Of a DNA stretch of 64,000 nt, positions 1 through 64,000 are shown one piece after another. The position numbers and the translations under genes were made by a program. Below the pieces are notes generated by a model. It was not told the DNA's origin and ran no database searches. It saw only the letters and a list, made by a program, of their open reading frames with translations. Each line of letters opens with the position of its first letter. The first letter of the stretch is position 1. The stretch is taken from assembly GCA_030847615.1 (NCBI GenBank), contig JAUMIR010000003.1, positions 341,138,256 through 341,202,255 on the forward strand, in the 5' to 3' direction. This stretch comes from Gambelia wislizenii. Taxonomy: Eukaryota; Chordata; Lepidosauria; Squamata; Crotaphytidae.

Positions 1-125
1 ATAGTGTCTAGATTGAGGGAAGTAATCGTGCCACTCTATTCTGCTTTGGTCAGAATAGAATACCTCACTTGGAATACTGTGTCCAATTCTGGGCACCACA
101 ATTCAAAAAGGATATTGGAGTGTGG
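1..125 (+). mobile_element. CR1-type LINE fragment (reverse transcriptase region)
   Basis: Translation in shifting frames gives [10 protein letters not shown], then a match to the CR1 stretch that normally reads like EYCVQFWAP-FKKDI. The frame breaks near base 60, so this is a decayed pseudogene piece. It runs off the left edge of the window. The family assignment rests on recognition of the CR1 protein pattern; no tail is present to confirm it. Confidence 0.6.
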
Positions 126-134
126 TGGATTTTA

Positions 135-245
135 TGAAATCAGGTCTGAGCACTCCCTGGAAGCCAGAATGACTAAACTGAGACTGTCATGATGTGGACA
201 TATCATGAGAAAACATGACTCACTAGAAAAGACAACAAGTTAAAA
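135..245 (+). mobile_element. RTE/BovB-like LINE fragment, C-terminal ORF2 region
   Basis: The plus strand encodes HSLEARMTKLRLS, a stop, then CGHIMRKHDSLEKT. This is the pattern of the C-terminal end of an RTE/BovB-like reverse transcriptase (SLEAxMTKLKLSYFGHIMRR-DSLEKT). A stop codon replaces the expected YF, so the copy is dead. Antisense copies of the same LINE lie near 9.7-10.4 kb and 57.5-58.6 kb. Confidence 0.6.
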
Positions 246-480
246 CTTACCAATTTAAAAAGCAAGTAAGACTATGGTGAAAATACCCCTCATGGAATTT
301 GCAGAGAATCCTACCAGTCTAAACAGGATCCAGCGCCAATCCACACTATTTGGAAGGAGGGGGGCCCAAAACGGCAAAAACAACACACTAAAAGCCTTTG
401 CAGATTTCTCCGTATTTTTTTTTAAAATCGTGAGGCAGGTATGCATTTTTGCTCATTTGGACTCTTGAACAATAAAAACC
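246..480. other. Unassigned sequence
   Basis: I recognise no gene or repeat here. Open frames on both strands are about 63 residues and overlap each other antisense, without any family resemblance. Confidence 0.5.
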
Positions 481-484
481 TCGA

Positions 485-650
485 AGGGAAGCACAAAGCT
501 GATTGGCCAGGTGAGAGTGGGGGTGGGGCTTGCTAGGAGGACAAGCACCGGCTGCCGCCATGTTGGATTTTTGCCTTAGCGATTGCTTGCTGAGGCGATA
601 AAAAGTATCAATATTTTCTGTTTTGCTCTCTTGTAAAATGGGAAAATCAC
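485..650 (+). repeat. Fragment related to the 6495-7134 inverted-repeat element
   Basis: This stretch (GATTGGCCAGGTGAGAG, GGGGCTTGCTAGGAGG, TTGGATTTTTGCCTTAG, GCTGAGGCGA) matches the reverse complement of about 6764-6890 in the same order. It is an internal piece of that dispersed family without its terminal repeats. Confidence 0.6.
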
Positions 651-970
651 TCTATCATACCAGTGTACCTTGGGATGCCTTTAAAAAACAACAACAACAG
701 TGGCAGTGAAGAACTAACATGAGTAAATCACTCATGGCCAGCATCAGGAATGCGAGGCTTATGGGAACTTCCAAGGCCAGAAAAACTGTTTGGACATGTT
801 GCTGCTGCTGCAAAGTGTGTGTAAAAAGGTTTGCATCAAAAAGCTGAAATCAAAAATAGCAGCTGTGAAAGGAAAGGGGCCAAGAGTCCAACTTCTTAAT
901 TATAAGATCTCTACTGTATTTATGTCAAATATTTCTTTTCTTTTCTCTGTCCAGCTCTCACTGTCTATTA

Positions 971-1085
971 CAGTGATGGACAACCTTTTGAGCCTGGTGT
1001 GTCAAACTTCACCAAAAAACTGAGCATAACTCGGGTGGTGTGTCACTTTGAGAAAAAACATCATTTCGCAATGTTTATTGTTTAA
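971..1085 (+). mobile_element. hAT-like DNA transposon end
   Basis: The sequence begins CAGTGATGGACAACCTTTTG and continues GAGCCTGGTGTGTCAAACTTC. This is the usual form of a hAT-type (CAGTG-RTGG) end that is widespread in vertebrates. The opposite end is not visible, so the copy is truncated. Confidence 0.55.
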
Positions 1086-1103
1086 ATAACATAAATGTAC
1101 ACA

Positions 1104-1360
1104 GTTGCCCCTCCACATTAGCAGCTTTCACTCTCTTGCGGTTTTGATTATTTGCGGTTTGCTCAGCAAGCACCCCATTTGAATCAGCTTCTCTCCCTCC
1201 CACTCAAGGGAGACAAGCTGATTTAAACGGAAAAGCCCGGCCATCAACTCCCCAACTCTCCTGGGGCTTGGCTGCATTGGGGAGGGGAGAGCCAAGCCCC
1301 AGGAGAGCTGGGAGTTGGCAGGAAAGGCGCTTTTGGGGGGGGGCTGACCTTCCCAAAGCC
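1104..1360 (+). mobile_element. Tigger/pogo-like MITE fragment with internal hairpin
   Basis: CAGTTGCCCCTCCACATTAG at 1104 resembles the pogo/Tigger-like end seen elsewhere in this window (CAGTCGGCCCTCCATATCC). It is followed by TTGCGGTTTTGATTATTTGC. A strong hairpin follows: arm 1245-1272 pairs with 1291-1318 (core CTCTCCTGGGGCTTGGC / GCCAAGCCCCAGGAGAG). The right terminus was not found. Longer frames here (up to 109 codons) are low-complexity GC-rich sequence, not genes. Confidence 0.45.
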
Positions 1361-1536
1361 GCTATTGAGCTATTGAGCTTTCCAAGTCTTGCTGTGGCTT
1401 TGGGAGGGTGGGGGTGGCTGAAAAGCCTCTACACTGCACTCCCTCCACCCCTCCCAACCTTCTCGAAGAGGCTATATGGGGCTCTCAATCCCCAGAGCCC
1501 CTTCGGGCCAGACTCCCTCCCACCCTCCCATTGCCT

Positions 1537-1716
1537 TGGGTTTGTCTTGGCAAGATTTATTCAGAGGAGGTTTGCCATTGCTTTCCTCTCAGACTGAGAG
1601 AGTATGTTTTCTGCCAGGTCCCAGTGGGGTTTCCATGGCTAAATGGGGATTCAAACCCTGGTGTCCCAGAATGCTAGTCAAACCATTCAAACTACCATAC
1701 CATGTTGGCTCTCTCT
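1537..1716 (-). mobile_element. tRNA-derived CORE-type SINE
   Basis: Read on the minus strand, the element has a tRNA-like head (B-box-like GGGTTTGAATCCCC), then a CORE-like part and TCTTGCCAAGACAAACCC near its 3' part. The same SINE recurs at least nine times in the window. This copy is truncated at its 3' end. Confidence 0.75.
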
Positions 1717-1861
1717 GTTTCTATAGGAATGGCTTAATATGATTGAAGCATTTTGAAGGTGTGAAGTTGACATCTATATGCTATAAGTTCAGACTCTGGT
1801 TGTGAGGTCCTCTGTCCATCAGAGTAATATAGGCTGGGCCTTTGTCTATCTGATTTTAATA

Positions 1862-1865
1862 AATA

Positions 1866-1896
<31 letters not shown>

Positions 1897-2440
1897 TTTT
1901 ATTTCTATCCTGCCTCTCTGCAACGCAATCGGGGCGGCTTACAATATAAAAACTCCATAGTCCCAGTACCCTAGCCCACCCACCCCCCTTAAAATAATAT
2001 TAAACTATAAAAGATTAAAAACATACAGTAAATTAAAAATATATAAATTAGAAAAAGATTAAAACATACAATAGTTTTTTGTTTTTGTTTTTTTTTAAAT
2101 CTGATTACAGCTCAGGGAGGACAGCCAAGTCTTGGGCCGGGATAGGTATTCAGGAAAGGCCTGCCGGAAAAGATCCGTCTTGACAGCTTTTTTTAAGCTG
2201 TCTAAGGTGTTAATAAGACGGATCTCGTCCAGCAGGCCATTCCATAATCTGGGAGCAGCAGCGGAGAAGGCCCTCTGGGACGTCACCGACAGCCTTGTTT
2301 TCATAGGCTGTAACAGATTCCTCCCAGAGGACCGAAGTGCGCGGGGAGGGTCGTACGGAAGGAGGCGGTCCCGGAGATAAGTTGGACTCAAACCATGCAG
2401 GGCTTTAAAGGTTATAACCAACACCTTGTACTGTGCAATA
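1862..2440 (-). mobile_element. Non-LTR retrotransposon 3' end with ATT-type tail
   Basis: The minus strand holds a 109-residue frame (2095-2424) with VITFKALHGLSPTYLRDRL, then RAFSAAAPRLWNGLLDEIR, which is the C-terminal signature of a CR1/L2-superfamily LINE reverse transcriptase. It is followed by a 3' UTR containing GTAAGCCGCCCCGATTG and a simple (AAT)n-type tail at 1868-1893. The element is 5'-truncated, as is normal for target-primed insertion. The clade is not resolved here. Confidence 0.8.
1868..1893. repeat. (AAT)n microsatellite
   Basis: About nine uninterrupted AAT units form the tail of the adjoining minus-strand LINE. Confidence 0.95.
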
Positions 2441-2930
2441 TAATTTTTTTAGCCCATGAAAAAGCATGGAAAATCTATTTCTATTGACTAAACATTGATT
2501 TGCAAGACATGTATAAGCAGTTCTAGAGCACATATAAGCAAAATTAAAGGTTTGCTGTGAAACTAATTAATTTGAGAAATAACCTTTCCCCAAGAGGAAA
2601 ATATTACCATGCATAAGCAGTTCTACCAATTTTCACCTTCACCAGGAAGTTTTTTTGTAGAGCTAATGAGTCTTAATTTTCCACTCAAAACCAAAACTCC
2701 AAAATACTTTGCATTACAAAAGGGATAACAACATCTCCCTGTGGGGGGATCAGTTCTTTCTTTTGCTTACTGTGAGGATTAGGGAGAAAAAAGCTTAAGG
2801 ATATGGCAAATTGTATCACCATCCCCCCAAATAGTGATGTTTTGACCCTGAGAGCCTTGGATCCAATGTACCACTGACCTGCAGTCAGCTTACCACAAGT
2901 GCCATCCTATTGGTAAATATGGTGATATGC
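2441..2930. other. Unassigned sequence
   Basis: AT-rich sequence with no gene or repeat that I recognise. Confidence 0.5.
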
Positions 2931-2932
2931 TT

Positions 2933-3076
2933 GCTGTGTGCCTTCAAGTTGTTTCTTATGGTAACTCAAAGGCAAACCTATCACAGGATTCTCTTGTCAG
3001 GATCTGTTCAGAGGAAGTTTGCTACTGCCTTCCTCTAAGGCTGGGAGGGTGTGACTTGCCAAAGGTCACCCTGTCA
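2933..3076 (-). mobile_element. CORE-type SINE, 3' portion, split by a Penelope-like insertion
   Basis: GTGTGCCTTCAAGTTGTTTC, then GGCAAACCTATCACAGG and GACTTGCCAAAGGTCACC mark the same SINE as at 9826-10059. It stops at the Penelope-like element and resumes at about 3746 with GTTTCCATGGCTGAGCAGG, extending to about 3790. The flanks carry a 13-bp imperfect duplication, GGTCACCCTGTCA (3064-3076) and GGTCAACCAGTCA (3733-3745). Confidence 0.75.
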
Positions 3077-3732
3077 ATGTGAAGTTGAAGGCTTTCATGC
3101 CCGGCATCCATAGATTTTCTTTGGGTTTTTTTCCAGGCAGTGAGACCGTGTTCTGGAAGAGTTTCTTTGGCTGGCATCTTCAGAGAATGGTTGGGTAGGA
3201 GTGTGTGTGGAGTTTATATACTGTGAACCCCTGTTGGGGAGTATATGTAAATTTGTGTAATTGAATGGTTAGTTTCTGGGTATAGAAATGCAAGGCTCCT
3301 TAGTGTCTGTTTGGCTAATGGTTGGTTGATGGCCCATTATCTGCTGGAAATCCCCCTGTCCCCAGGTGGAATTCCTTTGTAAGTGCTGAGTTTTGATTCT
3401 ATTGTTTTTCAAAACTGGAAGCCAGATTTTGTTTACTTTTAGGGTTTCTTCTTTCCTGTAGAAATTGTCCAGGTGTTTGTGGATTTCAATAGCTTCTCTG
3501 TGCATTCTGACATGATAGTTGTTGGCCTGATCCAGAATTTTGGTTTTTTTAAATAACATTTTATGTCCAGGTTGGTTTATATCATGTTCTGCTACTGCCA
3601 ATTTTTCTGGCTTGCCCAGTCTGCAGTGTCTCTCGTATTCCTTGATTAATGTTTGCACACTGTGTTTAGTGGTCCCTATGTATACTTGTCCAAAGCTGCA
3701 TGGTATGCAGTAAACTCCTGCAGCTCTGAGAG
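3077..3732 (-). mobile_element. Penelope-like element, 5'-truncated
   Basis: The minus strand encodes the end of a Penelope-like protein followed by its 3' UTR (GGCATCCATAGATTTTC, CTGGCATCTTCAGAGAATGG). The same 3' sequence occurs at 14735-14900. The insertion sits inside a SINE and is bordered by a 13-bp imperfect direct repeat. Penelope-like elements are retroelements that pair a reverse transcriptase with a GIY-YIG nuclease; only the nuclease end survives. Confidence 0.8.
3269..3721 (-). pseudogene. GIY-YIG endonuclease domain of a Penelope-like element
   Basis: In one open frame the minus strand reads AGVYCIPCSFGQVYIGTTKH, then LIKEYERHCRLGKPEKLAVAE, then HREAIEIHKHLDNF and NKIWLPVLKN. 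The GVY and VYIG segments are the two halves of the GIY-YIG nuclease core, followed by the RxxEH-like and E/H-rich segments of this domain. In intact elements it nicks DNA at the target site. About 150 codons remain with no upstream reverse transcriptase. The ends are set by the insertion breakpoint, so this is a fossil fragment. Confidence 0.8.
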
Positions 3733-3794
3733 GGTCAACCAGTCAGTTTCCATGGCTGAGCAGGAATTTGAACCCTAGTCTCCCAAAGTCCTAA

Positions 3795-4404
3795 AGCTTG
3801 TCTATACGAGAAGAAATAATGCACATACCTGCGCATTACAGGCAATTCTCAGTAGCATTCTTATGTCTCCACGGTGTTTGGGCAAAAATGATAGTCTGAG
3901 AAGCTCTCCTCTGAATGTTTACATGGCTGTGAATCAAGATGGTTGGGGTGGGGTGGGGGGCAAGAAAGGCAAAAGGGACCAGGAGGTGCAGCACCCAGAG
4001 TCAAGGAGGAGGGTGGCCACTGCAAGGAAGAGGAGAAGAGTTGCCCAACCTGGACCTATCCTGGCAGTGGTAGTAGTGGTGGCTTCCAATTCTGGCTGCA
4101 AAGGGATGGGAGGAGCCGCCTGGCCAGCTGCTGTGAGAAGGAAGTGGAGGGGGGTTCTTCATCACTTCATCTTGCCTTCTGCTAGACCAGTGAAGAACCC
4201 ATCCTCCTCTCCCTTCTCCTAGCAGCTTGCCAGGTGGCTTCTCCCATCCCTTTGCAGCCGGAATCAGAGGCCGCCGCCACTGAGGTAAGTGAAGGCTGGA
4301 CAGCTCCTTCACAGTATGTCAAATTGCCACAGGAGCCCATTGGGACAAAAGGTATTCTTCTTGCATTCTATGAGGAGCTTTTTCACCATCTAGACACCCC
4401 GCTA
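3795..4404. other. GC-rich sequence, partly a dispersed repeat
   Basis: Bases 3797-3935 (TTGTCTATACGAG to GAATCAAGATGG) resemble the start of the inverted-repeat element at 6495, and may be a decayed copy. Bases 3940-4300 are purine-rich and give overlapping frames of 80-119 codons on both strands. They have no family resemblance and the composition alone explains them. Confidence 0.4.
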
Positions 4405-4626
4405 GGCTGCTGCCACACTGCAGAAATAATGCAGTTTGACACTGCATTAACTGTCATGGCTCCATCCTATTGAATCCTGAGATCTGTAGTTTGTTGCGCC
4501 ACCAGAGCTCTCTGACAGAGAAGGCTAAATATCTCACGAAACTACAAACCCCAGAATTCCATAGCTTCAAGCTATGGCAGTTAAAGCAGTGTCAAACTGG
4601 ATTATTTCTGCAGTGTGTCAGCAGCC
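4405..4626. mobile_element. Inverted-repeat MITE (ACTACAAATCCCAG family)
   Basis: The ends pair as GGCTGCTGCCACACTGCAG and CTGCAGTGTGTCAGCAGCC. The pairing continues inward through AAATAATGCAGTTTGAC / GTCAAACTGGATTATTT, so the whole 222 bp is an imperfect palindrome. The centre contains CTACAAACCCCAGAATTCC, a motif shared with copies near 15.7, 28.4, 35.6, 55.0 and 61.2 kb. The superfamily is uncertain; hAT-like is possible. No clear target duplication remains. Confidence 0.7.
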
Positions 4627-4737
4627 CTTGTCCAGTACTCAAGCACCTACACCACATCTGCTCTGATAACTATTCAGAATGTGATTAATGATTATCAGTT
4701 AATTATGGCAGGGTAAAACATTGTGGGGGGTTGTTGT

Positions 4738-4768
4738 TTTTTGCTTGCTTGCTTGCTTGCTTGCTTGC
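4738..4768. repeat. (TTGC)n microsatellite
   Basis: About seven tandem TTGC units follow a T-rich run. Confidence 0.95.
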
Positions 4769-4769
4769 C

Positions 4770-6125
4770 AGCCACAGATCCATTTTATGTTACAAACATT
4801 CTTTCGCACAAATTCCTTGGGTTTCTCTTTTGAGAGATTAGAAGGCTGCAGGATCCCAGAACCCTTCCACTCAGCACCTCTACCGTTTTAATTTCCTGTT
4901 TCACCATAGCTGGAGTTATCGGATATAGTGGCTAGTCCCTCTTAACTAACAAGTCTCTCTGCTTAACCAGTAAACGGTTCCATAGAATGGCATTGTTTAC
5001 TAGAATCTGAACCCAATCATTCAACATTTTTTGAAAATTACAAGAGAGGACTACTAAAGGTTTAGTCACTAGTATCTTCAGTTTCTTTTTCTCCTGTACT
5101 CAAATTTTCTAAAGTTATTTCTGTCCTTCAAATGAAGAAGTTGGCAGATTTTGGTAAATTCTTTTTTAAAAACTCATCTCCCCTCATTTGCACTGACTCA
5201 ATTTAAATAGTCACAGGAGTGGCATATTAATGTAGTATGTTAAATAGGTACTCATCTCCACCATGGTGGGAAGTGGGCCATTTTGGACCTAGCTTTCATC
5301 AAGTCGTTAAAGACAAGGAATGGGGGCGGGGAGGTTGTAACTGGAATTCAGCACTAAGAAAGTTGAATACATGGGGATTCGAACCAAAATATTCAAGAGC
5401 AAAGCACTCAAAATCCTTGACTCAAATGGATGAATTCGTCAATCTTGTTTCTCCTATACGCAGTATTTCAAAAATCTCTTCTATCCTAAATATAAAGGAA
5501 TTCTTTTTGGGTGGAGGAGTGATGGTAAAACAAATTAAAATAATTTTTTTCCTATTAAAAACATATCATCATGAACTTCCAGAGGGTTACCAATAGTTTG
5601 AGAAACTGCTGTTATGGAACAGATTACAGCTACACAGTGGAATTCAGTTTGGGGGGAAAGCAGCCCTGCTTTAAGTCTGTTTCAGTAGCAATTACAGGAA
5701 TATGTTTAATGTGTAGATGGTGTTTGACATCAGTGAAACCAAACCCCATTAACACAAATCTCTCCCTAAATTGCAGGAGAGGTTGTCCAGTCAATGGCAC
5801 TGTATTCCATTATGTAGGAAGCCTGTGAATATGCATAAGGATTTGAGGCTGCCATTTTCAAAATACCTAACTCAAATAGCATAATAAACAGTTCATAGCC
5901 TCCATCCATTAGCCCTTCTCTTTATTTTTAATGACATATAAAAGTAATTATTACATAAATACCTCCTTTTATTATTGTCATCTGCCGTGGCTAGGGTGGT
6001 TTGAGCACGATACCAGAAAATAGGGGAAAGGGCACACTATGAATAAATGGTTTTGAGGATCTGGGAAGCATCCTTACTGGAATCCTGAAAAAGCATTATC
6101 AATAGATTATATCAAGAATGAAGAG
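4770..6125. other. Unassigned sequence
   Basis: No repeat family or coding signal was recognised. A 119-codon open frame at 5237-5596 has no domain, no splice context and low complexity, so I do not call it. Confidence 0.5.
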
Positions 6126-6425
6126 CATCCAGTGGTGAAGGATGCTGGGAATTGCAGTCCATCTACATTGGAGAGCCACAGTTTCTCACTCCTAAACTTG
6201 AGGGATGATCAAACAAGATTTTTTCCTAGAAATGCCATGGCCCTTCATTACGGGTATCAGTGCAGAGTCCACAAAGCAGCATCCACTGAATGCACCATTA
6301 TGTTTCTGGAAGGAGTTTGGAAAAACTATTTTTGAACTAAATTCCCCAGAATTCCCCAAGCTTGCCATGCTACCTGAGAAATTCTGGGAGTTGTAATCCA
6401 AAAAGTAACATTTCCAAGCTCTGTT
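6126..6425. repeat. Two short MITE remnants
   Basis: Bases 6130-6185 (GGTGAAGGATGCTGGGAATTG, GGAGAGCCACAG) match a dispersed motif also seen at 27600-27712. Bases 6314-6422 form a weak inverted repeat (TTGGAAAAACTATTTTTG and CAAAAAGTAACATTTCCAAG) of the TTGGAAAAGTTAC family, which is better preserved at 33205-33309. Confidence 0.5.
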
Positions 6426-6494
6426 TCTGGAAAGGCATCATAATAAGGCTGATGATTAAAAACCCATCCCCTTTGTGGCTCTAACAAAGATTGA

Positions 6495-7134
6495 GGGTTC
6501 ATCTATACAAGGGAGAAAAACGTGGATTGATGCGTACTCACACAAATTCTAAGCAGGATCGATTTGCCTTAACAGTGTTTGGCGAAATCACAAGCATGCG
6601 AGGCTCTCTGGTTTTGCTGTCCCAACCGGCATGTCTGTGATTCAAGATGGCAGCTACTCATGTTTTTATTTTTGCCAGTTGCCACTGCTGAATGGTATGT
6701 TGTTTTAAAAAGGCATATCTAAGGTGTGAAAGTGCAATAGTGCACTATTCTGCCTAAATGAACATAAAGGAAAAAGACTGTTTTGTCGCCTCAGCACACA
6801 ATTACTAAGGCAAAAATCCAAGATGGCAGTTCTAGGGCTCTTACCTTCTTAGCAAGCCCCATCCCCTGCTCCCATCTGGCTAATCACCTTTCTAATTCTA
6901 CTTTTCTCAGACTATGTGAATAAATTTGATCACCTGTCTAATGGTCGATCATGCTCATTCCCCACAGAGTTTTTTAAAAACTTTGGGGAAAGTCCCAGAG
7001 GTTGTTCCCTTGGGGTTTACGGTGGATTTGGCCCTCCTCCTTCTGAATATGGCAGAATTATGAGGGATCCCATTAAGACAGGTAGGATTTTAAGTGAATT
7101 CTAAGAGGATTATTTTCACTGTTTAGACAGGCCC
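6495..7134. mobile_element. 640-bp inverted-repeat DNA transposon with 3-bp TGA duplication
   Basis: The left end GGGTTCATCTATACA and the right end TGTTTAGACAGGCCC are inverted relatives (consensus GGGYYYRTCTAWACA). TGA lies immediately outside both ends (6492-6494 and 7135-7137), giving a 3-bp target duplication. The interior contains AAGATGGCAG motifs and has no coding capacity, so the element is non-autonomous. A fragment of the same family lies at 485-650. Confidence 0.7.
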
Positions 7135-7143
7135 TGAGACTAA

Positions 7144-7394
7144 GGACTTTTTCGGACGTCATATTTCGGACGTCATCATATTTCACTGAGCATCATATTT
7201 TTTGAGCATCGTATTTTTTACTCACGAAAGTTGATCGTGATTAAAAACCGGCGAAATATAACGCTCAAATGTCCCTGCGGTACCGCAACAGTACCAGCGG
7301 GGAGAGTGTCATCCGAAAGTGACGCCCTGCATCGCAGCAGCCTCGCAACACGACAAGGCTGCTTGCGTTGTATTTGAGATGTCCGAAAAAGTCC
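7144..7394. mobile_element. 251-bp MITE with GGACTTTTTCGGAC ends
   Basis: GGACTTTTTCGGACGTC on the left pairs with TGTCCGAAAAAGTCC on the right. It begins ten bases after the previous element ends. Flanks are TAA and TTA, which can be read as a decayed 3-bp duplication or as a TA duplication around an A...T-ended repeat. It keeps many CpG sites. The same sequence, in opposite orientation and truncated, lies inside a LINE at 19050-19222. Confidence 0.75.
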
Positions 7395-7859
7395 TTAATA
7401 AGTGTATGTCCAGGGATAACAATTCTAAAATGCATATAGAATCCAGAACAAAGCATGTAAAACAGCTTATTTGTGTTAAGTGTGAATGTGGTTGGATGGA
7501 TGAGGTGTCATTATACTACAATAAAGCAGTACCTCTTACTAGAGATCTGTTGCTCACAATCTGTGGATCATGCTGAAAACATATTACAGTACTGTATTAC
7601 TATTATATTTTGGAATTCATGCTTTTCAGCAGAATGATGGAAAATGCTCCACCTTGTGGTGGATATCTTTTATAATGCCAGTTCCCTCATTATTGCTTCT
7701 TTTTCAAGCCAATTCTTTTCCTCGAAGCTATTTAGCTTGTAATGTTACTTTTAAAAAACAACTCATTCCCATTACTTATTATAATGTAGCTCCCCACCCT
7801 TGCTCACTTCACTGTTCTAAAAGTAACTTGTGTTGTCCATTGCTTTTTTGAAACACTCA

Positions 7860-8200
7860 AAAAGTTTCAAAAAGCACAGAAACACACTTTAAAATTTCCA
7901 AGTAAACCAGGGAGGGTCATAAAAAGTGTTTCACCTACCTGGATGTCATGTTTTCACCTGGAAGTGTTCTCGCCAGACCAGCCACTGACGCTCCATTCAT
8001 GTGAGTACAGTAGTGCAAAGTTTCAAATGCCAGCAATGCCAGCACAAAAGCAACAGGGGGATCAATTGACAGCTTGAGCCATCAATAAAAAAAGTATGTT
8101 TTTTTAACTGGACATGATTGCGAAAGGGCAACATCGTCCGGTACATGCTCGATCATTAGGTTTCCTTACGGCGTCTTATTTGCCTTGTCTGATAAAGTCC
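7860..8200 (-). mobile_element. GGACTTTATCAGAC-type MITE, left-truncated (copy K1)
   Basis: The right end reads GTCTGATAAAGTCC. Inside are the conserved core landmarks CACCTGGAAGTGTTCTCGCC, ACTGACGCTCC and the hairpin ATTGACAGCTTGAGCCATCAAT. The opposite terminal repeat is missing and the left limit is approximate. The right end abuts TTAAGC at the start of another copy's remnant, so this copy seems to have inserted into an older relative. Confidence 0.7.
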
Positions 8201-8417
8201 TTAAGCATGCTTGTGTCTTCTTGGGAGAACTGTCAAAGTCTTACCCATGCAAAAGCGCGGAAGTAAACAGTGACAGCAGTCACGTTGCCAAAATTCTGGG
8301 GTGGCTCTTTCTTGTGATTACAGCAGCATGTAATAAGAAGTGTTATTATGCCAGGATACTTACACTTTAAAATATAGTGGGACAAAAACATTTTTAGAAG
8401 CTCATCTGATAATCTCC
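8201..8417 (+). mobile_element. Right-end remnant of a 600-bp MITE
   Basis: TTAAGCATGCTTGTGTC, GGAAGTAAACAGTGAC, AATATAGTGGGACAAAAAC and the end CTCATCTGATAATCTCC follow the same order as the right third of the element at 55241-55844. Orientation is opposite to its left neighbour. Its own left part was not found upstream. Confidence 0.7.
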
Positions 8418-8865
8418 AAACAAGTAACTAGAAAAGATTATTCATTGTACTAGTAGAGTGACTTCATTTCTGCTTGTGATTTTGCTTTTGAAATGTAACT
8501 TCCTTATATCCTCATTGCAGAAGGGGGAGGGGAACCAAAATACAGTAGCTTGTTAACAAATTACTTTTCACTTGTTACTTCTGATCTGTGATCCAGAACT
8601 CTTCGGCATCTATTAGCCCAGATTAACACAATGCTGCTGTATATGTTATTTTTCTCTTCTGTTTTTAGCATCAGGAGGACTGGGGACCAATCAATCAGTG
8701 ACGTGCAGTTAAAATGCGATTGTTCTGTATTCCCTTTATTTGGGGTTGGCCAATGAACCCACCAGCACAGGGGCAATGAAACCATTTGATTTTACTGCCA
8801 CTCTTGCCCTTGTTGCCCTGAGTTGTACAGGAGCTCTGCCAGTGCCAAAGCTCTGAAAGGACTGA
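8418..8865. other. Unassigned sequence
   Basis: No recognisable gene or repeat. Confidence 0.5.
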
Positions 8866-9475
8866 GGAGATTATCAGATGTGTTAAAACTGGCATTACAG
8901 CATCACCAGTGGATCGCAAAGGGGCTCCCTTACCAGACGATATCATTCCCCCCTTGTTACGCACCCGTTCTGCTGCCACTCCACCGACGCTAATTTTTAT
9001 TGACAGGAGAAGCTGTCAATAGATTCCACATTCTGCTCCTGTCTCAAATGTTCCTGCGTGCGACAAAATGCCCGTTTCGCTGGCGAGATCCCAGCATCAA
9101 TGGGCGGTCCCTGCCAGAATACTTCCGGGTGAGATTGGGACATCCAGGTAAGCTACCCTCTTTTTTGTACCCTCCCTGGGTTACTTGTAAATTTCTTAGT
9201 GTGTGTATGTGCTTTTCAAAACGTTTTGGTGTGTATTTGTGTTTTTACATTTGAATTTCCCATGCCTCACATCTTCTCACAAGAATCTGCAGGATTTTGA
9301 TCCAAGAAGTGAAGTGAGCTCCATTAGAGCTCCTTTCACTCCAGGGCTGCCCTGTCAATGGGAGAGGAGGTAAGTGCAGTAGGAAGGGCGATTGTAGTGT
9401 GACAGGGATGGGACAGGGGCAGGAGTTGAGATTGTGGGACAGGGACGCTTTTTGTGTTCCTGTCTGATAATCTCC
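8866..9475 (+). mobile_element. 610-bp MITE, GGAGATTATCAGA ends (copy A)
   Basis: The ends GGAGATTATCAGATGTG and CTGTCTGATAATCTCC are inverted. The internal landmarks are the hairpin ATTGACAGGAGAAGCTGTCAAT (8998-9019), ACTTCCGGGTGAGATTGGG, a splice-donor-like CAGGTAAG at 9146-9153, and a second, GAGGTAAGTG, near 9366. Flanking trinucleotides do not match (TGA and AGG), so the duplication is lost or altered. No coding frame. Confidence 0.85.
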
Positions 9476-9649
9476 AGGGTTGACCTCCAGGAGAGTTCCT
9501 GTTCAACTTGGAGTTGTGGGAGTAGCAATAGTAAAATCGATAGCGAATTCACTGCCCCCACAGCTGCTGGCCCCTCAGCTGCTCTTGATACTATCACTGT
9601 TTTTGGCTCTTTGCACAGTCACAGTCACATAAGCAAAAGGCCAGTGTTA

Positions 9650-9817
9650 CTGCTTATTTGTTGTCAGGTTGGCTTTGACTTATGGCAACCCTATAAATGG
9701 GAAACCTCCAGTACACCCTCTTATGAGTATCTCTGCTCAGGTCTTGCAAACACAGGCCCATGACTTCCCTTGATTGAGTCTCTCCACTCATAATGTGGTC
9801 TTCCTTTTTTCCTACTG
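9650..9817 (-). mobile_element. RTE/BovB-like LINE, split by a SINE (first part)
   Basis: The minus strand encodes KVEGSRKKGRPHYEWRDSIK (within 9721-9906), the C-terminal RTE-type pattern GKVEGxRxxGRPHxxWxDSIKE. The LINE resumes at about 10068. The frame is broken, so it is inactive. Confidence 0.65.
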
Positions 9818-9825
9818 CCTTCCAC

Positions 9826-10059
9826 TTTTGTTGTTGTTAGGTGCCTTGAAGTCATTTCTGATTTACGCAATGCCAATGCGAACCTATCACAAGGTTTTCT
9901 TGGCAAGATTTTTAGAGAGGGGTTGCTATTGCCTTCCTCTAAGGATGAGAGAGTTTGACTTGCCCAAAGTCACCCAGTGGGTTTTCGTGCCTAAGTGGGG
10001 ATTTGAACCCTTGTCTCCCAGAGTCCTAGTCCAACACTCAAACCACTACATCATGCTGC
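9826..10059 (-). mobile_element. Full-length tRNA-derived CORE-type SINE
   Basis: On the minus strand it runs from a tRNA-like head (AGTGTTGGACTAGGACTC, B box GGGTTCAAATCCCC) through the CORE (GGTGACTTTGGGCAAGTC) to the 3' end with a (CAA)n tail. It is bordered by CCTTCCAC at 9818-9825 and 10060-10067, which is an 8-bp or slightly longer target duplication inside the RTE-like LINE. Confidence 0.85.
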
Positions 10060-10067
10060 CCTTCCAC

Positions 10068-10420
10068 GTTACTAAGCCTTATTGTCTTCTCTAATTAGTT
10101 GCATCTTCTTGTTATATGTCCAAGGTACAATAGCCTCTGTTTAGTCATTTTGGCTTCTAGTGAGAGTTCAGGCTTGACTTGTTCTTGGACCCATTTATTT
10201 GTCTTTTTTGACAATCCCTGATATCTGTAGAATTTTCCTCCAGTGCCACATTTCAAATGAGCTGATTCTCCTCCTGTCAGCTTTCTTCACTGTCCAGTTT
10301 TCACATCTATGCATAGAAATGGGAAATACTATGGCATGGATGAGCCTTGCTTTGGTATTTAATGATACACCTTCACACTTGAAGATCTAATCTAGTTCCT
10401 TCATAGTTGCTCTTCCAAAT
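10068..10420 (-). mobile_element. RTE/BovB-like LINE (second part)
   Basis: The sequence AGCCTCTGTTTAGTCATTTTGG, then TGTCAGCTTTCTTCACTGTCC and TGGCATGGATGAGCC continues the LINE interrupted at 9818. Reversed, it corresponds to the reverse-transcriptase C-terminal stretch around VKKADR. A parallel copy is at 58075-58580. Start and end are approximate. Confidence 0.6.
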
Positions 10421-10845
10421 CCTATTGTTCTGATTGATTGACATATTGATTAATGACAGCCAATGTATAGAAAATCTTGTAACTATTTCCAAGTTTTCAT
10501 CAAGCAATTTAAAGTTATATAAAAGGCCAATATACTCTCCTAAAGAGTTTTACTATCCAAATGTAGGCCAAAAGCAGGACAAAGATAACAAGGAGGGAAG
10601 GGAAAAGCAAGGACCAGAGCCAAGCAGTCAATATACAGGTTGTCCCACCCCCATATCCAAGGAACCAATATCCATGGTTTCAGTTATCCACGGCTGGAGG
10701 GGAGGAAGGGACACATACCATAGAGTCACACTGGAAAATGCCTAGAGAGGTGTTCTTTCTAGGAATTGCTAGGTTCTCCAATGCAACTGTATGTCATGTT
10801 TGTAAGTCCTTTACTTTAAAAGGGTTTGCTATTATCCACAGTTTC

Positions 10846-11234
10846 TCTCTCTCTGGCTTTTCTTTGCAAACGAAGATTCAGGAAGGACTCATCCCGCGCT
10901 TTCTGCAAGCGCGCTGATGACTAAAAAGGCCAATCCGAGATAAACAAGTCCGGTTGCAAAAAGCACAGCAGAAGGTCTCCTTGGGTGATGTTTTTGGGCT
11001 GTGATTCTTTCTGCGTTGTCGTTTCTCTTCAAGACTTGTTCGTCGTGAGTTCTCAAATAAGGCTGCAGCATTGTGGATAGTGCGTCTCCATGCCTCCCGA
11101 TGTGAGGCCAGGACAGACCATTGTTGGTGATCAATTTGGCCGAGCCTGAGATGTTGTTTCAGGGAGTCTTTGTATCGCTTTTTTGGAGCGCCCCTCTTAC
11201 GCTGACCCATGGCAAGTTCACCGTAGAGTAGTAT
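10846..11234 (-). mobile_element. LINE 3' end with 6-bp duplication
   Basis: The insertion is flanked by AGTTTC at 10840-10845 and 11235-11240. Comparison with the uninterrupted relative at 57950-57970 (CATAGTTTCACTTATA) confirms the empty site. It carries the reverse-transcriptase C-terminal part described in the next entry. The same LINE 3' end appears at 18538 and 35289. Confidence 0.8.
10878..11210 (-). pseudogene. LINE ORF2 C-terminus with C2HC zinc-knuckle-like motif
   Basis: The 110-codon frame begins GQRKRGAPKKRYKDSLKQHL and continues DHQQWSVLASHREAWRRTIH. It ends with C-x2-C-x12-H-x3-C in CAFCNRTCLSRIGLFSHQRAC-type sequence. This is the region after the polymerase in a group of non-LTR retrotransposons and probably binds nucleic acid. 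The frame is open to its natural stop, but the polymerase is missing because of 5' truncation. The clade is not certain. Confidence 0.8.
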
Positions 11235-11418
11235 AGTTTCACTTATACTGTAAATGGTAAGTCCAGGAATGTATTCCTCGCAGGTACAGGGGGCAACCTG
11301 TATGTCCTATATACCTAAAGGGATCTTAGTTCTCCAAGTGCTGTTGCTTATACATCCAAATTGTCTCCATCCTTACACAAGAGGGAATTATTGCCAAGCT
11401 CAGAGAGATCTCCAAGGT

Positions 11419-11625
11419 TGTGGTTGTTGCTGTGCACCTTCAAGTTGTTTCTGACTTATGGCGGCCCTAAGGCAAACCTATCATGAGGCTTTCTTGGCAA
11501 GATTTATTCAGAGGCATGTTGCCATTGCCTTCTTCTTGAGGATGAGAGAGTGTGACATACCCAAGGCCACCCAGTAGGTTTCCATGGCCAAGTGAGGATT
11601 TGAACCCCGGTCCCAGTCCAAGATT
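11419..11625 (-). mobile_element. CORE-type SINE
   Basis: CTGTGCACCTTCAAGTTGTTTC, GGCAAACCTATCATGAGG and GCCACCCAGTAGGTTTCC identify the SINE. The tRNA head is incomplete at the right end. Confidence 0.75.
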
Positions 11626-11855
11626 TACTGAAGGACAAATATCTTGGACTGGAAAAGAGGCAAGTGCCACAACCCAGTGAGAAGACTTCGCATACTGTGT
11701 GGCTATGGTATGCTGATGGCTTGTTATGGAAAAAGGAACAGACCAGCAGGAAGTTTGGGGGTGCGTGGAATATCTGGAATCTTGAATACAGGTTTCCCAT
11801 TGTAGGTCTCCCTGATTCAGGTTTAGGGGAGGAAGAATAAAGTAATTTTGCCGTA

Positions 11856-12066
11856 CAGTCGGCCCTCCATATCCACAGGTTCTGCACCCACGAATTTAAC
11901 CAACCACAGCTTGAAAATATTGCGGGGGGGGGGGGTTCCAAAAAGCAAGCCTTGCTGTTCACTATTTTACTACACCATTGTAATGGGACTTGAGCCATTG
12001 TAATGGGATTTTCATATTCATGGAGGGTCCTGGAACAAAGCTCCAGAAGACACTGAGGGCCCACTG
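11856..12066. mobile_element. Tigger-like MITE
   Basis: The left end CAGTCGGCCCTCCATATCC after TA and the right end GGGCCCACTG mark a pogo/Tigger-type element. The right TA is shifted or mutated (TGTA). The centre contains CAACCACAGCTTGAAAATAT, as in mammalian and reptilian Tigger-related MITEs. A homologue with both TA sites is at 56474-56701. Confidence 0.75.
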
Positions 12067-12530
12067 TGTAAGAGTGGCAGAGAACTGGAGGAGAATAAGC
12101 CAGACCAGAGATGTATTTTGATATTGAATAAGCAGTCAGTTGCAGCAATTTTGCACACAGTAAGTCCCAAACTGTGAAGATTCTCATCAGTCCAGGATTC
12201 TTTTTGTCAGGGTTTCTCAACACTACCATTTTCTTTTAATATTTCTGAATAGTCTTTCCATCTCTAAATCATACACAGAGTCTTATGAGAAGCAGGATAG
12301 CCAATGTTTATTATCAGGAATTCATTTCTTTCCATGCTGCAATGGCTGTTGGGCAATTTCAATTGCTGATGGGCAATTCCCTGCTCTCTCTTCTTTTAAC
12401 TAGATTCAAACCTTGAGAGAGAGGACATCTTCAAATGGGCACCCCACTTCTTGGCTAGGCAAAGATGCAGAGAGCCATGCTGGCTTCTAGTCTTGCAAGA
12501 ACAAAAGCAGGATGTCATCCTTCCAAAGAG
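12067..12530. other. Unassigned sequence
   Basis: No recognisable repeat or exon. A 241-codon minus-strand open frame (11504-12229) runs into this stretch across the neighbouring SINE and MITE, and is not credible as a gene. Confidence 0.5.
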
Positions 12531-12534
12531 AGAG

Positions 12535-13065
12535 GTTGGGAGAATTGTCCAGGCACATTTTGAAGTGCTGATTATGACTTATAAAGCCCTATATGGCTCA
12601 GGTCCAGGCTGTCTGGCAGACTGTAGCTCCTTGTATGAGCCTGCCCAAGCCCTGAGATCATCAGGAGAGGTCCTTCTCTCAGTTCCATTACCATCAAAAG
12701 CACAGTGGTGGGGATGCAAAACAGAGCCTTCTCAGTGGCTGCCCCTAGACTCTGGAACTCCCTTCTCCAGGGAGGCCAGACTGGCTCCCTCTTTGATGTC
12801 CTTCTGTCAGCAGGCTAAATCCTTTTTATTCCAACATGCTTTCAATACAAAGTTTTAAAAGGAAGCGCTGGGGGGTGCTATATTGTTTTAAACTGAACTG
12901 TTTTTAATAGCTTTTTATATTTTAATACTGTGAAAAGTTTAATTCTATTTTAATGTTCATTTTTAAAATGTTTTAGTTGTATTGTTCTTTTAAATTGTAA
13001 GCCGCTTTGAGTCCCAGTTTGGGGGGAAAGTGGAATATGAAAAAAGAGAAGGAGAAGGAGAGAGT
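12535..13065 (+). mobile_element. Non-LTR retrotransposon 3' end
   Basis: The plus strand encodes LIMTYKALYGSGPGCLADCSS, then (frame-shifted) AFSVAAPRLWNSLLQGGQTG-like sequence. This is the same C-terminal pattern as the LINE at 1862-2440. A 3' UTR with TTTTAAATTGTAAGCCGCTT follows. Frameshifts around 12700-12740 make it inactive. Confidence 0.7.
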
Positions 13066-13304
13066 AAGGATGAAATGGCATCAGTTACCCTACCATTTAT
13101 CAGTACAGGACTGAAAGAACTGTCAACATAGGTTAGAGAAAACAACAGCAATCCGAGGTGGTCTGTCTGTTTACTTGGGTCTCCTGGTCCTCCAAACATA
13201 AGCTGAGTTTGCAGTTTGAAACCGTATGAATATGGGTAGATGTACAGGTAGTAAACTAACAAAGCTGTTGAGAGCTTTACAAGCTTTAAAAGTAAGGACT
13301 ACAG

Positions 13305-14362
13305 GGTGCCAGTTACACGACAGAAATTGTCGCGTTGCCTACCGGGACAAAGTGATCACGAATCCACCCCTCGCTGTTTTTACGATTTATGTCTCTGATA
13401 TGGATATCCCGTGTGGTCCCGTGACTGATATTTACACGTCCATAGTTCCGGTTTTGTTTAGGTTTTATTTTTTTTTATTTTTTTTGGCTGTCAATCAAAG
13501 ATGCGATTACTCGTGTTTTCACAACCCTTAGAGTTCCGTGCCACGAGCGATGCTATTGGCTGGCTGGGGGGGGGAGAGAGAGGGGGGCAGAGGTTTGTTA
13601 TTCCCCCTTGCTTCTTGAACATTTTAACCCCTTCAGAAGAGGCAGAAAGCTTTTTGAAAGATCCTGATAGATCTTTCGCTCAGACGCAGAGCTTTCCTTT
13701 TGAAATCAAGCTGAGTGCTTTGAAAACAAGCAGAGTGCTTGCCTTTTTAAAATATTAACCCCTACAGCTGGCTGCAGAGATGGCTATAGGCAGGCGTTTT
13801 GAAAGACACAAACACAGAGAGGGGAAATTAAAGGGTGCTAATTCGCTCAGAGGCTTGAATATTTTAATGTGCCAGGGAGGTGACCAAGCTACTACGATCT
13901 CTCTGTAACAGGCAGTTGAGGAAAAGGTAAAGCTAAAGGGTTTGCAGTGTAGAAATCCATTTAAAAAGGTGATTGAGTACACGCGCGCGCGCACACACAC
14001 ACATCAACCTTCGTGCAGCTGGAAGGGATGCCTTTGTTTTCGGCTGGTGAGGCTGGATCTGTTGAACGGGTGACTGACCCCTCCTTTTCTCGTCCCTGAG
14101 CTCTAAGCCCGCCCCCAGTCACCATTTCCGGTCATCCCAGTACCGAGACTTTTTGTCCCACGCTGTTTACATTTCCGATTTTCCGAATCCTCCAGTGACT
14201 TTTTTAAAAACCGGCACAACCTGCGGGACTGGAAGTCCTGCAGGTTGAGGGATAAAAGGTGGCCCCCCTTCCGAAAATCATGTACCCGACCCGATGTACG
14301 TGTAAACTGCCAGGGATAGACACGAATTCTTCCCAGGACATTTTCATCATGTAAACGGCCCC
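13305..14362. mobile_element. 1.06-kb DNA transposon, GGTGCC ends (copy 1)
   Basis: GGTGCCAGTTACACGAC on the left pairs with a right end containing CATCATGTAAACGGCCCC. Flanks are CAG and CAA, close to a 3-bp duplication. Inside, CCCTCGCTGTTTTTACG, GCTATTGGCTGGC, GGCTGGATCTGTTGAACGG and CACCATTTCCGGTCATC recur in the same order in 58671-59708. No transposase frame is present. Confidence 0.75.
13980..14003. repeat. (CG)n(CA)n dinucleotide run
   Basis: An alternating purine-pyrimidine tract, CGCGCGCGCGCACACACAC. It lies inside the GGTGCC element and has Z-DNA-forming character. Confidence 0.9.
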
Positions 14363-14734
14363 CAAGTGTTTGTTTTTTACTAGATCCAGGAAAAGCTGAG
14401 AAGCCATTATTAGTATTTTCATAGCATCTTGTATTTTATGAATTTTTAAACATTTGTATTTGACCCTCTAACATTCGTATTATATTACTGTATTACTGCA
14501 TACTTTTAGAGCAGCATATATGGGTTTTTAGGAAGTTGCTTATCTACAAACATCCTTTTAGGAACTTATAATACATTTCACTTTTTGCTTCTGCCTTGAA
14601 ATAGGTTAGAATTTTGCTCTTTCAGCTATAAACTTGCTGTGAGCATAGCATTCAAAATAAGTATTCCAAGGTGCAGTAGCTCCTGGAAGAATGCCCAAAC
14701 TCTTGCGGAGGAGCTAATCAACTGCATTCCTCAC
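14363..14734. other. Unassigned sequence
   Basis: AT-rich, nothing recognised. Confidence 0.5.
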
Positions 14735-15715
14735 TGTGAAGTCGAAGGCTTTCACGGCTGGCATCCATAGATTTTCTTTGTTTTTTTCCGGGCTGTGAGG
14801 CTGTGTGCTGGAAGAGTTTACTTCTGACATTTCGCCTGCAACTGTGGCTGGCATCTTCAGAGAATGGTTGGGTAGGAGTGTGTGGAGTTTATATACTGTG
14901 AACCCCTGTTGGGGAGGATATGTAAATTTGTGCATTTGAAAGGCTAGTTTCTGGGTATAGATATCCAAGGAGCATTAGTGTCTGTTTGGCTAATGGTTGG
15001 TTGATGGTCCATTATCTGCTGGAAATCCCCCTGTCCCTGGGTGGAATTCCTTTGTAAGTGTTGAGTTTTGATTCTATTGTTTTTCAAAACTGGAAGCCAG
15101 ATTTTGTTTACTTTTAGGGTTTCTTCTTTCCTGTTGAAGTTGGCCAGGTGTTTGTGGATTTCAATAGCTTCTCTGTGCGTTCTGACATGATAGTTGTTGG
15201 CCTGGTCCAGAATTTCTGTGTTTTTAAATAACATTTTATGTCCAGGTTGGTTTATAACATTCTGCTACTGCCAATTTTTCTGGCTGGCCCATTCTGCAGT
15301 GTCTCTCATGTTCCTTAATTCATGTTTGCACACTGCATTTAGTGGTCCCTATGTAAACTTGCCCGCAGCTGCATAGTATGCCGTAAACTCCTGCAGCTGT
15401 GAGAGGGTCTCTTTTACGCTTTGCTGAATGTAGCATTTCTTGGATTTTCTTGGTTGGTCTGTAGATTGTTTGGAGGTTGTGTTTCCTCATCCGTTTCTCT
15501 ATTCTGTCTGTGACTCCTTTGATGTATGGTAAAAATACCTTCCCTTTGGGTGGCTGTTTTTCTTCTTAATTCCTGTGTTTTTTTCTGGGTCTGGCTGGTC
15601 TTCTGATACCTGATCTGGAGTGACCATTAGCCTGTAGGGTAGGTGCTTCAGTTCATCATCCAGGTAGTGGGGTTCGCAGATCCTTTTTGCACGGTCTACC
15701 AATGTTTTTATTGTG
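14735..15715 (-). mobile_element. Penelope-like element fragment (longer copy)
   Basis: Same 3' UTR and GIY-YIG region as 3077-3732, but extending further upstream. The 5' part encodes HYLDDELKHLPYRLMVTPDQ, then IERMRKHNLQTIYRPTKKIQ-like sequence after a frame change. The interval includes the GTTTCGCCTGCAAC piece absent from the other copy. Several frameshifts break it. The reverse-transcriptase palm is not present. Confidence 0.75.
14944..15412 (-). pseudogene. GIY-YIG nuclease domain, frame-disrupted
   Basis: A 96-codon open piece (14944-15234) reads HREAIEIHKHLANFNRKEET and NKIWLPVLKN. Upstream, in another frame, are GVYGILCSCGQVYIGTTK-type residues, with a stop in the following TxIKEH segment. 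This is a dead paralogue of the fragment at 3269-3721. Confidence 0.7.
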
Positions 15716-15719
15716 CCAT

Positions 15720-15775
15720 TTATTGAACCATGGCAGTTAAAGTGGTGTCAAACTGGATTATTTCTGCAGTGCACA
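15720..15775. mobile_element. MITE half (ACTACAAATCCCAG family)
   Basis: CATGGCAGTTAAAGTGGTG, CAAACTGGATTATTTCTGC and AGTGCACACC match the right half of 4405-4626. Confidence 0.65.
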
Positions 15776-16443
15776 CCCCAGGAGATAAATGCCTTCTCTC
15801 CATTTCTGTAGATAACTTACATACTACAGTTCCTATACCAGCCTGTATTGCTGAGTTGGGTAGCTATTACATGGCATGAATTAAGGATTGTTGCTTTACA
15901 TTTCAAAAAGTAAGCACAAGTAACTTCAAAAGCAATCAGTTGCATAGTTGAAAGGCTTGTTGAATAACTTATTCCTAATATAAAAAGGTCAGTTCTGCAC
16001 TGCAGAGTTTCATAAACTGTTACAGATGCATTGTTGTGCTTTGAAATTCTGAAGTAAATAGCTTGCTTTAGAAATGTGGGAAAAACAGAGAATCAAACAA
16101 ATTAAATTACTCACAGCACACAAAATACCACGAAGAATGCCAGATGGTGCAAAATTAACTTTTATGGAACAATTTAAAGATGCACAGCCCTAGAAACTGA
16201 GCTGGAATGGCTACATAGATGTGGTGATGGCATAAAACATTGTGATGACAGTAGCTGAAGTGCCATTTATTTCAGTGAGTGAATTAAGCATATGTTTAAA
16301 TCTCCCCCACTGAAATCAAGGCAGCTCAAAAATGTTTGATTGGGGGTGGGATGTATGTTACATACTAGTTACTAGTGCAGCAGACAATATGCCAGTGAAC
16401 TTTAAGAACTAACAGGAGTATCAACTTTGCATGGAACAAGCTA
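15776..16443. other. Unassigned sequence
   Basis: No recognisable gene or repeat. Confidence 0.5.
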
Positions 16444-16445
16444 TA

Positions 16446-16831
16446 CAGGTCACTCACTGTATGTACAAGGGATATCTTCCCAGACTTACAGCCAATACTT
16501 GAAACCATGGGTAATAGCAAACCCCTCAGAATCCCTCTGGAGGACCTAGGAAATGCCTAGAGAGGCTGTCTCTCTCAGCATCTCCAGTTTGACTCTGTAG
16601 TAACTTCTGGTGGAAGTTGCCATAGAGTCATGCTGGAGGACTTAGGAAATGCCTGGAGAGGCTGCCTTTCTAAGCATCTTCAGTGTGATTCTATGGCAAC
16701 TTGCAGTGGAAGTTACCATAGAGTTCTGCTGGAGGACCTAGGAAATGCCTAGAGAGACCATTTTTCAGACAATAGATAACTGAAATTTTGGTACTGGTCT
16801 CACACATTCGGGGGTGGGGGAGAACAACCTG
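16446..16831. mobile_element. TA-flanked Tigger-like MITE with internal 96-bp tandem units
   Basis: CAGGTCACTCACTG on the left and GAACAACCTG on the right are weak inverted repeats with TA outside (16444-16445, 16832-16833). Its sequence relates to the 10636-11300 family (ATGGGTAATAGCAAACCC, CCTAGGAAATGCCTAGAGAGG). The interior has expanded by tandem duplication. Confidence 0.6.
16537..16766. repeat. Tandem repeat, 96-bp period, about 2.4 units
   Basis: The motif CTGGAGGAC(C/T)TAGGAAATGCC starts at 16537, 16633 and 16729, giving a constant 96-bp spacing. The related MITE at 10636-11300 has only one such unit. Confidence 0.85.
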
Positions 16832-16833
16832 TA

Positions 16834-17678
16834 CTTACAGAAGATACATTCAATCAGTGTTAGGAATGAGTCCCATTGATTTAATGGGTCTTTTCTATGT
16901 CTGAACAAGTCTGGATCTAATTCATTGTTACTTATGCCCATTTTCATATCTGATGGGCTCTAAATCTAAATAACACCAGAGATTGTGACCAGGGTGTTTT
17001 TGCAACACCAACACACACATAGAAGTCAAGAATGCTTCATTATTCAGTGTGTTTCCCCACTTCTTTTTATTGAGTTGCTTCCATTTTTGATTAACCTGTA
17101 GGTTGTGTAAACAGATCAGAGACCGAAGTGAGTTAAGGGAGCTATTATCTCAGAATAATGAACCATGTAAATAGGTGCTTGGGTGTTGAATCAAAACATA
17201 GATTTTATCCATTTTCTGCCACTTGTAGCCAACAGAAACACCACTGCCCAATTAATATGGATGCATCCAATTTGCTTGCATGCGAGATGATTAATCATCT
17301 GCTGGAGCGACACAGGACAGCTTGCATCCATTTGTTTTTTTCCTCTTTCTGATGACACACAACTGATTCTGGGGGATGGAAAGGAGGAAATCTCTTGATA
17401 TCACTGAACTGCAAGCTAACTGAATATCTTATGAGGAGAGGATCACCCCCTGATGATCAAGCAGTCAGAAACATAAATTGGCTGGCATCCTGTTAGTGAC
17501 CAAAGCATGCATAAGTGCAGCTTAGGTGTGCATACCTCCCTTTTTGGACAGGGTTCAGAGAGCTATTCTCTTGTCTTTTACTCCATTCAAAACCTTCCTG
17601 CACCCAGTAGCTGTCATGACCCAGTAAGGACTGCTGCTGCTGCTTCTCCTTTTTACCTGGATGGGGGGCAATTCAGAC
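16834..17678. other. Unassigned sequence
   Basis: No repeat family or exon recognised. Confidence 0.5.
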
Positions 17679-17681
17679 ATA

Positions 17682-18012
17682 GGAGATTTTCAGACAGGCA
17701 AAAATCGCCCCTTGCCGCGCGAGCAGCCTCCCGAAACTGCTGCGCGGCAAGGGTCTTTTTCGGACGACGCTGTGCCTCTAGCGAAGCCGTCCGTGTCACT
17801 TCCGTGAAGCTTGGGACGGCTCCGCGTCATATTTCAATCACGGGCAGCCTCCGTGCTTGAAATATGGCGCGGAGCCGTCCCAAGCTTCACGGAAGTGACA
17901 CGGACGGCTTCGCTAGAGGCACAGCGTCGTCCGAAAAAGACCCTTGCCGCGCAGCAGTTTCGGGAGGCTGCTCGCGCGGCAAGGGGCGATTTTTGCCTGT
18001 CTGAAAATCTCC
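17682..18012. mobile_element. 331-bp palindromic MITE (copy 1)
   Basis: Two 162-bp arms (17682-17843 and 17851-18012) surround a 7-base loop, GCAGCCT. The arms differ at only two positions (17827/17867 and 17837/17857). Ends are GGAGATTTTCAGACAGGC and its complement, with ATA on both sides (17679-17681, 18013-18015). I count 36 CpG sites, far above the surroundings. Each arm contains its own stem, CCTTGCCGCGC with GCGCGGCAAGG. There is no coding content; movement would need a transposase supplied elsewhere. A second copy of the same length lies at 46772. Confidence 0.93.
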
Positions 18013-18112
18013 ATAAATATCTGGGTGCGTCAAACTGTAAATCCCAGACTCCTTAGTATGGCGCTATGGGAGTTAAAGTGGTATTAAAGCGCTATAAATC
18101 TGTAGTGTTCTT

Positions 18113-18297
18113 CAGTGGTACTCAAAGTAGTGGTCTGTGGACCAGTGCCAGTTCCCAAGCCATCTGCTACCTCTCTCTGGAGATGTTGGGGGGAGCGGGG
18201 AACCATTGTAGCCAATGGGTATAAATATTGTACCAGTTCATGGCACATTGGTGGGGAAATTGCTGGTCTCCCACATCAAATTACTTAAGAAGCACTG
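18113..18297. mobile_element. Short hAT-like MITE
   Basis: CAGTGGTACTCAAAGTAG on the left pairs loosely with AAATTACTTAAGAAGCACTG on the right. CAGTGGTNCTCAA ends are typical of hAT-class elements. No 8-bp duplication is visible. Confidence 0.55.
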
Positions 18298-18330
18298 ATA
18301 TAAATACACTAATGGTCCAGCTGAAAGCTG

Positions 18331-18537
18331 TCCTTGTTGTTGTTGTGTGCCTTCAAGTTGTTTCCAAGTTATAGCCACACTAACGCAAACCTATCACAGG
18401 GTTTTCTTGGCAAGATTTTTTCGGTGGGGGGGTGTTCCTTTGCCTTCCTCTGAGGCTGAGAGAATGCGACTTGCCCAAGGTCACTCAGTGGGTTTTCACT
18501 GGGCAAGCAGGGACTTAAACCCTGGTCTCCAGAGTCA
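18331..18537 (-). mobile_element. CORE-type SINE
   Basis: GTTGTGTGCCTTCAAGTTG through GGACTTAAACCCTGGTCTCC matches the SINE family. It ends within the head at AGTC, where the next LINE begins. Confidence 0.75.
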
Positions 18538-18866
18538 TCTCTCTCTGGCTTTTCCTCACAAATGAAGATTCAGGAAGGATTTATCCTGTGCTTTCTGCAA
18601 GCATGCTGATGACTAAAAAGGCCAATCCGAGATAAACAAGTCCGGTTGCAGAAAGCACAGCAGAAGTTCTCCTTGGGTGATGTTTCTGGGTTGTGATTCT
18701 TTTTGCATTGTCATTTCTCTTCAAGACTTGTTCGTCGTGAGTTCTCAAATAAGGCTGCAGCATTGTGGATAGTGTGTCTCCATGCCTCCTGATGTGAGGC
18801 CAAGGCGGACCATTGTTGGTGATCAATTTGGCCGAGCCTGAATTGTTGTTTCAGGGAGTCCTTGTA

Positions 18867-19427
18867 TCACTTTTTTGGAGCGCCCCTCTTATGCTGACCT
18901 GTGGCGAGTTCACCGTAGAGTAGTATTTTTGGGAGGCGATGGTTCTCCATCCTAGAAACGTGCCCTGCCCAGCGCAGCTGTGTTCTCAATATCATGGCCT
19001 CAATGCTGGTGATCCCTGCTTGCTCAAGGACAGCAACATGTGTCACATAGGACTTTTTCGGATGAGCTTTTAGAGCGCTAGCAGCCTCGTTCCCATTGCG
19101 AGGCTGCTGCGCTGCAGGGCGTCCCTTTCGGATTACGCTCTCCCCTGCCGGTACTGTTGCGTTACCGCGGGGACACTGCAGCGTTATATTTGGCGGTTTT
19201 CTAATCACGATCAACTTTGTTGCGAAGCAGGATGTTAGGCACTGCAGAGCTGCTTCTGTGTGGGCAACAAGGGCATCATCATCAGCAAAGAGCAGCTCAT
19301 GAACTAGATAGCACTGGCTCAAAAGCTTATTGACTGGATATTTGAGAGTGCAGCTGTTGTTCTTACCACTAGAGGTCAGAAGAGAACACAATGACAAAAA
19401 AAATGGGCAAAGAAAAAATGGAGCCAC
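18867..19427 (-). pseudogene. LINE reverse transcriptase piece (FADD motif), chimeric with MITE
   Basis: This is a 186-codon open frame. Residues about 40-65 contain LLFADDDALVAHTEAALQCL, whose paired aspartates coordinate catalytic metal ions in reverse transcriptases. Residues about 70-125 are translated from the inserted MITE. Residues after about 130 return to the LINE (VLEQAGITSIEAMILRTQLR). The open frame across the MITE is probably chance, since neither terminus is a natural start. Confidence 0.75.
19050..19222 (-). mobile_element. GGACTTTTTCGGA-type MITE, truncated
   Basis: GGACTTTTTCGGATGAG starts the element. GCAGGGCGTCCCTTTCGG, CCGGTACTGTTGCG and AATCACGATCAACTTT then match the reverse complement of 7144-7394. 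The second terminal repeat is missing. The right limit is where LINE sequence resumes. Confidence 0.75.
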
Positions 19428-19435
19428 ATCCTATT

Positions 19436-20430
19436 CGGAACTTCAGCTTTCCAACTTATGTTCTCAATGAGTGAGACAGCATGTTTTAATTGTTTAAAAA
19501 TAATGTTTCATCTCCTTTGCTTAGCAACCAAAAAAGACATTTTCAAATGATATGGCAGCATTCTCTGATGCACTTCCTCTTGCTCTCAAGAAAACAGTTT
19601 GTCAAAAGAAGAAACAGGATAGCACATTAATTAGGACTTGGTCCAAATGTAAAACACCAGACGAGCTTTGGTCTTGCAGACTGTACCTATATAAAATATG
19701 GAAGATTAACTGATTGGGCTCTTCACTGCATTTTTCCTCTAAGCTGGCTGGGTTGTCAGCTTAATGAGAGAAGCAGTAACATTGAACAAACAAGATCTTC
19801 TACCTTCTGCTTTGCAAAACCAAGAAGTGATGACAGTAAGGAGCAAGGGGGGGGGTAGTCTATTTATTTCCAGCTCTCCATGTACTGAAGCTTCCTTTTC
19901 AATTTAGGAATACTGTACTCAGTCTCCTCTCTATAAAACGCATTAGCAAAATAAGCTGTCTTCTGCATTCTTCTTTCTCTTCCTCATGATCAAGATGTCA
20001 AGGAACTAAACTAACCCGACAATCAAGGGCCATAATCACAGGGGGCCTGCGAGGCCTATATCCCTCCTCCCCAATTGTCAAAATCCCTTTCCATCTAATG
20101 AGTTCCATTCATTAGATGAGGAATCCACTCTTTTGACAGTTCTTGTCTACAGAGGCTTGCTTGGGACTGACCATGCACATGTACACTCCTTGAAAAGCGA
20201 GCTGAGGTGGGGGGAGTCACCAACCGACTGGGAGACTTTACAAACTGTGCACAGATAAGCAGGTACAAGCAGCTGCCAGCAAGCAGTAATTCCCCCATAT
20301 TCCCTACAAGGCTTCTGTTTTTCAACCAATTCCAGTTTCTGACACTGCTGCAGTCCCTAACTTGTCAGATATGTGGGGACTTCCTGTACACATGGGCCAC
20401 ATACTTCAAGATGTCACCTCAAAGACATTT
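19436..20430. other. Unassigned sequence
   Basis: No gene or repeat recognised. Short antisense-overlapping frames near 20.1-20.4 kb show no domain. Confidence 0.5.
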
Positions 20431-20436
20431 GGCAGG

Positions 20437-20660
20437 TTGTTCCTGTTGTTTTGTGGCTTCAAGTCATTTCTGACTCATGGCTATCACAGGGTTTTCTTGG
20501 CAAGATTTATTTAGAGGTTTGCCTTTGCCTTTCTCTGAGGCTGAGAGAATGTGACTTCCAGAGGTCAACCAGTGGGTTTCCACGGCTGAGCGGGGATTCA
20601 AATCCTGTTCTACAGAGTCATTGTACAATGCTCAAACCACTACATCACTCTGGCTCATTT
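20437..20660 (-). mobile_element. CORE-type SINE
   Basis: GTGGCTTCAAGTCATTTCTG, ATCACAGGGTTTTCTTGG, GTCAACCAGTGGGTTTCC and GCTCAAACCACTACATCAC follow the SINE order from tail to tRNA head. Confidence 0.8.
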
Positions 20661-21281
20661 TGACAGATAGGAACAAAGATTTCTGAAAACCATGATGGGT
20701 TTTTGTGGGAGGGTTTGGTAACATAATGTTTGCAGCTGAGTATCAAGCTTAGAGGCATTACTCATCACCACTGAATGAAAGTTTATTTGACACATGGAAT
20801 TAGCATGACATATAACCACAAATGCAAAACAATGAAAAATTAAGCTACACCACAGAATACAGCATTAATGCGTAAACTGGCAGGTGCAGCTTTTAACTGT
20901 GGTGGTGTATCTACCTCAAGCACACACATCCCAACCTTAAATTGCCCTATTTTCCATATTTTAAATATTAAAAAATGTCACTGAGAAGCCACATTATTAT
21001 CTAAATAATTGAATACTGGTGGAGGCATGCTAGGAAAGAACACCCCGTGACCTGGAATACCCATTCAACATTCCCAAATGCCTAAGTGTAGGCTATGATT
21101 ATTTGATGATGAGGGTAACATACTTTGGACATGTCTGAAGACACCATTTCTTTACTAGACCATACAAATCAGGACTAAGGGTTAGTATTTAAAAAAAAAA
21201 AATTCTGCAGTTAAAATGTGTTGGGTTCTGCCCATGTGTTGTGGTCCAGGGAGCATGATAAAGAAAAAGTTTATTGAAGAC
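20661..21281. other. Unassigned sequence
   Basis: AT-rich; nothing recognised. Confidence 0.5.
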
Positions 21282-21284
21282 TTT

Positions 21285-21885
21285 GGAGATTATCAGACGG
21301 AGACCAAAAAAGTGTCTCCTTCTTACTAAACTATATTCCACCCCCCTCCCATCCACGTCCCAGCACGATAACTCCCCGTTTCACACTTACCTTGTTCACA
21401 CTACCGCCCCCTCCCCTTGGCAGCCAAGTGAATGGAGCTTGAGCAGAGCCCCATTCACTTACTGTTTTGAGTTCCTGGCCATTCTCACAAGAGAACAAGC
21501 ATGCTAGAAATAAAAAAAAATAAAATAAAAAGGGAAATAAAGATTGAAAGGTGACAGCAATAAATTTTTTTTTTAAAATACAAGTAACTGGGGGAAGGGG
21601 GGAAGGGTGTCACTTACCTGGATGTCCTGATTGCACCTGGAAGTGTTTGGTACAGACCTCCCACTGCAGCTGGCATTGCGCCAGCATAATGGGGCAGCTT
21701 TTGGCTCACCTGTGATTCCGTTACAGAAATGGAACAGGTGATCTATTGACGGCTTAAGCCATCGATAAAAAGGAACATGGACAGAACGGAAGCAGCACAA
21801 GACGAGGACGTCATCTGAAAAGTTAGACCTTTGGCGATCCCCTGGCATTCCTAGACCACCATATTAAGGGCATCTGATAATCTCC
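21285..21885 (-). mobile_element. 601-bp MITE with TTT duplication (copy G)
   Basis: The ends are GGAGATTATCAGACGG and GCATCTGATAATCTCC, with TTT on both sides (21282-21284, 21886-21888). The reverse strand has the donor-like CAGGTAAGTGACAC near 21617 and a second AAGGTAAGTGTGAAAC near 21380-21395. The internal hairpin reads TATTGACGGCTTAAGCCATCGATA (21744 onward). No coding frame. Confidence 0.9.
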
Positions 21886-21888
21886 TTT

Positions 21889-22780
21889 ATCTTCTATAAA
21901 TATGTTTGTAGAAACTCAACATGATAGACTGTACCTGTAGAGGATTGTTCAGAAGAATGGAAGATACAGTACTTTCATTCTAGCTTTAGTAGAGGCTGAC
22001 TCTGGGAAGAAGGAAAGTTGCATGTGATGTTATATAATGCAACTGTAGAGAACCATTGATTTTTTTTCCCAAAGAAGATGGACGATGATGGCATCCTAGT
22101 TTTAGAAGAAACAGAAGTATCAACCTTTACCTTAACATCCTCGATGAAACATACTGAGAATATCTATATTATCACATACTGAACGGACCTCCCCACCCCA
22201 TGTAAGTATGCAATGCTAAAGGTTCTCTTATAGCATATCTTTGGCATTAAGCTGTATTAGAAAAACATAGACCCAAACTAAACATGGCACTTGCAATAGC
22301 ATCAAGATGTCTTCACATCCCACTTTCCCCTGTAGCCCCCTCCAGTGCTAAACACACACTCCAGTGGGGGGTCCAACTCTCCAGAGCAGTTTTCAGGGAA
22401 CCCAGAAAGAGTAGCAGTAGGAAAAAGATATTGCACACACACCCCACACACTCACCCCTATGCTGGACTCAACTCTTGCATCAGCAAAAATCCAGGACTG
22501 GTTACAGCCCATACGGACCTGATTTGCAGCTTGGGAGTTCTACAAAATTTTACCACAACCCTGTCCTACTATCACTTAAGCTTAATTGTGTAATACTGGG
22601 GGAGGGAGTGGCATATCACTGTCCAATTGATCTGTTTTCACTTCCCTCCTGACTTCCTGTTTCCTTTATACTAAATTACACACTGTAAGATCCTTGGGGG
22701 CAGGTCATGGTCTCATACTGTGAAAACTGCCATGCACACTGATGGCACCATATACATTCAACCACAGAAGCTGGGAAGAG
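21889..22780. other. Unassigned sequence
   Basis: Nothing recognised. A 122-codon frame at 22284-22652 overlaps another frame on the same strand and has no family resemblance. Confidence 0.5.
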
Positions 22781-22784
22781 TCAG

Positions 22785-22905
22785 CATGCTGTAGTGCTTT
22801 GAGTGTCGGACTAGGACTCTGAGAGACTAGGGTTCAAATCCACACTCAGTCATGGAAGCTCACTCTTAGACAAGTCACATGCTCTCAGCCTTAGAGGCAT
22901 CAGAA
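22785..22905 (+). mobile_element. CORE-type SINE head
   Basis: GCATGCTGTAGTGCTTTGAG, GTCGGACTAGGACTCTG and AGGGTTCAAATCCACACTC show the tRNA-like head on the plus strand. The element is cut at GAGGCATCAG, where CR1 sequence starts. Confidence 0.75.
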
Positions 22906-23035
22906 TCATGGAGCTGGAAAGGGTGGGAACACCCTGCCGGGCAGGTGTAAACAATTGCAGCAGTCCTGAAAGATGCCCATCCAACCTCTGTTTAAAAGAC
23001 CTCTGAAGAAAGAGAGTCCGTTACCTTAAGAGGTG
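22906..23035 (-). mobile_element. CR1 LINE fragment (3' part)
   Basis: AATCATGGAGCTGGAAAGGG, then CATCCAACCTCTGTTTAAAAG and AGAAAGAGAGTCC is antisense CR1. The continuation (CAAGGCAGTCTATTTCATTG) appears only at about 24013, so about 950 bp separates the two halves. Confidence 0.75.
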
Positions 23036-23985
23036 GGATGTGTGTTGGAGCCCCATCTGTGATGCCAGCATCTGTTTTAATATTTGGGGGAGTTATTAGC
23101 TCAAATGACTGGCCTACGAACAGAGTGTAACTTCGGGACCTTTTCACCTATGTATATCAGTACTAACTGTAGAGAACACTCCAGTTAAAGTAAACTAAAG
23201 TATATTTATTGGAATAATATAGACAAACAGACAAGAATATGCACTCTACGAACCATACAAGGCTATTAGAAAGAAAGCAGGGGAGGTTGGAGAAAGATAA
23301 ATCTGGAAAATTGATGAGATTTACCAATCTTGAAGAGAAGAGAGTTCCGTGCAGTGAAGAGGCTCAGACAGCTTCGAGGGTGGCACAGAAAATCTGGCAG
23401 AGTGTCTTGTCTATCTGTGGCACACTTTGCTATAGCTGGGGCTGTGATATTTATAACCCATTCCATGCCTTGAAGGCATGCTCTGGCTACAACAATGGCT
23501 AAATGACTCTCCCAAGGGAGGAACAAAAGAGAGTGAAATTTGACTGATTGTTTTACTAGTGGAATGTCAAGGAATTAATGGTTTGACGACAACCTCATGG
23601 GGTTGGACAGGAGGGAGTATTTAAGGAGAGATGCACCAGGGGAAACAGTCACTTATTTGCATGATTGACTTATAGTGCGAGATGCACCGGGCTGGAAAAT
23701 TAGCACATGCCCTTAACAACTGTGCTGTTTAGTCCATTAACTCTAGGGGCTTTCCACATGATCCCAACTTAAACTTTCATACCCTTATATGGATGACACA
23801 TCTAAGGTCATCATGACCTTTGACCGCCCTATAATATACCTGGTCTAATAATAATAATAATAAATAATAAAATTTATTTATACCCCGCCCCTCTGTTAAA
23901 ACAATCGGGGTGGCATATCAACCAACATGACCCCCCAAAGCATCAAATATTTCTAGTTATGAAACCTTGGGGGGAGGAGTAGCAG
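23036..23985. other. Insertion within CR1, identity unknown
   Basis: This stretch separates two contiguous parts of one CR1 copy. It begins near GTTACCTTAAGAGG and ends near CATGGTAACA, and AGTCC occurs just outside each end, so it may be a single inserted element with 5-bp duplications. It also contains the LINE tail at 23847-23922. I could not name it. Confidence 0.4.
23847..23922 (-). mobile_element. LINE 3' tail fragment
   Basis: An (AAT)n run, then ATTTATACCCCGCCCCTCTG and AACAATCGGGGTGGC is the 3' end of the same LINE seen at 62000-62287 on the other strand. Confidence 0.7.
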
Positions 23986-23989
23986 GGCA

Positions 23990-24210
23990 TGGTAACAAGT
24001 CCACCATCCTTCAAGGCAGTCTATTTCATTGTTGAACAGTTATTACAGTAAAGAAGTTCTTCCATCAGTTTGTGTTGTATTCTCCAGAGTTGCAGAAAAC
24101 AATTTCACTCCATCTTCTATATGACATCCCTTCAGATATTAAAAGATGGCTATCACACCACCTCTTAGCTAAACATACCCAACTACAAAAGTCATTCCTC
24201 ATAAGACTTG
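23990..24210 (-). mobile_element. CR1 LINE fragment (upstream part)
   Basis: AAGGCAGTCTATTTCATTGT, then GACATCCCTTCAGATATT and AAAAGATGGCTATCACACC continues the copy at 22906-23035. Confidence 0.7.
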
Positions 24211-24214
24211 TTTT

Positions 24215-24332
24215 CCAGAGGAAGGCAATGACAAGCCTCCTTTGAATAAATCTTGCCAAATTAAAAAAAAAAAAACACCCTAGGATAGGGTTGCCTTAAG
24301 TCAGAGTGGATCTGAAGGCACATAACAACAGA
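24215..24332 (+). mobile_element. CORE-type SINE 3' end
   Basis: CAGAGGAAGGCAATGACAAG, AATAAATCTTGCCAA, GTTGCCTTAAGTCAG and GAAGGCACATAACAACAG run in the sense direction, with an internal poly-A run. Confidence 0.7.
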
Positions 24333-24900
24333 AGCATAGAAAGCACCAGCTGCAGATGTTAAGGGAGATTGAGAGTTTAGACTGCCTCATAGCTGCCAGG
24401 CAAGGCATTTTTTTGGCATGAATCTAAGGGTGAAACTACTTTTTAAAATTATCCCTCTGTATTTAAAGGGGAGAAAAAGTGACTCACTGAGTTGGAATTG
24501 TTAATGTTCTCAACTCTGGCTTGGAGGAGGTTGGTCCAGAATAGCTCTTCTTTGTTACAAATACTTTCCTCCTATGAAGATAATAAACCTTGACATTCAA
24601 GTCAATTTGTCCCCTTTTGAGACAAGGCTTTAATTCTGGCACACAAGGACATATACTGGCATCTAGCCATATTAGTATTGATTTGGATGGGGGAGTTGTG
24701 AAAGGTTTAGAGGGAATCAGTGGGTGTCAACTGCCAAGTGCCCATATGAATGGGACTATTGGAATTTCACAAGTTGTTAGTAACACTCTTCCTCTGAATA
24801 GCCATTATAAGCTTTAACACACATCACCAAGATTAGTCATGTTCTAATGGAAAAGGAAGAATTTGTCCTTTCCTCCTTTTTAGTTCATATTGTAAAATTA
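24333..24900. other. Unassigned sequence
   Basis: Nothing recognised. Confidence 0.5.
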
Positions 24901-24902
24901 AA

Positions 24903-24960
24903 GGCCTGCTCCTAGAATAATAGAATTGGAAGAGACCACAAGGGCTTTGTCTTGCATGAC
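24903..24960 (-). mobile_element. CR1 tail fragment
   Basis: AGAATAATAGAATTGGAAGAG and ACCACAAGGGCTTTGTC is the antisense extreme 3' end of CR1. Confidence 0.65.
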
Positions 24961-25498
24961 AAAGGAAAACTACTACTACATACCTTCCAACTGTCCTGAT
25001 TGGCAAGGACAACCCTGAGCAATCCTCTGTTGTACCACTTTTTCAGCTGCCTTTAAAGTATCAGTTTCTCTCTCCTCCTGCCCCTTTCCCCTCAGCTTAT
25101 TTCAGAAAGCATAGCCAGAGAGAAGAGAGATTTCAATTGCTGCAAACTGAGTTCAAAGTACAGAAGTCATTTACAGTACACTCAAGTATCTCAGCAGTTG
25201 GGAGAGGAGAAAAAGAAGAGGTGGAACCTTTCCCCTCCCAGCAGGCAAAAGCAAACTGCTGCAGCCTCTCCTAGCCTGTCTGTTCCTTCTCATTAATAAC
25301 TTTTGCTCTAATTTTGCTTGGCCACCCATGCCCCCAGTTTTCATTTGGGAAACGTGAGAAGGTAAGCTGCTACTAAGCAATGCAAAATTCCTCATGGACC
25401 TCCTTGTAGCAAGATATATAGATATCCCATTGGTATGTGCAGGAAGATTCAGCTCAAGGTAGTTTTGGTTGGGCTATCATAAAAGTCATTTTTCAAGA
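24961..25498. other. Unassigned sequence
   Basis: Nothing recognised. Confidence 0.5.
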
Positions 25499-25502
25499 CT
25501 TA

Positions 25503-25800
25503 GGGGCTTACCACATTCCAAAGAAAAGAAGCAAAGCAGCAGAAACGTTCATCTTTCCTGCTGCCTTACTGCATGGCGTTGGCGATCTTTCATTCTAGTC
25601 CCATGGGGCACCGAGGTAAAACATGACTTTTTGCTAACCAGATAAAAGTATGTTTGCAGAAAGACATGGTTTTATCTCAGTCCCCCATGGGACCAGAACA
25701 AAAGAATGCTGGAAAAACGCCAACACCATGCAGTAAGGTAGCAGGAAAGACAGAATGTTTCTGCTGCTTTGCTGCTTTTCTTTGGAGTGTGATAAGCCCC
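25503..25800. mobile_element. 298-bp foldback (palindromic) MITE
   Basis: The left arm GGGGCTTACCACATTCC, AAAGAAAAGAAGCAAAGCAG is mirrored on the right as CTGCTTTGCTGCTTTTCTTT, GGAGTGTGATAAGCCCC. The mirroring continues through GCATGGCGTTGGCG and GTCCCATGGGG almost to the centre near 25650. TA sits outside each end (TTA left, TAA right). Arms are noticeably diverged, so this element is older than the 331-bp palindromes. Confidence 0.85.
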
Positions 25801-25802
25801 TA

Positions 25803-26227
25803 ACTTTACCTCTTAAACCATGTGAATATCTATAGCCAAATTAGAGAAACTGGATCACATCCATCTTCAAGCGCCATCACACTCCTTCTTTGTGTTGAAA
25901 ATTAAACTCCCCAGGCTTATTGATAATCTTTGGCCATCCGGATATTTTGGACAACATGATCCCTCCCCTGATCCTTACCATTGGCCAAGCTGGATAATGT
26001 GTTGACCAAAACATGGAGAGGGATGTTCCTCATGTAATGGCAGGACACATATTTACATAGAGAAAGCTTCAGGTTCTGCTTTTAGAAACCCTGGTTAAAA
26101 GGATCAAGAGGCAAGTGGTATCAAAGACATCTGATGGAGACTTTAAAGGGCTGCTGTCAGTCAGAGTAGGGAATACTAGGTTAGATGGAAAAAAATAGTC
26201 TGGTTTAGGATTAATCAGCTTCTTATG
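25803..26227. other. Unassigned sequence
   Basis: Nothing recognised. Confidence 0.5.
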
Positions 26228-26435
26228 CTACCCTTAAGACACCAGATCCTGTCTGATCTTGGAAACTAAGTAGGGTCAGTTCTGATTAGTACTTGGATGG
26301 GAGACCACCAATGTATACCAGATATTGTAGGCTATATTTCAGAGGAATGAATAGACAAAACCACCTCTGAGTATTCCTTGCCTAAGAATACCCCATGTAA
26401 TGCATGGGATTGCCATAAATTGACAGATGAGTTGA
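26228..26435 (+). mobile_element. 5S rRNA-derived SINE
   Basis: GATCCTGTCTGATCTTGG, AAACTAAGTAGGGTCAG, then TTAGTACTTGGATGGGAGACC match the internal promoter region of 5S rRNA (SINE3 type). A non-5S tail follows (TATTCCTTGCCTAAGAATACC, GGGATTGCCATAAATTGAC). It is not a functional 5S gene because the 5' third is missing and the tail is foreign. Related antisense copies lie at 37062 and 41617. Confidence 0.85.
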
Positions 26436-27590
26436 AGATACATACATATACACATACATGCCCAAATACATACACACACATACACACACCTTTCTTCCAG
26501 TGGCCTTTTTCTTATTCCTGTGTCACCTTCATGAAGTCTTTTGTCATTATAGAAAGTCACCAGAAATGTTTGCAAAGCACATGAATTCACTGCTGATGTC
26601 CTAGTGACTTTGTGGCTGGGGGGAAAGGTTGTGAGTAATAGTTGCATAGTTTAGTCCTAATTCCCCTCCCCCAAGCTTTTAAAAAACATTCATCTGAAGG
26701 ATGCTGCTTTGTGTTTTGTTATTGCTTCATTGCATCAAAGTAAATTTTGCATCTAGGAGAACTGGGAAGCAGGCTTATAGGGCAGCAGGGGGTCTATGCT
26801 GGTGATCTTTGTCATCCTTCCCCAAGTCCTGCCTTTAATACACTGGAACTAAAATTATTTAAATTGGTCTTTTCTGGTGCTGATGACAGGGTGCACCACA
26901 TGGGGAAATTACCTTCAGGACTACAACTCCCTGAAACCACCAACCTTCCTGCAGAAGGTAGGCTAAATGTTACTAAAGGGGGCTCAGGCATATTTTGATA
27001 GAGTTTTGGGAAAATTGCCTTTTGGGGCTGCAACTTCCCAATTTTGGGAACTTCAATGCAAAAGTCTGGGATTCTGCAAGCCGTAATGCAAAAAGTATTC
27101 CAAGTTCTGTCAGGGGGCTCAAGTAGAAGGTCACCTCCAACTCTGATTCCCCGGTGTCCCATCTTTCTTCCCCAGGGTGCTCAACTTGCTTTATCAAGAA
27201 ACTAATTCTGCCATTGATCCTGGCTGATGGGAATCAAGGTTTCAGTGCAGAGCATTTAAGCAAGACCACCACAATGGCAAATCAATATTGGCAAATGAAG
27301 ACTGGAGGTTTGACAGATCAAAACATGTTCTGTTTACCCAAGATCAATAATTATATTATCTACTAGTAGTGGTTTTCTCAAATACCTCTCTTTGATGCAA
27401 GGTGATGCCAATGCAGTTAAGTGCAACTATGTATAAATGTTGATTGAGTAGCATATTTTCATTCTGGTCGGAACTGCAGTGTATGCAGTGAATTTAACTA
27501 TCCTGATTACAAGGTCCTTGAAAAGTATGTACAAAAATTTAAAAGCTGGATTTTCAAAGCACTTCTAAGTGAGAAAGTACTATCTCATAT
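26436..27590. other. Mostly unassigned, with one weak inverted repeat
   Basis: Bases 26900-27110 contain GGACTACAACTCCCTG and related CTGCAACTTCCCAA motifs typical of the TTGGAAAAGTTAC MITE family. The (CATA/CACA)-rich run near 26440-26490 is simple sequence. No exon signal. Confidence 0.4.
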
Positions 27591-27599
27591 TCCAAGGGT

Positions 27600-27712
27600 G
27601 GAAGACATGTGGACCTCCAGATGTTGCAGTCTGCAGCTCATATCAGCTCCAGACTGCATAGCCAACAGTGAGGGGTGATGGGAGCTGCAGTTCAACAACA
27701 TGTGAAAGACAT
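27600..27712. repeat. Dispersed MITE-like remnant
   Basis: GTGGACCTCCAGATGTTGCAG and GGTGATGGGAGCTGCAGTTC, CAACAACATGTG form a weak inverted repeat. This motif is common in reptile intergenic DNA and related to 6130-6185. Confidence 0.5.
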
Positions 27713-27744
27713 AAGGTCCTTATTATTGGCATATCTCTATAGAA

Positions 27745-27830
27745 CAGTAGTTCTTAACCTGTGGTCCAGGAACCCCAGAGGTTCACAATGTCCTCACAGG
27801 GGGTCCACAAAAGCTTGAAGGCTGCTTGTC
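27745..27830 (+). mobile_element. hAT-like transposon end
   Basis: CAGTAGTTCTTAACCTGTGG, TCCAGGAACCCC matches the CAGTGGTTCTCAACCTGTGG form of hAT-class ends. The rest of the element is not recognisable. Confidence 0.55.
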
Positions 27831-28199
27831 CCACCTCCTCCCCTCAATGGAGTAACCATGTGACAGGAGCCAAGGCAAAGGCTGGCTCAGCCTGCACATT
27901 GCCATTCAAATGCTCCAGCTGGTTTCAGTTAACTGAGGGACACAAAATAGGAGACACATTGTCCACTCAGTATAAGCTCACTGAAAGGTGACTGGCACAG
28001 CCTGGGAAAGAACTAGACCCAGGAGTAGCAGATAAACTACACAGCAGAATAGGGCTTGAAAAACAAAATCTTCAGCTAGAAGGCTTTATCACTGCTTTGA
28101 CTCGCTTTCACCCACAATAAGAAGACTTACAAGCAACAAGGTCTTTCTGGAGGCTTTATCTTCAGTTCCAGTACAAAACAAACACAGAATATATACAGC

Positions 28200-28312
28200 A
28201 AACCTCAAACTCTATGGTATGTTTATAGAGGAAGAGTTTGCTATTATCCTTGGTTTCACTTATACATGGTAAGCCCAGGAACATATTCCCCCATAGATAT
28301 GGGGGGGGGCGA
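28200..28312 (-). mobile_element. Tigger-like MITE fragment
   Basis: GAGTTTGCTATTATCCTTGG, TTTCACTTATACATGG and TAAGCCCAGGAACATATTCC match one end of the 57765-58019 family. Confidence 0.6.
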
Positions 28313-28314
28313 TC

Positions 28315-28434
28315 TGTATTGGTAGTCCCAATTAGAATCAATGGGGTTTGCTTAAGAGTTGATTCACCATTCAACAACTGAGTCAATGGATCTAGTCTAG
28401 ATCCCCATTGATTCTAATTGAGACTACCAATACA
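28315..28434. repeat. Perfect-stem hairpin, 32-bp arms
   Basis: Arms 28315-28346 and 28403-28434 are inverted with a single mismatch (TGTATTGGTAGTCCCAATTA against TAATTGAGACTACCAATACA). The 56-base spacer includes TAGTCTAGA. It may be a small foldback element; no duplication was found. Confidence 0.85.
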
Positions 28435-28439
28435 AGTTA

Positions 28440-28632
28440 CCCTCCCCATGCGGTTCCATCCCATGGAATTCTGGGGTTTGTAGTTTGGTGAGGCACTGGA
28501 GTGCTTTGGCTGAGAATTCTAAATGCCCCCTTCCTAAACTGCAAATTCCAGGATTCCATAGGTCAGAACTATGGTAGTTAGAATAATATTTTAGCACTAT
28601 AATTCTGTAGCATGAATTGCCCCTAGTCTCTA
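28440..28632. mobile_element. MITE remnant (ACTACAAATCCCAG family)
   Basis: CATGGAATTCTGGGGTTTG, TAGTTTGGTGAGGCACTGG and CTGCAAATTCCAGGATTCC place this in the family of 4405-4626, but the ends have decayed. Confidence 0.6.
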
Positions 28633-28782
28633 GAGCAGCAGAAAACAAGCTTGCTTCATGTGTTACTAATACTAATAATGGGAATTGGTTTCCCAGCCCT
28701 GAACTAAACTTGTACTGAAATTAAGTCTAAGATTCACAACAGTGCTGTACTTCATGGATATTAAACACAATTTCAACACTTG

Positions 28783-29340
28783 GGAGATTATCAGATTCAC
28801 TAAAAATGGCATTATAACAATGCCAGGAGATCGCTAAAGCGCTCCCTTTTCAGATGACATTCTTCCCCACTCGTAATGCAGCCGTTCTGCTGCCGTTCCT
28901 ACAACACTGATTTTTATTGATGGGAGAAGCTGTCAATACATCCCCAATTCCATTCCTGTCATGGAGTTGGCAGTGACTGAAAAGGTGCCCTGTTTTAGTG
29001 CCGAGATCCCAGAACAATGGGAGATCCCTGCCAGAACACTTCCTGGTGAGATCGGGACATCCAGGTAAGTGACACACTTTTTAAAAACTTCCCTGGTTTA
29101 CTTGGAAGTTTTAAAATGTGTTTCTGTGTCTGGTGTAACTTTTTCTCTTTTATTTTTCTTTTAAACTTTGAATTTTCCACACTTGGGTCCCCTCGCAAGA
29201 ACTGGTGGGATTTCACTCCTGGGCTGCCCTGTGGACACTACAAAGGTAGGTCTGAAAAGTTTGGTTATTGTGGTGGGTCAGGGGCAGGAGAGCAGATTGT
29301 GGGACAGGAACACTTTTTTCGTTCCTGTCTGATAATCTCC
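28783..29340 (+). mobile_element. 558-bp MITE (copy B)
   Basis: The ends are GGAGATTATCAGATTC and CTGTCTGATAATCTCC. The hairpin ATTGATGGGAGAAGCTGTCAAT is at 28916. A consensus splice donor CAGGTAAGTGACAC lies near 29062. The flanks (TTG, TAA) show no duplication. It is about 50 bp shorter than the other copies because of internal deletions. Confidence 0.85.
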
Positions 29341-29437
29341 TAAACTGAAGTACATTGTGATGCACTTCTGATGGTGGCACAAGGTTCTAAGATCACTGAA
29401 ACTTTTTTCCTGGCAAATGTTTTGGGAAGGTCACTAA

Positions 29438-29767
29438 GTCGATTTTCAAATGGGGGAAATAACCCCCGCGGAGGTCGGGAGAGAAATGGGGCTGTTCTGC
29501 TTCCAGCGCTCCATTTCACACATCCCATCCTTCTCCCGATCTCCATTTGTTCTCCCTCCATCCTGCTTTCATTTTCCTTCCACTATTTTTGACTAACAGA
29601 AGTTTCCATTAGTAAAAAATAGCAGAAGGAAAATGAAAGCAGGATGGAGGGAGAACAAATGGAGGTTGGGAGAAGGATGGGGTGTGTGAAACAGAATGTT
29701 GGAAGCAGAACAACCCCGTTTCTCTCCCGACCTCCATGGGGGTTCTTTCCCCCATCTGAAAATTTCC
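29438..29767. mobile_element. 330-bp foldback MITE, older relative of the 331-bp palindromes
   Basis: The left end is GTCGATTTTCAAATGGGGG and the right end is CCCCCATCTGAAAATTTCC, both decayed forms of GGAGATTTTCAGATGGGGG. Arms pair through GAGGTCGGGAGAGAAA and GTTCTCCCTCCATCCTGC to a centre near 29600. Flanks are TAA and TAT, consistent with a degraded 3-bp duplication. Length and architecture equal those of 17682-18012, but the arm sequence is different and more diverged. Confidence 0.85.
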
Positions 29768-29769
29768 TA

Positions 29770-30090
29770 TGTCTCAGGTATTGATTCTCTTCACTTTCTC
29801 TAGTACTGAAACTCAGGGTCACATTGGTGTCCTTTCTAGACTAGTTTAGCAACTTATTACAGGAAGTAATAAAATCACCACATTTTACCAGAGGCACAAC
29901 AGGACAACTGTCAAGTTTATAACTTGCCCTGCTGCATTTGTGGCAGGGGCTCTCTTCCTAGTTTCATTGTTGTAAAACAAACATTTGGAATGAAAGATAT
30001 TTCCTACCTATAGGATGATAAATGATATTGCAAACTTGGGAGGATGAAGTCTGCTAATGGCAGTTGGGCAGACTTGGTATTTGAAGGGCT
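29770..30090. other. Unassigned sequence
   Basis: Nothing recognised. Confidence 0.5.
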
Positions 30091-30094
30091 ATCT

Positions 30095-30240
30095 CTGAGC
30101 AGTATTAAAGGATTTGGGACCAGAGCCTGGAAGTAACTTGTTATAAATAACTAGTTCCTTGCAAACAATTCTGTCAATTATCTTTGAGAATTCCTGGAGA
30201 ACAGGAGAGGTCCCAGCAGACTCGAAGAGGGCAAATGTTG
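30095..30240 (+). mobile_element. CR1 reverse transcriptase fragment
   Basis: The plus strand encodes FENSWRTGEVPADSKRANVV, PIFKN, the N-terminal reverse transcriptase motif of CR1 (WxTGEVPxDWKxANVVPIFKKG). The fragment then merges into MITE sequence. Confidence 0.75.
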
Positions 30241-30244
30241 TCCC

Positions 30245-30675
30245 CATCTTTAAAAATTTTGTCCCATGGCTTCTCATGATAAGACGCTTGCACAGGAAAT
30301 TAAAAAACAAACAAAATAAACACAGGAAAAGTTTTAAAAAGCACATACACACACTTTAAAACTTATAAGTAAACCAGGGAGCATGATAAAAAGTGCATCA
30401 CTTACCTGGATGTTGTGATCTCACCCAGAAGTGTTCTGGCCAGACCAGCCATTGACGCTGCATTCACATGAGTTAAATGGTGCAAGGTTTCAAACGCCAG
30501 CAATGCCAGCACTAAAGCGCTACAGCTGATCTATTGACGTCTTAAGCCATCAATAAAATACTACAGGTTTTTTACTTTACATAAATGCGAAAGGGCGACA
30601 TTGTCTGATAGGTGCACCCTTTCGCGTTAATGTGGCGTTGTTTTGATGCCATATTTAGCACGTCTGATAACTTCC
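30245..30675 (-). mobile_element. MITE with internal deletions (copy K2)
   Basis: The right end GTCTGATAACTTCC is followed by TAA. Core landmarks: CACTTACCTGGATGTTGTG (donor motif on the reverse strand), CATTGACGCTGCATTC and the hairpin TATTGACGTCTTAAGCCATCAATA. The left end is decayed (AAAAATTTTGTCCCATGG near 30250). Confidence 0.7.
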
Positions 30676-32240
30676 TAAGAACAAACCATATAAAGCTAGA
30701 TGGGACTTACCTATTAAAAGACGCCTCCAATTTCCAAATCAATCACTTCCAAATAACTCCCAGCCACTGTGAGAAAGCTGTGACCCGTCTCACAATGGAG
30801 CACAGTTACATAAGCCCAAACCAGACAGAGAACATGTCTTTTGTTTTGTACCAGAGGGGAGCAAAAAGGACAGAAGCAACCTGGGGAGGAGTTAATTAAA
30901 GAAAGTGGGGGGACTTGTTTGCAAGTTTCCACCTTATTGTTTGTAGAAGATATTAACTATTTATTTTAAGAATCTTTGAGGTGTTTGCTGTGATGGGATC
31001 TTAAACCATGCCTTCTTCAATCATTTGCCCCATAGAGCTAAATCAGAGATGTCAGGAAAACTCATTTGGTGGCATTAATCAAAGTGGATTAGATTTAGCT
31101 CCATCAAGGCTACCCTGCTAGCACTGCATCAAAGAGACTTCCTCCCAGACCCAATGGCTGCTCTGTAGGCTTTGAAATTCTGTTGCCATGCAGACATTTA
31201 TCGGAGTGACACGTTGGTTATGTTGTGGCTAAAAGCATGCTGGAGCTCAATTCTTCATGTACTTCTGTCTCCTCTGTTTACAATATAACCGGTTAAGTAA
31301 TGTGGTACATGCAGGTGATGGTGGTTGGAACAGTTCAGAGCCCCAATTAAGATCCCAGCCATCTTGTCCACTTTGACTGTTCAGCAGCAATTGGTAATGG
31401 ACAACCACAGAGTCTATTCAAGCTGCTGTGAACAAATCCACCCCCACATATGTGACATTGGTATAATGTTCCCCCAAACAGAACGTTTTCTTGGCTTCTG
31501 CTTCAAATGATGCTTTTCTTCTTTCCTCTCCTGTGGGGTGTGGGGGGCACAGAGTGGGTTTAGGTCTTTGAAACAGACATGGTTTCTCCCTAACACAGAT
31601 TGTGTGCATGCCTATGAGGGATGGAATCTTTTTAAAAATATATATATATGTCAAGAAAGCTACGAAGCAGTGTGCTCTGAGAAGGAAATAACATTGCAAG
31701 ATAAGGAAGGGACACTGTAGTGGGTGTTTACACTAGAATTTTTTAAATGCCACAAACTAGTTTTATGCACAGGGTTAAAGTAAACATAGGCCTACCATAT
31801 GTGTGATATTTTCCAGCTGACAAGTAAAATAGATATACTAATGTATATGTGTGGCTAGTCTCAGAGTTATTGATATGACTACAAATCCTATGCTGGTTGG
31901 AAGCACCAGCAGATTCAAACCCCAAGAGATCAGACACTGATTCTGTTCTCTGTGCCACCACGGTCACTGGTTCAAAGAGAAAGCTGGAGACAAGTTTACC
32001 AAGGACATTACAGATTGAAATCCCCCTGATCCTTGGGAACTGGGATCCTGAAAGGCCACTTCCATGCTACAACCTGCTACAGTAGCTCCAAGGTCTGAAA
32101 CATGTCTTGTTGTGGGAACTTGCTGTAACTAGGCCAGGTTGGAAATTATGCAGTCCTCAAGATGTCAAATGTGGTTGGAATACAAATTCCAGCAGACCTA
32201 CCCACTGTACCCTCTGGGGATGCATCTGAAAGGTTGCAAG
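30676..32240. other. Unassigned sequence
   Basis: No repeat or coding signal that I can name. Open frames here are short and overlap antisense. Confidence 0.5.
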
Positions 32241-32242
32241 TT

Positions 32243-32284
32243 TTCTCTCTCTCTCCCTCTCTCTCTCCCTCTCTCTCTCTCTCT
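32243..32284. repeat. (CT)n microsatellite
   Basis: Interrupted CT/CCT run of about 42 bases. Confidence 0.95.
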
Positions 32285-32456
32285 GCTTGCCTGTCCCCTG
32301 TCTCCAGTATTTCAGGTGCTTATTGCTTCCCTAGTTATGGGGAAATATACCTTGCTAGAACACTATACCAAGCAGCTGGTAGTTGATGTTGTTGTATACC
32401 ATCAAATCATTTCTAACTTGGGCTGCTATTTTTTACTATGTGGTACCTCCCTGGAA

Positions 32457-32491
32457 GCTGGGAGGTAACTCAGTGGTAGAGCACACACTTA
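32457..32491 (+). mobile_element. tRNA-like SINE head, split by a MITE
   Basis: GAGGTAACTCAGTGGTAGAG, CACACACTTA is the A-box half of a tRNA-derived SINE. After the MITE, bases 33103-33165 continue with GTATGTAGAAAATCTCG, AATTCAATC (B box) and the SINE body (CCTGCCTGAAACCCTGG). It is not a tRNA gene because the acceptor stem does not close. Confidence 0.75.
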
Positions 32492-33102
32492 GGAGATTTT
32501 CACATGGGGCCAAAATGCCCCTTTTACTGCCCTGCCACCTCCTCTCCCGTTCCTGCCATGGAATAATGTAACTCTTTCACACACTTACCTTAATTCTGTG
32601 GCAGGAATGGGCTCCCCCTCCCCTCGCTGGCCGACTGTAAATGCAGCCATCGTAAGGCTGCTTTTATGACCAGCCGACTGAAACGGTATCACATTATCGC
32701 GTGATAACGGCCAGACGGTAAATTTAAAAAATAAAACTTCCCCAAGCATAAAATCAGTTCACCAAACACAAAAACACACTTTAAATCACACAATCAAAAC
32801 AGGGAGGGTAAAATAAAGGGTGCCACTTACCTGGATGTCCAGATCGTACCAGGAAGTGCTCGGAACGGACCTCCCCTCTACGGCTGTCATTTCGGAACAG
32901 GAATGGGGCTCCTGTTCGCACACCTGTGATTGCGTGATAGCGATAGAACGGGAGGTCTATTCACGATGAAAAATCGTGATCACATTGTTCCGGAACAGTC
33001 ACGGGAGCAGGATGGATGCAGGACAGAACGGGGTTAACATCGTCCAAAAGGGAAAACCTTTCCCGACCCTGCTCCTGATATATAGCCCATGTGAAAATCT
33101 CC
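32492..33102 (-). mobile_element. 611-bp MITE with TTA duplication (copy H)
   Basis: The ends are GGAGATTTTCACATGGGGC and GCCCATGTGAAAATCTCC, with TTA outside both (32489-32491, 33103-33105) inside a SINE. The reverse strand has CAGGTAAGTGGCACC near 32833. The hairpin TATTCACGATGAAAAATCGTGAT is at about 32958. The TIR interior GGGGCCAAAATGCCCC links it to copy I. Many CpG sites remain, so it is probably young. Confidence 0.9.
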
Positions 33103-33204
33103 TTAGTATGTAGAAAATCTCGAATTCAATCACTGCTTTTCCATGTGGAAATTCCTGCCTGAAACCCTGGACAGCAGCTTTCAGTCAAATGGTGACAATA
33201 CCAA

Positions 33205-33309
33205 AGCTTGGAAAAGTTACTGTTTTAACTACAACTCCCCTAAATTGCCCAGCCAGCTGCTGGACAATGCTAAAAAAGTGTATTCCAAGAATGTAACTTT
33301 TCCAAGCTT
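33205..33309. mobile_element. Short inverted-repeat MITE (TTGGAAAAGTTAC)
   Basis: AGCTTGGAAAAGTTACTG on the left and AATGTAACTTTTCCAAGCTT on the right pair. The centre has CTACAACTCCCCTAAATTGC. About 105 bp; the superfamily is unknown. Similar remnants lie near 6.3, 27.0, 36.2, 37.3 and 43.6 kb. Confidence 0.75.
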
Positions 33310-33312
33310 AAG

Positions 33313-35210
33313 ATAATAGTGCTTAGGTATTGTTGAGAAATGTAAGAGATAGTAGTGGATCTCAAAAGCAGAGAAATGAAATCAGCAAGGCAGAAGGTGA
33401 ACAACCACCACTCCCATGTCCACCTGTCAGCCCCGCACAGAGCATCTGACAGAGGAAAAAAGTCTATTTTGTAAAATATTAAAAAGTAGCTTTACTTTCA
33501 AACACTTGTGCAAATTCAAATACATTGTCTGATGGAGGGGGAGAGAGAGAAGAAAAATGGCTATAGGATAGAGTGATGCAGGATGACAGTGAGCATGGTA
33601 AAACAAGCAAACAGGAAGTCTGCAAACATGAGAACTAACAATAAGTGAATATAGGCATGCAAAGATTTCTAGCTCTAACAACTATGAAGCAGTCTCCTAT
33701 GTTCCTTAGACTATTCAGGCATTATTACTGTAGGGGAAGATGGGGAAAGGGGACCACCCTTTTCTTAGATGGTTCTACCTCTCTCCTCATGTGGAAAGTG
33801 ACTTTCTTAAGAGGAGAGTCTCCTCTCCTATGCAAAGAGAGCTAAGATCATGTTTCCTGTTCTACAGAGAACAGCTTTCTGTTTTGAAGGCTAACACATG
33901 AAAGTCCTTTGTTTGAAGCCATCCTCTGTCTGAAGGGCTGTCCAATCTAAGTCCAGCTGCAAGATAGAGAAGGAAAGCAAGCCAGGAAATCAGGGACCTT
34001 GAAGTTGTCCATCAACAGTTGGAAAACAAGCTGAACAGACAGATAGGCTACCTGGGTAGTCTTCCCCAGTGTGGTAAAATTTAAACTATAAATATAATTA
34101 CTATATAAATTATAGCAGTTTTAAACTTGGCTTTCTGTCTATAAAAGTAACATTTGCAAATGTTATGGAAATCTGTGTTCTCTTTTATCCTTTTTCGGTG
34201 GCACATTTCTTATTACAGTATTGTTTTAGGCAATGCATAAGTGGCTACCCTAATGATGTGGCTTTCCCCTCACACCAGCTTTGTCCATCTCTTTGAACCT
34301 GGTGTTGGAAAGAGATGTGGCAGCCACTACTCCTCTGTGTCCAAGAAATCCTGACATTGATTGAGCAGTATGGGAGAGAGACATCCCAGTGACTCTCATA
34401 CTCCCAAGGGAGGCCCTTTGCCCAGTCTCTTATCACTGTGTCTCTATAAACAGTGATTGATCTCTCTGTTTGTGGAGGGGAGGATACTTTTAATTGGGGT
34501 GCAAATCACAGTTCCCAACCAGAAATCCTATCCATGTGTTCTCTTTGTTTTTTGTTTTTAAACTATCTTATCTACTTTAATCTTCAGGAGCCTACTTTGT
34601 CAATGTGACATCCCATACATTATGTTTATTTCCTATTTAGTGGCAGGCTTTCTTACAAGTTAAATAAGACTTAAGAAACCAAAGGAAAGGCACAACCAAT
34701 ATAAAGATGATGGAAATGCTTGACAGATGAAGGTACCTCTATTTCTTTCCAAACCAGTGTGTAAAGCATCACAATTTTTAAAGTGTGGAATCACAGAGTA
34801 CCAGATATTCACAATTGCACTTTCAGTTTTGATTACAGTAAGAACTGCAATCAGTAGACAATTTATTGAAATAAAGCTTTTGTTCAGTTAGGGAGAGCCC
34901 ATTTTAATCAGTGAGACTAAGAAGTAATTGCATACTTTGCTAATTTTTTAGGCTGATTTCTTTCTGGTGTATTACTGTAAATGTCACAGGTAATGTTAAA
35001 TATAGCTTTCCATTCTGACAGTGCATGAAAACTCATAAAACTTGATGGCCTGACACTTTTTTCAGTGCCCAAAATGATAACTGTCTTGAAATCCAGGAAA
35101 TTATGACAAAATAGTTAAAAAGCACATTATTAATCAACTAAAATATTTTTAATGGTGTTTTGCTGATCCAGCCATTTAAATGATATTTTGAGAGATAGCT
35201 AGCATTGAGA
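33313..35210. other. Unassigned sequence
   Basis: This is the largest stretch with few recognisable repeats. It contains no open frame with a family resemblance and no exon with convincing splice sites that I could see. Sequence conservation with other species would be the test of function. Confidence 0.5.
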
Positions 35211-35213
35211 GTG

Positions 35214-35287
35214 AGAGTAGCATAGTGAGTAGTGTTGGATGAGGTCTAGATCAAGAAGACCTGGGTCAAATCCACACTACACATAAT
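35214..35287 (+). mobile_element. tRNA-derived SINE head
   Basis: GTAGCATAGTGAGTAGTGTTGG, GACCTGGGTCAAATCCACAC carries A- and B-box-like motifs; cut by the following LINE end. Confidence 0.65.
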
Positions 35288-35288
35288 C

Positions 35289-35578
35289 TCTCTCTGGCTT
35301 TTCTTCACAAACGAAGATTCAGGAAGGACTCATTCCGCGCTTACTGCAAGCACGCTGATGACTAAAAAGGCCAATCCGAGATAAACAAGTCCAGTTGCAG
35401 AAAGCACAGCAGAAGGTCTCCTCGGGTGATGTTTCCGGGTTGTGATTCTTTCTGCGTTGTTGTTTATCTTCAAGACTTGTTTGGCGTGAGTTCTCAAATA
35501 AGGCTGCAGCATTGTGGATAGTGCATCTCCATGCCTCCCGGTGTGAGTCCAGGGCGGACCATTGTTGGTGATCAATTT
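35289..35578 (-). mobile_element. LINE 3' end with C2HC tail
   Basis: This is the same 3' end as 10846-11234. The minus frame encodes DHQQWSALDSHREAWRCTIH and CNWTCLSRIGLFSHQRAC. It is interrupted at GATCAATTTG, where other copies continue with GCCGAGCC. Confidence 0.8.
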
Positions 35579-35772
35579 GAAAATGGATTATTTGCCATGG
35601 CTCCTTCTCATGGAATCCTAGGATTTGTAGTTTTACAAGGTCTTTAGCCTTCTCTGCCAAAGAGTGCTAGTGCCTCACCAAACTACAAATCCCAGGATTC
35701 CATAGGAAGGAGCCATGGCAAATTTCAAGTTTCAAACTGGATTATTTGTGCAGTGTGGATTTGGCCCTAGGT
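35579..35772. mobile_element. Palindromic MITE (ACTACAAATCCCAG family)
   Basis: GGATTATTTGCCATGGCTCC on the left mirrors GGAGCCATGGCAAATTTC on the right. The right end extends to CAAACTGGATTATTTGTGC, AGTGTGGATTTGGCCCTAG. The left terminal part is missing. The core has CTACAAATCCCAGGATTCC. Confidence 0.75.
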
Positions 35773-35935
35773 TCAAATTTCCACTTACACCATGAATTGA
35801 TTAGGTGATTCAGCCTAACCTGCCTCAAAGGACTGTTGTAAAGGTAAAATGTGGCTGCCCTAAGCACCCTGAAGAAGAACAGGATAAAAAGGTAGTAAAT
35901 TAAGTAAGTACTGCCGAACAGCAAAAATCCAATAA
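35773..35935 (+). mobile_element. tRNA-derived SINE body
   Basis: GTTCAAATTTCCACTTACACC, CAGCCTAACCTGCCTCAAAG and GACTGTTGTAAAGGTAAAATG match a widespread lizard SINE, ending in an AAATAAAT-type tail. Confidence 0.65.
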
Positions 35936-36940
35936 ATAAATGCCAAGTTTTGCCTATCCCATACCTAAGATGTAAGAGTCTTGTGCTCCTACATTTTCAG
36001 ATTCCACCCACCAATTTGCAATACCCACAGATTCCAGTACTTTGGAAATCAAAAACTGGCAATTCAGAGTCTGTGAACAAAGACTGAACATGCAAGATGA
36101 TTACATTCCTCCCCAGCTGTCTTGCTTCCAGAGTGTTCCTCACAGTTTCTGCTCAGCTGATCTTCTCATAAATCAATAGCTTATTGACACACAAAAAATT
36201 GTTTCAACTATAACTCTATGGTGGGGGAATTCAGAGAGTTATGTTCAAAAAAAGAAATTTTTCCAAGCTCTGCTCCCATTGGCCTTCAACCAAAAAGTGC
36301 ATAGGCTGAACTTGCTTCCCTCCCCTCATACGAAAGTCACTGGAATGGTAGAAATCCATCACCCCACATCGTTTTGAATTCCCAGTAGTTACTCTATAAA
36401 CCTCTTCCATAGAAGTTTTCAGGGCTGGCCCCTACCATTAGGTAGAGTATGGCAGCTGCCTCAAAAAGCACATCCATAGGGAGAGGAAGCAAATGGGGCT
36501 GTGTGTGCCAGGCCGTTTGCCCTGCACTCCCTAAAATGGCTCGCTGCATTTAGGAAAGACAGCTGCTGGTGGCAGCCATGTCAGCAGGGTGGTAAATCTC
36601 ATCCAAGTTCTAGTTTGAACTCTAAATGACCTATCTAAGACACTGGACCCTATCCTCCAAATAGGTTCAGCAGCTTGGGTAGTTCATTTAAGTTCCAGGA
36701 TAAAACCCAGAGCTAACTTACAGTCTCACTGACATGGGAGAAACCAATCACCGCTGCTCAGGTGAAGTGGAGGATCATATCCCTTATCCAGTTATGATTG
36801 AACAGTAATTCTAGTCATCTGAAATTTAGGGGTGGACACCACCTTATGTGCCTCACGTGCAAAATGTCAGCTTTGATGCAAGAAAAGGGGTTGCTGTCAG
36901 AAACTGCCTTGAGTTGGGGCTAAAACTGAACACTTTAGGA
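35936..36940. other. Mostly unassigned
   Basis: Only a TTGGAAAAGTTAC-type remnant near 36200-36275 is recognisable. Confidence 0.45.
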
Positions 36941-36944
36941 ACCT

Positions 36945-37061
36945 ATGAAGTTGCCTTAAACTGAGTCAGACCATTTAAGGCAGTATTGTTGATTCTGACT
37001 GATAATGGCTGTCCTCGGTTTCAAGCAGGATTCTTTTCTAGCCCTATCTGGAGATCCCTCT
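36945..37061 (-). mobile_element. tRNA-derived SINE fragment
   Basis: TATGAAGTTGCCTTAAACTG, AGTCAGACCATTTAAGGCAG and CCTATCTGGAGATCCCTC is the antisense 3' region of the SINE whose head is seen at 32457. Confidence 0.65.
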
Positions 37062-37165
37062 TATTCCCCAATGGTCTCCTACCCAAGTATTAACTAGGCT
37101 CAACCCTGACTAGCTTCTGAAATCAGGCAAGATTGGGTATCTCTGGGATGGGATAATGGTATATT
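37062..37165 (-). mobile_element. 5S rRNA-derived SINE fragment
   Basis: The minus strand reads GATTTCAGAAGCTAGTCAGG, TTAATACTTGGGTAGGAGACC, which matches the 5S internal promoter with several changes. Confidence 0.75.
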
Positions 37166-38037
37166 GGGGATGGTATGCGTTCAACAGACACCAGTGCTCC
37201 CAGTCTCAGGGTCTAGATAGATGTGTTTTGCTCCTTCTTTGAGGTTATCCCAACTGCATGTCAAGGCTTGGAAAAGACACTCTTTGAGACTACAACTCCC
37301 AGATCTATACTCACTACAATTCCCAGAATTCAAAAAGTTGCTTCTCTAAGGTCTTGTTGCATACCTTTTACTTTCTCCCATATAAAGTACAAATCAATGT
37401 AAAGTCATACCAACAAGCCAATTGCCCACCAAGGATTTTGCAATGCCCCTTAGTATCCAAGGTGCAAGAGAACTGGTGCATATCGTTTTCACTTTTGTGA
37501 GATAACATCTTCCCGTGACCCTGAGAGAGCTCTCCAGCTAGTCACACATTTTCTAACTACTGTCATGATTACAAAGGGACAGAGTGGCCACTCAGTGGAT
37601 ATTTATTGGTTGTGTTGACCTTTTAACACTGTGACAAACAACATTCAGAGATGGGAGTTAAAACAGGCTGTTTTCTCTTAAAAAATGCAATTCAGCTGTT
37701 TGACTTTCCTCTCCACATGAGGTCGTAGATACTGACATTCTCTCACACACTGTGTGTCTCATTCACACACTCAACAATGAAGAGTTCTGGAAATTTCAAC
37801 CAATTTTCAGACACAGCCTTATTTTGTAAAGCCTGCCTCAATGGAAATGTCAGCTTTTCTCAGACAGAAATGACAGTATTCTATTTCCAGACTTCAAGTA
37901 AACTCCCTAGATTCTTAGGGACTGAGTGAGTAAAGAAAAAGTCAGCTTCCACTCCAGAGCAAAGATAGTTTATCTTGTTTTATGCTAATAATGTTTACCA
38001 ATATAGAATCAAAGAATCACAGCGCCAGGTACTATAT
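37166..38037. other. Mostly unassigned
   Basis: Bases 37262-37350 hold GGACTACAACTCCCAG-type MITE remnants; otherwise nothing recognised. Confidence 0.45.
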
Positions 38038-38040
38038 ATA

Positions 38041-38659
38041 AGAGATTATCAGACACTCTGAATATAGCGTTACAGGAACTCCAGGAGATTGCCAAAGGGC
38101 TTCCCTTTCAGACGTCGTCATCCTTGTCCTGTTATGCTCCTGTGCTGGCCCCGTTTTGCCCTCATTTCTTCTTATTCATGGCTTAAGCTGTGAATAGATT
38201 GCCTTTTCCATTCCTATCACAGAATGACAGACAAGCAAAAAGGTGCCCTGTTCCTGTAGTGCAATGCCAGCTGCAGTGGGAGGTCCATTCCAGAACATTT
38301 CTGGGTGTGGTTCAGGACATCCAGGTAAATGACACCCTTTTCTGTACCCTCCCTGGGTTATTTTGTATTTTTTAAGTGTGTTTTTGTGCTTGCTGTCACT
38401 TTTGGATGTATTTTTGGCTTTTATTATTTGAATTTCCCGCGTGTTCATCCTCTCACGAGAACAGCCTGGGATTTCAACTAGGAAGTGAATGGCACTCCGT
38501 GTGAGCTGCATTCACTCCATGGCTGCCAAGGGGAGTGGACAGACATGTGATTAAGGTAAGTGCAAAACAGTTTGTTACTGTGCTGGGATGGGGTCGGGGG
38601 TAGCGGGAGAGGAGATAGCAAGACAGGGATGCTATTTTTGTCCCTATCCAATAATCTCC
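38041..38659 (+). mobile_element. 619-bp MITE with ATA duplication (copy C)
   Basis: The left end AGAGATTATCAGACAC has one change from GGAGATT, and the right end is ATCCAATAATCTCC. ATA lies on both sides (38038-38040, 38660-38662). The hairpin ATTCATGGCTTAAGCTGTGAAT is at about 38173. A donor-like CAGGTAAATGACAC lies near 38321, with a second, AAGGTAAGTGCAAAAC, near 38552. Confidence 0.9.
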
Positions 38660-38662
38660 ATA

Positions 38663-39210
38663 GACACAAGAAGACATGAGCCATGCCTGGAGGTTTACAA
38701 ATTATTTATTATTATATTTATCTCTCAAAGTGGCTGGAATCCTGTGGGTGACACATGCAGACATGAACTCCCATTATAGATGCATATCCTGCAGAAGGAG
38801 ATATCCTTGGTGCAACAACCCCTGTGTGTACACAGTCTACCTGTCAGCTGCCAGAACATGCCTCCATAGCCATTTAGTGGCCAAAAGAAGGTGGGATACA
38901 CAGGCAGCATCCGGCTATGTTTCTGCAGCTAGAAGCGCAAAGAAGATGGCATCTTTCTGTGGCCATGGGAGTATACTCTGGCAGCTGACAGGTAAGTTAT
39001 GCCAGTGTAGGAGGGAAAGGCAGCAGAGGTATGCTTGGTTACGTTTTATTCTCCAACAAGCCAATACAGAATTCTCAGCCAGTTATTTCAAGAGTTTAAA
39101 GACAGTATACGTGAGATTATCCTGTTTTATCCTCAGAACAACCCTGTAAAATAGGTTCACTGACAATGGCCAAGGTGTTATACCTCTCCTGGCATAGCTA
39201 TACCCATGGC
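38663..39210. other. Unassigned sequence with a local inverted motif
   Basis: CAGTCTACCTGTCAGCTGCC (38836) and ACTCTGGCAGCTGACAGG (38974) are imperfectly inverted, so a diverged foldback unit may span about 38800-38995. A 157-codon open frame here has no family resemblance. Confidence 0.4.
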
Positions 39211-39214
39211 AGAG

Positions 39215-39563
39215 GAGAATCCTAGAATCCTAGAATCCTAGAGCTGGAAGAGACCACAAGGGTTGTCTAATCCAACCCCCTGCCCTGCAGGAATACACAA
39301 TCAAAGCATTCTTGATAGATGACCATCCAGCCTCTGTTTAAAAACCTCCAAAGAAAGAGACTCTGCCACACTCCAAGGCAATGCATTCCACTGCCCAACA
39401 GCTCTTACTGTCAGGAAGTTCCTCCTAATGTTTAGGTGGAATCTCTTTTCTTGTAGTTTGAGTCCATTGCTCCGTGTCCTATTCTCTGGAGCAGCAGAAA
39501 ACAAGCTTGCTCCATCCTCAGTATGACATTCCTTCAAATATATAAACATGGCTATCATGTCAC
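39215..39563 (-). mobile_element. CR1 LINE, split by a solo LTR (3' part)
   Basis: TCCTAGAATCCTAGAATCC is the antisense CR1 tail. It is followed by GAGCTGGAAGAGACCACAAG and the CR1 C-terminal coding region. On the minus strand, 39301-39558 encodes FHLNIRRNFLTVRAVGQWNA and SLEVFKQRLDGHL, the CR1 ORF2 C-terminus. The copy continues at 39997. Confidence 0.85.
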
Positions 39564-39991
39564 TGTTGGAAGTGAAGAAGCATCAATGCTTGTTTACAGC
39601 TCTGTGTGTGTGTGTGTTCCTGATCTGTTTACTTCCTGCTTGCATGCAGAGGTCACTTCCCCTTTTTTTTGCTCCATGTAGTTTTAGTGTTTTACAACCC
39701 TTTGTTTCACAAGCTAGAAGCCAGCGACACGAGGCAAATCAGCCTCAAGATGTCTTACATGCATGCATGAGAGTCAGCTTTAGGGACTCTTTAATTCAAG
39801 TTAGATAACTCTCTTCTTTCTATCTACTTTTCCTATCCAAGATGTATTCTCTGCCATAATAAACATAAGTTCTGCTTTATAACTTTATTGGAGCATCCTG
39901 CATGTTTTCTGTCCTGTTTTGTACCAGGAGGTCAGGATGCACTGGGGCTCTGCTGAAAATCTGCTCGATATAAATAACTAAATTTCCTACA
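39564..39991 (+). mobile_element. 428-bp solo LTR with GTCAC duplication
   Basis: The insert begins TGTTGGAAGTG and ends TTTCCTACA, with the TG...CA termini of a long terminal repeat. GTCAC flanks it exactly (39559-39563 and 39992-39996), and removing it with one GTCAC restores continuous CR1 sequence. AATAAA occurs near 39859, suggesting plus orientation. No internal retroviral or Gypsy region is left, so it arose by LTR-LTR recombination. A 5-bp duplication suits a Gypsy-type element or some endogenous retroviruses; I cannot decide which. Confidence 0.85.
39604..39619. repeat. (GT)n run inside the LTR
   Basis: Eight GT dinucleotides. Confidence 0.9.
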
Positions 39992-39996
39992 GTCAC

Positions 39997-40288
39997 CTCT
40001 TAACCTTTCCTTCTCCCGGTTAAACATACCCAGTTCTCTAAGCCTCTCCTCATAGGGCATGGTTTCTAGACCTTTCACCATTTTGGACACCCTCCTCTGG
40101 ACACATCCCAGCTTTTCAATATCCTTCCTTAATTGTGCTGCCTAGAACTGGACACAGTGTTCCAGGCGAGGTCTGACCAAAGCAGAATAGAGAGGCACTA
40201 TTACTTCCCTTGATCTAGACACTATACTTCTATTGATGCAACCAAGAATCGCATTTGCTTTTTTAGCTGCTGCATCACACTGCTAACT
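39997..40288 (-). mobile_element. CR1 LINE (upstream part)
   Basis: CTCATAGGGCATGGTTTCTAG, CACCCTCCTCTGGACACATCC and GCTGCATCACACTGCTAACTC is classic antisense CR1 reverse-transcriptase sequence, continuing 39215-39563. Confidence 0.85.
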
Positions 40289-41616
40289 CATGACTCACTC
40301 AGGAGAAGCCTACAGGAAAACCAATGGTAAGGAAAAGAGGGGGAAAGGCAGTAGCCCATGGCAACAGGCCAAGGCTGCCAGCTCTGACTACCTATTTCTT
40401 ACATGCCTGACATCCAGGGGTCATTTAGAGCCAACAGCATCTATCCTGTTGCCTCCATTTTTCACAAATGGTAAGAAAGTAACACTGCCCACTCAATGGA
40501 CCATCAGTGTGAGCAATGTATTGCTATATAATCCTGGCCAATAAATGTCCCAGGGTTATCCAATGAGCTTCATTTCTGAATGAGGAGTTGAATGAAGATC
40601 TCCCTTTCCATGATAAAGAAATTATCTGCAGTACCCAGGAGGAAATTCAATGGGTGAGAATCAAGGGAGTCCTGTAACATTGGCAGCCACATTGCATTGT
40701 TTAATCATCTGTCTGTTCACCAGTAGGTAACTCAAGCTCACCTGTCAGTGTCTGTTCACAGGTACATCAAGTGTATAATTACAGTAGAGGTGTTGGCTCA
40801 GGAAGTGATCCTTATTATAACAACTGGAGTGTTACACACATTTCCATTTGTTGACTTTTGGGAGGTATGGAATGCTATCAGAATAGGGAAGCCGTGTGTC
40901 CTACTTTGCTGAGGACAGACCTTAATTTGAAGGGCTGTTAGAAGACAATCTTCTCTTTGAACAGCTGTGTTTCCTCCAAGTCGAGAATCATAAGGAGCTG
41001 GGAGAGCAAGGTCCCTGAAGACACTCATCTATAGGAGGACTTGGACAGCTGGCCAAGCAGGCACGTGGTCACCTGCTTACATCCTTCCTCACTTTGATGA
41101 GGTGCCCCATATTCCTGGTTAAATTATAATCACTACTTCTAGATTTACATGTATACATAGACATTTACACAAATTTTATGCAGATTCTTTTGGTGATACA
41201 TTTCCTTCTTTGGCGATCCATAAGTGGCCACCTTCCCTTAAAAGTATGAGTATATAAACAAAAGAAATAAATAAAAGTCTCTTGTAGTTGCTGTGTTTTA
41301 GACAATTTGTCATGGGGGTGGGGAACACAAGCCCTTGAGAGCAAACTCAGCATTCTGGAAAACGAAACATCCATATATAAACAGTGTTTGTTAGCTTTAG
41401 GAGCTGGGAGTGGGAGGTACCTGAGGAGGATTCAGTTGGAATCTGAGTCCCTGTTGTTTCAAACACATCACAAAATATCCCACACTTGATGGGAAGAATG
41501 CAGTGGGAACATCTGCATATGTATGGAAGAAGAGGGGCAGGAAGAATCTAAAAAATTAAGCATGTAGGCCTTAAGCAGCCTACCTCAGCCTAGTGTTTTC
41601 TGGATTTATTGGACTG
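40289..41616. other. Unassigned sequence
   Basis: Nothing recognised; open frames under 85 codons. Confidence 0.5.
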
Positions 41617-41845
41617 TGTGTGTTTGTAACTTCAAGCTGTCTGTTGACATGTGGAGATCCTATACATTTCATAGGGTTTTCTTAGGCAAGGAATACTCAG
41701 AGCTGTTTTTGCTAGTTCCTTCCTCTGAAATATAGCCTACAGCATCTGGTATTTGTTGGTGGTCTCCCATCCAAGGATTCACTAGGGCTGACCCTGCTTT
41801 GCTTCCAAGATCAGACAGGATCTAGTATCTTTAGGGTATTTAGGC
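41617..41845 (-). mobile_element. 5S rRNA-derived SINE
   Basis: On the minus strand, ATCCTGTCTGATCTTGGAAG, CAAAGCAGGGTCAGCCCTAG, TGGATGGGAGACCACCAAC matches 5S. It continues through TTCAGAGGAAGGAACTAGC and CCTAAGAAAACCCTATGAAA to a tail with ACAAACACACAC. This copy is longer than that at 26228-26435. Confidence 0.85.
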
Positions 41846-42390
41846 CCTTTTGTTGGACTACAATTCCCATAATTTCATAAACCATAGCTACCTGTGTGAT
41901 TATGGATGCTGGAGTTCAACTTTTCTAGTGGGCACCAGACTGGTGAAAGTTGCCTTAGGAGAAAAGAATATTGAACTTAAGCATGTAATTCAGCTTTTAT
42001 TAGATGGCAAACTGAAAATTAACTCACAAAGATCCAGAATATTGTATTAATGCAGTATGTAAATCAAGGTAGGATGAAGGGCAGCAGAACAATCATGCTG
42101 ACAGGGGGGGTTGGGAGTTGTAGTCCAAAAATAATTTTTGCGCACTCTGATTGAGAGGCAACTGTGAGCCTTAAGAGTGTTTGTCTACTCTTCACTTGTC
42201 TTTTTTGCTATTGGAATCCTTCTTAATAAAAGTGTAGTTGGACATAGTTTGATGTCTATTTCCATATCCCCATAAGAGATGTTCATTTCAGTTGTAGCTT
42301 TAAAAGTGCCAGAGGCTGGATTCTGACAGACAGCATTGTCAGAGAGGTCATGGATCTCATACTCAGTCATACTCAGGATGGGGCAAGTTT
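41846..42390. other. Mostly unassigned
   Basis: GGGTTGGGAGTTGTAGTCC at 42107-42125 is a MITE remnant; the rest is not recognised. Confidence 0.45.
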
Positions 42391-42394
42391 GTTT

Positions 42395-42660
42395 TCTGCT
42401 GCTCCAGAGACTAAGACATGGAACAATGGACTCAAACTACAGGAAAAGAGAACCACCTAAACATTAGGAAGAACTTCCTGACAGTAAGAGCTGTTCGGAA
42501 GTGGAATACACTGCTTCGGAGTGTGATGGAGTCTCCTTCTTTGGAGGTTTTAAAACAGAGGCTTGATGGCTATCTGTCAGGGATGATTTGATTGTGTATT
42601 CCTGCATGGCAGGGGGTTGGACTGGATAGCCCTTGTGGTATCTTCCAACTCTATGATTCA
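42395..42660 (+). mobile_element. CR1 LINE 3' end
   Basis: CTGCTCCAGAGACTAAGACATG, CTAAACATTAGGAAGAACTTC, GAGTCTCCTTCTTTGGAGG and GGGGGTTGGACTGGATAGCC end in CTATGATTC, the CR1 3' terminus. The frame is shifted from the consensus in places. Confidence 0.85.
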
Positions 42661-42957
42661 TGGTGTACACACAGTGTCAAAGTCAGTAGCTGGTGAGCCT
42701 GGACCATATCTCCTTACAGGGCTGTGGAATTTCCCCCTGTTGCCAACACAGAGGGTGAGGAAGTTGGGGGATCGGGCTTATTGGTAACAAAAGAGCCCAC
42801 CAGGCAGCTATAGATAGTAAAAAAATGGTTGCACATTCCTCACTCCAGGAAAACTAGTGGCTCTTTAGTACCATGATCTACAAGCTCTTGATTGTTTCCC
42901 ATTAGAGTCAATGTCACATTCCTAATAGAACCTGGAAATGGGGTTTTGGGGGACTAC

Positions 42958-43573
42958 AGACATTATCAGATGGGGCCAAAATGCCCCATTACTTCCCCAC
43001 CACCTCCTATCCTGTTCCTGCAATGGAATGGAGGTAAATGTTCACACACTTACCTCCATTCCGCTCCAGGAAAGGGCTCCCTTCTTCCTTTGCCGGCCAG
43101 CTGTAAATGCAGCCGTCGTAAGGCTGCCTTTATGACTGGCCAGCTGAAATCCTGCTCATTCTTGCGAGAGAATAAGTGGGAGGGAAATTAAAAATACCCC
43201 CCAACTGTCAAATCGAAAAATAAAAGGCAATTTTTTTAAAAAAAGCAACCTGGGGAGGGGGGGAGAAGGGTGCCACTTACCTTGATGTCCAGATCATGGC
43301 AGGAAGTGATTGCCACGGACCTCCTCCCCTGTGCCTGTCATCGCGGAACTGGGACTGGGATCCATTTCCCACGTCCCTGATTCCATGACAGACACAGAAG
43401 AAAACGGAAAAGGGTTCTATTCACAATGTTTCATCGTGAATAGAATACCCTGGGAGCAGAACGGGGGCAGGAAGGGAACATCACAGAGGGGCTTGACATC
43501 ATCCGAAAGGGAGCCCCTTTCTCGCCTCTGTTCTGTTCTTGTCCCGGGGTATTTGCCCCATCTGATAATCTCC
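42958..43573 (-). mobile_element. 616-bp MITE (copy I)
   Basis: The left end is altered (AGACATTATCAGATGGGGCC); the right end GGGGTATTTGCCCC, ATCTGATAATCTCC is intact. Flanks TAC and TCT show no duplication. The reverse strand carries AAGGTAAGTGGCACC near 43273. The hairpin TATTCACAATGTTTCATCGTGAATA is at about 43420. It belongs to the same subfamily as copy H. Confidence 0.85.
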
Positions 43574-43575
43574 TC

Positions 43576-44692
43576 TAACTGCCAGAAAGCTCAAGCCAGC
43601 ATGTCTACTGGCCACTCTAGCTGGGGGATTCTAGGAGCTGTAGGCCAAAGGAGTATATTTTCTAAGCTCTGATCTCTAGTTACAGAGCTCAGATGACCTC
43701 CACTTAAAATCATGGAAAGACACTGACAGATTAGATGGGCTAACAGCCTTACTTGGTACAGCTGAGGGCCTTACAACCCTTTGATTGCAGTGGTGCCATA
43801 TAGTTCAGTGGCCACTGAGTTCCATTCAATCCAGTGGGATTTGCATTGCAGGGGGGGGGTCTGTAGATTATGTCCTTTTTATCTTGGAAAACTCAGAATA
43901 GGTTCTCCGTAGATATTCAGGATCTTGAGATCTTGCCCAAGATTTTGTGAGGTTAATCAGCCATGACTCCAGAGTTTTTCCCTGGTGGGCTTTCTCCCGT
44001 TAGACTTCTTGCCCTTGACAGTCCTTGAATGAGCCCAAATGAGACATCTTCCTCCCCCTTTCCAATAGTCTCATTTAACAAGCATTCCAAAAAGGTTTGT
44101 AGTCCATTCTTCATTGTTTCATTAATTATCCTCCCTTAGAGAGACAGCACAGCCCACCTACATTATGTTTTGGCAACTGGCACTTCTTGTTTTGTTTTAA
44201 TATCAACAGACTGCATATTCCAAGAGAACAGAGGCAGAACTGAATACCACTATCTAGTTCTTACAAGTTTTATAATGTAGTGTGTCTCTTTGTATGAGTA
44301 TGCTTCACAGCGCTTCCAATTCCCAGCGGGTTAAGGGGAGAAAAATTAATTTATGAAATGACGCAGAAATATGCTTGTTATGCCTAGAAAATGGATTTTG
44401 TGGGATTTACTGGGTATTTGAAAGGTATTAAGTTTTAATCATGTGGAGCAATATTCACTCTAAACCTGGTAGGAATGTGTCAGTACTAGGCTGTTGTTTT
44501 GTTGCCTTTTAAATATGCACAGAAGATACTCATACTATATGTTCCAACTGTATACTCTCCAACACTGCACAGATGAAAAACAGGACACGTGTCACCAAGC
44601 AACATCAGAGTGTGGTCAAAATGACAAAAGTTAAAAAGTCTACTGAGGAGGACAAGATTCTTTCCCCCCCTTCTCTGCTCTTCCCCACCCTG
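43576..44692. other. Mostly unassigned
   Basis: Bases 43600-43675 (GGGGGATTCTAGGAGCTGTAG) are a MITE remnant. The rest of the stretch has no recognisable gene. Confidence 0.45.
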
Positions 44693-44975
44693 TGGGGGTC
44701 TTATCTACACTAGCCAGGAAATACCGGTTCCCTGTCAGTGTATCCTGGCTGCGGAGGTGGCCCATTTCCACCACACCCCCATACCCCCATTACCTGCAGA
44801 AGACAGGCCGGAGTCCAAACAGGATGTCGACCTATCCTAAAACTACCATTATCTTGCTAATGTGGAAGCCAGGCAGGGCCCCCCCGCAACATGTGACTGC
44901 AAGGCCCCTGCATGTGACCAGCCTCAGTCACATGCTGAGGGACCCCTGCCTGGCTTCTGGAAGAGCCAGGGAGCT

Positions 44976-45339
44976 GTAGTATAAGGGAGACAGAATCCTA
45001 AACAATACAGGAATCAATATGATTCTTTAATTATAATATCGTATAAGGAATTTACAAATATAACATATATTATTTAACAGTAAATATTGAAAATTAATTG
45101 GTAATGCTATTATGCAAGTCACTTATGAAGAGACACAATTTGTTAGGTGGTATACCATAATATTATTAACTGGTGGACACAATATATATTCAGATACAAT
45201 AAATCACTTTTAAAATTGCAGAGTCAATATAACATAATTTATGTAATATAATTGTATCTGTAAATTCCTTATATGGTATTATAATTAAAGAATCATATTG
45301 ATTGCTATATTGTTTAGGATTCTGTCTCCCTTATACTAC
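44976..45339. mobile_element. AT-rich 364-bp element: 86-bp inverted repeats, 14-bp duplication
   Basis: The ends GTAGTATAAGGGAGACAGAA and TTCTGTCTCCCTTATACTAC begin inverted repeats of about 86 bp with roughly six mismatches. AGAGCCAGGGAGCT is present on both sides (44962-44975 and 45340-45353), followed by G. A 14-15 bp duplication is unusual for a cut-and-paste transposon and closer to the size made by target-primed retrotransposition, yet long inverted repeats are not a retroelement feature. The interior has no open frame. Family unknown. Confidence 0.85.
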
Positions 45340-45402
45340 AGAGCCAGGGAGCTGGCAGCGGCAGGGAGGAATGGCATGCCGTACAAGCTCCCACAGACAC
45401 GT

Positions 45403-45488
45403 GGGGCCTAATCTGACAGAAACAGGGTTTTTTCTTATATTATATGGGGCCTAATCTGGCAGAAACAGGGTTTTTTCTTCTATCATGG
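45403..45488. repeat. 43-bp tandem duplication
   Basis: GGGGCCTAATCTGACAGAAA, CAGGGTTTTTTCTTATATTAT occurs twice in direct succession with a few differences, inside the outer transposon. Confidence 0.85.
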
Positions 45489-45912
45489 TAAAGGGCCCTA
45501 TCCTGGCTTACCACCACCCCCATTCCAGCCCCATATCTGCCATGGGGGTCATTTAGACTGCCTGGGGGCAGATTGGGGTAAATGCCCTGTGTCGTCTGGA
45601 CTTCAAGGCTCTGGAACGGGGACAAGCCGGGTATTTGGCCAGTGTAGACAAGGCCTGGGTTGAGTGACACTGCTTTTGCACTTTGAACACAGTTTGAAGT
45701 AACTGAAGTAAGCAGAGGACAAAGAAGGAAAATGGGTGGAGGGAGAGAAACTGTGATGTTTTAAAAGCAGCTGGAAAAAATGGGACAAGGGAGGATTAAT
45801 TCAGACTGTCCCTGCCAAATTGGGATTGTTAGAGGATATGCAACTGCAAGGATAGCCCCTGTTTTGGGTAACAATACCTGACAGTTTCTGAACAAGAAAC
45901 TGGAGTCAAGTA

Positions 45913-46473
45913 GGACTTTATCAGACCAACATACAAAAACATTTCTGTCCCACCAAAAGCTAACTGTGTACTTGTCCCAGCAACATAACCCTTTCTTTCA
46001 AACCCAACTTCAATAGTGTCAATGAGCACTCCCAGCATTAATGGAGCTCTGTTCACTTCTGCACTTGTGATCTCGGCAATTCCCATGCAAAGGCATGAGT
46101 GTGGTAAAATTAAAAAATACAGCAAAGCAAAGACAGAAAACGCACACACAAACACAGAAACATACTTTAAAACTTAAAAGTGAACCGGGGAGGTTCATAA
46201 AAAGAGTGTCCTCTACCTGGATTTCACATTCTCACCCGGAAGTGTTCTGGCAGGACTGCCCATTGACGCTGTATTTATGAGACAAAAATGGCATGCAGTT
46301 TCAAATTGCAATACCAGCAAAAAAGCACCGCGGGAGATCTATTGACAGCTTGGCCTGTCAATAAAACGGCTTATTTTCAGGACATTATCACAAAAGAACA
46401 ACATGTAGTATAGGCACCTTTTTGTATTCTTTTGGTGTCAATATGATGCCATTTTTTCCACTGCTGATAAAGT
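45913..46473 (-). mobile_element. 561-bp MITE, GGACTTTATCAGAC ends (copy K3)
   Basis: The left end is GGACTTTATCAGACC and the right end is CTGCTGATAAAGTCC; flanks GTA and ATA are a near-match duplication. Core landmarks are CACCCGGAAGTGTTCTGGC, CATTGACGCTGTATT and the hairpin TATTGACAGCTTGGCCTGTCAATA. The donor site has decayed (CTCTACCTGGATTTC). Confidence 0.85.
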
Positions 46474-46771
46474 CCATAGTTCTGTTTCACCACAACTGCT
46501 AAGACAAACCTGACAGGAATCTATGTTGTGTTTTTTTACCCAAACAAAGATACTTATTGGGAGGGGAATCTGTAAGGGGAATCTTCCATTTGTACTCAAA
46601 AATGGTTTCAAAGAGAATGAGACCATAGGCCTCTGGCCTGGTATTTTATCAAAATGTGAGGAAGACTCTCCCACCAAAGTACAAAGAATTGCAGAAAAGA
46701 AAGAAGCATTTAAGAACAGAAAAAGAGGCAAGTGGGGGAGAGAAAATATTCTGCTGAAAAACTCAGACAGA

Positions 46772-47102
46772 GGAGATTTTCAGACAGGCAAAAATCGCTC
46801 CTTGCCGCGCGAGCAGCCTCCCGAAACTGCTGCGCGGCAAGGGTCTTCTTCGGACGACGCTGTGCCTCTGGCGAAACCGTCCGTGTCACTTCCGTGAAGC
46901 TTGGGACGGCTCCGCGTCATATTTCAAGCACGGAGGCTGCCCGTGCTTGAAATATGACGCGGAGCCATCCCAAGCTTCACGGAAGTGACACGGACGGTTT
47001 CGCCAGAGGCACAGCGTCGTCCGAAGAAGACCCTTGCCGCGCAGCAGTTTCGGGAGGCTGCTCGCGCGGCAAGGAGCGATTTTTGCCTGTCTGAAAATCT
47101 CC
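46772..47102. mobile_element. 331-bp palindromic MITE (copy 2)
   Basis: Arms 46772-46933 and 46941-47102 flank the loop AGGCTGC, the reverse complement of copy 1's loop, so it lies in the opposite orientation. Only one arm mismatch exists (46967, a CpG to CpA change). AGA lies on both sides (46769-46771, 47103-47105). I count 35 CpG sites. It differs from copy 1 at four positions per arm, all mirrored in both arms. Confidence 0.93.
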
Positions 47103-47105
47103 AGA

Positions 47106-47810
47106 GTTAGGTGTTACAACCCTAGTGGATGAAGTTGAACTGAGGAGATAGTGTCTGAAGCACATTCATTAAAGGAGGAGGGGCAGAGTTACCACCCAAA
47201 TCCCACCTATTTAGAAGGTTCTAAACAGTTGCTTTGCATAGGCAGGGCCCTGCATGTATGATGTAGAGAGACCACAACAACAACAACAACAACAAATACT
47301 TTCCCATTTTGTCCACAAACTGGCCTAGATTCAGCAAGTACACTGATGGAGGTTGAATCTCTACTAGCAAACGTACAGACCATTCTTGCAGGATGGGTAG
47401 GCAGAGGCTGCTTCTCCATTATGACTTATTCCTCAGTTCTGGAATAGTAGCCAGGACGTTCCCACTCAACAGCAGCCGTGTACCAGGATCATGGCCCCTA
47501 CAAATGGGGGGGGGGGCTGACAGGGCTCTAGACTGGGGGCCCAGGCACCTGGGATTAGGAGAGGGACCTGGCATGATATTATTGTAAGTTTTTATTATGT
47601 AAATCCATTTATTTTTTTTAAATAAATATAAACGTTACTTTGGTGTCATCATTTATCTTGCTGCCCTTAACTTTAGTAGTACCGGTAGGTAGGGAGTCTG
47701 CCAAAGATCCTAGCCTGGGGGCCTGCTTCAGGAGGTGGGGGCCATGGCCAGGATGCATTCCAGCTGCCTATGTCCAGCTGGGGAAGAAAAAGCATCCACT
47801 GCCCCCAATC
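47106..47810. other. Unassigned sequence
   Basis: A (CAA)n run is at 47277-47294. Otherwise nothing recognised. Confidence 0.5.
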
Positions 47811-47813
47811 TAA

Positions 47814-48944
47814 GGAAATTATCAGACTAGTGTGTTAAAACACTGTAATTCTGCAAGTGAGGAAAGCAGAAACACTGTGGCATTATTGCACTTACTAATG
47901 CACATCGCTGTAATCACGTAAAAGAACCTCCACGGAATCATCACACAATGGCCACTAGCGCTGTAAGAACAGGACTTTACTTCTGCAATTTGACATGGGC
48001 AAGATTTCGGTGGTTCTCGCAAAAAGACTCGAGTGTGCTTAACACTCCAAAAACACCTTAAGCAACAAGTACAGTAGCACCCCTGTATCCGTTGGGGGAG
48101 TGGTTCTGGGGGGACCCGTAGATGGGAAATTCCATGGATAATAGCGAAGGCCATCCCAGGGGCCATCTAGTCTCCCCCCTTCCCCTCCGCCAAAGCCCTG
48201 CCGCGGCAACAGGAGCTGTCCCGAGCGAAGGAGGGCGAGTTCGATCCTCCCCTCCCTTCACCCCCACCATGGCCCCACTACAGTGGCAATCGCAGGGGCG
48301 AAGGAGGGTAGGGAGGAGACTAGATCACTCCCCCTTCCCCCCCAGACATGGCCATGCTGCAGCAGTGATCGTGGTGGTATAGGGGGTGGGGAGGAGGCTA
48401 GATTGCTCCTCCCCCTCTTCCCCCTTCATCCCCCTCGATTGCTGCAGTGGTGATCAGGAGCCCTCCCAGGGGAAGGGATAGGGGAGGTGAGATTCCTCCT
48501 TCCCCCTCCCTTCCCCCTGCCATCACCAACTGCAGATAATTGAATCCGCAGTTGGTGAATCAGTAGATGCACAGGTACTACTGTAAATGAACATACGAGC
48601 ACAGAAACAAACCTAAAAATGTTAGAACTAAATGGGACATTTCATAAAAAGAGCATCCTTTACTTCATTTTCACATTCTCACCCAGACATATTCTCACTG
48701 AAGACCGCCCATTCATGCTGTAATATTGCAATTACAATGGGATGTGGTTTCAGACACCATGAATACTGCAAAAAAAAGCGATATTGACGATTTATTTATG
48801 GCTTGTCCTGTCAATTAGCAGCAATGCTTTATTCGTGGCTAGGGCACGAAGTAACCAAGTGGAGACGACATCATGCGATAGTTGCACCCATTCATGCTAC
48901 CATGATGTCGTAATCCTGTGATTTTGCCATGTTCAATAAAGTCC
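47814..48944 (-). mobile_element. MITE with TAA duplication, split by a Tigger-like element (copy L)
   Basis: The left end is GGAAATTATCAGACTAG and the right end is GTTCAATAAAGTCC, with TAA on both sides (47811-47813, 48945-48947). Removing the TA-flanked insert leaves about 617 bp, the family length. The two termini are of different subtypes (GGAAATT and GGACTTT), which joins the subfamilies. The hairpin is altered by a longer loop near 48783. Confidence 0.85.
48072..48583. mobile_element. 512-bp Tigger-like MITE nested in copy L
   Basis: CAGTAGCACCCCTGTATCC and GCACAGGTACTACTG are inverted ends with TA outside (48070-48071, 48584-48585). The interior is very GC-rich, with repeats of CTAGATC..CTCCCCCTTCCCC type. 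No coding frame is credible. Confidence 0.8.
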
Positions 48945-48947
48945 TAA

Positions 48948-49984
48948 GCCTCCCCTTTCTTCATTTGTAGCCAGAATGTGCCTGGCCACACTCCTGCAGC
49001 CGGACAGTTTCCAAGGGGTCAGAACTGCAGCTGAGAGCCACAACGCCACCTCTTTTACACAGCTGGGGCAATATCCTTCAAATGCATACAGCAATGTGCC
49101 TGGGGATTATGCCAGCACATGTCACCTACAGGATCTTGGCCACATTGTGAACAGAACCTGGGACATTTTGTGTACAAGTGTGTCTTCTGGCAATGAGTTC
49201 TGCAGCTCTCTCTAACTCATGAGGAAATGAGTATCGCACTTTATAGGTGTAGTAATGGGAAAGGAAGGACAGACTGTTCAGCCGCAGCTGAAGTATAGTT
49301 ACATCTTCTCCAAGAGGAAATCCCATTTTCCATCACAGGCTGATCCATTTTCTTGTTCAAGGCATTAACTCAGTTGGATTTAATTCTCTAATAGGGTTAG
49401 TTGGCCCTGCAGGTCTAAACCTTGCTATGCCTATGTGAGAGATGAAGCCCATGTTGTGTGTAATTAAACTTCCTCTTGTTTAGATTCTCTCATGTATTTG
49501 ACTGTGAGGCAGAGGGAGCATTTTGGCTTTATAGTAACGTCCCTTTTGCATTGATACACTTGCATACATTGCATTGATACGCCTTGGTTTCATAGGTTGT
49601 TATTATGTTTGGGGAGAGTTCACGTGCGTGTTTCTCACATCATGCCTGCTACAAGTGATGCTGTATGCTTGAAATAGCCATTACAGATCAGAAAGAAAAA
49701 GACTTGATTAGAGAGTATGGTAAATAAGGAAGACATGGCCAGAGCAGGACTGGCGCAAGAAAGTTGCTATCTAAGGCAAAGGGCAAGATGGTGCCCAACC
49801 CATTCCCTATATAAATGCTAGACTGACTGGCAGTCTACTCTTACTACAGCACTGGCAATGAAACAGCTGCTGGTTCCATCCCTTTTGAGCATCATGACAG
49901 CAGCCAAGAGTGCATATTTTTGTATGGCCCTTTGGTACCTAAATCCAAATCAAAGAAGGAAGCAGCAGTCAGTACCAAGTCAAA
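48948..49984. other. Unassigned sequence
   Basis: Nothing recognised. Confidence 0.5.
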
Positions 49985-50262
49985 CCAAAATGCTATAAAA
50001 GCACACAAAGCAAAAACATGTAAGATATTCCACCTCAACATTAGGAGGAACTTTTTGATAGTGAGAGCTGTCCGGCAGTGGAACACACTCCCTTGGAGCA
50101 TGGTGGGGTCTCCTTCCTTGGAGGTCTTTAAACAGATGCTGGATTGCCATCTGTCGGGGATGCTTTGATCAAGATTTCCTGCATGGCAGGGGGTTGGACT
50201 GGATGGCCCTCGTGGTCTCTTCCAACTCTACAATTCTATGATTCTATGATTCTATGAAATCA
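49985..50262 (+). mobile_element. CR1 LINE 3' end with ATTCTATG tail
   Basis: The frame encodes FHLNIRRNFLIVRAVRQWNT, then SLEVFKQMLDCHLSGML. The 3' UTR ends GACTGGATGGCCCTCGTGG, CTATGATTCTATGATTCTATG, the hallmark CR1 terminus. 5'-truncated. Confidence 0.92.
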
Positions 50263-51172
50263 ATATAATTACAAAAGCATGATAGAAGAAAACAACACCC
50301 AGTAAACAGAAACCCAAGGTCACAGAGAATTTAAATATAGACAGAACATAGGATGAATATTCTTCCAATACTCTGCTAATTGTAGGGGGGGGGGGACTTT
50401 CCAGTTGCCTTAAAACACTGTGAAAAAACAGTCAGGAATTAACAGTCCTAAAGATTCTGAAGAAGAAAATTCAAAACGTGATACAAACTGGAAGTCAATA
50501 TACATTTACACCTTGTTTGTCCATTTTTATTGTCTCATTGCTGTGCTCCCATGTTTGGTTTAGCATTCTACAGCATGTGTCCATATGATATCTCATTGGG
50601 TTTTGAGACAGCCAGAGGAACACTCAAGCAACACATCCTAGACATTGAACATCTTGGCCAAATTACTAAATTCATACTAATTAACAGAACATCTCAAGTG
50701 TGTAAACTAGCAAACTATATTTCGGCACTCTCAGTTTACAAGCATCAAGGGGCCTTCACACTAGCACAATTTGATTTTCTCTACTCCTCTCCTGTTTTCG
50801 GGAAATTTTCAGAAAATCCCCTTTTCTGATCACTTGTGCCCTTATGACTCAGGGGAAGTTGAATAGGTGACCCATGTTCTTCTTTATTGACTCTTTTATA
50901 TTATGAAAATCTTTACTGAATCTGTATTAATTAAATTGTCAGGATGTTCAGATTTTTTTTATGTTTCCTTCCTCCTCTCTGATGAAAATAGTTCAGTTAC
51001 CTCTAGTGCTACTACATTTTGGGCAGCTGCATGGACTTTTTGACAAGATTGTACATGCCACCGCCCTCTTCCACTTGGAAATATAGTCTGTTTTATTATT
51101 TGTCTTGTCCAATCATTTTAAATTAATCTTGTATGCTTTTTATTTTATAGCCCTGGTTACAGATGATAATAA
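50263..51172. other. Unassigned sequence
   Basis: Nothing recognised. Confidence 0.5.
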
Positions 51173-51173
51173 A

Positions 51174-51204
51174 AATTGATTGATTGATTGATTGATTGAT
51201 TGAT
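51174..51204. repeat. (ATTG)n microsatellite
   Basis: About seven ATTG units. Confidence 0.95.
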
Positions 51205-51418
51205 AATACATTGATTAATTTTTCATTGTTTATATATCTTTTTATGTTCATATCTCTGTATTCATCCTATATTCTCTATATATTTAGATTCTCTGTGGCC
51301 TTGAGTTTCTGTTAACCGGTTGTTTTCTTCAATCATGTTTTTCTAATGATATTAATTTATCTTACATGTTTTTACAGTCATCTGCCTTTAAAGCATTTTC
51401 TTTTCCTTTAGTCTCTAA
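51205..51418. other. Unassigned AT-rich sequence
   Basis: Nothing recognised. Confidence 0.5.
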
Positions 51419-52260
51419 AGAGATTATCAGATGCTGTAATTTTGGCATTATGCAAATGCCAGGAGATTGCTAAAGGGCTTACCTTTCAGATGACATTGTC
51501 CTCATCTCGTTATGCTCCTGTGCTACTTCCATTCCACGGGGGCTCTTTTTTGTTCACGGGCTAAGCCGTGAATAGATCCCCCATTCTGTTTCTATGACAG
51601 AATGATGAGTGAATGAAAAGATACCCCGTTATGCTGGCAATGCCAGCATCAGTGGGAGGTCTGTGCCAAACAATTGCAGGTGCGATGATAAGTGACACAC
51701 TTTTTTGTACCCTCCCCAGGTTACTTGCGGGTTTTTTTTGTTTTGTTTTTTACAGTTGTTCCTTCATATTCACTGAGGTTTGGTTCCAGGAACCCCACCC
51801 CCGTGGATACAAAAATTGTGAATACTCAAGTCCCAAGCAAAATGGTGTCCCTTATATAAGATGGCAAAATCAAGGTTTGCTTTTTAGATTATTATTTATT
51901 TAAGCATATTTTCAAGCCGTAAATACTTAAATCCGTGGATACCAAATCCATGGATACGGAGGGACAACTGCAGTGTGTTTTTGTGCTTGCTGTCACTTTT
52001 TGATGTTTAGTTTGCTTTTTATTTTTGAATTTCCCACGCACTCGTCCTCTTGCGAGAAGGACCTGGGATTTCAAACCAGGAAGGGAATGGGGACTCTGTT
52101 TGAGCTCCATTCACTCCTGGGCTGCCGAGGGGAGGGAAGCAAACACGATTGAAGTACGTGTAAAACTTTTTGTTTCCACGCTGGGACGGGAACAGGAGGG
52201 GGGGTGGGAGAGAAGATTGCGAGACGGGGACACTTTTTTTGTCCCCATCTGAAAATCTCC
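51419..52260 (+). mobile_element. MITE with nested Tigger-like element (copy D)
   Basis: The left end is AGAGATTATCAGATGC and the right end is CCCATCTGAAAATCTCC; flanks TAA and GAA differ by one base. Without the insert at 51753-51970 it is about 622 bp. The hairpin GTTCACGGGCTAAGCCGTGAAT is at about 51554. The main donor motif is lost here because the matching segment is altered. Confidence 0.85.
51753..51970. mobile_element. Tigger-like MITE nested in copy D
   Basis: CAGTTGTTCCTTCATATTC and TACGGAGGGACAACTG are the ends. TA precedes it and CA (a decayed TA) follows. The interior GTATACC/GGATACC-rich sequence matches 56474-56701. Confidence 0.75.
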
Positions 52261-52558
52261 GAAAACAGGGTTTGTTTCTGAAGCTGTTGTAACTGTGTAT
52301 GTTTCGAAGCTGGCTTTTGAAAATTTTTTGCATTTATTTTTAAAGAATGTTTTACAAGTTTTAATCTGTCATTCATCACCTCGGAGTTTATCACATGCTG
52401 AAAAATTAAACACAAATATTTTAATAAATCATGGTTGAGATTCTGGATAGGGAAATGCATTGTTAAGTTTCTGCACAGGTGGTACTATGACACATCTCTG
52501 CCTTACTTCCCTCATCTAAAGAGCCCAGAGGATGATTTCATTGCTGTGCTTCCAGCTA
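52261..52558. other. Unassigned sequence
   Basis: Nothing recognised. Confidence 0.5.
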
Positions 52559-52561
52559 TAG

Positions 52562-52680
52562 CAGGGGTGGGCAACTGGGGAAAGGTAGGAGGCTGCATTA
52601 TCCCCCAGGAGACCTTGGAGGGCTGCACCCTTGCCACAACTACTCCCCCCTAAAACCAATGTTTTGCCAACATATGCCCT
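52562..52680 (+). mobile_element. hAT-like transposon end
   Basis: CAGGGGTGGGCAACTGGGG and AGACCTTGGAGGGCTGCACC resemble the CAGGGGTGGGCAAC ends of hAT elements. The rest is not defined. Confidence 0.55.
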
Positions 52681-54010
52681 GTAGGGAATAAAGGGGCATG
52701 CTTGCCATGTTTTGGGGCCTTCCTGGACCATTTTAGGCCAATGAGAGACCTTTTTTTTAAGAACAGGAAGTGAGCAGAAGTAATTTCCTGTTCACTTCTT
52801 GTTTCAAAAAGTGTACTAAATTGGTCCAGGGTGGGCCAAACCATGGTAGAAATGCCCCCCCCAGGAGGCCATTTTGAGGCAAAACATTTATTTTGAAAAA
52901 TGTTGATCCCTGGGGGGCCCTGCTCAGCCATGGAAATCCACTGGGTGACACTCTCCCATCCTGAGAGGAAAGCAAAAGCAAACTCCTCTGTACATATTTT
53001 GCCATGAAAAGCACCATGATAGGCACACAATAGCAGAAGAAGGAGATTTTAAAAGCAGCTGAAAAAGTGCAACAGAAGATTAGGTAACTGGGATCATTCC
53101 TGCCAAATCGTGACAGTTGAAGGGTATGCAAGCATGACCTCCCTACCCCTGGCCTTACTGAGGCTTGCATGTTTGAAGCTCTGGCCCTACTAGGATTCTA
53201 GAAAGCACGTACTCTCCAACATTTCACAGATGAAAACCAGGAGGCATCCAAAGACTGGATTCCTGCATGAATCTGGTGTTGTTTTTGTACATACAGTTGC
53301 AGCAAAGACAGAAATAGCAATGCCTGGTGTTTTGCAATACTTATCATTTGCCACTGACACTATCTGTTCAGACTGTTTGAAGCTGAACACGATCATAAAG
53401 TTCCATGTGTTTCTAAATTAGAGCCTTTATAAAACCACCATTGGTTATATAACTATCATGCTGCTTCATTAAATGTGGATTAATAATGGTAACATTCTTT
53501 TTGTAGGCTCCTTTCCAAGAAGAACAAGGAAAATCTTACTGTCAGAGGGAGGAATATAATTGACTTTTTCATATTTAAATAGCAGGGAAGCACATTTCCA
53601 TTTCAAGTGCTGAAACTGATGTGTTTGAGCCTGCCTCCTTTCAAAAGATTTTGAGAACCCTACCCCAGGGCATGCACATTATTTCTGAATTTTAAATTGT
53701 ACTGTAAAAGGATATCTTTTCAAATGATCTGATTCTGCCACCAACATTGCAATACTTAGAATTTCTCTTCCCTGCTCCCTCATTCTCTTTATATGTGTGC
53801 AGTCAGGTGCTTTTCCTAAAGCAATGATTATACTGTGACTGTGGTGTATGTGTATGTATGTGTTGTTTGAACTGTTTAACACAACTAGAAATTATTTGCA
53901 TACCAAGGCCTGAATCCTATTGTCAGTCCCAACTAGAATAAATTCATTGAATCAATGAGATTTCCTACATGTTGACTCAGTTCTGTTGGGACTTACCAAT
54001 AGGATTCAGG
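52681..54010. other. Unassigned sequence
   Basis: Nothing recognised. Antisense-overlapping frames of 126-137 codons around 52.7-53.2 kb have no domain and lie in repeat-like sequence. Confidence 0.45.
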
Positions 54011-54015
54011 TTCTT

Positions 54016-54204
54016 GCTGTTGTGTGCTTTCAAGTCATTTCTGACTTATGGCAACCCCAAGGCAAACCTATCAAGGGGTTTTCTGGGGAAAATTTGTTCA
54101 GGGGGGGGGGTTGCCTTTGCTTTCCTCTGAGGCTGGGAACAGGTGACTTGCCTAAGGTCACCCAGTAGGTTTCAATGGCCGATTCCACCCAAGTCTCCAG
54201 CGTC
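54016..54204 (-). mobile_element. CORE-type SINE, split by a MITE
   Basis: TTGTGTGCTTTCAAGTCATTTC to CCAAGTCTCCAGCGTC is the SINE. It resumes after the MITE with GTCGAATGCTCAAACCAC, TATACCACACTGGC (54814-54848). The reconstructed junction AGCGTCATAGTCGAATGC matches intact SINE copies. Confidence 0.85.
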
Positions 54205-54207
54205 ATA

Positions 54208-54810
54208 GGAGATTATCAGATGTGTCAAAAATGGTGTTATAAAGATGCTATGAGATTGCAAAGGGGCTTCCTTATCAGAAGACATCATGCCCCAGCATTA
54301 TACACGTGGTCTGCTGCTGTTATGAGGGAGTTCTTTTTTATTGTCGGGGAGAAGTTGACAATTGATCTCCCATAGCATTTGTGTTCTGGATTTCTATGTG
54401 CAAGAAGATGTCCTGTTCTCTTGGTGTGATTCCAATGTCAATGGGTGGTCGCACCAGAACGCTTCCGGGTGCGAATGAGAAAACTAGGTACCATATGCTC
54501 TTTTTATGAAACTCCCCATCTTGCTTGCAAGTTTTTAAACATGTATCTGTGCTTTTCTGAACGTTTTCTTTTTTAATTTTGATGTTTCAGGGCTTTTTAG
54601 CACGCTCACATCTTCTCATAAGATGCACTCAAATCACATTCACAGAGAAACGTGTAAGTAAGCAGCACAAGCACTCATATTGCCAGATTCTTGGGGTGAT
54701 TCTGTATCCTTATCACGGCAGCGTGCAAAAACAAGTGTCACTGTGCCAGAACACGAACGCTGTAAAATATAGTGCCATAATCACATTTAGGCACTCATCT
54801 GATAATCTCC
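54208..54810 (+). mobile_element. 603-bp MITE with ATA duplication in a SINE (copy E)
   Basis: The ends are GGAGATTATCAGATGTG and CACTCATCTGATAATCTCC, with ATA at 54205-54207 and 54811-54813. The hairpin has a different stem, ATTGTCGGGGAGAAGTTGACAAT. The donor site is reduced (CTAGGTACC). The empty site is known from the surrounding SINE, so the 3-bp duplication is secure. Confidence 0.93.
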
Positions 54811-54873
54811 ATAGTCGAATGCTCAAACCACTATACCACACTGGCTTTCTATTCAGGCCCTGTTGTTTTTACA

Positions 54874-55093
54874 GCCTTATCACACTACACGGTTATAGCA
54901 GTATTATTCCACTTTACCTGCTCTGGCTGCCTCCTGTGGAATTTTGGGGTTTATAGTTTAGGGAGGCCTAAGAGCTCTCTGGCTGAGAGTTGTAAATGCC
55001 CCTCCCTAAACTGCAAATCACAGGATTCCACAGGAGGCAGCAAGAACAGTTAAAGTGGAATAATAGTGCAGTAACAGCATAGTGTGATAAGGC
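54874..55093. mobile_element. 220-bp palindromic MITE
   Basis: GCCTTATCACACTACACGG mirrors GCATAGTGTGATAAGGC. The pairing continues through TATTATTCCACTTTA / TAAAGTGGAATAATA and TGGAATTTTGGGG / CACAGGATTCC. The right end is followed at once by another CCTTATCACACTATGCC, a partial repeat of the same end. Confidence 0.8.
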
Positions 55094-55240
55094 CCTTATC
55101 ACACTATGCCCTCTCTGAGGGACAGCATTGCGTAGGGAGGAGGGAACCTCCAAGCCATAACAATTCCCCATCCAGTCCATAGAGAGTTCTACACTGGATA
55201 AAAACTACATAAACCTAGATAAAAATCAGCTTCAATTTTA

Positions 55241-55844
55241 AGAGATTATCAGACTGGGCAAATATGGATGATAACAACAGGATACCCTGAAAGGGCTTCC
55301 CTATCACACGACATCATCCCCTTGTGTTCTCCAAGCAACCCACTGCCAAGGATAAGGCATTCTTTTTTATTAACAGGCCAAGCCATCAATTGATCGCCAA
55401 TGGTGGGTTATTGTTGTTTTGTGGTATTGCGAGCATCTGAAACTGTGTGCCATTATGCTCTTGTGAATACAGTGTCAATGGACAGTCCCCACCAGAACAC
55501 ATCTGGGTGAGAACGGGAAAACTAGGCACGGGAAGCTCTTTTTATGAACCTCTCCGTTTGGCTGGCAAATTGTAAAGTGTGTTTCAGTGCTTGCGTGTTT
55601 GTCATCTTTGTTAGTTTTGATGTGTTTTTTTTACTTTTAAGCACGCTCGTATCTTTTTGCGAGAACCGCAGAGATCATGCACCCCAGTGAATGTGGAAGT
55701 AAACAGCGCTGGTGATCATGCTCCGATAATGCTGGGACTGCACTTTTTACAGTGACATGTGATTTTTAAAAAGGGTTATTGTCCTGGGATGCTTTTAAAT
55801 ATAGTGGGACAAGAATATTTTTAGAGGCTCGTCTGTTAATCTCC
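55241..55844 (+). mobile_element. 604-bp MITE (copy F)
   Basis: The left end is AGAGATTATCAGACTGG and the right end is GGCTCGTCTGTTAATCTCC; flanks TTA and TCC do not match. The hairpin ATTAACAGGCCAAGCCATCAAT is at about 55370. It belongs with copy E (AGAACGGGAAAACTAGGCAC, ATATAGTGGGACAAGAAT). Confidence 0.85.
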
Positions 55845-56470
55845 TCCATAAGCAATCTATGGAAGTTTTGCCCTAATACCATTTCAGCATGAGGCACCTG
55901 GACCATGCTGATGTCCAATAACAGGGTTATGAAAACCTCCATCATAAACAAAATTCCATACAGACTGTGATTTGCAGTAGGATGGAAGTAAGTTGGAAAT
56001 GACTTCTGCTTTACTTCCTACTCTAAAAGAAAGGTATTTCCTGGACTTAATATGGCCTAGAGCAGCCTCCATTTCCCCCTGCAAGCCTTAGAGAGTAGAG
56101 GGGGCATTTTAAGGGGAAATATATATATATTCCTCAAAAAAACTGAGCTGTGGCAGGCCTTGGGGCATCTCATGAAGAGCCTTGAGGGTTAGAATGAATA
56201 CGTGGGATGTATGGTTATAGTGGGTTAAGGGGATTCACCAGAATGTATGCTTGTTTATTTTATTGGATGTATGAGATGTACAAGTTTTGTTTTATTGTAG
56301 GTTTTTTTGGAATGTTGAATAAGAAGATATTTTAAAAAATGAACAGCCTTGAGGGGTTGCATTTTGCTCACCACTGTCTTAGTCTAACCCTAGAATCCAT
56401 TAGGATTTGAAGCATTAAAGCCAATTCCCATAGGCTAGTATATCACTTTTGAGGAGTTCACACTTCTCTT
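55845..56470. other. Unassigned sequence
   Basis: Nothing recognised. Confidence 0.5.
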
Positions 56471-56473
56471 GTA

Positions 56474-56701
56474 CAGTCGGCCCTCCATGTTCATGATTCT
56501 GCATCCATGGGTTCTACCTTCTATAGTTCAAAAATATTCCAAATAACAAAAATTCCAAACAACAAACCTTGATTTTGCCATTTTATATAACGGACATCAT
56601 TTTACTGAACCATTGTGTAAAATGGGACTTGAGCATCCACAGATTTTGGTATCCATGGGAGGTCCTGGAACCAACCCCCAGTGGATACCAAGGGCCCACT
56701 G
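56474..56701. mobile_element. 228-bp Tigger-like MITE
   Basis: CAGTCGGCCCTCCATGTTC and CAAGGGCCCACTG are inverted ends with TA on both sides (56472-56473, 56702-56703). The interior shows GGTATCCATGGGAGGTCC and AACCAACCCCCAGTGG, typical of this pogo-class family. Confidence 0.85.
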
Positions 56702-56703
56702 TA

Positions 56704-57548
56704 CTTTTCATGTGTGTGAACACATTCTACTTAAAAGCATTGCATTTGAAATAATACTGCAAATTCTGTCAACACGCAGGTCAACATGCTGCAGTCCTTG
56801 GCTGATTAACACGTGAACCAGTCCTCCATCCTAACACAGGCAAGAAGTGAACTCTATATACTGTAGTAGTGTAAAATGATGACCAAAGATGGCATGTAGG
56901 CATCACAGTCAGCATGGTTCATTGATGATTTACAAGTGACCTCATAATTGTCCCTTCCTCAGTGAGATGATCTTCCCTTAGTAACTGTACTGAGGGAGAG
57001 CAGACAAAAGGGCGTGGGAGCTCTGGACAGGAAAACAAATCAGATAGATGGAGGAGAAGAGAGCCAAGGAGGATGGAACTGAGATAGTCCAAGGTGTAGC
57101 CACAGATGGATTTTTCTCAGGTATGATGCATTGTTTCATAAAAATTAAAAGGGGCATGGTGGATTTAATAGAATGCTTCTTCATGACAAAACGTACTATG
57201 AAGCAATTAGACTTCCTTTTCTTATGCATTTAAACTGAAAATTAGCATACGTCATTTGAAGGCCACACTAGTTTGCAGCAACCAGATCAAGTGGGTTTGA
57301 CTTTGCACTGTTGGGCCTGCTTTTCTCAAATGAAAAATACCAGGAGTCCGCACAGCCAGTATTCAGCAAACGCCTGGAGATTCTCACCCTGCAGTATTGA
57401 TCCACATAATGTGGTTGTGTATAATTATCAATTTCCTCAGTTAGTCAAGAGAAGCTGAGAAATAGTATTTATGTGCTGGATCAGTTGTGGTGCTGCTACT
57501 TCTGCCTGCTAAGTAGAGTTTCCAAGACAGCACTATATACTGTTGTAG
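56704..57548. other. Unassigned sequence
   Basis: Nothing recognised. Confidence 0.5.
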
Positions 57549-57764
57549 TGACAGTGACTGTTCCTGGTGTTGTTTGTTGACAGGCTAGTTTACACTTATG
57601 GCAACTGTATAGATTAGAGACCTCCATGAATCAGAGACATTTATGCATAAATTAGAGACCTCTATGACCTTCACAAGGTCTTGCAAACCTAGGGCTTGAG
57701 TAAGTCAATCCACCTGTAATGGGGACTTCCTTTTTTGATAGTATCTTCAATTTTCAGAGCATTA

Positions 57765-58019
57765 CAGCCCCCCCATCCATGGAACAAATGTCTGTGGTTT
57801 CAGTTATCCGTGGCTGAAAGAAAAAACAGGGACACAAACCATAGAGTCGAAATGCCTAGAGAGGTATCTTCTCTAGGAATTGCTAAGTCCTCCAATGCAA
57901 CTCTATGGTATGTTTGTACTGGAATTCCTTTATTTTAATAGGATTTGCTATTATCCATAGTTTCACTTATAAACAGTAAATCCAGGAATGTATTCCCCGT
58001 GGATATAGGGGGTGACCAG
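57765..58019. mobile_element. TA-flanked Tigger-like MITE in a LINE
   Basis: CAGCCCCCCCATCCATGG and GGATATAGGGGGTGACCAG are the ends, with TA outside (57763-57764, 58020-58021). This is an undisrupted relative of 10636-11300. Confidence 0.75.
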
Positions 58020-58117
58020 TATTATCTTTTTCAATGAATCATGATATATCATGATGTGTCCCAAGTATGATAGCCTCAGTTTATGCAGTTTATTTAATCC
58101 AGGCTTGAGTTGCTCTG

Positions 58118-58360
58118 TTGTTGTTGTTATTGTTGTTGTTGTTGTTGTTGCATGCCTTCAAGTTATTTCAAACCTATGATGAACCTAAGGTGAACTTTTC
58201 ATGAGTTTTTCTTGGCAAACGTCATAGGGGGGTTGCCATTGCCTTCCCCTGAAGTTGAGACAGTATGACTTCCCCAGGGTCACCCAGTGAGCTAAGCAGA
58301 GATTTGAAGCCAGGTCTCTCAGAGTCCTAATCCAATATTCAATCCACTACACCCCACTAG
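58118..58360 (-). mobile_element. CORE-type SINE with (TTG)n tail
   Basis: A (GTT)n tract at 58118-58150 is the SINE tail. GCATGCCTTCAAGTTATTTC, GGTCACCCAGTGAGC and CAATCCACTACACCCC lead to the tRNA head. GCTCT flanks it on both sides. Confidence 0.85.
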
Positions 58361-58639
58361 CTCTCTATTTGATTTGCTATAGGACCCATTTATTTGCTTT
58401 TTTGTGGTCCTTGGTATCTGCAGAACTCTTCTCCAGTACCATTTCAAAAGAGTCCATTTTGCCTGTCAGCTTTCTTCACTATCCAGCTTTCACAATCTTA
58501 CCAAGAAATCAGAAATCCTATGGCATGGATTATTTGAAGATACCTGAAGATCTTATCTAGTTCCTTCCACACTGCCTTTCCAAAGGGGTACACACATAAA
58601 TTACGTGTTGCTGCTGTATTTGTTGTAATTCTGTTTTTT

Positions 58640-58662
58640 TAACACACACACACACACACAAG
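58640..58662. repeat. (AC)n microsatellite
   Basis: About eleven AC units directly before the next transposon. Confidence 0.95.
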
Positions 58663-58670
58663 TAGACAAT

Positions 58671-59708
58671 GGTGCCAGTTAGACGCTAGTTATTGTTGTC
58701 GGGCATCCCGGGACTTTTTGATCCCATATTCATCCCTCGCTGTTTACACGATTTTTGTCTCTGAACTGGATATCACGGGAGATCCCAGGATCATTGTTTA
58801 CATGGCATCATGTCCTGTGCTATGTATCTTCTCCCACTATATAATATCCTGTGGGGGGGGGTTGTTTGTTTGTTTACATGTGTTTACGGTCCCGGGATTT
58901 TTTTTTTTTTAGCTGGCAGTCAAGGATGCGATTACTCGTTTTTTCACAACCTCACTGATGTACTTCCTTCAGAGTTTCCTGCCACAAGCGATGCTATTGG
59001 CTGGCACAAATGTTTGTTCAAGCTTCTGCATTGGGGATGAGAGGATGAATGAGCGATCCGTGCGACCAGACCCTTGCTGTCTCTTTAAAATTTAAATCCA
59101 CCATGGAAAGCAAGCTAACAAGGGGATGAATGAGCGATCTGTGCGACCATAACCTTGCTGTCTCTTTAAATTTTAAATCCACCATGGAAAGCAAGCTAAA
59201 AGAGCGATCCCTGCGACCAGACCCTTGCTGTCTCTTTAAAATTTAAACCCACCATGCAGGGGAGAAACAGGTTAAAGCTGAAGGGTTTGCAGTGTAAAAC
59301 AGGGTGACTTAGTGCACAGACATATATATACATAAACCTACATGCAGCAGGAAGGGAAGCCTTTGTTTTCAGCTGGTGAGGCTGAATCTATTGAATCTAT
59401 TGAACAGGTGACTGACCCCTCCTTCTCCTTCCCTGGTCTCTGACCTCTGATCATGCCCCTGGTCACCATTTCCGGTCATCACCTAGTACTGAGATATCTT
59501 GTCCCAGGCTGTTTACATTTCCAATTTTCCAAATCCTCCTGTGACTTTTTAAAAAATTGCTACAAACCGCGGGGTGGAAAGTCCTGCTAGTTGAGAGATA
59601 AAAGATGGCCCCCCTTCCGAAAATCTCGGGACTGTCATGATGTACATTTAAACAACCAGGGATCGACACAAATTCATCCCACTACATTTTCATCGTGTAA
59701 ACGGCACC
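58671..59708. mobile_element. 1.04-kb DNA transposon, GGTGCC ends, AAT duplication (copy 2)
   Basis: GGTGCCAGTTAGACGC on the left and CATCGTGTAAACGGCACC on the right are inverted. AAT lies outside both (58668-58670, 59709-59711). It shares its internal order with 13305-14362 (CATCCCTCGCTGTTTACACG, GCTATTGGCTGGC, CACCATTTCCGGTCATC). It has gained an internal tandem array and has no transposase frame. Confidence 0.85.
59044..59257. repeat. Tandem array inside the GGTGCC element, about three 70-81 bp units
   Basis: GAGCGATC starts at 59051, 59132 and 59202, each followed by GCGACCA and CTTGCTGTCTCTTTAAA. The copy at 13305-14362 lacks the array. Confidence 0.85.
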
Positions 59709-59823
59709 AATGTTTTTGTTGCTTGGAACATTCCATGGCAGTTTCCAGAACCAACAGCAACATTTTATTTCCACCGAGAAGGTGTGTTTATATACACACA
59801 CATATTCAGGATACATTGCAAGC

Positions 59824-59840
59824 AAAAAAAAAAAAAAAAA
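59824..59840. repeat. Poly-A run
   Basis: An uninterrupted run of about 17 A. Confidence 0.95.
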
Positions 59841-59971
59841 GTCCCAAGGGACTATATTGTTCTTTGCTTGTGAGTCATACCATGTTCCCTGGCCATTCCT
59901 CCTCCTCCTGGGAAATAGATACTCCTTTCATTTTCATTAAGATTTTCATGGGGACGGGGAATAAGACTGGA

Positions 59972-60140
59972 GCTCAGTGGAAAGGCACTGAAGACCTCTG
60001 CATGCTGATTTGCCAAGTTATCTATAGTTTCATGAGAGCTGAATGATGATTAGTTAAGCTCAGTGCAAAGGCACTGAAGAACTCTGTATGCTGGCTGACC
60101 AAGTTGCCTATGGTTTCATGAAAGCCGAATGATTGGCTAA
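59972..60140. repeat. 86-bp tandem duplication
   Basis: GCTCAGTG(G/C)AAAGGCACTG starts at 59972 and 60058. The two units run through TTTCATGA(G/A)AGC(T/C)GAATGA. Confidence 0.85.
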
Positions 60141-61105
60141 GATGTCTACAATGCTGTCACAACGGCCCACCCACGGACTTCTGCTGCCTGAAGTCCAAGG
60201 TTGGCCCTTGTTCCTATCCCAAACCCAGGGATTCCTCTTCGTTGCCACCACTCCCTGTCTTGCTGGTTTTTCTTGTCTAGGCAGGGAGATCATAGACAAG
60301 ATGAAATCAAGGAACAATAATACCTCTTTTCTCTACTCTAGAGAAGGTTCTTGATAGCTGACCAAAGCAGGCGATTTCGAGGCAAGGTTGAGAAATAACA
60401 GAAGCTTTTGTTTCAATTTTAGGATCTCTGTCACTTGAGAAGGTAAAACATTCCCAGGTTCAGCTTAAGGATTATACAAATACATTCATTCAGAGCACTT
60501 AGAAATAAAACCATAAAATCTAACGCAATCTAACTACACATTCCCTAACTACTACATGTAGACTAACTTACAGTCTCTGTAGATGGAATCAGAGTCTTTT
60601 TGGATCCTTTTTGGAGGCCTCTGGATAAGGTTGGCTCCTCCCAACCCTTTGGTATCACAGATTGTCTTTTGGGGCATTTCATGGTTGTGTAGGCCATCAG
60701 GCCCAGAGCTAGGCCATGGGGTCAGAGTCCATCTTAGCTAGCTCCATCTAGCTGGCCATGTGCTCAGCCAGTCTGACTCAGAACAAAGGAAGGATAAAGA
60801 ACTTTTAAAAGTCCTTCTTGTTGATTCCTGATTGGCTCTGCCAGTGCCCAATCAGAGTGGCTATCTAGCCAGGTGATGTGACATCATGTTTATTTAATGA
60901 GGGTCTCCCACCCACTCCCCATTCCCAAATAGGGAGTGGAATTCTCCAATACTTATCCTGTGAGTTGTGAAGGTGAGCTCCCATGCTGGCATATCAAGCC
61001 AGCATGACAAATGCCTACAGCCTTTTACAGGAAGTAACATCAGTTTGGATCTAGAGGTGACTCTCCTTTCTTTGCAGTAGTCTAGAAGATCCCCAAGTCT
61101 TGGGA
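60141..61105. other. Unassigned sequence
   Basis: No gene or repeat recognised. Bases 60720-61000 have LTR-like character (short repeats, TTTATTTAATGAGGG), but I could define no ends. Confidence 0.4.
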
Positions 61106-61109
61106 CCCT

Positions 61110-61310
61110 TTTACTCTACACAATTATAAAGCAATAATTCCATGTCCTATGTAATTCTGGAATTTGCAGTTTAGGGAGGGGTATTTAGAATTCTCAGTTA
61201 GAGAGCTCTAGTTCCTCAACAAACTACATATCTCTGAATTCTATAGAAAGCAGCTATGGCAGTTAAAGTGGAATCACAGTGCTATAACCATGTAACGTGA
61301 AAGAGCCATT
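61110..61310. mobile_element. MITE remnant (ACTACAAATCCCAG family)
   Basis: CAATTATAAAGCAATAATTCC, AATTTGCAGTTTAGGGAGG, CAACAAACTACATATC and GGCAGTTAAAGTGGAATCAC match 54874-55093 in order. Confidence 0.65.
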
Positions 61311-61998
61311 AGTCATCTTCTGATTTCTTTACTACAGTCTCCATTCTGATTAATTCCATTGTCACTTGAGGCCTGTGCAGTGTGATTGCAGCTGCATAAC
61401 AACATCTATGGCCATACTTTATCACATGACGTTATCTCCGTCCCTTTGCCAGCTTTTATTCAACTCGTCATTGGAGCGCAGATTTTCATTGATGGAGAAA
61501 TCCCATCTATGACTGCCAATATTGCTGTTGTTTCATCACTGCTCCAAGTGTGATAGGTCTCTTCTGGTTCAGTTCCAGGGATGCAGTCACATGGCATGAG
61601 GGGGCCTGATAGTAAAATACAGTAGATTCCTCCTCTCCCCCTCCTGCTGGTTACTCCAAAGCTGGTTGACTCCATGCTGCTTTGTAAAAGTGATTGGGAG
61701 CAGGGAGGAGAATAAAGACACTTCATGCTGCGTGACTGCACTCATTCTAGAACTGAACCAAAGACTATTGCACCAGGGGCAGCAGCAGGGGTTGACAAAT
61801 GGACACAGTTGCATGAATGGAAGAGAGGTGTGATAATGATGAACGTTGTAGGACCAGTATGTTCCAATTTCCTTTACTATCATAACTGAAGGGAGACATG
61901 AGGCTGGTGTTATAATCCCCTGAGCCAAGATATAGCAAATCTATTTTGGTGTCTTTCTCACTCACTGTAAAGTTGTAGAAACCCTCAATCTTCAGAGA
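61311..61998. other. Unassigned sequence
   Basis: Nothing recognised; antisense-overlapping frames near 61.5-61.9 kb have no domain. Confidence 0.5.
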
Positions 61999-61999
61999 A

Positions 62000-62264
62000 A
62001 GGAGATCTCTTTCGGCAGGCCTTTCCTAATTAGATCCCGGCCTCAGGGGATCCTGGCCTCTTCTAGCCTGCTGGCCATTTATTATATTTTATTGTTTTTA
62101 TAGTTTTAAATGTGATTTTAGATTAGTTGTTTTTAATTTATATTTGTTTAATTTTTTTTATGGGGGAGGGTGGGAGTGGGGGTGTTTAGGGATTTTATTT
62201 GTATTGTATTTTAAATTTTGTAAGCCGCCCCGATTGTTTTAACAGAGGGGCGGGGTATAAATAA

Positions 62265-62295
<31 letters not shown>
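62000..62295 (+). mobile_element. Non-LTR retrotransposon 3' end with ATT tail
   Basis: GGCAGGCCTTTCCTAATTAG, TTTTAAATTTTGTAAGCCGC, AGGGGCGGGGTATAAATAAA and a (TTA)n tail match the LINE at 1862-2440. The tail runs directly into the next MITE. Confidence 0.75.
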
Positions 62296-62296
<1 letters not shown>

Positions 62297-62910
62297 CAGA
62301 CAGGCACAAATAAAGCGTCCCCATCTCACAATCTCCTCTCCTGCCCCACTCCTGTCCCTATAGCAATTAAAAAAAAATTTTCAGACCTACCTTGGTCGTG
62401 CTATAGAAACTGCTCCCGTCCCTCTGGCAGTCCATGAGTAAATGGAGCTCTCATGGAGCCCCATTCACTCCTGGAAAGGAAATCCCAGCCATTCTCATGA
62501 GAGAACGATCACACGGGAAATTCAAAAGTTAAAAGCAAAATAAACATCAAAAAGAAAAACCAAGCCCCAAAACACATTTTTGAAACCCCAAGTAGCCCAG
62601 GGAGGTTGGGGGAAAGTGTGTCACTTACCTTGATATCCTGATCTCAACCGGAAGTGTTCAGCATGGACCTCCCACTGTGGCTGGCATCACGCCAGCATAA
62701 CGGGGCACCTTTTCGCTCAACCATCATTCCGTTACAGAAACTGAACAATGGGTCAATTCACGGCCCAGTCTGTGAATAGAAAGGAGCATGAGGGGGACGG
62801 AAAGGGTACGGGAGCATAACGCCACAGGGACAACGACGTCTGAAAGGGAAGCCCTTTGTTGATTTCCTGTTTTCCCTGTGTTGGCAGATTAAGGTCATCT
62901 GATAATCTCC
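62288..62910 (-). mobile_element. MITE (copy J), left end merged with an ATT repeat
   Basis: The left end reads ATTATCAGACAGGCAC after the (TTA)n tail, so its first bases cannot be separated. The right end is GTCATCTGATAATCTCC. The reverse strand has AAGGTAAGTGACAC near 62628 and CAAGGTAGGTCTG near 62392. The hairpin AATTCACGGCCCAGTCTGTGAAT is at about 62754. Confidence 0.8.
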
Positions 62911-64000
62911 AAAGAGCTGTGTGATCAAGTGCAGTGTGCTGCACTTTCACACAAGAATCAGTACCATGTAGAGATTCTCTCTGGTTTCTCAGATAAAATC
63001 CACAGCAACATTTCAAGAAGAGAGGCAGTAGCCTTTGAGCACCACTGGCAGGAACTGCCCCGATAGGAGTAGAAGCAATACAAATTGGTTTTCCCAATAC
63101 TCTGTTTATGCAAGTGGTCCAGAAGGATACCATGATCAGTGACAGAAAAAGCAGCTAAAAGATCCAGGAACCGGACCAGCCCTGAGGCTGGGTAGACTCA
63201 GGCAGCTACCTCAGACAAAAAAAGTTTGGGTATCATGAAAAGGTAGCAAACAACATATTTAATTTCTTGCTATATATATTTTTAACTGCCAGAAATGGCA
63301 ACCAATGATTGTGGGATTTCCTGCCTCATGTGCCAAAAATATCTGATTGTGATTGGACAATGGAGGATGGGAAGGAAACATTTCCTGCATTACTCCAAGT
63401 GGCAAAATATCTTGGGTCTACCTGTCTAGCAGAATCCCCTTATTAACCAAAGCAAGACTATCAATCCAGAGCAACCAAAGAAACATCTTTCCTAAACCCA
63501 GCCAGGCGCCATGAACCCAGGCAGATAAACTGTTCCATTCAGGGGGGCTTAAAGATTATTATAAAGCTCACATTTTTTCCCTTTGAAACATCCTATACAT
63601 TCTTGTTGAAAGCAGGTAAATAAATTCATTCAATAAATAAAGTGCATAAGTTTAGCTTTCTCTTCAATGAACCCACCCCATACATTTGGGAATATATAAA
63701 TCATCTTTAACATACATGTCTAAGGAGTACAAAGGATCTTTTAATGCAAAAGATAAAATAGGTTTTAAATACTCACTAGAAATACAAGGCCTTTGTTGTA
63801 TGGGGAACGGAATTTGGCATTTGAAGTTATGGGTGACAACAGCTGAGATGAGTGCATGTAGATAAAATCTTCTGAGATGAGGAGTACTTCTCTTTCGCTA
63901 GGAGTAGGTTAAAAGAAAAAGAAGAAAAAAATAGCTGTGGAGGTCATTCAGCATTCAAAGTACAAAGTGGGAAACTTGTCTTCCGTAGGAGGAATGGGCC
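62911..64000. other. Mostly unassigned
   Basis: Bases 63105-63170 (AAGTGGTCCAGAAGGATACC, CAGCTAAAAGATCCAGGAAC) resemble a dispersed lizard retroelement fragment I cannot name. The rest up to the window edge shows nothing recognisable. Confidence 0.4.

What the first reader, a model, noticed from the sequence alone, without database searches (positions are those of the whole stretch)
17682..18012. Two 331-bp palindromes whose differences are mirrored in both arms
Copy 1 (17682-18012) and copy 2 (46772-47102) have identical length, 162-bp arms and a 7-base loop. Comparing equivalent positions, they differ at 17709/46799 (C/T), 17758/46848 (T/C), 17780/46870 (A/G) and 17786/46876 (G/A). At each site the partner base in the other arm has changed to match (17985/47075, 17936/47026, 17914/47004, 17908/46998). 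Only three unpaired differences exist in all. Independent mutation cannot give four of four mirrored changes. The arms must be copied from one another (hairpin-templated repair or arm gene conversion), or the palindrome must be rebuilt from one arm when the element moves. I know of no description of this for the family, but I could not search.
Basis: seen in the sequence. Interest (0 to 1): 0.87.

Follow-up and report, generated by a model that had tools for sequence, protein, structure and literature searches.

The report
Palindromic transposon with self-matched arms
Two copies of a 331-base, likely mobile DNA palindrome differ from each other at four sites where both halves carry matching changes, so one half has likely been copied from the other, predicted to happen by a hairpin-templated process already described for other inverted repeats.

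Summary
Both 331-bp palindromes are at the stated coordinates (162-bp arms, 7-nt loop). They differ at four mirrored pairs and three unpaired arm sites. One correction: the loops are exact reverse complements (GCAGCCT/AGGCTGC), so copy 2 is in the opposite orientation and the loop is otherwise unchanged. If 11 arm differences fell at random, four or more mirrored pairs have P = 1.6e-6.

Each copy has a 3-bp target duplication (ATA; AGA) and a terminal motif found 22 times in the window (0.31 expected). I read them as foldback MITEs, possibly PIF/Harbinger-like; no transposase was recognised.

Best reading: the arms were homogenised by hairpin-templated synthesis (template switching), most likely in source copies before these insertions. 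The three unpaired changes lie within 27 bp of the loop, as that model predicts, but numbers are small.

The principle is not new: inverted-repeat homogenisation with spacer inversion is published, and two of four GalileoN copies in one study show >99% arm identity within and ~7% divergence between copies. The genome-wide test could not be run; the own-genome search failed nine times. Assembly error is not excluded.

The parts
17682..18012 (.). Palindrome copy 1: arms 17682-17843 and 17851-18012
   Evidence: 160 of 162 arm pairs complementary; folds as one hairpin, DNA parameters -238.3 kcal/mol against a mean of -63.6 in 100 shuffles
17844..17850 (.). Loop of copy 1, GCAGCCT
   Evidence: exact reverse complement of the copy 2 loop
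17679..17681 (.). Left target-site duplication of copy 1, ATA
   Evidence: ATA also directly follows the right end
18013..18015 (.). Right target-site duplication of copy 1, ATA
46772..47102 (.). Palindrome copy 2: arms 46772-46933 and 46941-47102
   Evidence: 161 of 162 arm pairs complementary
46934..46940 (.). Loop of copy 2, AGGCTGC, inverted relative to copy 1
46769..46771 (.). Left target-site duplication of copy 2, AGA
47103..47105 (.). Right target-site duplication of copy 2, AGA
29438..29767 (.). Third, more diverged palindrome with related ends but different arm sequence; comparison case for arm decay
   Evidence: 23 of 165 arm pairs mismatched (3 of them in the first four bases, where the left boundary is uncertain), 19 of 23 transitions, no exact 3-bp duplication at these ends; arms aligned
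8866..9475 (+). Member of the ~610-bp non-palindromic element group that shares the terminal motif; no exact 3-bp duplication
32492..33102 (-). ~610-bp group member; both 17-bp ends identical, duplication TTA, pre-insertion site ACTTAGT
54208..54810 (+). ~610-bp group member, duplication ATA

Best explanation
The two 331-bp palindromes are likely copies of one foldback transposon without known genes (a palindromic MITE), and their mirrored differences were likely produced when one arm served as template for the other through a hairpin formed during DNA replication or repair (template switching, also called quasipalindrome correction). Shown: the palindromes, the four mirrored and three unpaired differences, the inverted loop, the 3-bp target duplications and the shared ends. 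Inferred: a mutation in one arm of a source element was copied into the other arm by strand switching near the loop, so it was passed on as a matched pair. Two source lineages that had each been matched then gave rise to the two insertions, in opposite orientations. The three unpaired changes are either post-insertion mutations or loop-proximal sites that a switch beginning beyond them did not reach.
For:: of 7 variable arm pairs, 4 group the two arms of one copy against the two arms of the other, 3 are singletons, and none groups an arm with an arm of the other copy; P(4 or more mirrored pairs by chance) = 1.6e-6; the loop is identical once copy 2 is reverse-complemented, so the palindrome junction most simply formed once and the arms were matched afterwards; counted to the first loop base, unpaired pairs lie 6, 17 and 27 bp away and mirrored pairs 58, 64, 86 and 135 bp away, the order expected if a switch starts near the loop and converts outward sites (rank test two-sided P = 0.057, weak); one strand of copy 1 folds into a single hairpin; 35 of 36 CpG sites are intact in both copies (element CpG observed/expected 1.20 and 1.18, window 0.25), and no mirrored site changes a CpG; this fits young insertions whose mirrored changes came earlier; the third palindrome has lost much of its arm matching, which fits matching before rather than after insertion. 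Precedents.
Against: Only two copies of this element were available. The unpaired changes show that matching is incomplete in these copies. The inverted loop is equally explained by insertion in opposite orientations and is not independent evidence of a template switch. The CpG argument fails if this CpG-rich element escapes methylation. Some published palindromic elements lose arm identity with time instead (Rickettsia elements, as reported in PMC6649704, passage). Two of the four GalileoN copies show the opposite pattern (arms ~6% apart within a copy), which its authors put down to recombination between copies. Reads were not available, so assembly or polishing error is not excluded. Template switching was not separated from recombination-based arm conversion or from mismatch repair of a hairpin.
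Confidence: 0.55

Rival explanations
1. Arm-to-arm gene conversion by recombination (double-strand break repair between the arms, or mismatch repair of an extruded cruciform), not polymerase template switching.
For: Gives the same mirrored pattern. Active maintenance of palindrome arms in human X and Y chromosomes and in Caenorhabditis is cited in PMC6649704 (passage). Homogenisation by unequal crossing over or gene conversion is suggested for repeats in the arms of two of three complete Tetris foldback elements (PMC4079207, passage).
Against: The arms are short (162 bp) and separated by 7 nt, a geometry that favours intra-strand hairpins over arm-to-arm strand exchange (inference). The loop-proximal unpaired sites fit outward copying slightly better (weak).
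Confidence: 0.2
2. The whole palindrome is rebuilt from one arm each time the element moves, as a step of transposition or of the gap repair that follows excision.
For: Both insertions look young with nearly perfect arms, and the palindrome at 29438-29767 has decayed. Template switching during transposition and gap repair is named as a source of altered Galileo copies in PMC4168063 (passage).
Against: Nothing in the data needs it. The same pattern follows if matching happens occasionally in source copies. The ends and target duplications look like ordinary cut-and-paste insertion.
Confidence: 0.08
3. Assembly artefact: the assembler or polisher forced the two arms of each copy to agree.
For: Near-perfect palindromes are hard to assemble (general knowledge), and no reads could be examined.
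Against: Three unpaired differences survive. The mirrored site at arm position 28 lies 27 bases from flanking sequence on both sides, so even short reads should anchor it (inference). The arms of the two copies were not merged with each other. Element boundaries coincide with 3-bp duplications, unlike what fold-back sequencing chimeras would give.
Confidence: 0.12
4. Compensatory selection on a hairpin RNA or on the palindrome itself, with a second mutation restoring pairing after the first.
For: All four mirrored changes are transitions, as expected if G-T/U wobble intermediates are tolerated.
Against: Transitions are common anyway. Four compensated pairs need many rounds of selection on an element with no known product. 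The window scans with Rfam list no family at either 331-bp palindrome, at gathering threshold (1 match in all) or at E up to 0.5 (34 matches in all).
Confidence: 0.05

Closest known systems
GalileoN foldback transposons of Drosophila buzzatii (PMC2775673, section 10 part 1; passages)
   Same: GalileoN-1 and -2 have arms >99% identical within a copy and ~7% divergent between copies; GalileoN-4 and -5 have middle segments in opposite orientation.
   Different: GalileoN-4 and -5 show the reverse arm pattern, explained there by ectopic recombination. [quoted passage not shown] here the element is 331 bp with a 7-nt loop and 3-bp duplications. The part I read does not explain the within-copy identity.
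Template switching between inverted-repeat arms (PMC8604942, passages and Introduction; PMC8794818, outline and abstract; PMC7954356, passages)
   Same: Arm homogenisation and spacer inversion; paired changes that keep a stem matched.
   Different: The yeast study concerns short inverted repeats in genes; here the arms are 162 bp in a repeat element.
Nematomorph mitochondrial palindromes (PMC6649704, passages)
   Same: Perfect palindromes up to 284 bp whose arms evolve in concert; a paired substitution between two individuals; template switching named as a possible mechanism.
   Different: Mitochondrial coding genes, not a transposable element.
Tetris foldback transposon of Drosophila virilis (PMC4079207, passages)
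   Same: Foldback structure, presumed non-autonomous; arm repeats of two of three complete copies group within the copy, read there as possible homogenisation.
   Different: Arms up to 1,735 bp with ~220-bp tandem repeats; no such tandem repeats here.
PIF/Harbinger-like MITEs (features recalled)
   Same: 3-bp duplications; a target preference that looks like AC-TNA-GT across the group; no protein family recognised; multicopy ends.
   Different: Only 1 of 6 exact duplications is the TTA recalled as typical; no transposase seen.

Membership tests
MITE (non-autonomous DNA transposon) | Short element with terminal inverted repeats flanked by a target-site duplication | tested here: met
   331 bp, identical 17-bp ends, exact 3-bp duplication in both palindromes. 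In the wider group exact duplications are seen in 6 of 13 elements (7 without), against 10 of 156 mismatched left/right pairings
MITE (non-autonomous DNA transposon) | Multicopy, ends shared with other elements | tested here: met
   22 ends (4 of them the two palindromes' own) against 0.31 expected. The 331-bp element itself has only two copies in the window; beyond them its arm matches only 31 bp of one other element's end
MITE (non-autonomous DNA transposon) | No coding capacity | tested here: inconclusive
   none of the 14 listed ORFs of 120 aa or more matches Pfam at E up to 0.01; one of them (46523-46897) runs into copy 2. Shorter ORFs were not searched
Foldback element | Inverted repeats make up most of the element and it folds on itself | tested here: met
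   arms are 324 of 331 bases; single hairpin (copy 1 with DNA parameters, both copies strongly stable with RNA parameters)
PIF/Harbinger superfamily | 3-bp TWA (TTA/TAA) duplication within a palindromic target (recalled) | tested here: inconclusive
   exact duplications ATA, AGA, ATA, ATA, TTT, TTA; pooled flanks of 12 elements favour AC(T/A)NA; e32492 matches 8 of 9 of a recalled PIF target, the other five match 5 or 6 of 9, which 11% and 3% of window 9-mers also reach. The recalled motif was in no paper of the library
PIF/Harbinger superfamily | Mobilised by a Harbinger transposase and its Myb-like partner (recalled) | tested here: inconclusive
   no Pfam match in 14 of 14 listed ORFs of 120 aa or more; an autonomous partner may lie elsewhere in the genome
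Template-switch (quasipalindrome) correction | Arms more alike within a copy than between copies through paired changes | tested here: met
   within 2 and 1, between 5-6; four paired sites; two copies only
Template-switch (quasipalindrome) correction | Spacer inversion | tested here: inconclusive
   spacer is inverted, but opposite insertion orientation explains it equally
Template-switch (quasipalindrome) correction | Uncorrected mismatches lie between loop and switch point (inferred prediction) | tested here: inconclusive
   complete separation of 3 against 4 sites, two-sided P = 0.057

The most novel reading that the evidence does not exclude
In this transposon family the palindrome is rebuilt from a single arm as a regular part of the element's life cycle, so mutations are inherited as mirrored pairs and the element evolves as half its length, with the loop flipping freely.
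Probability: 0.1. Interest if true: 0.72.

Novelty: new member of a known kind. Interest (0 to 1): 0.4.

Why it matters
If it holds genome-wide, the family would be a natural record of hairpin-templated arm correction in a multicopy element: every insertion is a replicate whose arms record mutation and correction separately. The rate, direction and position dependence of template switching could then be measured, and the question of how inverted repeats of transposons stay matched would be directly testable.

Tried and rejected
Looked for relatives in plasmid and phage records (no match) and for an exact 22-mer in viral and genome contig collections (none); these collections are of viruses, plasmids and prokaryotes and probably the wrong place for this genome. 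Rfam matches below the gathering score (33 of 34) fall mostly on 29438-29767 and 4072-4281 and are nearly all to many different microRNA precursor models; I take them as the effect of any long hairpin and did not follow them. Independent formation of two palindromes from two half-elements was rejected because the junction and loop are identical. A 9-mer, GCAGCCTCC, shared by loop and arm was seen by eye in the sequence and not pursued. Dropped row: the element at 62291-62910 is among the 13 but not among the 12, because its left boundary runs into an ATT microsatellite. The terminal motifs searched in papers gave 21 papers, 20 listed; judged by titles and abstract starts none concerns this element. 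No paper on arm matching in a Harbinger-like palindrome was noticed in the listings (20 of 70 listed); the library holds only open-licence papers, so this is not proof of absence. The host was not identified; that it is a vertebrate, perhaps a reptile, is my recall from the repeat types and low CpG, not a test.

Full report
Observation. Copy 1, 17682-18012, pairs 160 of 162 arm positions; copy 2, 46772-47102, pairs 161 of 162. Compared base by base, four arm positions (28, 77, 99, 105) and their mirror partners differ together, and three arm positions differ in one arm only. The seven loop bases also differ in direct comparison, because the copy 2 loop is the exact reverse complement of the copy 1 loop. 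In the matching orientation (copy 1 against the reverse complement of copy 2) there are 11 differences, all in the arms, and the loop is identical.

Chance. Treating the four arms as a quartet, 155 of 162 columns are constant, 4 separate copy 1 from copy 2, and 3 are singletons; no column groups an arm with an arm of the other copy. If 11 differences were placed at random on 324 arm positions, four or more mirrored pairs have P = 1.6e-6, and requiring the matching base lowers this further. All four mirrored changes are transitions.

What it is. Each copy is flanked by an exact 3-bp duplication, ATA and AGA. The terminal motif with up to 3 mismatches occurs 22 times in the window, 4 of them the palindromes' own ends, against 0.31 expected. 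A profile made from five ~610-bp elements with those ends matches 17 stretches of the window, including the five. By sequence the 331-bp arm itself matches, beyond the two copies, only the outer 31 bp of one such element. Of 13 elements examined, 6 have exact 3-bp duplications and 7 do not, against 10 of 156 mismatched pairings of left and right flanks. The flanks of 12 elements favour AC(T/A)NA just outside the end. The palindromes therefore look like members of a mobile group without known genes. The likely superfamily is PIF/Harbinger, but this rests on the 3-bp duplication and a recalled target motif, and only one duplication is TTA. No Pfam family was recognised in the 14 listed ORFs of 120 aa or more.

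Age. The two palindromes have CpG observed/expected of 1.20 and 1.18, against 0.25 for the window. Of 36 CpG sites, 35 are intact in both. If CpG sites mutate 5 or 10 times faster, four mirrored changes with none at a CpG have P of 0.03 or 0.005. This suggests young insertions and mirrored changes that did not arise as ordinary methylated-CpG decay after insertion. The argument fails if a CpG-rich element escapes methylation.

Comparison case. A third palindrome, 29438-29767, has related ends but different arms; 23 of 165 arm pairs are mismatched, 19 of 23 are transitions, and 3 of the 23 lie in the first four bases, where the left boundary is uncertain. Its arms have drifted apart, so matching is not kept up indefinitely after insertion. 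It has one clean 40-bp run (P = 0.02), which I do not interpret.

Mechanism. Inferred: a single-arm mutation in a source copy was copied into the other arm through a hairpin. One strand of copy 1 folds as a single hairpin at -238.3 kcal/mol, against a mean of -63.6 in 100 shuffles. In template switching the growing strand copies one arm, folds back near the loop, and copies itself, so outer sites are converted and sites next to the loop are not. Counted to the first loop base, the unpaired pairs are 6, 17 and 27 bp away and the mirrored pairs 58 to 135 bp away. The order is as predicted, but the two-sided P is only 0.057. The inverted loop also fits template switching, but opposite insertion orientation explains it equally.

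Known precedents. Template switching that homogenises inverted-repeat arms and inverts spacers is described in yeast genes (PMC8604942, passages and Introduction). Its role in keeping RNA stems matched is in PMC8794818 (outline and abstract), and conversion of near-perfect into perfect inverted repeats is discussed for great ape genomes in PMC7954356 (passages). Nematomorph mitochondrial palindromes evolve in concert, whereas the same paper reports that palindromic elements of Rickettsia lose arm identity with time (PMC6649704, passages). GalileoN copies 1 and 2 have >99% identical arms within a copy and ~7% divergence between copies; copies 4 and 5 have opposite middle segments and the reverse arm pattern, which the authors explain by ectopic recombination (PMC2775673, section 10 part 1). 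Possible homogenisation of arm repeats within two of three complete Tetris elements is noted in PMC4079207 (passage). Template switching in transposition and gap repair is named in PMC4168063 (passage). The principle is therefore not new; what is added here is one more, compact example in a different element.

Limits. Two copies only; no reads; no genome-wide set, because the own-genome search was unreachable in all nine attempts. Assembly error is disfavoured by the three surviving unpaired differences and by the mirrored site 27 bases from the flanks, but it is not excluded.

Noticed in passing
7850-8200, 8155-8417, 8866-9475, 21285-21885, 28783-29340, 30240-30675, 32492-33102, 38041-38659, 42958-43573, 45913-46475, 47859-48079, 48557-48942, 51419-52260, 54208-54810, 55241-55844, 62291-62910: A ~610-bp repeat group with ends like GGAGATTWTCAG: 17 matched stretches in 64 kb, some of them fragments, in both orientations (two stretches are joined here as 51419-52260).
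   Followed up: partly
32492-33102: Both 17-bp ends carry the same unusual variant (GGAGATTTTCAC), matched to each other though the interior is not palindromic.
   Followed up: no
26218-26333: A 5S rRNA-like sequence, the only Rfam match at gathering score; it may be the head of a 5S-derived SINE (recalled kind, not tested).
   Followed up: no
17672-17681, 46762-46771, 29768-29777: Both palindromes have similar left flanks (TTCAGACATA, CTCAGACAGA), and the right flank of the palindrome at 29438-29767, reverse-complemented, is CTGAGACATA; this resembles the element's own TCAGACAGG and may be a target preference.
   Followed up: partly
59043-59256: Tandem array of an 81-bp unit, 2.8 copies.
   Followed up: no
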